Assembly: GCA_025677835.1 (NCBI GenBank)
Contig: JAIXMR010000056.1
Span: 62,001-126,000, forward strand
DNA from: Sporodiniella umbellata
Taxonomy: Eukaryota > Mucoromycota > Mucoromycetes > Mucorales > Rhizopodaceae
Direction: 5' to 3'
DNA: 64,000 nucleotides
Below are positions 1-64,000 of the stretch, piece after piece. The notes under the pieces are model-generated. The model had not been told where the DNA came from. It did no database searches and worked only from the letters and a program-made list of their open reading frames with translations. A program made the translations under genes and the position numbers. Each line of letters opens with the position of its first letter. Position 1 is the first letter of the stretch.

Positions 1-1853
1 GTGCATTTGCAACCCCTGATGCTTCTCGGAACTATAAACCAGAGTGGTCTTACTAGTGACAACGCCTTAGAAGATGTCCTCAGAGAAGTAGTCAAAAAGC
101 TGCACCAGAAAACGGTTGAGTTAAAGGCTGAGTTAGCTGTCTTCCCAGATGATGTTGCTCAACATAACGCTGACACTGAAATCCGTGCCAGAGAAGCCAA
201 TTGGCCTACTGTGATACCCTTCCAAGAAAAAGCCATTTTTTGTTTTTTACTGTAACAGAGATACCCTATGTTAAGAAGTGGCTTTATTGAACAAACTTAA
301 ATATGATCGCCACAACGTTTGAGCTTGGATATCACTGGGTTGGATAGAGTGCATAACGCGAATATATTTGGAGAGCTGTTTCAATTTGGGCTTAAAACTC
401 CCCAAGATCTGAGTAAAACGGGCATTAAAGATACATACGACTTTATGGACTTGAGAGGAGGTTTTAACCACTGTGCCGTATCTCTTTTCAAGATAGATTG
501 CTCCAAAATAGGGAAGATCGTATTTCTGAAGAAAAAAAAGGAGATTTTAAAAAGGAAAGAATCAGATTTTTTTGCACAGCTTTTTATATACTTTTCTTTG
601 AAAGCAAAAAAGTACAGAAGCCTGTCGGGACATACCTTAGATGAAGCTAATACATCTATTTAGCACTGCTTTATACCTGGTTTAGAAGACGGCGAAGTAG
701 ACGAATACGGTATGAAATTACTTACTGGTAGACTCTAAAGGTTTAGATAGCATTTGTTGGGTTAAACCAAAGACAGGCACATGTAAGTGATGAAAGGTTA
801 CAGCCGTCGACTGCCAACCTCCAGCTAAAGGCAGATATCCTCTTCTTTCCTGTTTTGCACCCAGATATAAACCGTCAATAAAGAAGTAAAATATTTTCGA
901 AACCGTTTGTAAATGTTTTTTTGTCTTGTTGTGGTTATTTATTTCTTCATTTGGTATTTTGTTCGCTCTTTACAAACTCTATATTTCGCCTTAATCGAAG
1001 TCTAAATACAGTTGCTTTATTATGTCCATAAAATGGTAATACTGTTTCGCTTTACTTTGTTAGATTATAGAAATTTGAATATATAATGAATACAAGTAAC
1101 CAATTTAAAAAAGGCTTATTACATCAATACATTATATAGCCCTTAATATCTTTTAAGAGTGGTTCGAGGCCAAGACTACCAGCAAGCGTTTGACAATTGA
1201 GGAAGTCAGCCAACTTATAGTAATGAAACAAATATTTTATTAGCCCTTCTATATTCTCTGTTGGGCACCATCCAATTTCCAAGCTCATGAACATATCCAA
1301 TAATTCTACCGTTTGGGAATCGGTAGGCGGCCCTCTGGAAAGAGTTTTTGCAGTTGCAATGGGACATCAGCTACTTTTATCGGTGAGATACTCAGCTTAG
1401 AGTAAGGTCATTACAATATTCAAGAACGGCGCGAAAGGCTTGCTAGATTCAATAAAGCAACGAAAAAAAAAAAATAGAAAAGAAAAAGAAAGATAATCCA
1501 AGCTGCAAAAAGAAGTTGATTATTTATCTCGATTTCATGTTTTTCTTTTTTTCTCTTTAAACGACTAGCTTTTGGTTTGAAATATCTTTCACATTTTCAA
1601 ATAACGTTTTTTTTTTTTTTTTTTTTTTTTTTTGAAAAAAAGGGCAGATCCAGGTTATAGCCAAACAACGTTTAGAGGGTGCGCTTGTAGATCTATTTAT
1701 TACAACACAGACTACTTCTAAAAAAATATTTCTACACATCGGCTCTTGAAGCAAAGGCAATAAGAACAATTTGTAAAACAGAAGCGATATGCTCCGACTC
1801 TTCAACTACATAAAATAGTCGTTTTCGGCCGCTTTGGCCTTCTAAAGGAAAGC

Positions 1854-1888
<35 letters not shown>

Positions 1889-3642
1889 GAATGCAAGACA
1901 AACGAGTATTGGTATTTTAGTTCTATAAGAAAACTGCCTTCAGATAAACAACCTTTATAGTTATCAGTGTGCTTTCCCAGTACTACAACACTGTTTAAAA
2001 GTCATCTCTACGACACTTTGGGAGATAAGGAGTTTAGAGAACACAACATAAAGCTCAAACCTCATACAGCCGTGATATAAGAGATTTTCTGCCGACGATA
2101 CGTTGATTTTTCTTAAATATCACTATTATCCTAGCAAGTTAAAAGTGTACCTGAGTAACTATCAGCTGATATCCAGTTAGAGACTCAACTCTAACAAAGC
2201 CGAGTCGATCTTTATGTTTATAAAAGAACACGTTTTTTCTGAGGAATAGCGAAAGTAAATTCTACTTTTATTAACGTACTGAGGTTTGTTCTTATGTCGA
2301 TTTGCTTAAAAGCGAAAGAACCCTGGCGGTATCTCGTACGTAGCTTGAGAGCCTCACGCTTTACAGAAAACATGTTACTCTTGGGCTATGAAAAAGTAGC
2401 ACAAAAGATCTCGCCTTTCGCTAGTTGGTACATGCTAAATTTATGTTCTTAGCTGCCAACAAGTTTATAAAACCTCACCCAAAATTCGTCAACTGGCCCA
2501 CGGCCAATAACCAAAAAAGAAAAGTGGAGGGTTTCAAGTGATCAATATCCTTGGGAATCAAGCCACTCTCTACTATTATTGGATTAACCCTTTGATAACA
2601 ATAACGAAAGTCGACGGTAATAAAAATTAGTGAAAAGTTAGAACATGTTCAGTCAACGCAATAAACTCTGCGCGCCTGAAGCTCAACTACTATTCCAAAA
2701 TACACGAAAAAAAAAAATCACTCAATTTAATAAGTAAATATAGTACGTACGCTATCCTGACATATAAGAAACTTGCTAAAGACTTCTAAAAGTCTCACAA
2801 TCTGCCTTTAATCCCTAATAAAAGGGATTTATATGTCTGATTCACCACTTTTCAACCTACATAGCATACATACAAGTATTCCTTTGGCAGGCATGCTCTA
2901 CTGCGACACATAGCTTTCAAAGCTATATAATTCATCCCCTTTACCTTTTTTTTACCAGGCACATCGCTGTCGTTTTAGTTGGAGAATAAAAAAAGGTATA
3001 ATTTGACGGATTGAATCAAAGCGACCGCCTCTGCTGTTTGGTGCAAATACACAATAAAATCTGAGGATTATTAACATCGAAGGATGCTTCTTAGATACAG
3101 CTAGTGATTTCTTGCGACTCAAATTATATTAAAGAGATGGTTTTACAACAGTTTAGCACAAGTTGACAAAAAAAACTGTACTGTATTAAATTTTGTAGTG
3201 TAAAGCCGTTGCAAGACCTCTCTATGAATAACCTAAGCTCTAGCTTCTAAGAGGTTCCTCTCTAACAGCTCGAACAAATGGCATCCACGGAAAGAAAAAA
3301 AAGGGACAATATTGAAATTGAAATCGATCCAAGAAACCACAGACCAAAGTCCTGGTACTGAATGAAGGGCCTGCTAAATGTTTTACCATTTCTATACTAT
3401 TGAGGTTGACTCTTAGCAAGCTTTGTAGTTCAATCCCTCTCCTCCTCAAAGAAAATTCATAGCATATAGCTGGTCATATACATATATATACATATATGTG
3501 TGTGTGAGTGTGTGAGTGTGTGTACTTTTATATATCCCAAAAATAAAATAAAAACACATGTAATATGTAGCACTAAAAATACATAAAAGAAGTCTGTATT
3601 CATGTAACTCCGTTTTTCTTTTTTATTTAGTTTTTTTTTAGT
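1..3642. other. Gene-poor left flank
   Basis: No convincing gene was found here. A reading frame open from the left edge runs to 255 on the plus strand (84 codons, starting GTG) and could be the tail of a gene or relic extending out of the window. I do not recognise it. The rest is AT-rich with stops in all frames. It holds a 27-base poly-T at 1607-1633, a 31-base poly-A at 1855-1885 and a TA/TG microsatellite around 3479-3535. The last kilobase should contain the promoter of the ENTH gene. Confidence 0.5.
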
Positions 3643-5075
3643 ATGAATTCACTGAGCAACTTTCAAATTCCTGATGTTTGGGAAGTTAAAGTAAGTAGTG
3701 CAATAAACGGTTGTACTCTAAGACTTGGTGAACTCATTTTTTGCTTTAGGATGCCATTAACAAAGTGTAATTTTCTTTTATATTTTTCCAGTTTTGGATA
3801 CTAATGCATAACTCGTATGCTAATAGGAGAAACGTGGTATTGAATTACACTGAGATGGAAGCCAAAGTTCATGAGGCAACCAACAATGAACGCTGGGGCG
3901 CTTCTACAACTCTTTTGCAGGAAATTGCCAATGGCACCCACAATTAGTAATTAACTTCTAGATTGATAAAGAGAAAGGAGGCCTTACTCTTGTTGTTTGA
4001 TAGCCAATATTTTAATGAGATAATGCCTACTATATACAAACGCTTTACTGAAAAGGAGCCCAAGCAGTGGCGACAGATATATAAGGTAGAGGGCCAATTC
4101 AAAGATATGCTGCTAAATAAAATAATAACAACAATAACGCCATAGGCCTTAGTACTATTAGAGTACTTGATCAAGAACGGATCTGAAAGAGTTGTAGACG
4201 ATGCTCGGGCCCACGCCTCGGTGATTAAGATTATGAAGAACTTTTATTATATTGATGACACTGGAAAAGATGAAGGCATCAATAGTAGGATTATTTTTTT
4301 TTTTTATGTGAAAACTAATCAAGTTCAAGTTCGAAACAGGGCTAAAGAGGTTGTCGAGTTGCTGTCTAATACTGAAAAAATCCGAAAGGAAAGACAGAAC
4401 GCCAAAAAGAACCGTAACAAATACATAGGTGTAGGATCCGAACCTGCTGGATCGAAATTTATGGGGTTTGGAAGCGACTCTGGTCGGGGTATCAGTTTCA
4501 ATGGAGATGCTATGGATTTTAATGAGCATATGGCATATACCTCACCTTCTGAGCGCTATGATGAAAGTAATGACTTTGACTCATTCTCCTCTGCCAACAA
4601 CGCAAAAGAGAGCCCTCAAGAAAGCGTTACAAAGCTTGGTAGCGACGATGATTGGGGAGAGTACACTTGGGGAGGCGTGGCTGAGGAAAAAGCACCAGCA
4701 GCAAACTTGATAGACGACGATTTCGCTGACTTTCAGAGCGCTGTTCAGCCCACAAAGACAACGCAAAACGATCTTTTTGACCTTTTAGGTGGAAGTATAG
4801 CACCAACACAGCAAAAGCCAATACAAACCACACCAGCTAAACAGGAACAACTTCAAAATTCGAATGTGGGCATGTGGGCACAGGCCTCCAACTTTGTGTC
4901 CCTGGACTCATTTGGAAAAACGACTCCTGCCGCTCCTACCGCCGTCACCTCAATGAACTCTATGAAAAATAGTAGTGCTCAAACGAATTGGAACAGCTGG
5001 GCTACCAATAACGCAAAGCCTTCATCGAGCGCTGCATCAAAATCGTCTCCTTTTGACGATCTTTTATCTCTATAA
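3643..5075 (+). CDS. ENT3: Ent3/epsinR-like ENTH-domain clathrin adaptor
   Basis: Predicted monomeric clathrin adaptor that binds phosphoinositides and sorts SNAREs and cargo between trans-Golgi and endosomes. Hand-spliced exons are 3643-3690, 3750-3766, 3827-3946, 4004-4085, 4146-4284 and 4324-5075, giving 385 aa. Residues about 15-150 form an ENTH domain with hallmark stretches NYTEMEAKVHEATNN, WGAST, KQWRQIYKALVLLEYLIKNG and GINIQVRNRAKEVVELL. These match the Ent3/epsinR branch better than plasma-membrane epsins, and no ubiquitin-interacting motif was seen. The disordered tail carries acidic-aromatic motifs (DDDWGEYTW, DDFADFQSA) of the type bound by gamma-adaptin/GGA ears, and clathrin-box-like NDLFDLLGG and FDDLLSL at the end. 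Introns are 33-62 nt class; intron 5 is only 39 nt and in frame, so its retention would add 13 codons. Family call is strong; the Ent3 versus Ent5 distinction is inference. Confidence 0.88.
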
Positions 5076-5917
5076 AAATTTCTGAATATATAAAGTGAGG
5101 ATATTGTTAAAGTAGTTTTTTTTTTTTTTTTTTTTTATGAAAAAGACGTTAAAAGTGCATTTAGAATGAAGTTCGTTCACTATAAGATTATGTTTCTAAG
5201 AACCAAAATTTTGCCCAAGTGGCACATGAGACAATGATGTCCTTACATTGTACGCAGAGAAAGTTCTGCTTATGGTGTACAAGAGCGGGGAAGTTTCTTG
5301 AGACCTTTATACAATGGGTCTCCCCTTTTGGTACAATCCCCTTATGATGCTGTGTTACAGTTTCAGCCATTGAAATCCTAACCAATCATTCAAAACAAAA
5401 TGCGTGAAATAAACTCAATGAGTGAAAAATCAACGTTTTGAGCTCTAGTTTTTGTTTTGTTTTATTTTTGTCCATCGGCGATTACGTTTTTCTTTTTCCA
5501 GTTGGCGGACTTTAGATGATGTTGTCCATCAGACAAAGTATGAGTCTTGGTGGGCTTTACAGCCATTGAGAATGGATTAGGCCATTTAGGGTACAAAAAC
5601 AGCTAAATTTTGCTGGTTCATTGATATTATAACAGCACTCGAAAGCAGTTTATTGTCAATAGCTAGACTTACCTACTTTTTGTATGATTCTGACTGGTGC
5701 CTAAAAACAAAATAATAAGTTAGGCACTGAATGCCAAGTGTGACTGTGGTACAAGGAACAAATCAGTCTGCTACTTTTTTGATGTTTTTTTTTTTTTTCT
5801 ACTTGGACATTTGAAGGAAAATAAAGAAAAAAAAAAGGAAAGGGAGAAAAGATAATAAAGAAAAGGGGACAAAAGCAATCAGAAAGAAAAGAAAAGAAAA
5901 AGAACACAGAATACAAC
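5076..5917. other. Intergenic region with poly-T tract
   Basis: Contains the 3' flank of the ENTH gene with a poly-T tract near 5118-5136, and the purine-rich leader (repeated AAAG/GAAA) directly before the PAS gene at about 5820-5915. One small minus-strand frame is listed separately. Confidence 0.5.
5188..5370 (-). CDS. Possible small 60-aa protein
   Basis: An open frame of 60 codons on the minus strand starting MAETVTQHHKG in a good context (CAATGGCT). It has two CxxC-like cysteines late in the frame (CVQC) and a further Cys. A GTAAGG donor-like site follows CVQ, so the frame could instead be a first exon. I do not recognise a family. It may be a chance frame; it is listed because codon use looks more protein-like than in neighbouring frames. 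Confidence 0.2.
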   Translation of the reverse strand: MAETVTQHHKGIVPKGETHCIKVSRNFPALVHHKQNFLCVQCKDIIVSCATWAKFWFLET

Positions 5918-6736
5918 ATGAGTAGTAGCAGCTGGATTACCATTTATAAAAACACTCCTTCAGCAAAAGTGGTTTTTGTATCCGATAGCATTACAGAAGT
6001 ATGCGGTTGGGAACCTAATGAAATTATCGACCAACTAGGGTCTCGGCTATTTCACCCCGACGATCTAAAGAGCTTGATAAAGATACATACTGTGAACATT
6101 GTGAAAGAGAGAATGGCGTCTCTAGTGATTTATAGATTTTTACGAAAAGATGGTAGCTTTGTAGTACTGGAGTCTGTAATCAACTACTGTTACGACCTAC
6201 TTATTACAAGTAACTATCTATACGAAAACGACACACTTGAGCACGGCTTGAGAACGAGCACGGTTGATGAAATATTTATCTGTCGTCCTACTGGCCAGCT
6301 TCAGCTTGCGGGTGCCTGGAATGAAAGACAAGAGAATATCTTGAAGATTATAGAAACAAATCAAGTGTGGAAGGAGGATAAGCTAGTGATGCCTCTCGAA
6401 AAGCGTTTCTGCTTGGTTCTCAATAGATTTACAGAGTCACTAAGTATTGTCTATGCTACCCAATGTATAAAAGAGTTAGTTTCTATCTCCTCTGAGGATG
6501 TGATCGGGCAGTCTTTCTTTAGCTTTGTACATAAACAAGATATACCCTCTCTTAGAGCTCAAATTGAAATGGCAAAAGAGCATGGCTCAGTGGTCAGACT
6601 GCGATTCGACTGGTTGATAGACCAGAATACTTTGGAGCCCGTAGAAGGGATTGTCAACGGCACATATGATGGTATCAGTTTAGTCATACGATTATCGCCG
6701 CGCTTAATCATGGATAAACAAAAAAACTTATTTTAG
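5918..6736 (+). CDS. Two-PAS-domain protein
   Basis: Intronless 272-aa protein. Residues about 5-70 form a first PAS domain (FVSDSITEVCGWEPNEII then LFHPDDLKSL), and residues about 160-265 a second (VYATQCIKELVSISSEDVIG, then FFSFVHKQDIPSLRAQ). This is the usual PAS order of a sensing core followed by the HPDD/HxxD turn. No kinase, zinc finger, GATA finger or transmembrane segment is visible, so it is a short PAS-only protein that may act by dimerising with other PAS proteins such as White-Collar-type regulators. The flavin-binding LOV motif (NCRFLQ type) is not present, so blue-light sensing by a Cys adduct is not supported. The start follows a purine-rich leader. A CT microsatellite (about 6744-6772) lies just after the stop. 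Function unknown. Confidence 0.75.
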   Translation: MSSSSWITIYKNTPSAKVVFVSDSITEVCGWEPNEIIDQLGSRLFHPDDLKSLIKIHTVNIVKERMASLVIYRFLRKDGSFVVLESVINYCYDLLITSNYLYENDTLEHGLRTSTVDEIFICRPTGQLQLAGAWNERQENILKIIETNQVWKEDKLVMPLEKRFCLVLNRFTESLSIVYATQCIKELVSISSEDVIGQSFFSFVHKQDIPSLRAQIEMAKEHGSVVRLRFDWLIDQNTLEPVEGIVNGTYDGISLVIRLSPRLIMDKQKNLF

Positions 6737-6740
6737 CCTC

Positions 6741-6743
<3 letters not shown>

Positions 6744-6772
<29 letters not shown>
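6744..6772. repeat. (TC)n microsatellite
   Basis: Uninterrupted TC dinucleotide run directly downstream of the PAS gene stop codon, continuing into a pyrimidine-rich stretch. Confidence 0.9.
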
Positions 6773-6778
<6 letters not shown>

Positions 6779-7616
6779 CTTCTTTTTCCCTTTCTCTTTG
6801 CCTTTTACCATCAAGAAAAATAGTCATTAAATCAACCACTATGTACCTTCATCAATTGATACTTTCGCCTTTTTAAGCAGTGCTTCACCATTCAATCGTA
6901 TATTTGGAAATAAAGCTGAGCCAATTGCCATCAGTGATATTTGAACGAGCTTTAGAATAAAAAGTCTCCCATTTAGGATTCACTGTTTGAATTTATCCGA
7001 TTGGTCAGTGTTCAAATCACCAAAAACAACTAAAAACTGCCATTGATCTTGTAAAAGGCAATAGTTTGGCGATGATGATTGTTGCTATAGAAGTAAACTA
7101 GCCATTTGATTGGTCTATGAGTCATCATCGGTCTATTAAGGTCGATCCAAAGTGTTTTAAAACCAGCCAATAAAATAAGATAACTGTCCCAAGTCGGGAA
7201 AACGATTGTTTAAATTGGTTCTTGGTCTAGTGTAAGCCACATGTATGGTGTAACGCGGTTGATTAGGAAGATCTTTTAATTGCGCCCTCTCCTTAAGGTG
7301 GGAGTCTGTCAAAGCAAGTTAAAAGCTAATTTTTTTTTTTGTTCTTAATTTCCATTTTTAACATTTATTTGTTATTAGCTTTGTTTCCTTCTGTACGTTT
7401 TTCAGTATATTACAAAAAAAAAAAAGCTGTTACAATGTAACCATGGAATGTTACCATGGCAATTAATATTCATTATGTTAATCACCAAACACTTTATTAT
7501 TGTGAAAATATACATGAATATGAAAAAAAAGGGGGGGAGTGTAGATACATATGTACATATATATTTGAGTGAGTGAGAGGTTTTATTGTTCAAACAAAGC
7601 TTAGCAAGTAAACGGT
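6773..7616. other. Intergenic, convergent 3' flanks
   Basis: Lies between the plus-strand PAS gene and the minus-strand zinc-finger gene. It holds several GCCAAT/ATTGG words and short A/T runs. No frame with protein-like composition was seen. Confidence 0.4.
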
Positions 7617-8673
7617 TTATAAAGAGGTAGCCGAATCTTGACCCCAAGAAATAGGCTTGGCAGCCAAAGGTTTGTTGATGAGCTGTGCCTTCTCTGCTGG
7701 AGTAAGCGAGCTACCATTTCTTCGGGTTGGGCGGCCTGTACGATGCACGCGCAGATGGCGCCTCATGTTACTCTGTACACTAAATTTACGATGGCAGTCT
7801 TTTTCAGGACACTCGAACGGACGTTCGCCGGTATGGGAGTAAGTATGTATACGAAGGGAGGAAGGGCGAGAGAAGCCCTTGGAGCAGTAAGAGCAATAAT
7901 ATTTTTTACTGGGAGGCAGTCGTCGCTTCCGACCAGTGTGAAGGTGGCCGGACGGCTCGTTAGATCGGCCATTTTTTTTAGGCTTGTGCGATTCAGAATA
8001 GATAGACCCTCCACTACTACTGTTATCATCTTCTTCTTCGTCATGTTCCGCATCTTGTTCTTCGGCATCTGCCGAGTCCTCTTCAGAGGGCAAGGTGGGG
8101 CTCAGAGGATGGGAAAGAGTGACGACGGAGGATTGAGATGAGGTAGGAGAGCAGGTGCCATAGACAAGAGGGGGGGTGGCGTTGTTGGAGAGGTGCGATA
8201 AAGGCTGGAGCAAGAAATCAAAGGTGTTGGTGGATACAGCGCGACGGTGATAAGCCTGGGCCTTTGCAGGAGCTGTGGATGGGGGATAAGGATGGGTATA
8301 ATCCGAGTAAGAGCGTGTGTGCAGATGACGGGGAGAGCGATAAGAAGAAAGATGGGGACGGAAGGGTAAAGGGCGGTATAAGGAAGCCTGATTCTGTGGC
8401 TCGTCTACTTTGGGCTCGATGGGGATGGGCTGAATTGAAAGTCTTTCCAGCTGTCCAGACATGCTGGTCTCAATGGCTGCCTTTCGATCTACAAAAGGCT
8501 TGAAAGCACTCGAATGTTCTGATGCATGACGTCTGTGTCCTTTAGGTTTGGCTACAAACAAACTGTTTAATTCGGCGATTTTTTCTAATAAAAGAAACCT
8601 CACCTTCGTTCAAAGATACTCCCTCAAGCATGGACTGAATAGAGGGAAGCTTGGGCCATTCTTGTGATTGCAT
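7617..8673 (-). CDS. C2H2 zinc-finger transcription factor
   Basis: Hand-spliced from exons 8673-8604 and 8551-7617 (intron 8603-8552, GTGAGG...GTAG), 334 aa. The start MQSQEWPKLPSIQSML is chosen because the upstream Met at 8763 would add a poly-Phe stretch read from a poly-A tract. The N-terminal two thirds are disordered, Pro/Ser/His-rich, with an acidic block (SADAEEQDAEHDEEEDD) near residue 190. Near residues 240-295 are two tandem C2H2 fingers, YYCSYCSKGFSRPSSLRIH and FECPEKDCHRKFSVQSNMRRH, joined by the canonical HTGERPF linker. Two linked fingers of this form bind DNA in fungal regulators, so a nuclear role is expected. The coding part is clearly GC-richer than its flanks. The target genes cannot be told from sequence. 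Confidence 0.85.
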
Positions 8674-9496
8674 GTTGTGTTGGGCGTGTTTATGTAAGGA
8701 ACGGAGATATGGCGTAGCAAGAAAGAAAAATTCACAAAAAAAAAAAAAAGGAAGAAAGAGCAATAAATGAAAATGAAATACTATTTACAAGAAAAAAAAA
8801 AGCAGAAAATTAGGGTTGATCCCCTTTTTATCTTCTATATTTAACTCGTTTCAACCACCGAAAGTGTAAACCATACCTTATTTGTAGCGAAGTCAGGCTT
8901 GCAAATTTTGTCGGTCTGCCAAAAAGAATATTATTGGAAATAGCAGCAAAAACCATCGATAAATGCTAAACGCTGTTTGTATCCTACATTTGACGTCACT
9001 CTGACCTCTTCCAGGCAGGGTAAAAGGATCTATTGGTCACGTGAGCTGATCAAGACCACTCTCCCTCCCCCTCGGATGAGCCCATCAAAGATGAGACGAT
9101 TCTGCTGGACTGCGATCGCCATCATTTTTTCTTACGCCTTCAAAGAAATCTAAATCATGACATAGGGCGTTTGAGCTCGTTCTTGAGCTTAAAAATCTTC
9201 TTTGTCAATAAAAAAACTGCTCTTAAATTCCCTTTTGTTTGCATGAAAATGGGCCTCCGCCTTGTGTTTTCGGCTCACATCCTCAGCTATTTTTGAGGTG
9301 TACTGTTAGGTGATACAGCTGGGAATGCCACTGCAAGCCCAGGTAAAGAGAAGTAGACAAAAGAACAAAAGACTTGCTCAGTACCGTTTATTTTTCTCTC
9401 TGAAAGTCTGGACACCATCAAGAGCACTGTGTTTTGAAGTGTTACTCAATTCAAAACTAAAACCGCTGACACTAGAACGTTTCTTTATCCCAAAAA
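8674..9496. other. Promoter side of the zinc-finger gene
   Basis: About 820 bp upstream of the minus-strand zinc-finger gene, up to the inverted-repeat element. It includes a TGACGTCA-like CRE word near 8991-8997 (TTTGACGTCACTC) and a CACGTGA E-box near 9038. These are words only; no function is shown. Confidence 0.35.
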
Positions 9497-9581
9497 AAAA
9501 AAAAGAACACATTTGCTTCTTTGACCTTCGCTTTGAGATAGAACGACAGGCGATTCTTAATGTATTAAAGCACCCCTCCCC

Positions 9582-9621
<40 letters not shown>

Positions 9622-10629
9622 TTTTCTGGGTATATGATCTAGAGTGGTCAGATTATTTTCATGAAAAGATGCATAGACGTTTTAGCAGTTTCAAAACTTA
9701 GTAGAAAGGTCAAGATAAATTAAGATTGACGGTTTGGAAGAGAAAATAAGTTCAATGTTTAACAATGACAATGAGAGAATGAAAAGAGCTTCAGCAAATT
9801 TCATTTCATGTATTGTTTGCATAAGGCTACTTTTTCTATGTGCTCGTTAAGAGCTGCTAATCTTTGCCTGTCATGTCTCACAAAGAGAAGATCATGAATC
9901 GGCTATTGAATGCCGCGTGGACAACTAAGCGAAAGACTTAGTCTGTCGGCACATAGGTTGCGCTTTGCCAGCACATTTACCAAAACCAAAGCCAAAAAAG
10001 CTAAATTGCTCCTGTAATGTGTCTGTCACGCTTTCTCGTTGTTTTCTTGACTCAAAACGAAGCAGGTTAAAAGTAATGGCTGTTTCGTTAAATTCAAGGT
10101 ATATGGGCGGGGTTGGTTCTGGGAATGAAATCAGGACCGAGGCAAGAGCCCAGATTAAACGTGTCTGGAACCTTTTGCACATGTGGGTTATTGAAAAATG
10201 ACGATCCAATATACTAGCAAGTAGATTGCTTCGTAGGATAGTAAAGATCTCCTTTTCTCTCAAGACCTTTTTTGCGCTATTTTTGGTTTTCTAGAGTTCA
10301 AGTCAAGTCGCATTTCAAAATATGCTTTTCTTTTTTTTTTTTTTTTTTTTTTTGTTTCATTTTTCTTCAATTTGTTCTGTTTTGCAGAAAAAAAGGTAGT
10401 CCATTCAGAAACCTGTGGGAAACAGAACCAGCCCGCGGATTTCTGCGGTAATTTAAAGTAGGACGGGTCTACAGATTTTAGTCTAAAATTAGACAATTTC
10501 TAAATGGACAGTCTTTCATTTCAGTCTACTTTTTCTTCACATGTTCAAAAATCAGATCAGACACTTTCGAACCAGACACTTGAAGAGATTTTTTACCCAG
10601 AATCAATTACTTTATGAAGGGCAGTTTAT
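9497..10629 (+). repeat. Left arm of inverted repeat
   Basis: Starts in a poly-A run followed by GAACACATTTGC and ends at GCAGTTTAT. It includes a (TA)17 run and a T23 run. It matches the right arm in reverse complement wherever I compared, including both microsatellite lengths and total length (1,133 bp). It carries open frames of 78 and 112 codons that recur identically in the other arm; they look like no family I know. Confidence 0.92.
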
Positions 10630-10679
10630 TACTTTACTCTTATTCAAGGTTCATTCCTTTGTTCATGCATCTATACCAA

Positions 10680-11290
10680 CATGTTTTGGTGTGTCTGATA
10701 TAGTTCTTGACATGAGTCCCGAGTTCACGTCTAAAGGATTTCGTTTGATATTACTTTTAGCATTCTCCAATTGTATTCAATAATGGAGAGAGTATGGATG
10801 CATTAAAAGAGGCTTATAGCCTTGTTTGTTGATAGCATTTACGACAAACGCTGAATGATGAACTCTACAGTTGTCAATAACGATAAACATTCCCTTTCTG
10901 CTATGTTTATCAAGAGCATTCATGAAAGTTTCGATGAATTTTACAACATGGTATGTGATTACGCCTTTTTAAGAGGTTTTGACTTGGAAGTTTCCAAAAT
11001 GTCAGCCTTTCCCTTCTTAGTTGTAGCTTTCTTAAATTCCTTCTCGAGCTTCTCCATATCTGACCGCCCCAATGGCTCAAAAAGAGAAACACAGCCGACA
11101 ATTGTAACATTTGCTCTACATCTGCTATGAACCTGTATAATAGCAGGATCACCTTTTTTTTTTTTTGACCATGTACGACCTCTCATCATTTGAGTATGAA
11201 GCCCCACCCATCATAGTTCTTTTGAAAGTTAACACCACTTTCTTTCCATTAGAAACAAAAAGAACTTGTGCATTTTCCGCATATCAAAAC
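10680..11290 (-). pseudogene. Decayed Tc1/IS630-family DDE transposase
   Basis: Read on the minus strand, three blocks in changing frames line up in the order expected for the C-terminal half of an IS630/Tc1-type transposase. First is MRGRTWSKK then GDPA and ANVTIVGCVS (about 11190-11080). Next, one frame over, is FIETFMNALDKHSRKGMFIV followed by IDNCRVHHS, which holds the second catalytic Asp with its DNxxxH signature (10930-10850). Last is HPYS then, after further frame breaks, SNIKRNPLD (10800-10720). A stop after KPLKKA (10959), a frame shift at that point and at least one more lesion in the PYSPxxNPIE region show it is dead. The N-terminal DNA-binding part was not found. Confidence 0.75.
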
Positions 11291-12049
11291 AAATTCCCAC
11301 ATAGCAACGAGGGTTTAAAAGAGATGAGCCAGGCGATAAAAACAAAGCGATAGGCCAGTGATCACGAATAGTCCTGTGAATGTATGGTTTTCTTCTGACA
11401 CCATTCATACTACGGTCTTCTACAAAACATCAGTAAGTTACTTTATTGTGTTATTTTAGTTCTCGAAATATGCCAATGGCTTTAATTTTTCAGAGCAAAC
11501 TACTCTCTATTAGTATGCTATAATCTCCCACATCGCTTGATTCAAATATATAAGGTTCATGAAGAGAACCCAATGCAAAACATCATTATAATTTAGAGAA
11601 TATGATTGACAAAGTTAAAGCACGGTGAGAATTTCGACTACCATATGTTTACCTCTTTTGACTTTTTCTTCAGTTAAGAGACGCAGAAGCTTACAACTTC
11701 AAGAAAGAGATTAAGCGCTTTTTTTCATATTACTAGACTTATCTGACTAGAATGACTAAATTCAAGTTATAACCAAACATAATTATGCGATGGTTTATTA
11801 GCATATAGAGCTCTTGTATTATACGTAGGAGTTCAACCGTGTGACACTTTATTGTTCATTTTCTTTTAAATATGTTGTATCTAAAAAAAGGCTGCCGCAG
11901 AGGTCAAAGTAAAAGATTGAAAACTCGAAAAACATGGCTTTTTATAGTTTTCTTGTATTATGGCTACTGTGTATCTATGCATCCATAGAAATAACGCCTT
12001 GTTGGTGCATTTTTGCCGTTTTATTTAGATAATCTTTTGAGGCAATTTT

Positions 12050-12413
12050 TTTTTTTCAAATTGCTTTTCAAAAGACAATTAGACAATGTTTTACGGACCG
12101 AAAGCTCTCTGTGACATTAACAGGAATTATTCCTATCAATACTGCTGAAAACGTTGAGACGCGGCTCCGTAGTCTTAATCTGGATGAACTTTTTGAACAT
12201 TATAAGCCCTTTAAAGATAAGCAGTAAGTATTTAAAATCATAGAATCTCAAAGTGTTTGTCTCAATGGTCTCACCTTATACTGTTTTAGATATGGGCTTT
12301 CGCATTTTGCCACGAGATATGACACTTCCAAGTTTTTTCAGAAATACAGGAACAAAAAGCTTGATAAAGGAAAAAATGTGAGAGTAATGGTGAAATGGTT
12401 TAAGTTTTAAGAT
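12050..12413 (+). pseudogene. Spliced gene fragment inside the repeat element
   Basis: A plus-strand frame reading QCFTDRKLSVTLTGIIPIN and on to YKPFKDK ends at a GTAAGT donor (12224). It resumes in the same frame after a TTTTAG acceptor (about 12289) as QYGLSHFATRYDTSKFFQKY, ending MVKWFKF and a TAA near 12411. The donor, acceptor and preserved phase (CA|A) argue for a former gene rather than chance. No start codon was found and the family is not recognised. It may be a cargo or second transposon gene. Confidence 0.4.
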
Positions 12414-12979
12414 GGCAAGAATGATGAGAAGTTAAACGAGACTCTGAAAGTTAGATGGTGTTTTTTTTTCGTGGTCATTGGGAACCTTTTATATGTTTTT
12501 AAGACCGAATCATGAAGCTGACTTAGAGTGCGATGAGTTGTTACAGTCATCAATAAAGTGCACATCAGCACGTGGTGAACGCTCTAAATTGAAATAGCGT
12601 TAGCGGTGCTAGACTATCATATTTAACAGCTGTTACTATGATTGCTTCTTTGGCATTAAGTTAAGTGTTGGTAAAGACTAAACACGACAAGTGGGTTCTA
12701 TTGATTGGAACAAAAACTCAGTTTCTTGTAGTATCGGTTCAAACCCACTTGAAACAAACTTATTAGAGGCAAATATTGACAACCTCTATAGCAATATTCA
12801 TGGGTACAAGGTAGCTATACACCTGTTAAAAGCAGAGATTCGTTCCAAGGAAGGCAAAATTAAACAGCGTAAAATAAACCTTTAAAGATGTAACTTTATA
12901 TCTTCAATACCCTCACCACTCACATGCTTAAGCATTTAATTACACATAATAAACAGTCTACGATATCGTTTAATGTATG

Positions 12980-13987
12980 ATAAACTGCCCTTCATAAAGT
13001 AATTGATTCTGGGTAAAAAATCTCTTCAAGTGTCTGGTTCGAAAGTGTCTGATCTGATTTTTGAACATGTGAAGAAAAAGTAGACTGAAATGAAAGACTG
13101 TCCATTTAGAAATTGTCTAATTTTAGACTAAAATCTGTAGACCCGTCCTACTTTAAATTACCGCAGAAATCCGCGGGCTGGTTCTGTTTCCCACAGGTTT
13201 CTGAATGGACTACCTTTTTTTCTGCAAAACAGAACAAATTGAAGAAAAATGAAACAAAAAAAAAAAAAAAAAAAAAAAGAAAAGCATATTTTGAAATGCG
13301 ACTTGACTTGAACTCTAGAAAACCAAAAATAGCGCAAAAAAGGTCTTGAGAGAAAAGGAGATCTTTACTATCCTACGAAGCAATCTACTTGCTAGTATAT
13401 TGGATCGTCATTTTTCAATAACCCACATGTGCAAAAGGTTCCAGACACGTTTAATCTGGGCTCTTGCCTCGGTCCTGATTTCATTCCCAGAACCAACCCC
13501 GCCCATATACCTTGAATTTAACGAAACAGCCATTACTTTTAACCTGCTTCGTTTTGAGTCAAGAAAACAACGAGAAAGCGTGACAGACACATTACAGGAG
13601 CAATTTAGCTTTTTTGGCTTTGGTTTTGGTAAATGTGCTGGCAAAGCGCAACCTATGTGCCGACAGACTAAGTCTTTCGCTTAGTTGTCCACGCGGCATT
13701 CAATAGCCGATTCATGATCTTCTCTTTGTGAGACATGACAGGCAAAGATTAGCAGCTCTTAACGAGCACATAGAAAAAGTAGCCTTATGCAAACAATACA
13801 TGAAATGAAATTTGCTGAAGCTCTTTTCATTCTCTCATTGTCATTGTTAAACATTGAACTTATTTTCTCTTCCAAACCGTCAATCTTAATTTATCTTGAC
13901 CTTTCTACTAAGTTTTGAAACTGCTAAAACGTCTATGCATCTTTTCATGAAAATAATCTGACCACTCTAGATCATATACCCAGAAAA

Positions 13988-14027
<40 letters not shown>

Positions 14028-14112
14028 GGGGAGGGGTGCTTTAATACATTAAGAATCGCCTGTCGTTCTATCTCAAAGCGAAGGTCAAAGAAGCAAATGT
14101 GTTCTTTTTTTT
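12980..14112 (-). repeat. Right arm of inverted repeat
   Basis: Reverse-complement copy of 9497-10629, including the A23 tract (13256-13278) and the (TA)17 tract (13991-14024). The arm ends in TTTTTTTT at 14105-14112, directly before the small secreted protein gene's 3' flank. Confidence 0.92.
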
Positions 14113-14277
14113 CCAGAAAATTTACATTCAAAAGAAAAGAGAAGGTCGAAAGAAACAATAACAGGGCAACAAAAATATCTCATATTTTGGGTGGTACCTG
14201 GATGTGTAGTACAAAGGGTAATCTTTTTATTGGCACTCGTACAAGAAAAAGGGGTAAGGACAAAAAAAGAAAAAGAT

Positions 14278-14529
14278 CTACGAAGAATAGGTTCTTTTAG
14301 AACCGTTTTTCTTTTGGGAACCACATGGTCTACAAGGGATGGTGCAATGAATTCCCAATTTTGGGTTAGGTTGACACGGGAGACAACAGATACAGTTGCC
14401 AGTCTCTTGTTCCTTTTGGCACTGCCATTTATCTAAACATGCGTTCTTTTTGGAGCAAGATGGATGTGCTTCTAAACTTGAGCAGTAGGCCGTGGCAACG
14501 AAACAGAGAAGGATTAAAGAGACGCGCAT
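14278..14529 (-). CDS. Small secreted cysteine-rich protein
   Basis: 83-aa protein with an N-terminal signal peptide (MRVSLILLCFVATAYCSS, cleavage likely near residue 17-19). The mature region of about 65 residues contains ten cysteines, including CICCLPC and IPCRPC, an even number consistent with five disulphides. It ends in a basic, lysine/arginine-rich tail. Size, secretion signal and Cys density fit a small secreted protein of the effector, antimicrobial or wall-associated type, but I recognise no family. TATA-like words lie upstream on the minus strand near 14561 and 14625. It sits 166 bp from the inverted-repeat element, a common setting for fast-evolving secreted proteins. A single-exon model is assumed. 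Confidence 0.65.
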   Translation of the reverse strand: MRVSLILLCFVATAYCSSLEAHPSCSKKNACLDKWQCQKEQETGNCICCLPCQPNPKLGIHCTIPCRPCGSQKKNGSKRTYSS

Positions 14530-19564
<5,035 letters not shown>

Positions 19565-20010
19565 CTTTTTCATGAATGGGCTTACTTTTGTTAATTTTTT
19601 TACAGATTTCTTTCAAAACCATGATTTGTTCTCGCCAATGGATTATTTCTTGAACACAATCGGAACTAGGGGTGCTTTGTATATAACATATACTTTGCTG
19701 AGATTATACCCTTCGAACGTGATTTCTGCATAATAGCAGCGCACGGAAGTTTGCCCATTGTTTTTCTTTAGCAATAAAAAAACGTATAAAATACTGTCTT
19801 TATATTTATTTTTTTGAATTGTACTATAACCAGCGTCCCAACACGAAACTGGCGCTATACCTAGTAAAACCTTGAAGTTACTCAAGAACAAAAGGAAAAA
19901 AAAAAAAAAAAAAAAAGCGTGACGCGGTTTCTATAGAGATCATTTTCTGAAAATTGTTTATTTTGCCGCGTTCACCTCTTCCCATCTTTTTTTTTGATTG
20001 TTTACTGATT
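19565..20010. other. Intergenic THI4 to coiled-coil gene
   Basis: 3' flank of THI4 and promoter of the next gene, with a poly-A tract at about 19895-19916 and a T-rich stretch just before the start at 20011. No gene seen. Confidence 0.5.
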
Positions 20011-21287
20011 ATGGATACCATTAAAGGAAGCACATTGGGAGTAAGCCCACTTACTAAGTATGTTACTAGCTTTGCGCTTACTTTGAAACGGCTTTTTTTC
20101 TTTTCTTTTTTTTTGTAGTCTCTAAATCTAGGAGGATTCGGATCTAATACGACGAGCTTTTCTACACCCACACCAGTTCAATCTGGCTCTGCCCTAGCAC
20201 CTGAAGGAAATGCCACAAAGAATGCAGCAACTTTAACTACGGAAAACAAATCTTCAGACAAATCGACGGCATCTATTGCGTCTTCAACTCAAAAACCAAC
20301 AGCACAATCAAAAGCGGAAGGCATGGCTGCTCGGTTTGAAGACATTTACCTTCGTGTGTCTAAAGATATTGAAAAAGTAAGAGATACAAAGATTCAAAGA
20401 GAAATGCAACTAACTAGTTCTTTATGCTTGAGTAGGTCGCTAACATGGGGAAAAAGCTTACTGATACAACCAAAAACGAAGGAGCTGATACGAAAACGAT
20501 TGCTCATTTGACCAACTCTAGTGCTAAATGGGAACTTGTAGACATCAAAATGTTTAGAGAGCTATTAGACGGCCTAAGCAAAAATGTTTCAGAAGACTAT
20601 CCAAATATTGAAAATGCAACTCAAGTTGTGCGACTTATTATAGCAGAAACAGCGAAATGTAACAAAAAAAGTTTACGCACTTCTTTTTTTAAGCTAATTT
20701 CAAATGCGCCAATAGTTGTGATAAAAAGAGAGGAGACCCAAGGCGTCTTGGAAAATAATGAAGACCGTACCAGCAATATAGCAGATCAGCGCTCATTGAG
20801 TGAAGAGACCAAGTTAGAGCTAGACTTGCTTGAGCATCGAGCTGCCGCTTTTAATACAATGATTCAGTCGCTGGAACTAAGTGTTTTAGAGCGTGTAAGG
20901 CGTAGCGCGTTTCTAGAAGAGGAGTAAGAAATTTACAATACAATTATGCTTTCAAGTGTATTAAAGCGCTCCTTGGTTAGCTTATCCAATTACTATTCGT
21001 TCAACAAAAAAATCTGCGAAATCCAAAGTGAAATAAATACAAAACAAAAGAAGTTAGGCAACCTTGAAGAGGAGGTTGGTCATATCAGAATGATGGACTC
21101 GAGTAGAAAAGCGCTTCAAAACTCAAATGGATTTTCCTGCATTGACTTAAGCGACAGTGATGAAGAGGAGGACATGTCGGATGCTATATTATATACCACA
21201 AAATATATTCGTCGCTTCAACTTTTTCAACACGCTCTACAAATCAACAGGACAAAGGGCACCACTTTCTTTTAAAAAGCAGGAATAG
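20011..21287 (+). CDS. Coiled-coil protein, possibly Nup159/Nup214-like
   Basis: Hand-spliced exons 20011-20040, 20119-20376, 20436-20923 and 20957-21287 give 368 aa. The start is short (MDTIKGSTLG) and then SLNLGGFGSNTTSFSTPTP gives one FG-type motif in a Ser/Thr/Gly-rich stretch. From about residue 80 it is mainly helical: FEDIYLRVSKDIEKVANMG, then KLELDLLEHRAAAFNTMIQS, and a second coiled coil near the end followed by an acidic SDSDEEEDMSD. An FG piece followed by helices of this kind suggests a peripheral nucleoporin of the Nup159/Nup214 helical region, but there is no beta-propeller and the match is by eye only. The third intron is just 33 nt (GTAAGA...TTCAAG) and is needed to bypass a TAA. 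Ends 61 bp from convergent ASF1. Confidence 0.5.
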
Positions 21288-21348
21288 GTTTATTATTTCC
21301 CTGAAAATAATAATAAAAAAAAGTATTGTACATAAAGAGCGATGTTCC

Positions 21349-22076
21349 TTATTGATCCATCATTTCCTAATAAGAGTCAAGTCAGAATACATTCTTCAAA
21401 ATAAAACTGTATGTAGTTACCTGATCGGCTTGCTCTTGTTGAGGAGGTTGGTTTTGTTGGCTTGACCAATCAATAGTATATCTAGAAAAAGAGTCAGGCG
21501 TTTAGGTCATACTTAATTCAAATCAACTTACCTAGTCACCTTTGGCTTGTCTGCCAAAATGTTTCTTTGTAGTTTTTCAATTATCAGTTCCTCGGGAGGT
21601 GTTTCGCGTAACTGCTCGTCAGCATATTCAGTGTTGACATAGTATCCTACTCGAACAAACTCCTTTTCTCTATAGAAGCAACTCAACAAAACAACAGTCA
21701 CTTCCAACAGATCTTTCTTCGGTAACAGTTCAACTTTTGGTGCGTCAGCCTATCAATAAACAATTACTATATCGGTGTATTATCTCCAATTACTTACAGC
21801 AAAAACGAATTTGTTGATTCCAGTAGGTATAGGTCCAACAAGGATGGATTCAAGAACCTGATCGTATTCTGAAGTTTCAGCTGCTCCTACGTACACCATC
21901 TTCCATTCAAGGTCTTATAATTGAGAGTTAATACTGTGAAGCGGATCTTATATCAACTATAATTTACCATCATCGAGAGGCGCATTGCATTCAAAAGTTA
22001 TTTCGAATTGAAAAGGGTTGGTGAAGGAAGAAGGATTATCCAAGACTTGGATGTTCAAAATGTTGACAAGCGACAT
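21349..22076 (-). CDS. ASF1: Histone H3-H4 chaperone Asf1
   Basis: Nuclear chaperone that carries H3-H4 dimers for replication-coupled and replication-independent nucleosome assembly. Five exons on the minus strand (22076-21968, 21913-21798, 21749-21532, 21481-21421, 21366-21349) encode 173 aa. The Ig-like core is clear: [20 protein letters not shown] at the start, [19 protein letters not shown], the [20 protein letters not shown] block, [19 protein letters not shown] and [10 protein letters not shown]. This reproduces the length and spacing of the conserved 155-residue domain. The tail is short and Gln/Pro-rich ([13 protein letters not shown]) rather than the long acidic tail of budding yeast. 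The last exon is only 18 nt and rests on a good donor, branch site and acceptor; reading through instead would give a different 14-residue end. Convergent with the coiled-coil gene. Confidence 0.92.
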
Positions 22077-22864
22077 AAAAAAAAAACACTAAAAGGCGCG
22101 TATGAAAAAAAAAGTGAAAGAGCAAATATTAATGGCTAACAGCCCGGTCCGCAGGTTCAAATTTTTTTTAAAAACGCGTTCGAAAATCTTGCAAGAATAG
22201 GGATCACTTTGAGTAATGATTCAACCTGTAGATTTTTACTTAAGACAACTTAGAGGGAACAGATAAAACCAAGCTTATTTATACCCTTTTAAAGGGCTGT
22301 TACAGTTAAAATAGTCGCCTGAGTTATCTTTCTTTAGTAAAGCACCTACCTTTGTAAAACTACGCAAATAATTGATGTCTATTCTTTTATTTTGAAACTA
22401 CAATTACTCAAACGATTAAAATAAACCTCATAAAATATATAAAAATTAAAGGGACAATTCAATTGTACCATCGTTCTATAGGTTGGCCTTTTAGTTTTTT
22501 TTTAAAAAAAAGACAAAGGCCCTGGCCCTAATTAGAATTGAAAAGTATAAACTAAATTAGTAGAGCTCTGTTACTGCAAACATCTTAAAAGTGGGTGAAT
22601 GGCTCTGTATAAGTGTACCTTGATTGCTAGAAATAAAACAGTTTACTTTGTGGTATATATATTTTTTATGATGGACATCTATGATATTAGTCAAAGACGC
22701 ATTGCTTAGGAGTAAGCATCTCTTTCATAAATAACAAAAAATTTGTCCAGCAGAGATACATGAGATAATCTATGATACCTAAAGGAGTATTTTAACTATT
22801 TATTATAATACTTGACATCTATAGAGCATGCCATTGAAAGCGAGAACTAAATTCAAGAGCATTA
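22077..22864. other. Intergenic ASF1 5' side
   Basis: About 790 bp between the ASF1 start and the permease stop, both on the minus strand. It contains an ACGCGT word near 22172 (TTAAAAACGCGTTCG), resembling the MluI cell-cycle box bound by MBF in yeasts, about 95 bp upstream of ASF1. That is suggestive for an S-phase histone chaperone, but it is a single word. Confidence 0.4.
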
Positions 22865-24933
22865 TTATAAGGGTTTTTCGTCCGCTTTAACATCAACGCA
22901 ATGGTTTTCTGTATTTGTATACGGTTGTTTTAGTAACTCATTCTGAGTACTTCTATCAACCTCCGCGTTATACGATTTTGAAAGTGCATCGCTATAGACA
23001 ACTCGGTAGTACCAAAGACCAATAGACATTACAGCAATTGCAATGGTCACAACATAGGGCACTAAAAAAGGGAGTCAGTTTTTTGGGCTCCAAAACACAA
23101 ATTCTTTACTCACACCAATAAGGATATGGATTGCTAAAATAGGTCGGCGGGATAAATACAAAAGCCAAGGTGAATATGCAAATACCAATAAATAAAATTG
23201 ATACGGCTACATTTAGAGTAAACTATTGGTGTCTTTTTTTTGTAATATTGTATACTTATATTATATATTCATCACTAACCTATAGGGGCTTTTATAGGCC
23301 TTTTGATATTGGGTTGTGTTTTGCGCATAATAAGCAAACCAAGGACTGCCATTCCAGAGAAAAAGTGATTACCATAGCCGGAAAATGCAACGATAAAGGT
23401 AAAAACCGCTCCTGGAGGAGGAGCCAGTAGGAATATAAGAGATATAAAAAAAAGCAAAATTAAAGAATGCATGGGTGTTTGAAACCTAGGATTCACTTTA
23501 CTAAAAAAATGGTCATACGGAAGGTAACCCTTACGAGCCGCTTCCAGGGCAATTCTGGACCCAGCGTAAAATGAGGCTCCCATTGCTCCGAATGAAGATA
23601 GGCCGGTAAGCATAGGTAGTATTCGACTGCCAAAAACACCACCAAATGCGGTACTAAATATGTTGGAAGCAACTGTTGCATTAGAGTGTATTATCGTATC
23701 TATAGAAAGAACAGAGAGATATGCTAAAGAATTTTTTTAGTGCTGATGTAGTTTTTCTGTAAAACGAAAATATACCTACCAACGTTGGCTAGAAAATACA
23801 ACAGAGTAACCAAGCTAACTGCGGTAACTGCACATCTTGGTAGATTCCTGATAGGGTCTACAAGCTCGTCCATAACAAAGTTAAGATTGGACCATCCAGC
23901 ATACGCAGATATTACATAGTATATTGCATTTGCATAGGATCCCGGGTTTTTTAATGTGCCTTTAAATGAGAAGTTCAATGAAAGATCTGGCTGATTTGGA
24001 ATATGGCCTGAAAGTCCAACAAATCCTACACAGATCAATAGAATCAAAATGAGGACTTTGAGAACTGTGAATATATTATTGGCTCTTATAGCATTCTTAG
24101 AAGAAACGACGTTCAGCACTAGCCAAAACAATAAGCAAAAAACTACAAAGTATATTATTTCATCTCGGTTAATAGAGGTACAAATATACATATATAAAAT
24201 TACCAGCAAACCCTCTAACAGCCCAATCATTTTTGTAATCTGGCCCACCGATAGCGTACACCATATTACTTCCAAATACAACAGAGCCCTAAATACAAAC
24301 AAATAGCTTGGATTAAACCATTGTACTGTCAATTCTAAGAAACCTACTTGAGCCAAACTAGAGCTGCACCCAAAAATGCAGACAATGATCATAAACAAAA
24401 ATGACATAAGCTCTCTAGGTTTTGAATATTGATAAGAAAGATACTCTTGTTCTCCTCCACTGGGAAATAATTTAAGCGCGTTTTTTGTTACCATTAGTAT
24501 TCGTTTTACCTTCGTGGAATCTATAATTATATTAGCATACATACAAAAAAACACATATAAACGAGTATTTGGGTCTACCATTGTTCCAAGTTCAAGATAG
24601 TTCCATACACCAGCAATCGCAAAAACTGCCCCAAATAGCCATAGTAGAAGCATCATGCCCCCAGATCCGCAGTTTAATAAAACAAAAGATGAACTAGAAA
24701 ATATCCCAGAGCCGATAATTTGACTAACTGTACATATGAAAATAATAGGAAACAAAAGAATAAAAAAATAGTAGAAATACAAAAAATAATCAATACTAAC
24801 CATTTAACATTGTACCACTAAAGTATCCCAAGTGACGGCAGAGTTTCTGATCTTCGAAGTTTAAAGACGACACATGTTCGATGTGTTGAACGCTGTTTTC
24901 ATTATCAGTCTCTCGAGGTTCCCTTTTATTCAT
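22865..24933 (-). CDS. Amino-acid permease, LAT/MUP1-like
   Basis: Predicted plasma- or vacuolar-membrane amino-acid transporter of the APC superfamily, closest by eye to fungal low-affinity methionine permeases and animal LAT light chains. Nine exons are proposed: 24933-24801, 24727-24579, 24520-24510, 24459-24348, 24288-24204, 24142-23780, 23723-23280, 23206-23114 and 23061-22865, 528 aa. The first helix carries the family signature IIGSGIFSSSSFVLLNCGS, followed by the conserved ELGTMIPRSGGEQEYL. The NAIRANNIFTVLKVL and FVMDELVDPIRNLPR blocks and about twelve hydrophobic helices follow. Exon 3 is only 11 nt (ATTCCACGAAG) and is required to restore the IPRSGGE motif. The start chosen is MNKREPRETDNE; an upstream in-frame Met at 25017 is less likely. 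Substrate is inference. Confidence 0.85.
24510..24520 (-). other. 11-nt micro-exon of the permease
   Basis: ATTCCACGAAG lies between an ATTATAG acceptor and a GTAAAACG donor on the minus strand. Splicing ATG|ATTCCACGAAG|TGGAGG gives MIPRSGG, exactly the conserved loop of the family. Without it the motif is lost. Confidence 0.75.
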
Positions 24934-26716
24934 AAAAAAATGTGTACAATCAAAGAGAAGAGCATTTTTAACAATTATATATAAAAAAACCTTTTTCTTC
25001 TCATTTTTGCCAGTCAATAATGGAATAGAGCTTGCATAATACGTAGTGGTGATAAACGCTTTTACATCTTTTCATGGCGACATAGCTCTTTATTTATTTA
25101 TCTTTATTATCAAGTATAAGTATCATTTGGTTTAAAAAAAAAAAGCAGTATCTTATATAAGGCATATAGCTAAATGGTCAACAGCCAACTCGGTTTGACA
25201 GTTAGGGCTGCATAGCGCGCAAGAATAACGTGTTTTAAAGTTCTGATACTAGCCTATAATAATACAAGCAAACACAGTGTTTCTAAAATCAACGCCATAT
25301 TTTATAATGCAAACTATACACAGGTGTACGATATCGATTTTGTAGAGGTAGCAATTTAAGTTGCTTGCTTGTTGATTGGATAATATGAACCTAGAGTATA
25401 TCAGCTCACCCTTTGAGGTATTAAACAAACGAAAAGAAAAAGACGCATGACTAAAGATCTTTCATACCAAATATTTTGATTTTTGCAGAGTTGGTTACTT
25501 AAAGTAAAGTGTATGTATAACGCTCTTATATATATTCTTTTTAATTATTACTGTATATACAATTTCTAAAATACAAGTAATGTATACTGTTTTAGAATTA
25601 CAAAGAAAAAATGTTATATAAATGTAGAGAGAAGTTTTAAGCGTCATGAAAACTGATGTTGTACTTTGCTGTCAGTATATTTTATTTTACAAAAAGATTA
25701 AAAGAACAAAATGATTTTTGTAAACATAACACATACTATTATTGGTTCAAAACACTGGATAATCATGAAATCTAAAGCAATTGTCTTTGTAATTTTTTTA
25801 ATAAAGTGCTAAAATCAATCCAAATATTCTGTTTGGCGAAGTACTGAAAGTCTACTTCAAAAAGCGTTCGTTTGCTTGCAATGCCAGCCATTGAATATAT
25901 CTATCTATCTATACCTCATCAAATACCCTGGTTATTCCCTAAAGCATATCGGATTCAAATTGAGGGCTTAGGTAAACGCAGCTTGAAAACGGCGCTAGTT
26001 CTATACAGAGTGTGTCCTAGATGATAGGAAAGTTTAGAGAAAGATTTAAACAGACTAGCTTTTAGCGAATCATTCATTCATTAAAATAGTGTAGTACTAC
26101 TAGCAACTACATTATAATACCCGTTTTTTTTTTTGACATAATGTCAATCTCAAGAAGTGTAAAAAGCCGTACAACAGTATTACCTACCCAAAGACTCAGA
26201 TCAACCATTAAAAATACCCCTTACAACTAGAAACTCATTTGACAACACAAACAAATCTGTGAGCACCTTCTACTCTGACTCTTCGGTTTGTATCTCTTAC
26301 ATGCGGTCTGACTTCAAAAGAGATGAGGATTGTTTCCAAACATCCAACAATAGGTCTCTAAAACCACAACACAGTTAAACAACTCTCTCTAAAAAAAAAA
26401 TGACTGTGCTAAGTTATTGCTGCGTCTTTTGCCTTATCTCCTCCTTTATTAGATCTGTTACAATTTTTATTCTTTCTATTTTTTTTTTTTTTTTGATATA
26501 TTGTCATTTTATTTCAGAAAAATAAAAATGAGGTTTTTTGAAAAAAAAATATCGTCTGAATTTAAAGTATCAGTGTGCCATGGGGCTCCAATATACTGGT
26601 GTTGTTATATATGTGTGTGTCTTGTTCCTTGATTTTTTTTTCTTTCTCTTTTTCTTTCCTTCTTTCACTTTTACCTTATTTCACGACGAAAAAAACTCTA
26701 AAAAGGCGATATACAT
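24934..26716. other. Intergenic region between permease and Ras
   Basis: Divergent promoters: the permease runs left and Ras runs right. AT-rich, with a TATCTATCTATC run near 25896-25910. A T-rich leader (26620-26690) precedes Ras. No gene seen. Confidence 0.45.
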
Positions 26717-27568
<852 letters not shown>

Positions 27569-27780
27569 CTATCGAAGTGTAATAATAACAGTGCTGGCTG
27601 TTTATGTATCCTATTGACACTATAATGTGTACGCACGTGGAAATAAAATAAAAAAGGGTAAAAGGCACAATAGAGAAAAAAAAGCTATTTCTTTAATAAG
27701 AAAAAATAATAAGGACTATAAAGAGAGGGGATAAAGAGGACTAAAAATGGTATGAAAAAAAAAAAAGAGATGAGAATAGC

Positions 27781-28535
27781 TTAAAGAATAAGACATTTAA
27801 TTTTCTTCTTTGTTTTGTCTTTGGAAGGGTTTTGCTTGTTAATTTGTCTAACCACATCGTAAAACACTTCATCAACATTGATCTTAAATCTTGCTGATGT
27901 TTCATAGAAAGGCTTTCCTCCCCACTGTTGTGATAGTTCCATTCCTTCATTTCTGGTGACAATTCGTTCGTTTTCCAGGTCGCATTTGTTACCTACCAAC
28001 ACCATAGGAACCTATAAAAATCAAGTGTGTAAATATATATAAATGTTTATAGAATCTCCTTACATATACACATATAATAATAATAATAATAATAATATGT
28101 ATATATGCGTATATCTCTCCCTTACATTATCAGAACCCTTCACTCGGATTATTTGTTCCCTAATTTCGTCAAGATCAGTCAGGGTAGATCGAAGAGTAAT
28201 CGAAAATACAAGTACAAAGCCTTGACCATTCTTCATATAAAGGTCGCGCATTGCTGTAAATTGCTCTGTACCAGCCGTGTCCAGTATTTCGAGCATACAT
28301 TGATATCCGTCTACCTCAACCTGTTTTCTGTATGAGTCTTCTATGGTGGGATCATACTTTTCTACAAAAATGGCTTGGACAAACTGAACCGTCTAATAAC
28401 AACAATAGTATAATAATAACAGAAGGTCAGCAATCGTCCCTTTGTTTTCTCCTTTTTCTTTTCTTTTTTATATATTACCAAAGCTGACTTTCCAACACCA
28501 CCAGAGCCCAAGACAACAAGCTTATATTCTCTCAT
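27781..28535 (-). CDS. RSR1: Rap1/RSR1-type small GTPase
   Basis: Ras-family GTPase that in yeasts marks sites of polarised growth (Rsr1/Bud1) and is the fungal counterpart of animal Rap1 (Krev-1). Three exons (28535-28479, 28392-28126, 28011-27781) encode 184 aa. [19 protein letters not shown] and [20 protein letters not shown] are nearly identical to animal Rap1. Switch II reads [18 protein letters not shown], with the Rap-specific Thr in place of Gln61, so hydrolysis should depend on a RapGAP supplying an Asn. NKCDLENER and ETSARF follow. The C-terminus KKKIKCLIL has a polybasic stretch and a CaaX ending in Leu, predicting geranylgeranylation. The second intron contains an (AAT)n repeat. 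Convergent with Ras. Confidence 0.95.
28074..28097. repeat. (ATA)n repeat in an RSR1 intron
   Basis: About seven tandem AAT/ATA units inside the second intron of the Rap/RSR1 gene. Confidence 0.85.
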
Positions 28536-31500
28536 AATATACGCTTAGATATACAAATGTGGTAAAAAAAATATATATGTATAGTATATATATATATATA
28601 TATATATAAGCTAACAAAAGAAAAACAAAAAAAAAAGTAAAAAAAAATAGAAAAAATACGAAGACAAATAAAAAAAACTGAACAAAAAAGGAGGGATGGG
28701 GGCTGGGAGGGGAAAAAAACACGAAAGGTAACGCTAATGTCGCACAAGCACAGCGGAACTTGCTTAAAATTACATACACTACAAAAACGCGATTACATGA
28801 TGATATTGAGTATGAAGAAGTTTGATCTCCAAAAAGAAATATATAAATACACAATATTGAAAAAAAAAAGCTCAAACATTTCATAAAATCTTGGGCTTAC
28901 TCGATTATACTTTGGGTAGAAAGATATCTATATATATATAAAGGAAGTTTGTGTCGTACGTTTTTTTCTTGGAAGAATATCTAATGTAATTAAAAAAGAT
29001 AAAAGGCCACGGTAAAAGCTCTTAAACAAGCGAACACGACTCTCCTCGAAGTAACACTTTCTAATGATTTTCAAAGAAAAACAAACTGATTGAGCCTATA
29101 GACAGAATAACAAAAGTACCCAATTTGGTTTAATTGATCTAAAGCTATCATTGTATCGAGCTTACTAGACAAACTTGTATTTGTTCATGCAATCTTTTTT
29201 ATACGATGAGATAAATACATTTATAAAGTTTAGCTGTATGACTCTAGACTATTGAACAAAAACAATTTTATTTCTGATGCCGCCAGTTTGGCAGATGTCC
29301 TATGAATTGATTGCATAATATATATGGAAAAGGCTTATACAAAGTTGGCTGTAGCTCGATGCTGATCTCAATATATCCCAATAATAGATTCGTGGCTATC
29401 ACGCCCTCCGATTTTTTCTTGTGAAGCTACACTTGCGTAACTAACTCCTTTGGTCGGAAAGGAGCAAAATCAAACCCAAAACGTCAGCGAATATCTCGTA
29501 GTCTGAGTGAAGTTGCGTAAATAGTACCTACACTCAAACCAAGCGCTACTTATGAGAGTCTTTGGTTTCAATATCTCTGTCTCATGAATGCAGGCAAAAG
29601 CGGGACCAATAAAAAAAAACTTAAAGTGGAGCGTCTACCTATACAAGTCTTTGGATCACGTATTTATCCAAGAAATGTATTGCTTTTTTTATCTAAATCG
29701 CCTACTGCTGACTAGTTTCTCTAGAGTAAGTTTGTACAGAAAAGGCTTTGAGGCACATTTTTCTTCGTAGAGATACTACTCTGTTCATGTGCCTGATATA
29801 GGGCGTTACAAAGGGCTTTTTTTTTGTTGTTTTTCATCCACTCTTGAGCGAAGATTTTGCTTGAAATAAGCCAAATCAGGGCAACCTTAGGTAGTCATTT
29901 TGTTGACAAGCGTATCAGTAGATGGCAAAGATCAGATCACGATATTGAGCTTTGGTTACAATTTACTAAAGATGTTTATACATACCTGCTAAACAGTGAC
30001 TCGTCGCTTTCCAAGTTTTCTTTGGTCATGATTCTGTCTTGGATCGGATAAAATTATTTCTAAATTTTCTATTTCAGGTATAGCATGTATACAAAAACTG
30101 AGTTTATCTGCAACTACACCAAAGGTGCATATATCCTTTTATAGTGGAAGGTTTTAATCAACAGACGGCGCCCTTGTTAGTAGCTGATAAATTAAGCTCG
30201 GGTGTAGGGCAAATAAACATTGATAGCAAAGCTTTCCTAGAAAGACCGTCCAAAACGTCTACAAGCAGCTTGTTTTTTTTTCTATCAAAAAACTGTTCAT
30301 AACTTTTTTTCTTTCAATAAAAAGAAAACAATAAAAGACGGTGAGATGGCAAGTAATAAATGTAATTTTTGTTTTTGCGATAATGCGACTTTAAGGCTAT
30401 GGCCGGTTTTTAAACTTTGTGTACATATTTCAAAACGCCATAAAAAACAAAGCACTATATAACAAGGTCAACTAAACCAAAAAGCATGCCAAGTCTACGA
30501 CAGCAATAACAACAACAATACTGCGAAGCCTTGCTTTTTTTTACTTCTCTTTTTTTTTTCAAGCTTCAAACTATTATCGTTGCTAAAACTGACACTGTTA
30601 CTCTTGATCAAGTTCGCTAATAAACGTTTATAGGACACAGGCTACCGAACCCTTATATTCCATTGCAAAGTTTTTAGTACATCTTATTGGGAAGTACTCT
30701 GCATCTGGCTTTGTGTATCTGTACCTTTTACTGTACATACGATATATAGCGAGGTAAAAGGATATCAAAGGAATATATAGTATATATAATTGACAAATAC
30801 ACTTTTTACAAGTAATTATGAGCAAATGAATACAAGTGGGTTGTTTGCTTTTTTTTTTTTTTTTAGAAAAGCTTCTGGGCATAGTCATATAAAAAAAACA
30901 ACGGAACAGGGAGATCTTTTGTGGCAAAATAAGCCAAATCAGAACATACGGTATACTATAATAAGGCTCATTTACCTAATTAATAATGTTAATGCTATCA
31001 TAAGAAAAGCCGTTAATAAGGTCAAAGCTCCAAAAGTGCAACCATTGCCCCTCTTAATGAGCTTATTAAAAAACACTTGGGTTCAAATGACCTTGATAGA
31101 ATATAAAAACCAACATTGGTGTCATCTGGCTTTAATACTCTTTCAAAATGTATGTCGTTATAGCAATTCTTTTGTTATTATTTTTTGCTTCTTGTTGCCA
31201 CTATGTTATCGTCACTCCAATATGAATAACAACAGTTTTTCAGCTCTGATCAATCTACCCCACGAAAAAGATCAAGCGTTTATCATTAAATCGTAATCTG
31301 ACTGAAAGTTGTAAAACTTTTTTTTTTTTTTTTTTTTTTGGAAACAAAAAAAATACACGGATTGGTAAGTATTTAAATAAGGAAAATTTTGGTCTATTTG
31401 TACAGCTGAACAAACTTTATAAACTGCTTTTGGTTTATCAATTTGGTTGAGTTGTACATTTGCTTTATACATAAAGTCTGATATTTCAGTTTGATTCGTT

Positions 31501-31987
31501 TTTGGAGCGGCAGATTTTAGCTTTTTCAGCAAATGTTGTTTTTATAAATACTAAAGGCAAACGTTATGATGTCTTTGGAAAACGGAAGGTGATCCTTTTT
31601 GTATTTCTGGTTTTTCCCTTCGATTTTTTGCGTTTTTTGTCAATCGTCTTAAGTATTAATAAAAAGAGCGTTATTAGGTCAAAACGTAGAGACGATGGAG
31701 CTAAAATAGCAAATGTCCGTTATTCAGATGCTTTCGCTGAAAAAAGAGAGACAGAAACAAAAAACAATAACGAAATTCAAACGCATTTACTTGGCACAGA
31801 CTTATGTCAGAATATTTAGGCGAAAAGTTATCTTGACTAAACTGGATGTATACAGTTAAGCATACGTAATATCCATATTTATATACATTCGTACTTTTGC
31901 CTATCGAATAGTATAAAAAGGATTGAAATTTTTCAAGACTGGTTAGACTGGATACAAACTCCGAGAGTTTTTTTTAAAAAAAGATAT

Positions 31988-32037
31988 ATACAGTTATAAA
32001 AGTAAAAAAAAAAAAAAAAAAAAAAATACAGTTATAA
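31988..32037. repeat. 12-bp direct repeats flanking a poly-A run
   Basis: ATACAGTTATAA at 31988-31999 recurs at 32026-32037, separated by AAGT and a run of about 22 A. This is what a fully 5'-truncated retroposed insertion with its target-site duplication would look like. A chance repeat in AT-rich DNA is less likely at 12 bp. Confidence 0.55.
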
Positions 32038-32790
32038 TAGTTAGCAAAATATGGGAAATCTCTATATGTTTCAATTCTTTAAAATGTTGAAACTCATAGT
32101 ACAGATATGAATTAGAAGCTACATAGAAACCCGAAGCTTACTTATGATTTTTTCATAAAAAGATGTATTCAATGGTACATCCCCTATTATTTACATGCAG
32201 ATACGTCAAAGTCGGCAACATTTAATTTAAACTTGTGTCAGTTTGTCGACTTTAGCGATGCGTAGACCCCACAAATAAAAACTGTTAATTAGTCTACTAA
32301 TATCTGGTCCATAAATGCTATCCTCAGAACAGAAAACTTTATGATGTCTATACAGCTATGATTTTACAGAGATAATTTTGGATATATTTGCAGCGATGAT
32401 AACTTTTTATTAACAAGGCGGTACAATGTGAAGTAAAACTACATAGATAGTTTGTCAATATAAAAAGACGTTGTTACAAATGTAAATTTATTGCGGGTAG
32501 TTTACTTTCGAAATGAGAGAAGCTAATCATGCTGTTGAAGGGGGTAATAGTGTTTGAATAGGATATGGATTAGGACTGCTGGGTATACTCACAGGGCCAT
32601 GCTCCGCTACAATACTTATGTGCTTTCTTTCGCTCAAGTGAAGCGGATTTTATCACGCTATTGCATTTTTTTCTCGCCATCATATGTATTTCCTCTTATT
32701 TTTTTTTTTTCAATAAAAGGCTATTTTACAACCTACAATCAAACAAAAAAAAGCTGTAGTAAATAGTTTACACAATTGATTTATTGTAAA

Positions 32791-32909
32791 TGGCCAATTG
32801 CTTTCGAAAAACATGACCAACTGAGACTCAAAATATCAACTAATTGGGAGCTACAAAAGCGTCTAGTTGAAATTTAAAAAGCGACCAAGCTTCTCAAAAA
32901 AGTGGACAA
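32791..32909 (+). repeat. Spaced TGGCCAA-like motif array
   Basis: TGGCCAA (32791), TGACCAA (32814), CGACCAA (32882) and TGGACAA (32903) recur with 21-23 bp steps and a degenerate middle. The same pattern occurs at 44570-44644. Probably part of a dispersed transposable-element end. Confidence 0.35.
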
Positions 32910-33779
32910 TTGACGACGGAGATAGTATATCAAGTTCAGGCAAAAAAAAAGGAGATCGCTAGTATCCAAACTACGTAACGGTGACATGAGAAGCTGGCGT
33001 AAGTTTTCAAAACTCTGTTTGTATGTACGTTTATTAAGCTATTTACTGAGTGATAGACTTACTATGTTGCTTTTAGTAGATGGTTGTGCTTACTAAACGA
33101 GTATGCAAGGAGGGAAAAAAAGAGTCTGTATTTCTCCATAGCCGAAATAAAAACTTAGTTGATGAAGGATCTGCATTGAAAAATATAGACCAATTGAAAA
33201 CAACACTTATCATGTACAACCTTTCGAAGAAGGGGTGACATTATTTAAGACTTGTACCAAACAAAAGTACACTTATAAGCATTATTCAATCACGGTGCTT
33301 TTATCATTGAAAATGAAAGGAATGTAAGACCATCAAATACAGTTATTGATAGTCTAATCAAGTGACGATGTGATAGAAAGAGATCTCAGGAGAGTGCCAC
33401 TTGCTTTTAAAGTTCAGACATTAAGCAACGTTTTCTTTCCCTTTTATTTTACTTTATTTTTTTTCGTATTTTTCTCTCCAGCTTCATTCCAAGAAAAAAG
33501 AAACAAAGATTTCAAGCAACATAGCAAAGAAGAGAAGAAAAAAAAAAGAATAGAATATCAAAGCGTTCCAAGCTCTACAGCCTTGTAATAAATAAAGTGT
33601 ATGTGGTGAACAATACCAACGTTGTTTTATTTTTTTTTTCTTTTTTTTTTTTGCTTTCTTTTCCCTCCCCTTCAATATGATTTTCTAACTTACGTTATCT
33701 TTTCTTAGAGAACTGTCTTTCTTTCTTTTCTTTTCTTTTTTTTTCTTTTGTAAACATTACCCTGTGTGCATAACAGAAA

Positions 33780-36737
33780 ATGTCAAACTCTCAGTTTTTT
33801 ACCGAGTATGAACCGACCTCAACAGCCAAGGACCTTTGGAGCGGAGCATCCTCCAACTTTGGTGGGAAAAGCTCAATAGAAAAATCTTCCGAAGCCAGCA
33901 AAATCAAAGAAAGAAAGAACAGACATCTGGACGAAGCAACTTTGGAAGATTTAGAAGATTTGATTGCTGCATCAGCGAAACGACTGGCTAGTTATAGACT
34001 ACGAAATCAGACAATAGCAACTAAAAGAAATGAAGAGGTGGATAGATGGAAAGAACTTCTAGACGATAGCAGCCAGACAGTATCAGAAAAGAAAAAGAAG
34101 GTCCTACTCGAGAAAAGCCAACTTACAAACAAGAACACATTAAAACCCACATCCATTACCACTACCCGATCTGCCCGTTCCACAGCTTCACCTAAAATTG
34201 AGTCTCCTCGTATCAGCTCAAGCGCACGTGCAACAACACAAGTACCCCACTTGAGAAAGACATCTCACGTATCGCCTCAATTTTCAAAAAAAAACTTGAA
34301 GGAAGTTCCAGTCGATTATCAGAATATTGAGGACTATCTAAACAACTTTAAAAACAACAACCAAACTCAAGACATTAAACCGCGTAAACCTAAGCTGAGC
34401 ATTACTAACAATGCATCGACAAAAACTTCAAGCAGAAAGCTAAAAGAGACAAAACCCAACAATGGAGCACCGGTTACGAGAAGAAAAAGAGGAAAGGTAT
34501 TATAAGGAGAGAAGAAGAGTGGTTTTTGTTTTATTTTATTTTTTAAAAAAAAAACACATATAAGCTCACCATTCTGTCGTATGTCTTACATCTAGACCTT
34601 GCCCGGTAGTCTAGCTGCTCCCCCCGATGTTGTACCTTTGTCACTACCACCTATGAAAGTTGAGCCACTAACTCTACCCTCAACAAATAAACAAAGCAGA
34701 GTTCTAGCGAAAACGCCTACAAGAATACCTTTACCTGGAATTACTGTAAGGCCAACAACAAGGCAAAAACATGACAATGCCACCGAATCAACCAAAAGTA
34801 GCAAAAGCAAGCCTTTACCAAACCTACCGCCAAAACAAACCCTCCGAAAGCCCAAATCAAATCCCAACACAAATCCCAAGCTACAAATCAGTAAATCGAA
34901 TAAAAGCACAGATGAAAACATTCTACGTAAAAAAAGTGGATCAAATCGTTCTACACCGCAACCATCAGTTGTTGGAAATTTTTCGTCTGTCTCGTCTACT
35001 ACTGCCACTTCTTCAAGATTAAATGGTAGCATATCTTCTAAAAGTAGTAAGCCTAAAAAGAAACAGGGTATAAACACTTGTTTACTGACAGGTATTATTA
35101 CAGCTAGTACGATGAAGAAGAGACAATCTACATTACAAGGACGACTACAGGGCATGATTGAAGAGAGCAAGTCGTTTACAACGCAGATGGAGCAAGATAG
35201 ATTAGGAGGAAAGTCTGAAATCGTGTTGAGAGGGAAAGGCCCTCTTATTGATTCTGAGGAAACCATAAAAAAGTGTCCTCCAAAAATATTAATGCGTGTT
35301 GCTATGACGCCAGAAGGTAAATCTCACCTTTCTATATATGTATTAAAAGTTTCAATTCTATATTTTATTTTTTGTTTTGGGTCAGCTGCTCAAAAGTTAT
35401 ATCAATTCAACTTGACTGAATACGAAAAAACAGAAATGCTCAATTATAATCACATCTATTTCGTGGGTCATCATGCACAAAAAAAGGCAGCAAGCTTCAA
35501 CAGCACATTATGTAACTTTGGATATGATGACGAGCGAGGGGATTATATGATTCAATTAAGAGACCATTTGGACTATCGCTACGAAGTACTGGAATTAATG
35601 GGAAAAGGATCTTTTGGCCAAGTATTGAAGTGCTTTGACCACAGATCTGGGCAAACGGTAGCAGTCAAGATCATCAGAAATAAAAAGAGATTTCATGCGC
35701 AGGCTCTCACAGAGATCAAAATACTAGAAAACCTTATTTCTTGGGACCCAGAAGACAAGTACAATAACGTCAGAATGCTGGGTCATTTTACGTTTCGTAG
35801 TCATTTGTGTATTGCATTTGAATGTCTAAGCATCAATCTTTATGAATTCATTAAAATCAACGGATATCAAGGATTCAGTATGGGTCTTATAAAAAGGTAT
35901 GCAAAAAGCATCAGGCAAAAAATTTACACAGACCTTGTTAACAAACAACCCACCTTTTTTCAGGTTCGCCTCACAGCTGTTAAATTCACTCGTACTTTTA
36001 CAGCAACAAAAGCTAATACACTGCGACTTGAAGCCCGAGGTATGACAGTTAGCGATTCACTTTTTTTTTTTTTCTTTTGAAATCCTAATCGGTATATATA
36101 TAGAACATATTACTAAAACACAGAGAAAAAAGCTCAATTAAGGTGATTGATTTTGGAAGCTCTTGTCTTGAAAGCGAAAAAGGTACATACAAGTAGCAAA
36201 AGACTACTGGTTCCGAAAAGCTAACGCCGATTTGTTGTTTAGTCTATACCTATATCCAAAGTAGATTTTATAGATCACCAGAAGTAATCATGGGCATAAA
36301 TTACAATACAGCCATTGATATGTGGAGCACAGGGTGCATTCTAGCTGAGTTGCACACTGGATACCCATTGTTCCCTGGAGAAAACGAGCAACAGCAACTG
36401 GCATGTATTATGGAAATACTTAATGTGCCTGACCCCTACCTGGTTGAAAAAAGTAGCAGACGAAAGTTGTTTTTTGGTATAGAGAAAAAGGTTATTTTTA
36501 TATCTAAACTAAATATATTGTGTAGACTCTTTAGGAAGTCCACGTATCATCCCTAACTCTAAAGGAAGAAAAAGAAAGCCAGGAACAAAGACGCTGGAAC
36601 ACGCTTTGAGCTCTTCTGATCGCCACTTTGTAGATTTCGTTCACCAATGCTTAATTTGGGATCCAGAAAAACGCATGAAACCGGATGAAGCATTAAAGCA
36701 TTCATGGATTTTGAAATCTTACGCAAAAAAGAGCTAA
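33780..36737 (+). CDS. DYRK-family dual-specificity protein kinase
   Basis: Predicted kinase of the DYRK2/Pom1 group, controlling polarity, cell-cycle entry or stress responses. Seven exons (33780-34496, 34596-35316, 35386-35896, 35964-36039, 36104-36182, 36243-36476, 36526-36737) give 849 aa. The first 480 residues are disordered, basic and Ser/Thr-rich. A DYRK-homology region follows ([17 protein letters not shown], then [10 protein letters not shown]). The kinase domain has the Gly loop [11 protein letters not shown] in AVKIIRNKK, catalytic loop HCDLKPENILL and metal site VIDFGSSC. The activation loop [15 protein letters not shown] contains the YxY pair whose second Tyr is autophosphorylated in DYRKs, so it should be active. 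The domain ends [12 protein letters not shown] close to the stop. Exons 3-7 were joined using conserved motifs. It ends 99 bp from convergent aladin. Confidence 0.93.
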
Positions 36738-36836
36738 AAAAAAATGCCCCATGTACATACCCCATTATCTTCTCCTTTGTCTAGGAGTTTATATAAAATA
36801 GTCTATTTTGAGTTGATATGTGTTTATTTTTTTGGT

Positions 36837-38384
36837 TTAAAGAAAATGGCTACTATACTCTCTGGGTGATTTAAATGCGTGAGTAGTAAAAGTAATTGTG
36901 CCGTTATCCCATGCAATAGCTAGTATGGCGCCAAGCTTATAAAAAGAAGAAAAAGCACTTTGTAAAGGCTGTGCATTATCTTTCATAGATATAACTTTTA
37001 GTGATCCATTCGATTCATACTCTACTTCAGCACCGTGCAAGAGTCCACTAATTTTAGGGTTGTAAGTAAAAACGAAAGAAACAACAAAAGTAATTAAAAA
37101 GCTTACATCGAGGTAAAAACAGTTCGTTCCCGCAAGTTCAAAGGTGAAATTTGGACATTGTAGAGACAGACAGAAGTTGAGTTCTCAAAAGATACTGCAA
37201 TTCTTTGGCCATATCTGCTGTCAATACTAATATCTTTGATCGTACAAGAAGCGCTAACACCAGGAGCTTCAATTGATTTGATCTTGACATCTAATATATC
37301 TATTTTAGATCAATTAGTGGCGAACTTTTCTCCTCAAGTTTTTGTATGTATACCTTGTTTGAGTGTAGGCCCAAAAAGGCATAAAGCGTGTATATCATTT
37401 TTCCCTTTCATTGAATACAAAAGTGTTGTGTTATCAGGTAACCAGCACGCCGTTTGGACCCATAAACCGGGAGGGTTTTTTAGTTGCTTGGAAGTCCAAT
37501 CGTTGGTGTTCCATACGCGAGATTTTCCAGACGTTCCACCCACGAATAGCCACTTGCCATCTAAACTCCATTTCAATAAGGTGTTACCTTTGCCTTGGCG
37601 TTTGAGAAAGGTAGTCTCATCGAGCAGTATATCCTGTATTGCTAGCGTTCCGGAAGCAGACGACGCTACAGCAAGTAGTTGGCTACCAGGTGAGGGATCC
37701 CAAGCCAAGGCTGTGACGCAATCTTGATACTTGAAAAATTTGGTAGAGGCTGAAGGGTGATGGCGGATACCTTCTTTATAGCTCACATGACTATCAACTG
37801 TCCACACGCATACACCAGATTGACATCCAACAGCTAAAGTTCCAGCTGCTTTTTTTTTCCACTGAATACAGCGAATGTCTTTCATAAGTTTATGTGAAAG
37901 TACCTGACAGGTCCATGCTGACTCTTTCTTTGTGTACAAGTAGATGTCGTCTGTATTTGTTGCAACTGCTAAAATTTCTTTATGAGGATGCCAGGAAATG
38001 TTTTTAAAGATGCCAGTGTGATTAATTTTTATGTCTCTTGGAATTCCTGCTTTTGGCGGTGTCTGCAATCTATTAATGTAATCGTAAAAGCATCTGATTT
38101 TTTCGTAAGTTGGGCTATCAAACTGTTGCTTTAGTAAACAATAAAACTTTTGAGCAAATTAATTGATGTATTTACTAAGTTTGGAGGGCTTCTAATCTTT
38201 AGAAAGCATTAATAAAAGAATTTAAGGCGCTTTCGGTTCAATACAGTTACCCCTTTTGTAATTTTGATTGGACAACGTTGACCAGTTTATCGTAGGCATA
38301 CTCCTCTATAAAATCTACAACACTCACATAGTGAGGTGTATGGTTCTCTACTTCTTGAAATTTGATTGAAGGATATATAGGCAT
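36837..38384 (-). CDS. AAAS: Aladin-like WD40 nucleoporin
   Basis: Predicted nuclear-pore component of the aladin family (AAAS in animals), which anchors at the pore through NDC1. Four exons (38384-38251, 38114-37354, 37299-37107, 37047-36837) encode 432 aa. WD-type blades are visible from about residue 75: ISWHPHKEILAVATNTDDIY, IQWKKKAAGTLAVGCQSGVC, VTALAWDPSPGSQLLAVASS, LLKWSLDGKWLFVGGTSGKS and TACWLPDNTTLLYS. The blades match aladin in order and spacing. The last blade ends ILAIAWDNGTITFTTHAF near the C-terminus. The N-terminal 45 residues (MPIYPSIKFQEVE...) come from the first exon. Other WD40 families are possible, but the whole-protein layout supports aladin. Head-to-head with the KH-like gene, tail-to-tail with the kinase. 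Confidence 0.82.
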
Positions 38385-38780
38385 CTACATAGAGCGAAAA
38401 GTCAGATTCCAGTTTTCTTTTTGTAAATTGGTTTATATACATTGTTGTCTTTAATTATAGTCAAAGCACTAGTGTCGCTGGCTTCAACAGTAACTAAATG
38501 TAACAAAAGAACAATAAATAGGTTGCTGCTGATTGTATTTGCGGCCCTTCCATACCAAGATCTCCCTTATACTCGGCCACTGTTCCATGGCTTCGGTCAG
38601 ACAAAGTACATGCCATTTTATTTGTCGTTACAGCTTAAAAAAAATAAAGAAATAGCGCGCCTTTTCTACAGTCAACAAATTTGCACAAAAAAACTAATCC
38701 CGCTAAGCCGCCTATCAGAACAACAAAGAGTCCTCTTTAAACACTCTTACTGTTTTTTTTTAAAGACTTTAAAAACTACC
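38385..38780. promoter_or_regulatory. Shared divergent promoter, aladin and KH-like gene
   Basis: 396 bp separate the two start codons, so the genes must share or partition a short promoter. The plus-strand frame stays open from 38442 through this region without an ATG before 38634, which could make the second gene's true start earlier; I treat it as leader. Confidence 0.5.
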
Positions 38781-40811
38781 ATGTCTTCTTTCCGTCCTAG
38801 CCAAGATACAAGCGACGATTCTTCTGACGATGATTGGAGAGATCCCCATCTTGAACAGAAAGCGAGTAGAAATACACGCCCCTCTAGTGTATTCGATGAT
38901 GTTTCGACAGTTATAAGTGGACGGGGCAACATTCCTTCTTCAGCCAGCTCAGTACCTGAGCATGCAGCATCTACAGCAGCTTTTACTGGGAATCCTGATG
39001 ACTATTGGCTTTTACCACCCAACTGTAGTGTACTGGACATACTAGGGCAAAAACGCTTTCGTACTGGAGAAATTGCGCGTACAACAGGCGTTTATCTTAC
39101 TTATAACGAGTCTTACCATCAAATCGACTTCTGGGGCGATTCCGCTGCCATCGAGCAGGCTAAAAGGCAGCTAAATTTGATAGCTAATAGACTTGCTGAA
39201 GACGACCCTTCGCCTGCTCGAACAACCAAGAAGTGGAGTCGACCTGAACGCCAGCTAACTGAAAAAGAAAGACGACGAGAAGATAGGAGACAGCAACGTA
39301 TTCTAGAAGACAAAAAATATTTGGGCGAGCCTACAGAAAAGCAGCCTTATCAATCTGTTTATTTTGTGCCTCAGGGCTCTGTTGGAATCGAAAGCATAAT
39401 AGGTATCAACGAGTCTTTTTTAAATGAAATTCGCGTAGACTGCAAGACATTCATTTACTTCGATCTTCCAACACGCACCTTTCGATTGTGTGCCGATGAT
39501 GAGGAAAATATTAAGGCAGCTAGTTCTCGTTTACGTAACTGGCACTTACGTGTAGGACGCAATCCTGAGCCAAGCTCTGCAAATTTGATGCAACAGCCCA
39601 GAACACCCCTGAACATCACTTATGCACCTATTCCACTCAATTTTGTTTTGAGTCAGTACGAAATTCCTGAAAAAGACGAAATACTGCGAGCAAAGCAACG
39701 TATTCTTAAAGCCGAAATTAACAAGCCCTCTCGTCGTACTGATCTGATTTCACTTATCGAGGAGGAGCATGAAACAGAGGAGACTTCAGAGATAGTCCAG
39801 ACAATGGATAAGCGCAATGCAGAGCTGATACATGCTATGTTGTGCAGAGGTTTGGAGGGTCTACGACTCAAAGACTGGGATATCCGTATGAAAATCCGCT
39901 ATGGGACAATCTGTTTAATCGATTTTCCTAAATATGATGGGAGAGTCTTTTCTATCGAAGATGTGAGCGAAAAGCTTTTTAGAAAATCAAAGTTTAAATC
40001 TGCTTTAGCGCCCTGTATTAGCAAAACGGAGACAAGTCTTGATTCGCTTTTCAGGTATCTTGCTGAAAAAGGTCAAGAGTTTTCGGATAATCCAAGAACC
40101 TCGTTTGTTATCACTGCCGACCAATACCCAGAATCAATCTCAGCAGAGGATAGACGAAGAAGAGAGAACAGAATGCGTGGAGACATGTGGAGAACGCAAA
40201 TAAAAACTACGTTCAACGACAAAGGAGAAAGGGGATTATGGAGCACGGTAACTAAGTGTACTGATCTAGTAAGTGTCAGTAGTTATAACGCTGAGGGGAC
40301 CTATTCTTGGGACCTAAGATTACAATATGCTCGAACTTTCCCCCACAACGATATAAATGCACCTCACGAAAAGTTCTCACACAATCTAAGGTTGAGCGAC
40401 TCTGGACGTCTTATTATGGTTCCCATAAAAGATTATCATCCAGAAAGGGTTGTTCAGAAAACAGAGTGGAGATATTTTTGGAAAGGTTTCATTATTGAGA
40501 TTGTACGGGAAGAGCTTTGGGATATGGTCCGCATCAAACGGGACGATAGGGATTTACCTTTGAATTTCTCAGATGTTGAGCCTCACCGTGTGCAATTTAA
40601 GGTATCTATGTATAAAGAAGCATGGCTGGACAGATTCAGTCAAAATCTTCGACTGAAAGTGGGTGAGGCGCCCAATTGGACCCTACATGACTTTTTGGGT
40701 ACAAAAGAAGATAATGCTGAAAGCATCGTACTTCACGCAAAACGCTTTGGCGAAATTTTAACAAGGGAGGTACCGAAACACTATGGACAACAATATGAAT
40801 CCTTGGTTTGA
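38781..40811 (+). CDS. KH-like domain protein of unknown function
   Basis: Intronless 676-aa protein counted from MSSFRPSQDTSDDSSDDDW, the first ATG in good context (ACCATGTCT). The N-terminus is acidic and Ser-rich. Residues about 72-140 (LLPPNCSVLDILGQKRFR, then TGVYLTYNESYHQIDFWG and AAIEQAKRQLNLIANRL) resemble a KH fold with its central G-x-x motif. Residues about 195-260 look like a second, diverged copy after a basic helix (EKERRREDRRQQRI). The C-terminal 350 residues are globular, with blocks such as MKIRYGTICLIDFPKY and TEWRYFWKGFIIEIVREELW. It fits a family of long fungal proteins annotated only as KH-like or DUF (DUF7905 is my best recollection). An RNA-binding role is inference. 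Divergent from aladin. Confidence 0.7.
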   Translation: MSSFRPSQDTSDDSSDDDWRDPHLEQKASRNTRPSSVFDDVSTVISGRGNIPSSASSVPEHAASTAAFTGNPDDYWLLPPNCSVLDILGQKRFRTGEIARTTGVYLTYNESYHQIDFWGDSAAIEQAKRQLNLIANRLAEDDPSPARTTKKWSRPERQLTEKERRREDRRQQRILEDKKYLGEPTEKQPYQSVYFVPQGSVGIESIIGINESFLNEIRVDCKTFIYFDLPTRTFRLCADDEENIKAASSRLRNWHLRVGRNPEPSSANLMQQPRTPLNITYAPIPLNFVLSQYEIPEKDEILRAKQRILKAEINKPSRRTDLISLIEEEHETEETSEIVQTMDKRNAELIHAMLCRGLEGLRLKDWDIRMKIRYGTICLIDFPKYDGRVFSIEDVSEKLFRKSKFKSALAPCISKTETSLDSLFRYLAEKGQEFSDNPRTSFVITADQYPESISAEDRRRRENRMRGDMWRTQIKTTFNDKGERGLWSTVTKCTDLVSVSSYNAEGTYSWDLRLQYARTFPHNDINAPHEKFSHNLRLSDSGRLIMVPIKDYHPERVVQKTEWRYFWKGFIIEIVREELWDMVRIKRDDRDLPLNFSDVEPHRVQFKVSMYKEAWLDRFSQNLRLKVGEAPNWTLHDFLGTKEDNAESIVLHAKRFGEILTREVPKHYGQQYESLV

Positions 40812-43009
40812 ATTTCTAAACACGCAATAAAATGACTATCCTTCTCCACCAGCTGGCCAAAAGTAGAAGGCAGTCCTATTGTGTCTGAGACCTTTTTTTT
40901 TTTACTAGAAAGAAAGACTAAAGAGTCCATGGTGCTGATAAATTTTTTTTTAGGTTTTTATAGAGGCTTCCGAGTCAAGTGAGTCTTTGATAACATTCGT
41001 ATACCCTTTAATCTGTTTATACTTGAACACGAAAAATTTTGAACTAGCAATAACATAGCGCTACAAAAGCTTCTATCAAATCAAAAAAGTAAGATCAGAG
41101 TCGCCTATTTGATATACCTTTAGCAAACTTGATAAAAAGTTTTAAATTCAGTTTTCTAAACCTTGGAAATTCGCTACTACAATAAGTAAAAAAAAAAGAC
41201 ACTTATAAACGCGAAGAAGTAAATAAAGCCACACAAATAAAAGGAATTGCTACTATGAGTATTGAGGTTTAAGCACTAACTATGATGGGTATACAGTCAA
41301 TTATAAGAACAGAATATGTAAGGGTTGAGGTTTTGTAGAGCCCAACCAATTTGATATAAAGCTTAGGCGTAGATGTTGTATTCAAAGCTTTTATTTTTTG
41401 TATCAAAGGAACGGGTTGTCTAAAGATAGTTCGATTTTGATCGCAAATGAAACTAAGGATCCGTCTATATGTTGTGTAGTATTTGTGAGACAAAGGATAT
41501 CTATCGTAAGATAAATCGCTATCAAATCCTGCTATATTACTTGACAAATACACGTAAACGTTTGATACAAAGTTAGCCTAAAAGGAATATTAGCGGTTGG
41601 TTTGTAGCTGAATTTAATGAAAGAATGATAGCTTTGCTTTGAATCATTTTATGTCAAGTGTTATGAGCATTTGACAGTATAAACAGTGTATGAAGCCAAG
41701 TCCAATTCCTAAAATAAAGAGAAATTAGCGATATGATTGAATTTGCTTAAATTTGTAATAGTCTATAACTATGGGGCTCGCTAAGGTAGCAATATATGAG
41801 TGGCAAAACCTAAAAAGATAAGGATGGTTGTAAATTAGAGATAAGGATATTCTGAAATGGATAAGTAAAAACGGTAGTAGTAACAGTGAAACTATAAGAG
41901 GCAGAACATAGCATTAGCTTAAAACGAGAAATTGTCTGGTAGGTGCTACCATCTGCCACACGCCTTGATCTTTTTTGCTGGCTTTCTCTTGTTTGGTTAC
42001 AGATGTTTTCTTAGTTGTCTAGCTTTCTTTGAAGCTGTCTTTGAACTGCTTTTAGTTGCACGAGATCTTTAAGAGGCAAAAAAAATGAAACACAAGCTTT
42101 GCTCCACAATTCAAAACCATTGGTCTTTAGGGCTGGTAAGTGTTATGTGAGAAAAAATAGCAATATACTAAGAAAGATACTTTAGTAGCTTCCGAATACG
42201 TTGTAGTATATATTGCCCTCTTGTCTTTTAAAATTTTTTTGCTTATGGTACTCGTGTGTTAGCAATTACTTAACCTCGCCTTTATTTTTCAAGTTTAATA
42301 TTTAGTGTATACAACCATTGGTTATAGAGCAGTGTACAACGTTACACAATGATTGTAATAAGAAAGAACAAACATGCTATTTTTCTCCGAAAGTTCTGGT
42401 TTAAGTTAGATGTCTTTACAGTCGTTTTAACATCAAAGGCTGGGAGTTTTTTTTTTTTTTTTAGAAAAAAGGGCGAATATAGTCACCATAGCCATCTCCG
42501 AAGTCTGAGAAACCATTTGCACTTCTAAAAGACTATTCGCCCCAACAAGCACCCTTAGAAAAACATCCAAAACCGCTCTCAAAAAAAAATGGGGGAGGTA
42601 GGCGCAGAGGATAATTGTTCGTCAGTTAGACTCATCGGAATCAACCAGCGCTATGGAGGAGCTCTTGTCTGAAGCTGGCAGTCTATAACGCTTAATTCTC
42701 AGTCAAATCTCAGTTGTATACGTTTATCAAAACTGATATGGAGAAAAGAATTGTCGCTCAGAAAACGACTACCTAGCCCGCAGAACTTAGCCAGCTAAGC
42801 TTTCGCGAGCGGTAAGATCTTAAGGACAGGACAAATTTCGGAAAAATAAGACTGTTTAGAACTGCGGCTCGTCATTAGATAGAATGTGTTGGGAATGTTT
42901 TTGACAAGTTACTGTAACTTTTTGAAGCAGTTGCGACATGTACCAATTATGCTGTGTGGTGGTGGGATTCACTGCGAAACCCAAGTAAATTAGGGCTTAG
43001 GTTGAGTTG

Positions 43010-43445
43010 CGGCCATGCCAGATTAAGATAAACTTATATCTCAAGTAAGTCTACCAATCTGGTAGAGGGGCAACTGTCAAAGACAAATTTTGAGTCTCTG
43101 GGCAATTGAGAAGGATGTTGGAAGTGTCAGAGTATATTTCGACCGTACGGGATAGTCCATCAAAATCGCTAGCTGCACCCAGTAGCGCTAGTAAATCATT
43201 GACATATACCATAATTCTGATCTGCAGGGAGAGAGAGGAGGAACCTATCCTTAGCCCCGGGCTGGGTGGACTGGTATTGGGTGTAATCGAGGGAAAAAAG
43301 AAGCACTGAAATAGTATATCCTTATTTATCGTTTAGCGAAAAAAAATCAAATACGATGTTAAAAAGGAAGGAGATAAGAGGGCGGCCCTGTCTCAGGCAG
43401 CGGCGATTTTTGAAAAGCTCTGACAGGAGTCCATTGACGTTAGAA
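43010..43445 (-). mobile_element. Dead LINE (non-LTR) reverse-transcriptase fragment
   Basis: Read on the minus strand, INGLLSELFKNRRCLRQGRP followed by LISFLFNIVFD (43440-43345) matches the RT motif that normally reads GLRQGDPLSPLLFNL. About 45 codons later IMVYVNDLLALLGAASDF then GLSRTVEIYSDTSNILLN (43215-43100) matches the catalytic YADD block and the following helix, with LTVAPLPDW after it. The catalytic pair reads YVND, so one Asp is lost, and stops lie between the blocks. It is a single truncated domain with no endonuclease or tail found. Confidence 0.75.
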
Positions 43446-43539
43446 AACTGTAAATAAAATGACTTCTTGTATCCGCAAGTTTATTCTCACACTATAAGCG
43501 CAAAAACATTAAAAGAAATACTCGAGATGGCGGGAGAAT

Positions 43540-43602
43540 TGCTGTATAGTGTTTCCACCCCAATCTACTGATTTTTGAAAACACCATCCACTTTTTTCAT
43601 GC
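43540..43602 (+). repeat. Inverted-pair copy A
   Basis: The stretch around TGTTTCCACCCCAATCTACT and TGAAAACACCATCCAC matches the reverse complement of 44690-44752 at roughly 80 percent by eye. Confidence 0.55.
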
Positions 43603-44569
43603 TAACTCAAGGTAAATTTACAAAGAATTCAATTTTGGGAAAACAAAGGTTTGGTTGCAAGATAAAATACATAATTCCCAGCTCAGTATGTTAGAATTGA
43701 AGGCTATTCCTGTCTTGACAAATCTAACTTGCGGTAATGAAGGTAGCGATATTCTATTATTACTTGGCCACTGTAGTTGGCGCGTTGATATTACCATCAA
43801 TTGTTTGCTTTGAGACAAATCGCTAATTACTACTGACCTCTTATCAGAAATTATGTTTTGAAGTATTCTGTAACGACGACCTCTGTCTCGTATAATGGAC
43901 TCTTAAAGGTTGGTCCATTACTCATCTAGTATGTGACGCACTATGTTAGTGGCAAATGTTGTTGGCTCGGGCGATATAGCATTTTGGGTAAATCATTGAA
44001 GCTGTATCGAGATTGATGGGACTTATATGAGGTATTTCTCTGGATCCACCGGTTTTGAAGCTTGAAAGTGGTGTGGATAGCCCTGTAACCCAAAGTAGAT
44101 TGTTTCCTTCAAGATTAAGATTGTGCTCGTCCAAAGATATACAATCTCTGACATTTTTTTTTATAAATCGAGCAAAAATAATCAATTGCTTTTACACCAT
44201 ATTTGAATAGGAATCCAAGTTTATTCCTGAAAAAACTGAGAAGTGTAACTCATGTATTGTGGCTCAGGTAGATTTTTAGCATCCTTTATTTGAAAACAAA
44301 ACTGAATTACTGGGACGAAGAATATTTTTTTAGGGTTAAAGTGATTGAATTATCCTCCATGAGCTCTTTTTTTGGTAGCTTAATATGATCTTTTTTGTTT
44401 GTGAAACTTATAAACCATGCCTAAAACAAAAAATGACATCGCTCTCGCATATCAACGCCTAACAGTGCTTATAAACATAAATGCACATGACTGGTTTATT
44501 GTTGACTCATCCAGAAACCAAAAAAGCTGATGCTAAGCTTTTTGAAAGCAAATTTATTTGACCAGAAAA

Positions 44570-44644
44570 TGGCCAACTAATTCGTAAAAAGTGGCCAATG
44601 TATCTGCTTAAAAGTGGTCAAATTAACTTCAAAAATTCGGCCAA
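44570..44644 (+). repeat. Spaced TGGCCAA motif array
   Basis: TGGCCAA at 44570, TGGCCAA at 44592, TGGTCAA at 44615 and CGGCCAA at 44638 are spaced 22-23 bp, each preceded by an A-rich stretch. The same arrangement occurs at 32791-32909. Confidence 0.5.
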
Positions 44645-44689
44645 ATTAGCCTCCTATCTCTGAGCCTCGCACAAGTGCACAAAATTTCA

Positions 44690-44752
44690 CAAAAAAGCGG
44701 GCGGTGTTTTCAAAAAATCAGTAAATTGGAGGTGGAAGTACTGTATGATAAA
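44690..44752 (-). repeat. Inverted-pair copy B
   Basis: Reverse-complement partner of 43540-43602: on the minus strand it reads CTTCCACCTCCAATTTACTG then TTGAAAACACCGCCCGC. It directly follows the TGGCCAA array. Confidence 0.55.
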
Positions 44753-45294
44753 AAATATTCGTAATTGGTGCCCTCTTCTGAACGTGGGTAAACCTTGTTA
44801 TAGCCAATAGAAGCAATCAAACTCAGCAGTAGTCAATAGCCTTTCAAGGCCAATATATTTTGAGCAACCATTATCTGGTTTCTAAACTGACAAACGCAGA
44901 CAAAACTCGAAGGACTTGGGACCGCTTTTAAGGTTACACTTGATTCCGTTTCCGAGTTGAGGTTTTCTGGACCAGTTAAGTTGTTATAGCTGTTTAGTAT
45001 GTGGTTGACTTCTTGTGCTATACAGCCTTCAAGAGAAAGAGAAAGAGAAATACAATGCTACTTTAGCTATCAGCTGACCAATTATAAATAGGAAATAAAA
45101 AGTAACAGGATCATCGTCGGGTTGTCAAATTTTGTTTAGATAAACCTGTCATTGAAAGCCTATTTGCTTTTTTTTTATTGCTTTACGAGCTTCTAAGTTA
45201 AAACCGACCCTTCTGCATACATTTTTCAGTCATTGCTTTTACTATTTGTTTTTGTTCTGTTTTTTTTTGTTTTGTTTTGATTTGGTAAACACTC

Positions 45295-47637
45295 ATGGAG
45301 GATCTTCAATCTTTGGTCAATACAGCATCTCAACATGTCAGTAATGGGCAAATAAAAGTAACATCATATTTTTTAAAGACATGCTCTATCCTCACACTTT
45401 GCGTAATAGGATGCATACTATTTGTTTCTAACAACAGCTCAAGATGCTATTAAACCTTTGTTTGACGTGAAATTCATACACAGTTGTAAGTTTAAAGAAA
45501 CTTTAGCAACCTCCCTCTCCTTCTTTTATAACATCCTTTAATAAAATAATACAAAAAGCCATAGTTTCTAAGCAGCAAAACTATGACATGATACTATGCA
45601 TCTTGCGTACTTGCGTTGACGAAATTGAAAGGATTTCAGAATACCACTCCACTTCAGCTCGTAAGGCTCCTCCTCCTCCTTTGCCACCTAAACCCACTTC
45701 TGCGACCAAGCCGGTCTTGCCGCCCAAACCCAGTCGACCTTTACCCATAGTTCCTGGCTCTAGCTATGGCTCCGGTAAATAAGAAAGTATACATACGCTT
45801 CTTTAAAAAAGCAAAGACAAAGCCTGATATCGTTTATAAGACTAAACACGTACTACTCTTATAGAAGCGATAGAACTACCTAGTGTACCGAACGGAGAGA
45901 TAGACCCTTACAGCTTAGTTCCAGCGCAAATAAACAGTAATGATACACTAACTCCTTCTACCAATACCAAAAACATACCTTATATACCAATACCTCCTCT
46001 CATTGTTACCCACAAGAGGCTGCAAGCAAAACTCGATGAACTTGAGTTTTCTCTAAATGAGCACCGTGCACGAAAGCGTTTACTACTGCAAGGAGAAGAT
46101 AATAGTAGCCGAGCAAACCAAAGCGAGCTAGACGACACCATCTCAAAATATACCCCATATGTTGCTGAAGCCAAGCAGACACTGAATAGAATTCGAACAG
46201 TACACATGACTGCCGCCACCATTCCTTCCATTGTTCATTTTCAACCAGGCGAAGTTGCTTACCAGATCACTCGCATCGAATCTGCCATTTTCTTTGCCAT
46301 TCCAACACAGGCTTTACTCACTCATTCACCAAAAAGCCCTCATCCGCGTATTGTAGCCTCTACTGATTTTTTCAACTTCATAACAAGGATGATTGAGCAC
46401 TCAATCTTATTGCCTCAAGAGGCATCTGTGAGAGCCCAACATATTCATCACTGGATCAAGGTTGTTACAAAGTGTCAAGACTTGAACAACTACCAAACGC
46501 TCAAAGCCATTACTTCTGCCCTAGGAACACCTCCTGTACAGCGCTTAAAAAGAAGTTGGAGCTACGTTCCTAAAAGAAGCCAATCCAAGTTAGATGCCAT
46601 TAATGAACTGATGTCTGAATCCCATAACTATGTGAAATACAGAGAGTATATAGAGTGCGCTCTTAATGGGAAAAATTCCCAGAAAAGCTCAACGGAACAG
46701 AGCAAAAAACCAATCATTCCTTTTCTGGGCACTTTTATACACGATATGACTTATCTTTTGGCTGCTGTTCAGCATCAAGAACAGACATCCCCCAGTCATG
46801 CAAGACCAAGGCCAACTACTTTCTTAAAGTCCACTGTCGACATTTTGCAAAGTGACAGTCGTGTCCAAAAGCTTTTGAGCACCTTCGAATCCTTTAAATC
46901 GTTCCCGCCTTACAACAAACGACCAGGAACTTCTTACACAAAAAACGCTCAGCGACCAGGAAGTCCTGTTCGGCCTGCCTTTTCGCAAGCACTTCAGCGT
47001 AGCAAATCTAGCTTTGGTCGGCTAGGCGGTGCTATAGGACTTGGTAGTAACTATATGGAAAACTCAAGTGATAATAGTCTATCAAACGATAACAATGGGG
47101 ACTTTGACGTTGAAGAACAGTCCAACCTAGTAATTCAATACATCCTTATGCGTCCCTGGGTAAGTCAGGACACAGTAGACGAGTTGAGTGTATTACGAGA
47201 GCCTCCGCGGGCCATTTCAAAACCTGGAAATTCAAGAAGCAATAGTGTTGGAAGTCACTATACAGGCTCATTGATTAGCAATACAAGCTCTCTCATGAGG
47301 CTCAGCACTAGCTGTAATAGCACAGCTACAATTGGTTCGTCCAGTACATTTGATAGTCGCCCAGATAGCTTTGACGACATACATAGGCTACATGGGAAAG
47401 AAACAGATTCAAACAATTTACCCTCCCCTTTAGCAGAAAGTACTTTCCACTATGATAGCTCTCTTCTTCTCCATCAACTAACATCAGATGAAAAGTGGAA
47501 CCGCAATATTTCTATTTACGATAAAGGTACTAGAGAGAAACAAAAAAAGAATACAGAGCAATACTAACATTGTTATAGCACCCATTGTGCCACCTAGACC
47601 TAAAGGGTTATCTCACAAAATAGAAAAAAGTATTTAA
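45295..47637 (+). CDS. RasGEF (CDC25-domain) guanine nucleotide exchange factor
   Basis: Predicted activator of a Ras-family GTPase. Five exons (45295-45340, 45438-45485, 45565-45774, 45865-47526, 47579-47637) give 674 aa. Residues about 55-85 are a proline-rich ligand for SH3 domains (KAPPPPLPPKP, then LPPKPSRPLPIVP), and the C-terminus has another (APIVPPRPKG). The catalytic domain runs from about residue 205 to 380: ITRIESAIFFAIPTQALLTH, RAQHIHHWIKVVTKCQDLNN, YQTLKAITSALGTPPVQRLK, SHNYVKYREYIE and IPFLGTFIHDMTYLLAA, the usual RasGEF order with the LNNY/Q and PFLG motifs. No REM domain is obvious, though the helical region EEFSLNEHRARKR-like at about 165-200 may stand in. The tail is Ser-rich. 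Exons 1-3 rest on consensus splice sites and phase. Convergent with the wall-protein gene. Confidence 0.85.
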
Positions 47638-47868
47638 AGTATGTCAGAAATAATAAAAGTTCAACTCGTTTACATTTATACAAATCTTTTTTTTTTTTTT
47701 TCAAAAATAATAACAATTGTTTGCATTTGTTTACTTTATAGACAGATTCATTGAAAAAAAGACTCTAAAAAATCAGAAAGTTGCAGTTTCGAGTTTTATA
47801 CGATTTATTGAAAATTATACAGTTGTGGTAGTAATAAATAGAATTAGAGTTTGTCTGCTGTTTTAAAC

Positions 47869-49011
47869 TTAGAAACCAAACATGGCCCAACCAGCAGCAG
47901 GGATAGCTAAGACAGCTACGGAAACAATATTACGAGCACCAGCGGATGTAGCGGAGGTGGAAGGTTTAGCGACAGCAGAGGAGGCAGATGCGGCTTGAGA
48001 TGAGAGAGAAGAGAGAACGCTGGAAGCAGAAGCCTTTACACCAGAGGCAGCAGATGATGCAGAGGAAGCAATGCTGGCTACAGCAGATGCAGAGGAGGCG
48101 GAGCTAGAGGCGAAACTTGAAGCAACACTAGAGGCAGCACTGGAGGCGGCACTGGCAACAACAGAAGCTTTGTGGTGAGCAGAGTCGGTCTCGGAAGCAG
48201 TTTCAGATGATGATTCTTCAGTCTCAGAGGTGTCCTTGGGTGCTTCAGTAGGTTCGGCTCTCTTAGCTTTGGTGGCTGTAAAAGAAGCATTAGCAGTTGT
48301 GGTTTCAGTTGAATCATCAGCATTAGCAGTTTCAGTGGCAGTGGAGTCATCGCTGGAGCTGTCTTCAGTAGATTCATCATCGTTATCTTTGCTATCGTCT
48401 TCATCTTCGTTGTCTTCATCTTCGTTGTCTTCATCTTCGTTGTCTTCATCTTCGTTGTCTTCATCTTCGTTGTCTTCATCGTCTTCGTTATCTTCATCGT
48501 CTTCGTTGTCTTCATCGTCCTCATTATCCTCGTCATCTTCATCATTTTCATCGTTGTCTTCACCAGAAACTTCAGTGGTATTAGAGCTGCTAGGGCTATC
48601 GCTGACAATAACACCACCAATGTAAGCTACGTGGCTAGGGTCAGTGCTGACAGTTACAGAGTAGTTTCCTGAGGTGACATTTTGAGGCAAAGTGATTTCG
48701 GAAAATCCTTGGGAGGCGGTTACATTAGTTGCCAGTGTTTGAACAAGTTGAAGAGCAGTAGCGTTTCCGTTCATCAGGCTGATGATCAAGGACTCAACAC
48801 CGGCTTGGACATTTTGCCAGGTAACGTTGTGGGAGGCACCAGCATTCCAAACAGTACCTTGAAGAGGTTCAGTGATAACAACAGGAGCTGTAGCATTGGC
48901 ACCAGCAACAGCAGTTGGTGCAGTGGCATCAACAGGAGCGGGGGCTGCTTGAGGAGCAGCTTCGATGAGAGCAGCGGCAGCAACAAGAATAGCGAGGAAA
49001 GAGGCCTTCAT
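47869..49011 (-). CDS. GPI-anchored Ser/Thr-rich wall protein with Kre9/Knh1-type domain
   Basis: 380-aa secreted protein. It starts MKASFLAILVAAAALIEAAP (signal peptide), then an Ala/Thr-rich linker. Residues about 45-135 form a Kre9/Knh1-type N-terminal domain (ITEPLQGTVWNAGASHNVTW, then GNYSVTVSTDPSHVAYIGG), a fold common at the start of Ser-Thr-rich GPI-anchored fungal proteins. A long acidic tandem block (NEDDED and NEDED units, residues about 150-212) follows, then a Ser/Thr/Ala-rich stalk for O-mannosylation. The C-terminus SAGARNIVSVAVLAIPAAG is hydrophobic after a small-residue site, as needed for a GPI anchor. Location: plasma membrane or cell wall. The start at 49011 is the first ATG; the frame extends upstream only through non-ATG codons. 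Role in wall assembly is inference from the family. Confidence 0.85.
   Translation of the reverse strand: MKASFLAILVAAAALIEAAPQAAPAPVDATAPTAVAGANATAPVVITEPLQGTVWNAGASHNVTWQNVQAGVESLIISLMNGNATALQLVQTLATNVTASQGFSEITLPQNVTSGNYSVTVSTDPSHVAYIGGVIVSDSPSSSNTTEVSGEDNDENDEDDEDNEDDEDNEDDEDNEDDEDNEDEDNEDEDNEDEDNEDEDNEDEDDSKDNDDESTEDSSSDDSTATETANADDSTETTTANASFTATKAKRAEPTEAPKDTSETEESSSETASETDSAHHKASVVASAASSAASSVASSFASSSASSASAVASIASSASSAASGVKASASSVLSSLSSQAASASSAVAKPSTSATSAGARNIVSVAVLAIPAAGWAMFGF
48390..48560. repeat. Coding minisatellite in the wall protein
   Basis: On the plus strand TCTTCATCTTCGTTG repeats as a 15-bp unit from about 48405 to 48480, continuing as 18-bp variants (TTCATCGTCTTCGTTATC type) to about 48545. 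Both lengths keep the reading frame, encoding NEDED and NEDDED units. Confidence 0.85.
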
Positions 49012-52000
49012 TTGTGTAGAGATGATCAAAGAAACTATTTGAATATAGAGTTAAAAAAAAAAAAATTGAAGAAAAGGAGAAACCTCAATGGCTATTTATA
49101 TTTGAGACGATGAAGCTTTGGTTCATTAGTTGTTGTGAATGGTTTCCATTTTAGAACCTTAATTAAATTGCTCAGTCCACAAATACATCTGTTGTAACCA
49201 ACTCCTCGAATGACGAAACTACAAATTGAAGCCCTATATTTTTCGGAGTAAGCTTTTTTGTAATTTTTCCTCGAGATTTCGTATAGAATCATTAAAAGTT
49301 AAGCCTGTACAACTCGTTTTTATTCTTGCATTACAGTCAATACAAAGATTCAACGCCAGAACCAACCAATAAGAAATGATCGCCAAGGGATCTACGGCCT
49401 GTCCTATTTTTAAAAACGGGTCTGGAACCAGTGTAAAGACAGAGTATTGTTCTTTTTATAGTCTCATTTTGAGTCAGATATAAAAACATATATTAAGAAA
49501 GTACAGAAATTTGGCGACTTGTATTAAATTGGTTAACAGAGCTGCCACTGTTTTTTTATAAAAAAAATTCACACCAGCCCGTATTTTACATGAAGAATAA
49601 ATTACTGCTATGGACTAGACTCATTTTATGGATGCTTGTCCATTTTCAGACATAAACTAAGCCAGGGCTGCGAAATAACTCAAAAGAGTTGTAATATGTT
49701 ATTCATACATACATACATATATAGCGAATAGAAGAAACAAATGAAAATAACAATAATAATAAGAAAAGACCCAGCCATAAAACCTAGAACAAAATTATTG
49801 TACAGAATTTCAATCTAAGACCAAATCGAGAAACTTCGTGATCCTCCCTTCTTTTTTTTTTAAAAAAAAAACTGGACTTTTGCGTTCCATTTATTTGAAT
49901 TCAATGAAAATACGTTCCTGTTGATCGTTTCGAAAAATTTAAAATATCTCACATATTTATGTGATAAGTAATATCAATAATTTCTGTCTGTGGTGAGAAC
50001 AAACTCTGACTGGAGTATAAATATTTTCAAGCCTCACTCCAACTTCCAAAGCAAGCTTCATTAGGTAAGTTGTGATAAAAATAAACTAAAGACTAGTATG
50101 GTAGCCAAATCTGCTGTCTAGGCGTCCTTATCGACGAGATTTTTTCTAAATACTACCAACTTTCAAATTTTCAAGCAAATACATAGTCAACTTGTCAAAA
50201 AGTCGAGACTAATCGTTAAAAGCCAAAAAAGTAAAGTATAAAAACTATCCGATGTTAATCTTGAGAGAAATTATATACAGTAGGCATTACATGTTCATAA
50301 TTTTTGCAAGACTATAAAGGGATTCTATACTAACGTTAAAGCCAAAAATTGAACACGGGTGGTATACACTGGATACGCTATCCTTATGTATGCAACAGTT
50401 AATGTTTTGTCACATGGTTGTGCTCGTGTATCATTTTATGGAGCTGACCCTACGATAGTAATGGAGGAATACTTTAATCTTAAAAATAGAGCATGTGTAT
50501 TTATAAAGACTAGTAGCTGAATGTATGCCTATACAGGAAGCTTTTGTGTATTCTAATTTAGTCTCTTTATACTTTTTTAGCGTATGTTCTTTAGAAGGTG
50601 CAGCACTAGCTTCGCTTTGTTGACTGACTGGCAGTAACATCGCTTGCTTTTAACATGTCCATATAAAGCGGAGTCCAATAATATTTTAATCTTGGACAGT
50701 ATTTTAAAGATCTGGGCTTTTTTTTTTGCATAAGTAAAAGAGGTTTTTTACAGACAAAAACTTTTTTGAAAACCATTTTGAAAGTATTAAGATTGAAATA
50801 CATGAGCTTCTGACCATGAACTGATGCTTTAATGAGACATCGAGATTACTTGACTGTTGTACTACCTGTCATTTACCATTTATCCGCCATGCTGAGGAAT
50901 TCTTTTCTCTTTTTACTGGACCAAAAATAGATTTGCAAGGACAGTTATGGATTTGTAGCACCACAAGTATAGGGTACATATAAAGTTTGGCCCTCTCGAA
51001 TACGAAGGATCGGCATATACTGTTCTGAGAAAAATATGCGTAGTATTATACTTGTAATGAAATTTGAGTTCGATACAAACGTAAACTCTTTGGTCTTCAG
51101 AATATAATAGAATATTTTTATACAGCTTTTTTGTTTCTTTTATGTATTATTTGATATTTTATTTACTGAATATAAAACGCCTGAGACCAATAGCGGCAAA
51201 CACTAGATACAGTCCAATAAAATAAAGTTACTCCTTGGTAAAACACGTTGTATAGTTCTTTAGTTTTTTTTTTTCAAGGCTTTTTGCTTTCATACTTTAC
51301 AGAGATACTAATGAGCCGCTCTTCAAAAAAAACTTCTTTATTCTAAATGCGAAATTTCACAGGTTTTCTATTGGAAATGGACTTTTATCTTCTAATAAGC
51401 ATGCTTTATTGGCCCGTACAAATTCCAGTAGCATGTGTTGTTTTCTTTCTTTCATTTTTTTTTAAAAAAACTCAATTCTTTATATTCAAAAAACGAAATA
51501 AAGATACTGTATAGAAAAAAAAAGAACTTGTATTAACTTTCAAACGGCTTAAAAACTTAAGATATTTTTTCTGCTCAGAGTTGCAAGATCCTGGAATGAG
51601 GATACTTATATATAAGGTCGATATTGGTTCCTGATATTAAACAAAAAAAAGTCTGTCTAGCACTGGTTACAGAAAACAAATAAATAGTGTTTAGCGTAAA
51701 AAATATTGGCTGCTTGTCAATGAATGACACTTTGTTTATTTAACCATACAAATTTAGCATTGCTTGAGAATCTTGGAGGTACACCCAACTACATGTAGCT
51801 AGTCTCCCTTTGGTATATAAAATTCAGCTTTTCTAAATCATACGAAGCTACTGTGTTATGAAAACAGTCAATATTTTCGTACAGTTGTCGCTCGACCAAT
51901 CAAAAACATTTTCTATTAATTTCTGAAGTAAACTAAGCATTTTGAAGGCAGTTATAAATGATTTTGTATACTTGGTGGTGTTGCCAATTTATGGTTTTGG

Positions 52001-53267
52001 ATCATTATAACTAGATACAGCTGTTCCAGTCGTGTTGGTGACAGCGCTGATTGCTATGGTAGACAATATTGATAAAGTTTTGCTAAGTATAACACCCAAT
52101 TGCTGTATCACAAGCTCTTTTGAAACTTTAGCTTTCGTCACTCTTCCTTAAATTATCATACTATTTGTATCATTGATTTGTGTACTGTTACTATCTACAT
52201 TGACAAATAATATACAAACCTCCAACATCCATAACTTTAGTATCAGGATTTTATTACTGTTAAATATACATGTGTGAACAAGCGTAGAAATGAAATAGTG
52301 CGTTTATATGAATTAAAAAATAACATTTTTGCTACTTTCTTTTTAGTAGTTTACTAATGTACAATGCATATACTGTAAATTCTTTTTTAGAGATAAAAGA
52401 CTGAGCGTTCGAACATCTATACACAATTAATTGGCGACAGAACATATGGTCTAGTTCTTTGAACTAATTCTAAGCTAAATTTTCATCCGCTATGGATTTT
52501 TAAAAGTCTAATCGATTGTTTTTATAAAAATAAACATTAGCCTTCTAACTTGAAAACAAACAACAGCAGAAGATACACCTGTGCTCTAAAAGCCTTATTT
52601 ATTATCTGATGTAGTAACATAATTTTCAAAATATGAAATAGAGTGGATACAAAAGCCGTTTTTCAAGATTATTTAATAAGTCAATATGGTATTTCTAAAG
52701 CCAATGTTGCATTGAAGGCGGTGTATATCAAACGGATACCTTCTTTTATACATGTAAACTATGGGGGATAACCAATATTTATCGTATATTTTAACTTGCG
52801 TTTAAAAAAAACGCTGCTGTGCTATTGGAACTACAACGAACGGGCAGGTACATATCAGATTAAAAAAGAGGACGTAAAAGTTGCAGAGACGGATTATTAA
52901 GTATGTATTTTTTTTTCAGTTAGATAGCTACGCATCCAAGAGTCTAGACTTACAAGTACTTGTGTTTAGTACTGGCCGACTCTTCCCACTAAAATACTAC
53001 CAAGCTGAGCTTCGTAATCCTTTATACAAATCTTGTTTTTTTTTGCTATAAAGCGTTCTTATGAAGCATTCTTTTTCTACTCTTTGGATTATATTGTAAT
53101 TTCCAAAGCAATTAAAAAAAATGAGCAACATAGTAGCTCTATAAACAGTGATTGATGTTTATTTTAATGATCCTTATATTGTCCAATAACAATATTTCAA
53201 AATATTGCACTACTAAATAAGCCCCAGCTTCAGACTTCCTTTTTTTTATAATCGTTGATCAGCTGAA
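49012..53267. other. 4.3-kb gene-poor region
   Basis: Promoter side of the wall-protein gene, then AT-rich DNA with short A/T runs and a TACATACATACATA run near 49707-49720. Minus-strand frames at 50431-50803 (60-70 codons) show no motif. No RNA gene or transposon domain was recognised. The end carries the MYG1 promoter. Confidence 0.5.
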
Positions 53268-54718
53268 ATGTTTCGCAGGGCTAGCAGATCATTTTCGTCC
53301 AACATCGTACAAGGGCTTGGAGTCAGAAACAGTTCGACAAAAGTATTTCGTATGTGTTGTTGGCAATCACTAACAAACCTTAGTCAATCGGTACACATAA
53401 TGGGCTTTTTCACTGGTATTGTGTCCAATTGCCATTTAACAACTTTTGATTCTTACTATTTTTTAAAAAAAACAAAGCGATGAGGCACTTGCAGTATACT
53501 TGCTTCGACAAACAAAAGAATTCAAAGAAGCCAAACTGATCCGCACTCGAGATCCTTCTTTGTTATCAAAATGTGATGTCGTAGTAGATGTTGGGGGCGA
53601 ATTTGATACAGCCCGGCTACGCTTTGATCACCATCAGGTATTATTTTAGAGTAAGTTTCGTATTCTCACGCTTTTGATAAAGGTCAGTTTCTCTGAAAGA
53701 TTCGACCAATATAACGACATAAGACTAAGCGCAGCAGGCCTTGTCTACAAGTAAAAGAATAAAAAGAAAAAAAACAAATGAAGCTGAATACCTTTAGGTA
53801 TTTTGGCGAAGAAGTTATTGGTAATTTGTTGGAGCACAAATCAGATGAATTCGACGCATCAACACTACAATTGATACACAAAAAGCTTTATAATGTAGAA
53901 AATCTTATAAGAATCTTTTTGTTCTTACACAGCTAACTTTTGATTACAGAAATTTATCAAGGCGGTAGATGGGGTCGATAACGGAATACCAAGTTCTTCG
54001 GGAGAGACTTTGTATACAGACTATACCACAATTAGCTTCAGAGTTCGTAGACTGAATCCTCGATGGAACGAAGAAAAGAATATGGCTATAGAGAATGTAA
54101 ATTGGTTTTCAAAGTTACAATTCGGTACAAAGCCTTAACGTCATAAACCTAGGAACGATTTGAGAGAGCATCTGCACTAGTAGGAGACGAATTTAACCAG
54201 AGCCTACATGAGATAGTATACAGCTGGCTCCCAGCTAAAAAATTGGTTGAAGAAGGATTCGAAAACAGATACACACATCACAACTCGGGAAAAGTTGTAG
54301 TTTTTGAGCAAATTTGTCCTTGGTATGAACATTTATCGAGTTTAAATGCAAATTCAATATTGTATACAGTATATCCTATAAATGAAAATGACTGGAGAGT
54401 ACAATGCGTAAAAAAACAAGGCTCTACGTTTGAAAGTAAGCGCCCTTTACCTAAATCGTAAGTTGTACGAATTACAATTTCATTACAACAAGCTAATCGC
54501 AGCCTAGTTGGAGAGGGCTTTCACAAGATGACTTGAGAAAAATCACATCTTTAAAATCGGCAATATTTGTTCATGCCTCAGGGTAATACAGTTAGACTAT
54601 TATAGAGATTCTAGTAAAACTAAAACAGCTCATGAATAGTTTCATTGGAGGTTGTGGCAACTATGAAGACGCTATAAAAATGGCAGATATGGCTTTGAAG
54701 TACGAGCAAACATTTTAG
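53268..54718 (+). CDS. MYG1: MYG1-family exonuclease
   Basis: Conserved DHH-like metal-dependent 3'-5' exoribonuclease; in mammals it acts in nucleolus and mitochondria to coordinate RNA processing. Nine exons (53268-53342, 53384-53415, 53478-53637, 53683-53750, 53798-53894, 53950-54096, 54153-54457, 54508-54582, 54640-54718) give 345 aa. The N-terminus [20 protein letters not shown] is basic, Ser-rich and acid-free, as in a mitochondrial presequence. Metal-site motifs follow: [35 protein letters not shown] and [10 protein letters not shown]. The later blocks ARVxRLNPxWN-like [44 protein letters not shown] and FVHASGFIGG are all in order. The nine-exon model is fixed by these motifs; each join keeps phase. 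Convergent with the F-box gene at 713 bp. Confidence 0.93.
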
Positions 54719-55430
54719 AATGAAGCACGTTCTTTAAAAGACTTCTGCACCTATAGAAATAAAATAAAAATGAATTGCCAAATAGATATGAGCTTATGAA
54801 CTTTTCCCCTTACACTTTACTTGACTATTGACATATAGCTTAAAGGGTACTATTATAGCCATAATTATGTCTTTATTTTTAATCACTATCAGATAAGCTA
54901 AAATCTGTACATATTTAATCAGGATAAACTGTTTATTTTACATGAATCACCCAGCCGGATACTTTTGACAAAAGTAAACGAGCGGGAAAAACAAACAATC
55001 GTTAATAAGGGCAAAATAAAAATCAAAAGGTACTAAGCATGAAAAATAAGAGCGCAAACAAACTACAGTTTTTTGAGAAAAATTTAAGGGCTAACTAAAA
55101 AATAGTATTCCTTGTACGTAATCAGTTCATGGTTTGGGTATCGCTTTGCTATGTACAGTTTCACAACTGAAAAACATTGAAACGGCTACATTACTCACTA
55201 GTTAGTAGATGAGAATATAAAGTGGATTGTATGCAGTTACACATTAAATAGTTACTCAGTCCTCTGTCTATATACATGTACCGAACCTTATCACAAAAGA
55301 AATCACCAATTATTATAGAAATGACAACTGAATATGTACAGGTTTCTTTTTAATGACTCAGTATTTTCTCAGTTAAACAGGAAATGAAGCAATAACGACA
55401 ATTTATATACAATGAGTAGCATTTTACAGG
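54719..55430. other. Intergenic, convergent 3' flanks of MYG1 and the F-box gene
   Basis: AT-rich, with no open frame of note. Contains the 3' ends of two converging genes. Confidence 0.5.
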
Positions 55431-56507
55431 TCAAACAGACGTAGCACTACTAACGAATGTACGATTTGATGATTTTTTGGTTGATATTAGGTTTGAAACA
55501 GTATCATGAAGCATGTTTGAGAAGCTATTTAGACCATTGTTAGGAGGCATATGCTGCTGCAACAAGAGCGCAGCTCTTGTAAGATCCAAAAATATTTCCA
55601 TTTTGAAATCGTTCTCTTCCAATTGCAGCTGGTAGTCTGCGTATGTCAGGCTATCTGTTTTCTGCTTTTTCTTTTTTGGATATCGATCTTGTATCTCGTT
55701 TCTCAAAAAAAAGAATTGTATCCGTTGTCTTGTTAAAATATCCAAGTCTATTATTGAGAGTAGCTCCGACTGTACTAGAGACCCGATAAAACGCACAAGA
55801 ATACGGAAATTTGATCTCAACAATAAATTGTGCTGTCGAAATGCAAGTATAACACTATTTTTTGCTGAGGAAGAAGAGTCAGTATATAGTCTTCTATAAT
55901 AGTGCTGATGGTATTTTGCTGAAATGTGACATAGATGTCGATTTATGTGGTTAAGTAATAACCGGTGATGAATTTGACTTGTTGCTTCGGTTTCAAATAG
56001 CGCAGTCAAAGTTGTATACAGTGCATTGATGAATTCTGCTGCTAATTTCCTCATTTTTTGCGACTGTGGTTTTTTTTCGGATGTGCCATTTGATATTATA
56101 TCTAGCCGTGTGTCTAAAAATACGTGATCTACAACGATTCTAAGTGTTTCGTCTAGTAAGAAGTCTAGACACGCCTCCCAATTACTGAGAGATGATCTGT
56201 CAAATATCTCCACAGCCAATCTATTAGCGACGCTTTGGAGAACTGTAAGATCAGTTTTGTTTTCGCGATAGCCGTGCTGGCTGGCATAAGCCAATGCCCC
56301 ATATATAAGGTAACAGTAGCTATTTAGCTCGGCTCTGCTTAAGTCGATATGATATTTGTGTAGTATAAGCTGATTTCCTAATTTTCGGCAGTGTTGAGAG
56401 CAGCTTGACATGTACCATAGATCTGAAAAGCTCAGATGTTCTGACACTTTTAGCAGTAAATCAAATGGCATATATAACAGCTGCTGCCTTTGAAGAAAAC
56501 TTGTCAT
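55431..56507 (-). CDS. F-box-like protein
   Basis: Intronless 358-aa protein. Residues about 10-50 (LYMPFDLLLKVSEHLSFSDL then WYMSSCSQHCRKLGNQ) match the F-box pattern of LPxDLLxxIxxxLxxxDLxxLSxxC, the Skp1-binding motif of SCF ubiquitin ligases. The rest is mostly alpha-helical, with no leucine-rich repeats or WD blades visible, so the substrate-binding part is of an unassigned type. A basic patch PKKKKQKTDS near residue 280 could be a nuclear localisation signal. The F-box call rests on the N-terminal pattern only; the function of the remaining 300 residues is unknown. Confidence 0.7.
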   Translation of the reverse strand: MTSFLQRQQLLYMPFDLLLKVSEHLSFSDLWYMSSCSQHCRKLGNQLILHKYHIDLSRAELNSYCYLIYGALAYASQHGYRENKTDLTVLQSVANRLAVEIFDRSSLSNWEACLDFLLDETLRIVVDHVFLDTRLDIISNGTSEKKPQSQKMRKLAAEFINALYTTLTALFETEATSQIHHRLLLNHINRHLCHISAKYHQHYYRRLYTDSSSSAKNSVILAFRQHNLLLRSNFRILVRFIGSLVQSELLSIIDLDILTRQRIQFFFLRNEIQDRYPKKKKQKTDSLTYADYQLQLEENDFKMEIFLDLTRAALLLQQHMPPNNGLNSFSNMLHDTVSNLISTKKSSNRTFVSSATSV

Positions 56508-59500
56508 TGAAAATTGAAGTCAATATATAAAGGTGAAATAAATAAGTAAATAGCAAAAAACAATTTAAAAAACAAAAAGTAAAAGGGAAAATCAAAACCA
56601 AAGAAGGGCTGTATTCCAGACTTTCATTGCATAAAAAAGGTTAAACTCTAATTGGTGGTATTTCTGGGTTTCAACCCAAAAGTTCCAGAACCCATATTTC
56701 CAATGCAAAACAGAACTGTCAGTGATAAGTAATGTATATCGGTCTTTGTAAAGATACTCAAAGCACTATATACTCTTTCCCATAAGTTCATATATGCCGA
56801 CTGACTATTGTTTTTTACCAAAAACAAGGCGCCTCACTCAGTGGAATAATAACTTAGTAAAATCAGAACAGGATACAGTCAGTATAAGTATGAGCCAGGG
56901 CATGCCATAAGACAATTTGAATTCTGCTAAAAAACACGTCAGATTTAAATTATTCTTTTCCATGAGGACTTTTTTTAAAAAAAAAGATTTATGACAAATA
57001 GTGCTATCATTGGTCACTTTGCTCGCATTGTTTGGTTTAGGGCTTTATGTTTCAACCATAATTTGAAAATTACCTATATTGTCAACAAGAGCAAAAGTTT
57101 TGTTTACTGAAACAAGTCGAATACGTGCTGGAGAAGGGTAGAGAGTTTGATAGGTGGAGGGGTGGCCTAGCTCCTTTAGCCTTGAAACATACGTTATCCT
57201 AATGAGCAGTTGTCTCAGTAATGACATCCGTACGTTTATATCCCGTTGTTTGAGAAACACATTTCCTCATTTGTATTAGCTTATAACCACTAAATGAGAT
57301 TAATATACATGGGACGCGATCCGCAAAATCTAAAGCTGGACCTACCCTTTTTTCTGTAAAAACTTTTAAAACTGATCCAATTAGGTTTGATTTTCTAAAA
57401 TCTCTAGAATGAAGCAGAAGCATATCAGCCAAGCACAGTTGAAATTGTAAGCAGTCTTTGGTACCATATAATAGATTTAAAATGAAAATTCTTATACTAG
57501 CAAAGCTATATAGAGATCTTGTTTTTTTTTTTTTTTTTTTTTTTTTTTTTGGCTGTGCTGCTCATCAAGTACCAAGAAGTCCACATTTTACATTAAGCAA
57601 GTGACTCTGTACGAAATTGTCTATTGGATCGGGATCGTCAATCTGCAAAACACTATACTCACAAAACTTGAAAAAAAGTCAAACTGGTACAACGTTGATT
57701 TTCTTTAAAAACACAGCATCCTTATGGGGTACTGTTAATTTATATGAGTTATGTATACATATATATATGTATATGTATATGACCTAGTCATATGTCTACT
57801 AATTGATGGCCATATTAAGGAAATACTAAGTTCATACAGACATTTAAATATTAGAAATGAGCTCTAGAAAGAGTATTATTAAATATAGAGGCTTCATAGT
57901 TTTTCAAATGCTAATTATGTTTAAGCATGTATTTTCCAGCTACCTAGTTTTCGCTATGTTTGGACACGTAGCCTCTTATTCAAAGGATTTAAGGCATACT
58001 CCATTTTGAGTTGGTCGGGCTTTTAGAAAGCGGAAAGTAAGGGTATACCAGGTGAGCGAATACTCCCACAAGAAGTGTCTGTCACTTCCAACTTGACAAT
58101 AATGAATACAGAGTCCACCCAAGACAAATTTTTTTATTGATCTAAGCAGTTTCTGCCTAGCTAGCATTGTATTATAGAAGAACATCCAAATTACATCTCA
58201 TGTTGGTTTTGGAACGATTACAAGCATTCTACGTGAGCTAAGCGTATAAAAGTAGCAAGGAAATCGAAGTGGGTGGTCATTGCTGTCTACAATACTTAAA
58301 TTCAATCTTCATTAGTATAGCATCGTTAGTCATTGCTATTCATACCATACAGCTGTATTTAGGTACTGACCTGTAATATGCTTTAAATGGAGATTAGTAA
58401 AAACCAGACCCAGTCTAGAGGAGGCCGGAAATTAATCTACCAATCTTTTCCTTCAAAAGCGTCAAATTAGTACACATCTTTTACTAGTATAAACCTCTAC
58501 TGAAACTGTTTGTATTAAAAGGATTTGATTTGGAGTGTTCAAAGCATAGCGCTTGTATTCAAAATAGTTAAGTAAGGGGCAAAGAGAGAAAGGCAAAAAC
58601 AACTAGCTATCTTAAAATCTCCAATCAACGCTAAAGACCGTAAAGCTAGAGTATATCATTGGTTGTAATAATTTGTGACCAACAAAACACAACGCCTTGA
58701 AAAAAAAGAAGACGCTTAGTTAAAAACAAATATCACGATTCAAAGTTTGATTGCCGATTTTAATGATGTATCGACAGTTTTTTTTTATCGAAAACCAAAT
58801 AACAACTTTCTTTTTTCAATAGAGGGTCAGGCGTATTACAAGTTTTTTTATAGCATTTGATCATCTATTGCTCAAAATCATTGTAATGCCCATATTGCTT
58901 AATAACCAGTATATATTTGAAGGCTAATTTGCATCAAATAATAGGCGATTCAAAAAATCTTTTTGTGAGTAGAAAGTCTAATCTAGCTCAAGGAAAGACT
59001 GTTCTCACTTAGTCAAATTAAATTTACTTGAAAATTAAGAAAAAGGCATTCCGATAGTCAGGCGGTAGTATTTCGATATGTATCCAAGCGATGATAGCAC
59101 AGGCTTCAACATCATTATTAGGTATTAATACCTTGGCCAAAGGTTGGTATATACACCGAGATAATCTTATCGAAGCCTCAATTAAAGTAGCAAAAAGCTT
59201 TCGCTACCGTTGGTATTGTTGCTAAGAAAATAAGAGTGCTGAAAGCTTTAGTACAAAGTAAGAAAACAAAGTCTAAATCCTTTATGGTTGACTGCTGAAG
59301 CCCAGATAGAAGTGATGCTGTTCCAACACAAAATAGGATAATACACTACTTCGTAGCCCTACAGAATATGAAAAATCAAAGGGATACTATACTATAATGA
59401 ACATTGTAACTGCCGAGAAAAACGATAATATTGAAAAGCAGATTAAGAAGCGCGGTTATACTTGTATATTCTATCTTAGCTTCCTGAACTGAGCCCTTGT

Positions 59501-62251
59501 GAGCAAGTTTAGTCAACTTACAGAAGCAAAAATAAACTAACAAGTAATATAAGGAAACTTATTGCTCTGAAAAGTACGCAGTATGTACTGTGGTATTCTT
59601 CTAAATGTCTCAAGTTTTTTTTGGATATTCTATAGCTGAATTCAAGGATTGCTAGAGTATAAATGTTTTACCAAAAAAAAGCGTAATATCCGTTTCTTTT
59701 TAAGCTTTTTTTTTTTTATTGTGTGCAAAGTACTTGTCACTTGGCACACTTTTTGTTTTAATTTTTGAGCTGATATATGATTATAGGATAACCCAACACT
59801 AAGAAGAGTACGCTTTCTTTGTTTTATCTAGATTGTCAAATATAATGCATGTTTTTAGGGCTAAAGAAGTAAAATATGATAGAGGTTAACTAAGAAAGAG
59901 GTGTTATAATTGAAATATAAATGGTTATACACGGCATTGATCTTTGGGTACTTTAGTCGGTATATTTAATGGGAGAAGCGTAGCATAACCGTCCATTTTG
60001 ATCAGCCCTTTATTACCGTGTGGGCCCTTGGATTTTTGGTTGATCTTTTTGTTTGACCAGAGATATTGCTACGAGTAGTAATTATAAACCTAGTATTTAA
60101 GCAAAGGTACTAGAAATAATAGACAAAGATTAAAGCTGATTGTCGACTAAATCTCTTCGGTTTAATCAACCCAACAAGATGGATATTCATTTTTCAGGGA
60201 CTCCTGAAAGCTATTATCTGGCTTTCAGTAGGAGTTATAGACTCAACTGTAGTGTTTCTATTTTTAGCTTCCCTTTCCCGCAGCTCTTAGGATGTTTTTC
60301 TCATGATTTTGTAACTATAGACCATGTTAATCTTTCAACCACATACATGTAGTCAACATAAGCTCCAATATACACAATATATACGAAAGCAGCATTATTT
60401 AAGCATTTAAAGCCCATATTTTCTATTCAGTGGTTTTATGTTATAAACTTGATTTTCCGTTGTAGGATGTAAGATGGATTCATTATCAGTAAAAAAAAAA
60501 AAGAGTACAGCTGCCGAAAAAAGTCTATTCGAACAGGTTTAATCTTTAAAAAACAAGCATAAAAAGCTCAAAACAATATATAGAAAAACAAACCTCTGTT
60601 TTTGACAAAACATTATCGTATTACTGATCAGGTCTAGTGCTTAGTAAGTAATTTGAAAAAGGATCAAACCAATCACGCAAATAAAAACATCCTTTCTTAA
60701 AAGGAATAGAAAAATAGTCTATCTAGTTTTAGCATTTGCATTTTTGAATTTTTCTTTTTCAATTGTTCCATTTTAAAGTAAAACAACATGTGTCCTTTTG
60801 ATAAAATACAGCCATCTCCAATTTTGTTTTGTTTGTCTTATGTCTATAGATTTCTTTTTTCGTCCAATAAACCCCCTAGTCTGTTCATACTATACATTGG
60901 TTGTTGGTCGTTTTTTTTTTCTTTTTTTCTTTTTGAAAATAATTAAATAAAGTAATGGCACTAATTACATTTTCTCTGTATACTGGGATAGAATTTGAAT
61001 AGTATGTTCAGAATTCATGTTACACATACAAGAAAAACAAAACTGTACAGCGTTTTGCTAGGATCTAGCAAAAACAGTTATATCAGAAAGTACGTGTCTC
61101 AGTTTTTCAAGTAAGCAAAAGATTTTTGGCGAATACAAAAAGTGTACATGAAAAACAACGCTTTTTGGTTTGTTTTCTGGTTGTTTCTACAGGCAGCTTT
61201 CACAAACTCTGTTTTTCTTCAGAATGCCAAATACCTATGTAAGCATGAAGTAACAGTTATAATGCCCTGTTTGTGTGCTATTTTTCCTTATATAGTTGTT
61301 AACAAAGCCTTGTTAAAACCTTCCGTATTATTTAGATAGAAATCCATGGATTCTTATTTTTACTTATAACGCAAATCGCCATAGGTTCTTCTGAGCACGA
61401 GTGTAGATTGATTAATTGTTTTGAAACGAAACCATGATATCTCGTTTGCAACTACTATGCGTTAAGCTTCTTTTGTCCGCTACTATTATTTTTACCCTTT
61501 CTATTTTTTTAAAAGAAACAAAGCAAAACATAATTATAACACAGTGTTTACTTGATATAAGGATAACAAAGCTTTCATAGTTAAAGATATATTTGGTTGC
61601 CAAAAATATCTACTGTTTTATAACAAGCAAACCCTAGTTTTTGTTCAAGTCTAAAGTCCGATTTTTCTATAAAACCTTTGTGGAAGCAAATAATGAAAGT
61701 TGGTGTACAAAATTGAATATCTATCGCCGCAAAACTTACCGCCGTGGAACTGTCATATCCGGTGAGGTATTTTTTAACCAGGTTGAAGGAAAACAAAAGG
61801 GCTCAATCAACTAAAAAGTTGCGGTTTGCAATGTAAGCGGTAAGGCTAGTAACTGAATAATTAAAAATCCTCTCCTTTTTTTTTTTTTACTTTTTTGACA
61901 TCTTTGCGTACTTTTTCCTATTATTGTGTTTATAGATTTACCAAAGATAAGGCACCACTTCCTCTTTGTAAAAGCTTCTTCTACTGTCTTTACGCATAAT
62001 TACTAAACGTGAAAGAGAAACGAAAAGCGTGGATTTCATAAGGCTTGACAAAATAGAAAAAATAAGTATGGTATTGTTTATTGTCGATCTTTTCGAGTAA
62101 AGGTTACGAACAATTAAAGTCAACTACAAAAAGTCCGCATCTCTTTACACAAGAAAAATAAAATAAAAATAAACTTTCTCTATCGCTTCTTTTTCTTCTT
62201 CAAACCTGGTTTCCTTTTTTTTTATATATATAGTTGTAAATACGTATATAC
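56508..62251. other. 5.7-kb gene-poor region
   Basis: Large AT-rich gap between the F-box gene and the calcium pump. Two overlapping minus-strand frames at 57045-57432 (78 and 72 codons, offset by one base) may be a frame-shifted relic of an unrecognised gene. A 69-codon minus frame at 57976-58185 is similar in quality. A 29-base poly-T lies at 57522-57550 and a TA/TATG run near 57758-57780. Plus-strand frames at 60140-60352 and 61142-61339 have no motif. A CT-rich leader (62170-62225) precedes the pump. Confidence 0.5.
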
Positions 62252-64000
62252 ATGACAAATTTGGCCATGGGTACAACAACTACGTTATCGGCTAAGGCAG
62301 CTCGTCAATCGGTTGAACAGGTCTCGACAGATTTCAACACAGATCCCGCTCGAGGCTTGTCCTCAGCCGACATTCAAAGCTTAAGACTTTTGTATGGTAC
62401 AAATGAGCTCGAAGCAGATGATGACGAGACCTTGTTTTCGAAATTTCTTGATTCCTTTAAAGATCCCCTCATTCTTTTGTTGCTTGGCTCAGCATGTATA
62501 TCCGTTCTTATGGGCCAGTTCGACGACGCAATTAGTATCACTGTGGTAAGAGCTTCGCTTTTGAGCCACCAGATGTCAAAAAAGTACTAAACTTAACTTT
62601 TTTCGCGAGAATAGGCCATCATTATCGTTGTTACAGGTACAGAAAGCTACACGGAAAAAAAAAAAATCGACAAAACACAAGCTTAGTCTACAATTGTTTA
62701 TTTTTTAACTGAAAAAAAAAAAGTTGCATTTGTTCAGGAATACCGTTCAGAGCAATCTTTAGAGGCTTTAAACAAACTTGTCCCTCACCACTGCCATTTA
62801 GTAAGGTACATCAAGCATAGCAATCACGTTTCTAGTAAAACTCATCTTTTGCATAGAGAGGGACAATTGTCAGATGTGCTAGCCAACGATTTGGTTCCAG
62901 GGGATGTTGTTCACTTCGGTGTAGGAGATAGAATTCCTGCAGACTGTAGGGTGACCAAAGTGAGTATCGTTTTTGATTGTTTATACACAAAATAACAACT
63001 CCCTTTTTTAAAAACCTTCCCCATTTTTAGTGTATTGGGCTGGAAGTTGATGAATCAAATTTGACAGGCGAGAACAAGCCAAGAAAGAAGATATCGGATG
63101 CTATAGCAACATCTAGCTTTGGCGAGTTGGCATTAAATGAGAGAGAGAATATCGTTTTCATGGGTACACTTGTGCGTCAAGGTAAAGATCTTTCAAGCAT
63201 GTGCATGTATACTGAATCTTAGGCGTTAGGGCATGGAGAGGGTATTGTAGTCGCTACAGGAAAAACTACAGAGTTTGGGCATGTGTTTGAATTGATGCAA
63301 GAAGTTGAAATTCGAAAGACACCCTTGCAGATTAGTATGAATGATCTTGGAAAACAGCTATCTATGTTTTCTTTTGGTGTAATTGCCGTCATTGTTTTGA
63401 TTGGCCTTATTCAAAAGCGTAGTGTGCTGGATATGTTTACAATCGGCGTCAGTTTGGCTGTTGCTGCAATTCCTGAGGGATTACCTATTGTAGTTACTGT
63501 CACCTTAGCTTTAGGTGTACTTCGTATGGCAAATAGAAAGGCAATTGTTAAACAGCTACCTTCTGTTGAAACGCTTGGGTCTGTTAACGTAGTATGCGCT
63601 GACAAGACTGGAACATTAACTGTTAACCAAATGACTGTAACTAAAGTGTTCACTTTGGAAGATCAAATCTCGTATGATTGTGAATACACAGCACCTACTA
63701 AAATGACGGATGCTTTGCGACAAACTTTGAAAATAGGTAGGCTTCCATTTTTTAACCTTTTTCTTATTTATTTAACTCTACTTTTTTTTTCTTCGATAGG
63801 CAATTTGTGTAATAACTCTCAAATTGGAGAAGGAGGAAAAATATATGGTCAGCCCACAGAAATGGCTTTGCTAGATGTAGTTATCCGCAGTGGTTTGACA
63901 GATGAGCGTGAGGTACATTAAAGCATAATATATATATATGTATATATACCTTAACTTAGCATTTTAAAGCGTTACGAACGAATTTCTGAACAACCTTTCA
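62252..64000 (+). CDS. PMR1: PMR1-type Ca2+/Mn2+ P-type ATPase (partial)
   Basis: Golgi secretory-pathway Ca/Mn pump (SPCA group, P2A ATPase); only the N-terminal part is in the window. Exons 62252-62545, 62615-62636, 62724-62805, 62857-62959, 63031-63181, 63230-63736, 63800-63912 and 63970 onward. Visible parts are the N-terminal [16 protein letters not shown] helix, the first membrane pair ([20 protein letters not shown]), [40 protein letters not shown], the actuator-domain motif [10 protein letters not shown] (TGE present) and [18 protein letters not shown]. Next come [20 protein letters not shown] (the M4 ion site PEGLP) and the phosphorylation site CADKTGTLT. Exon 8 begins [10 protein letters not shown] and runs off the right edge. 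The second exon is only 22 nt. All catalytic elements seen are intact. Close to yeast Pmr1 along its length rather than SERCA or PMCA types. Confidence 0.93.

Follow-up and report, generated by a model that had tools for sequence, protein, structure and literature searches.

A spaced pair of identical inverted arms around decayed transposon remains in Sporodiniella umbellata, and inverted pairs of similar form elsewhere in its genome

Two inverted arms that are exact reverse complements of each other enclose old transposon remains within the 64-kb window, that is, the whole stretch of Sporodiniella umbellata (Mucorales, Rhizopodaceae) DNA analysed here. We consider this arrangement best explained, with a probability of about one half, as the duplication, in inverted orientation and across a spacer, of a single-copy and apparently non-coding sequence, with arms kept identical by gene conversion from arm to arm. 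The points that count for this explanation are the exactness of the arms, their sharp edges, the lack of any full arm copy other than the partner in the genome search, and the old centre. That conversion acts at this locus we infer by analogy with a family of palindromic Tc1-like elements in the same genome, and a plain young duplication, which predicts the same sequence at the window locus, remains the main rival. The wider class of inverted pairs that resemble the window pair in form is more interesting than the window pair itself.

Table 1. Features of the window and inverted pairs at DDE_3 loci elsewhere in the genome (arm lengths and identities in the last column)
Feature	Location	Strand	Description
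Left arm	window 9497..10629	+	1,133 bp; sole full match is the partner arm; outer edge within an A run
Right arm	window 12980..14112	-	exact reverse complement of left arm
T23 tract	window 10331..10353	+	left arm; A23 counterpart at 13256-13278 in right arm
35-base TA tract	window 9585..9619	+	left arm; counterpart at 13990-14024 in right arm
Spacer	window 10630..12979		2,350 bp; found once in full in the genome; old, decayed
DDE_3 (Tc1-like) transposase remnant	window about 10750..11195	-	decayed; in spacer, outside arms
LTR-like repeat, old copy	window 12391..12689	+	dispersed repeat of ~270-300 bp, TG...CA
RasGEF protein (100% identity to an S. umbellata protein, 97% length coverage)	window 46206-47567		
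C120 pair (L033/L034)	C120:101303-104817		1,682-bp arms, no difference, spacer 151 bp
C14 pair			2,087 bp, 2 mismatches
C125a pair			2.8 kb, 97.6%
C125b pair			2.6 kb, 97.0%
C122 pair			1,157 bp, one gap
C2 pair			1,430 bp, 99.5%
C171 pair			873 bp, one mismatch
C185 pair (L054-L058)	C185:92431-103600		at least 3,602 bp, one gap, 99.97%
C112 pair			1,606 bp, 99.2%
C114 pair			1,306 bp, 99.7%
C117 pair			1,523 bp, 99.7%
C132 pair			1,166 bp, 99.7%
C160 pair			at least 2,390 bp, 99.8%
C188 pair			475 bp, 98.7%

Arms of the window pair

The initial annotation had described the arms as identical inverted copies of one another, down to their T23 and TA tracts, and a base-by-base alignment bears this out, with all 1,133 of 1,133 bases matched as reverse complements and both tracts included. 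The absence of any difference sets a 95% upper bound of 0.26% on arm divergence, and a chance origin of a match of this length is out of the question. The identity of the tracts, which the initial annotation had pointed out as sequences that normally mutate fastest, nevertheless carries little weight as evidence, because identical tracts would also result from a consensus called on arms that cannot be told apart. On the spacer side the homology ends immediately, so that the inner edges are sharp; the outer edges lie in runs of A (13 on the left, 8 on the right), and the outer limit of the arms is for this reason uncertain by a few bases. Gapped comparison beyond the edges over 100, 200, 400 and 800 bp, with 60 shuffles each, gave no homology signal inward of the arms and, outward of them, a single weak score of 27, which was absent at 100 and 200 bp and was equalled by 0 of 60 shuffles at 400 bp and by 5 of 60 at 800 bp; convincing homology past the arm edges does not appear to exist. 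Likewise, a comparison of the flanks TTTATCCC and CCAGAAAA revealed no target-site duplication outside the arms, in agreement with the earlier observation. The pair is the only one found in a scan of the 64-kb window for inverted pairs of at least 60 bp (seed 14), a scan that can miss gapped or poorly alike pairs.

A search of the S. umbellata assembly (25.95 Mb in 198 contigs) for other copies returned 33 matches to the arm, namely the two arms in full and 31 short matches at the T or TA tract, a count to be read in the light of a procedure that scores the best candidates only and skips very common words; the sole full copy of the centre was the centre itself. As far as searched, then, the arm appears to be single-copy DNA. 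It is also apparently non-coding: none of its ten open frames (40-121 aa) has a Pfam match above the cut-off, and a scan of positions 8600-15000 against Rfam gave no structured RNA in the arms up to an E value of 1. Neither a paralogue nor a known transposon could be recognised, as comparisons at the nucleotide and translated levels with 228 kb of loci, with the window flanks and with the spacer yielded T-tract matches only. The possibility that the arms are the terminal inverted repeats (TIRs) of a fossil Tc1 element was also considered and rejected, since alignments of the presumed TIR zones with each other or with the TIRs of the C187 element did not clearly exceed those of shuffled sequence (the best score, 25, was attained in 5 of 100 shuffles). 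A small cysteine-rich, secreted-looking frame of 83 aa (window 14278-14529, minus strand) adjoins the right arm.

Content of the spacer

The initial annotation described the transposase of the centre as broken in at least three places; the breakage as such is confirmed, in that the remnant aligns with the C187 copy piecewise and in more than one frame. Its minus-strand frame 10780-10968 matches DDE_3 with a Pfam E value of 6e-5 and 23.3 bits, below the cut-off of 28.6, and its closest genomic relatives, searched with the best piece of 63 aa, are the C187 and C134 copies at 64-66% amino acid identity. The LTR-like repeat of the spacer has matches at ten other places (L010-L020). Among matches of at least 130 bp it is 64-76% identical to other copies, several of which are ~79-99% alike among themselves, and in the alignment AAGTC flanks the copy L029 as a direct repeat. 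On these sequence comparisons the spacer is old.

Inverted pairs elsewhere in the genome

A genome-wide DDE_3 search gave 101 matches, merged into 93 copies, the neighbours within 10 kb of each other forming 21 opposite-strand pairs against 5 same-strand pairs. Opposite-strand pairing covers 37 of the 93 merged copies, with a binomial P of 0.0012 that is rough because the pairs are not independent. Three control families were read by eye. Among 148 kinase matches (123 of 509 candidates scored) a single pair lay on opposite strands within 10 kb, its two scores very unequal (248.8 and 162.3); among 17 reverse transcriptase matches there was also one, with scores of 124 and 116.6 over different spans; and among 19 ABC matches (19 of 87 candidates scored) there was none. 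No duplicate-like inverted pair was thus seen among the scored candidates of the host-gene families (kinase and ABC), and so the inverted pairs look transposon-linked.

At DDE_3 loci we found 14 other inverted pairs (Table 1), with arms 97.0-100% alike, 12 of the 14 at 98.7% or above, and from 0.47 to at least 3.6 kb in length; for C160 and C185 the sequence examined stops before the outer edge on at least one side, and their arm lengths are lower bounds. Thirteen derive from the 21 opposite-strand pairs and the C132 pair from a DNA search. The first were chosen by like scores and the later ones by closeness together with like scores, such that diverged pairs are under-represented. The eight of the 21 left out are C136, C187, two on C173, two more on C160, the pairing of C120 with a copy at 112610 and that of C2 with a copy at 363740. 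The motif TACAGT stands at the outer edges on both sides in C120, C125a, C125b and C171 and on one side in C14, and is lacking in C122, C2, C112, C114, C117, C132 and C188, the left edge of C114 lying ~13 bases inside an apparent TACAGT-type end. Several of the pairs thus have sharp edges with no transposon end visible. The C120 palindrome, with TACAGT ends on both sides, holds an open DDE_3 frame of 401 aa at each arm, and on C187 the element spanning 15.3-16.3 kb carries TIRs of 210 bp (98.6%) and 48 bp (97.9%). The arms on C125 contain a tandem-repeat array.

In C122, C171 and C112 the transposase matches contain stop codons, equal in number and kind in both arms, although introns were not modelled and some of the stops could be intronic. 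The arms of these pairs agree, therefore, though their content is probably decayed, a situation that resembles the paradox of pristine arms and broken core raised in the initial annotation.

Differences between arms were pooled over 12 pairs, the window pair included and C125a, C125b and C185 left out, with edges trimmed to ten matches, a procedure that drops edge mismatches in C171, C132, C160, C14, C112 and C188. The pool holds 12 substitutions in 16,763 bp, 6 in the outermost tenth of the half-arm and 6 spread further inward, and the clustering towards the edges (KS P 0.014, post hoc, 12 sites) was counted for conversion, because conversion is expected to fade at arm edges. The window arms, with no differences anywhere, contribute nothing to this sign. 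Ten of the 12 substitutions are G/A or C/T, for which deamination or a RIP-like process may be responsible.

Arm-to-arm copying in a palindromic Tc1-like family

C14, C125a and C125b (L040-L045) are the same palindromic Tc1-like element at three loci. Over 1,767 aligned columns their six arms have 36 gap-free variable sites, 31 of which (21 + 10) separate loci with both arms in agreement, while 5 do not; substitutions number 0, 3 and 2 within loci and 12 to 34 between loci, such that arms are more alike within than between loci, with the caveat that consensus calling could merge arms. Between the arms of C125a and C125b, the first 1,700 columns of a global alignment contain 0 and 1 substitution respectively, with 57 of 65 and 66 of 76 substitutions falling in the tandem-array zone of columns 1700-2450. 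The junction of arm and spacer is identical at C14 and C125a, the spacer of C125a standing in reverse orientation and the right end of C125b showing the spacer in C14 orientation, although an assembler not spanning the 2-kb arms might pick spacer orientation at random. A palindrome older than the split of these loci, combined with arms that agree locus by locus, argues for conversion between arms together with inversion; the arms seem to have overwritten each other and the spacer to have been flipped. The suggestion of gene conversion made for the window pair gains indirect support from this family.

Origin of the window pair

The sequence of events that we favour would begin with the copying of one arm in reverse orientation ~2.35 kb away, beside an older transposon graveyard, possibly by a template switch during replication or by break repair. 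Since the arms are close together and inverted, they could then pair with each other, crossovers inverting the spacer without deleting it and non-crossover events overwriting one arm with the other. Such conversion would preserve the identity of the arms as the centre, which has no partner to pair with, decays.

Spaced inverted repeats with ectopic gene conversion and inversion are a feature of sex-chromosome palindromes. In yeasts, crossover inversion and gene conversion between inverted repeats are established, according to PMC6895784, and the window pair shares with these repeats of yeasts and Candida the alike arms and unrelated spacer; it differs in an arm that is apparently non-coding and single-copy, and in that conversion is deduced from its relatives rather than demonstrated at its own locus. 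Duplications from error-prone repair, for example microhomology-mediated break-induced replication, are described in flies, one of them inverted, in PMC11226609. Writings on Sporodiniella, on inverted repeats of Mucorales and other fungi, on Tc1 and on template switching, taken mostly at the level of titles and abstract openings, contain no evident description of such a pair. Against the preferred explanation, the inverted pairs look transposon-linked, whereas the window arm lacks recognisable transposon sequence, and the pooled edge clustering is a post hoc result from 12 sites.

If the inverted duplication, an option named in the initial annotation, were so recent that its arms had no time to diverge, gene conversion would not be needed at all, and we regard this as a rather unlikely but serious reading. 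The zero differences, with their upper bound, and the sharp edges accord with it; arms without differences carry no footprint of conversion, hence youth fits the window locus equally well. Further points in its favour come from a repeat scan of 183 kb, made up of the window and twelve stretches of 10 kb, of which two lie next to the window and ten were selected for the LTR-like repeat, and run at thresholds of at least 85% identity and 40 bp with low complexity left out. Its three dispersed inverted pairs, the window pair and two shorter ones (183 bp, 98.4%; 90 bp, 97.8%), are all at least 97.8% alike, and no dispersed direct pair was found, direct repeats being head-to-tail or closely spaced arrays. 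(Related tandem arrays occur on two contigs, at L023 8207-9498 and L027 3534-4380.) Against youth stands the near identity of the 14 other pairs, some with probably broken transposases, as a steady supply of duplications should also yield kb-long pairs of intermediate divergence. This objection is tempered by the way in which most of the 14 were found, as selection by proximity and likeness of score favours arms that resemble each other, and by the occurrence of shorter, more diverged inverted repeats (129 bp at 96.1%, L036; 110 bp at 80.9%, L025). The C14/C125 palindrome, however, predates the identity of its arms.

An artefact of assembly or consensus, whether a consensus that merges diverged arms or a join or duplication made in error, seems to us improbable. 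Short reads cannot distinguish identical arms, and in the 12 trimmed pairs 17 of 29 differing columns are gaps, all within single-base runs, as is typical of consensus error or slippage; template switching in amplification, moreover, can give artificial structural variants, as PMC11226609 mentions. The window pair nevertheless has two distinct flanks and a unique spacer, unlike the simple mirror of an adapter chimera, and the one palindrome present at C14, C125a and C125b carries changes specific to each locus. Likewise, inverted pairs concentrate at the loci of one transposon superfamily, DDE_3, and not at kinases, and a random join becomes less likely for that reason.

Foldback and long-TIR DNA transposons have long inverted terminal arms flanking a centre, a shape also seen in the window pair, and palindromic Tc1 elements are present in this genome; but a non-autonomous element of this kind moved in trans, as the initial annotation had offered, is very improbable, given that no second full arm copy or solo arm was found, that there is no target-site duplication, that the ends are A runs instead of TACAGT and that the arm matches the compared transposon loci at its T tract only. 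The palindromic Tc1-like elements (C120, C14, C125a, C125b and C171) likewise have near-identical inverted arms, of 0.9-2.8 kb, around a spacer. Each of their arms carries DDE_3, and their ends show TACAGT, in C14 on a single side; the window arm has neither, the DDE_3 remnant of the window pair lying in the spacer.

Wider context

Returning to duplication followed by conversion, the window pair suggests that pristine arms around a decayed centre need not indicate a recent jump, as copying from arm to arm can maintain identity within mirror pairs for longer than the DNA around them stays intact. We put forward, tentatively and with more doubt than confidence, that local inverted copies arise in S. 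umbellata through a genome-wide process of unusual activity, mostly around Tc1-like elements and also from ordinary DNA, as in the window, and that conversion then keeps their arms identical while their spacers are flipped. If this were true, much of the Tc1 landscape of S. umbellata would consist of self-homogenising mirror pairs. Should the genome-wide pattern hold in sequencing reads and in another strain, the small genome of this fungus would offer a natural system in which to study the rates of conversion and flipping of inverted repeats, and whether conversion shelters transposase genes from decay. Elsewhere in the window, a TPP riboswitch (Rfam RF00059, 19658-19764) lies downstream of a Thi4 frame (18547-19356).
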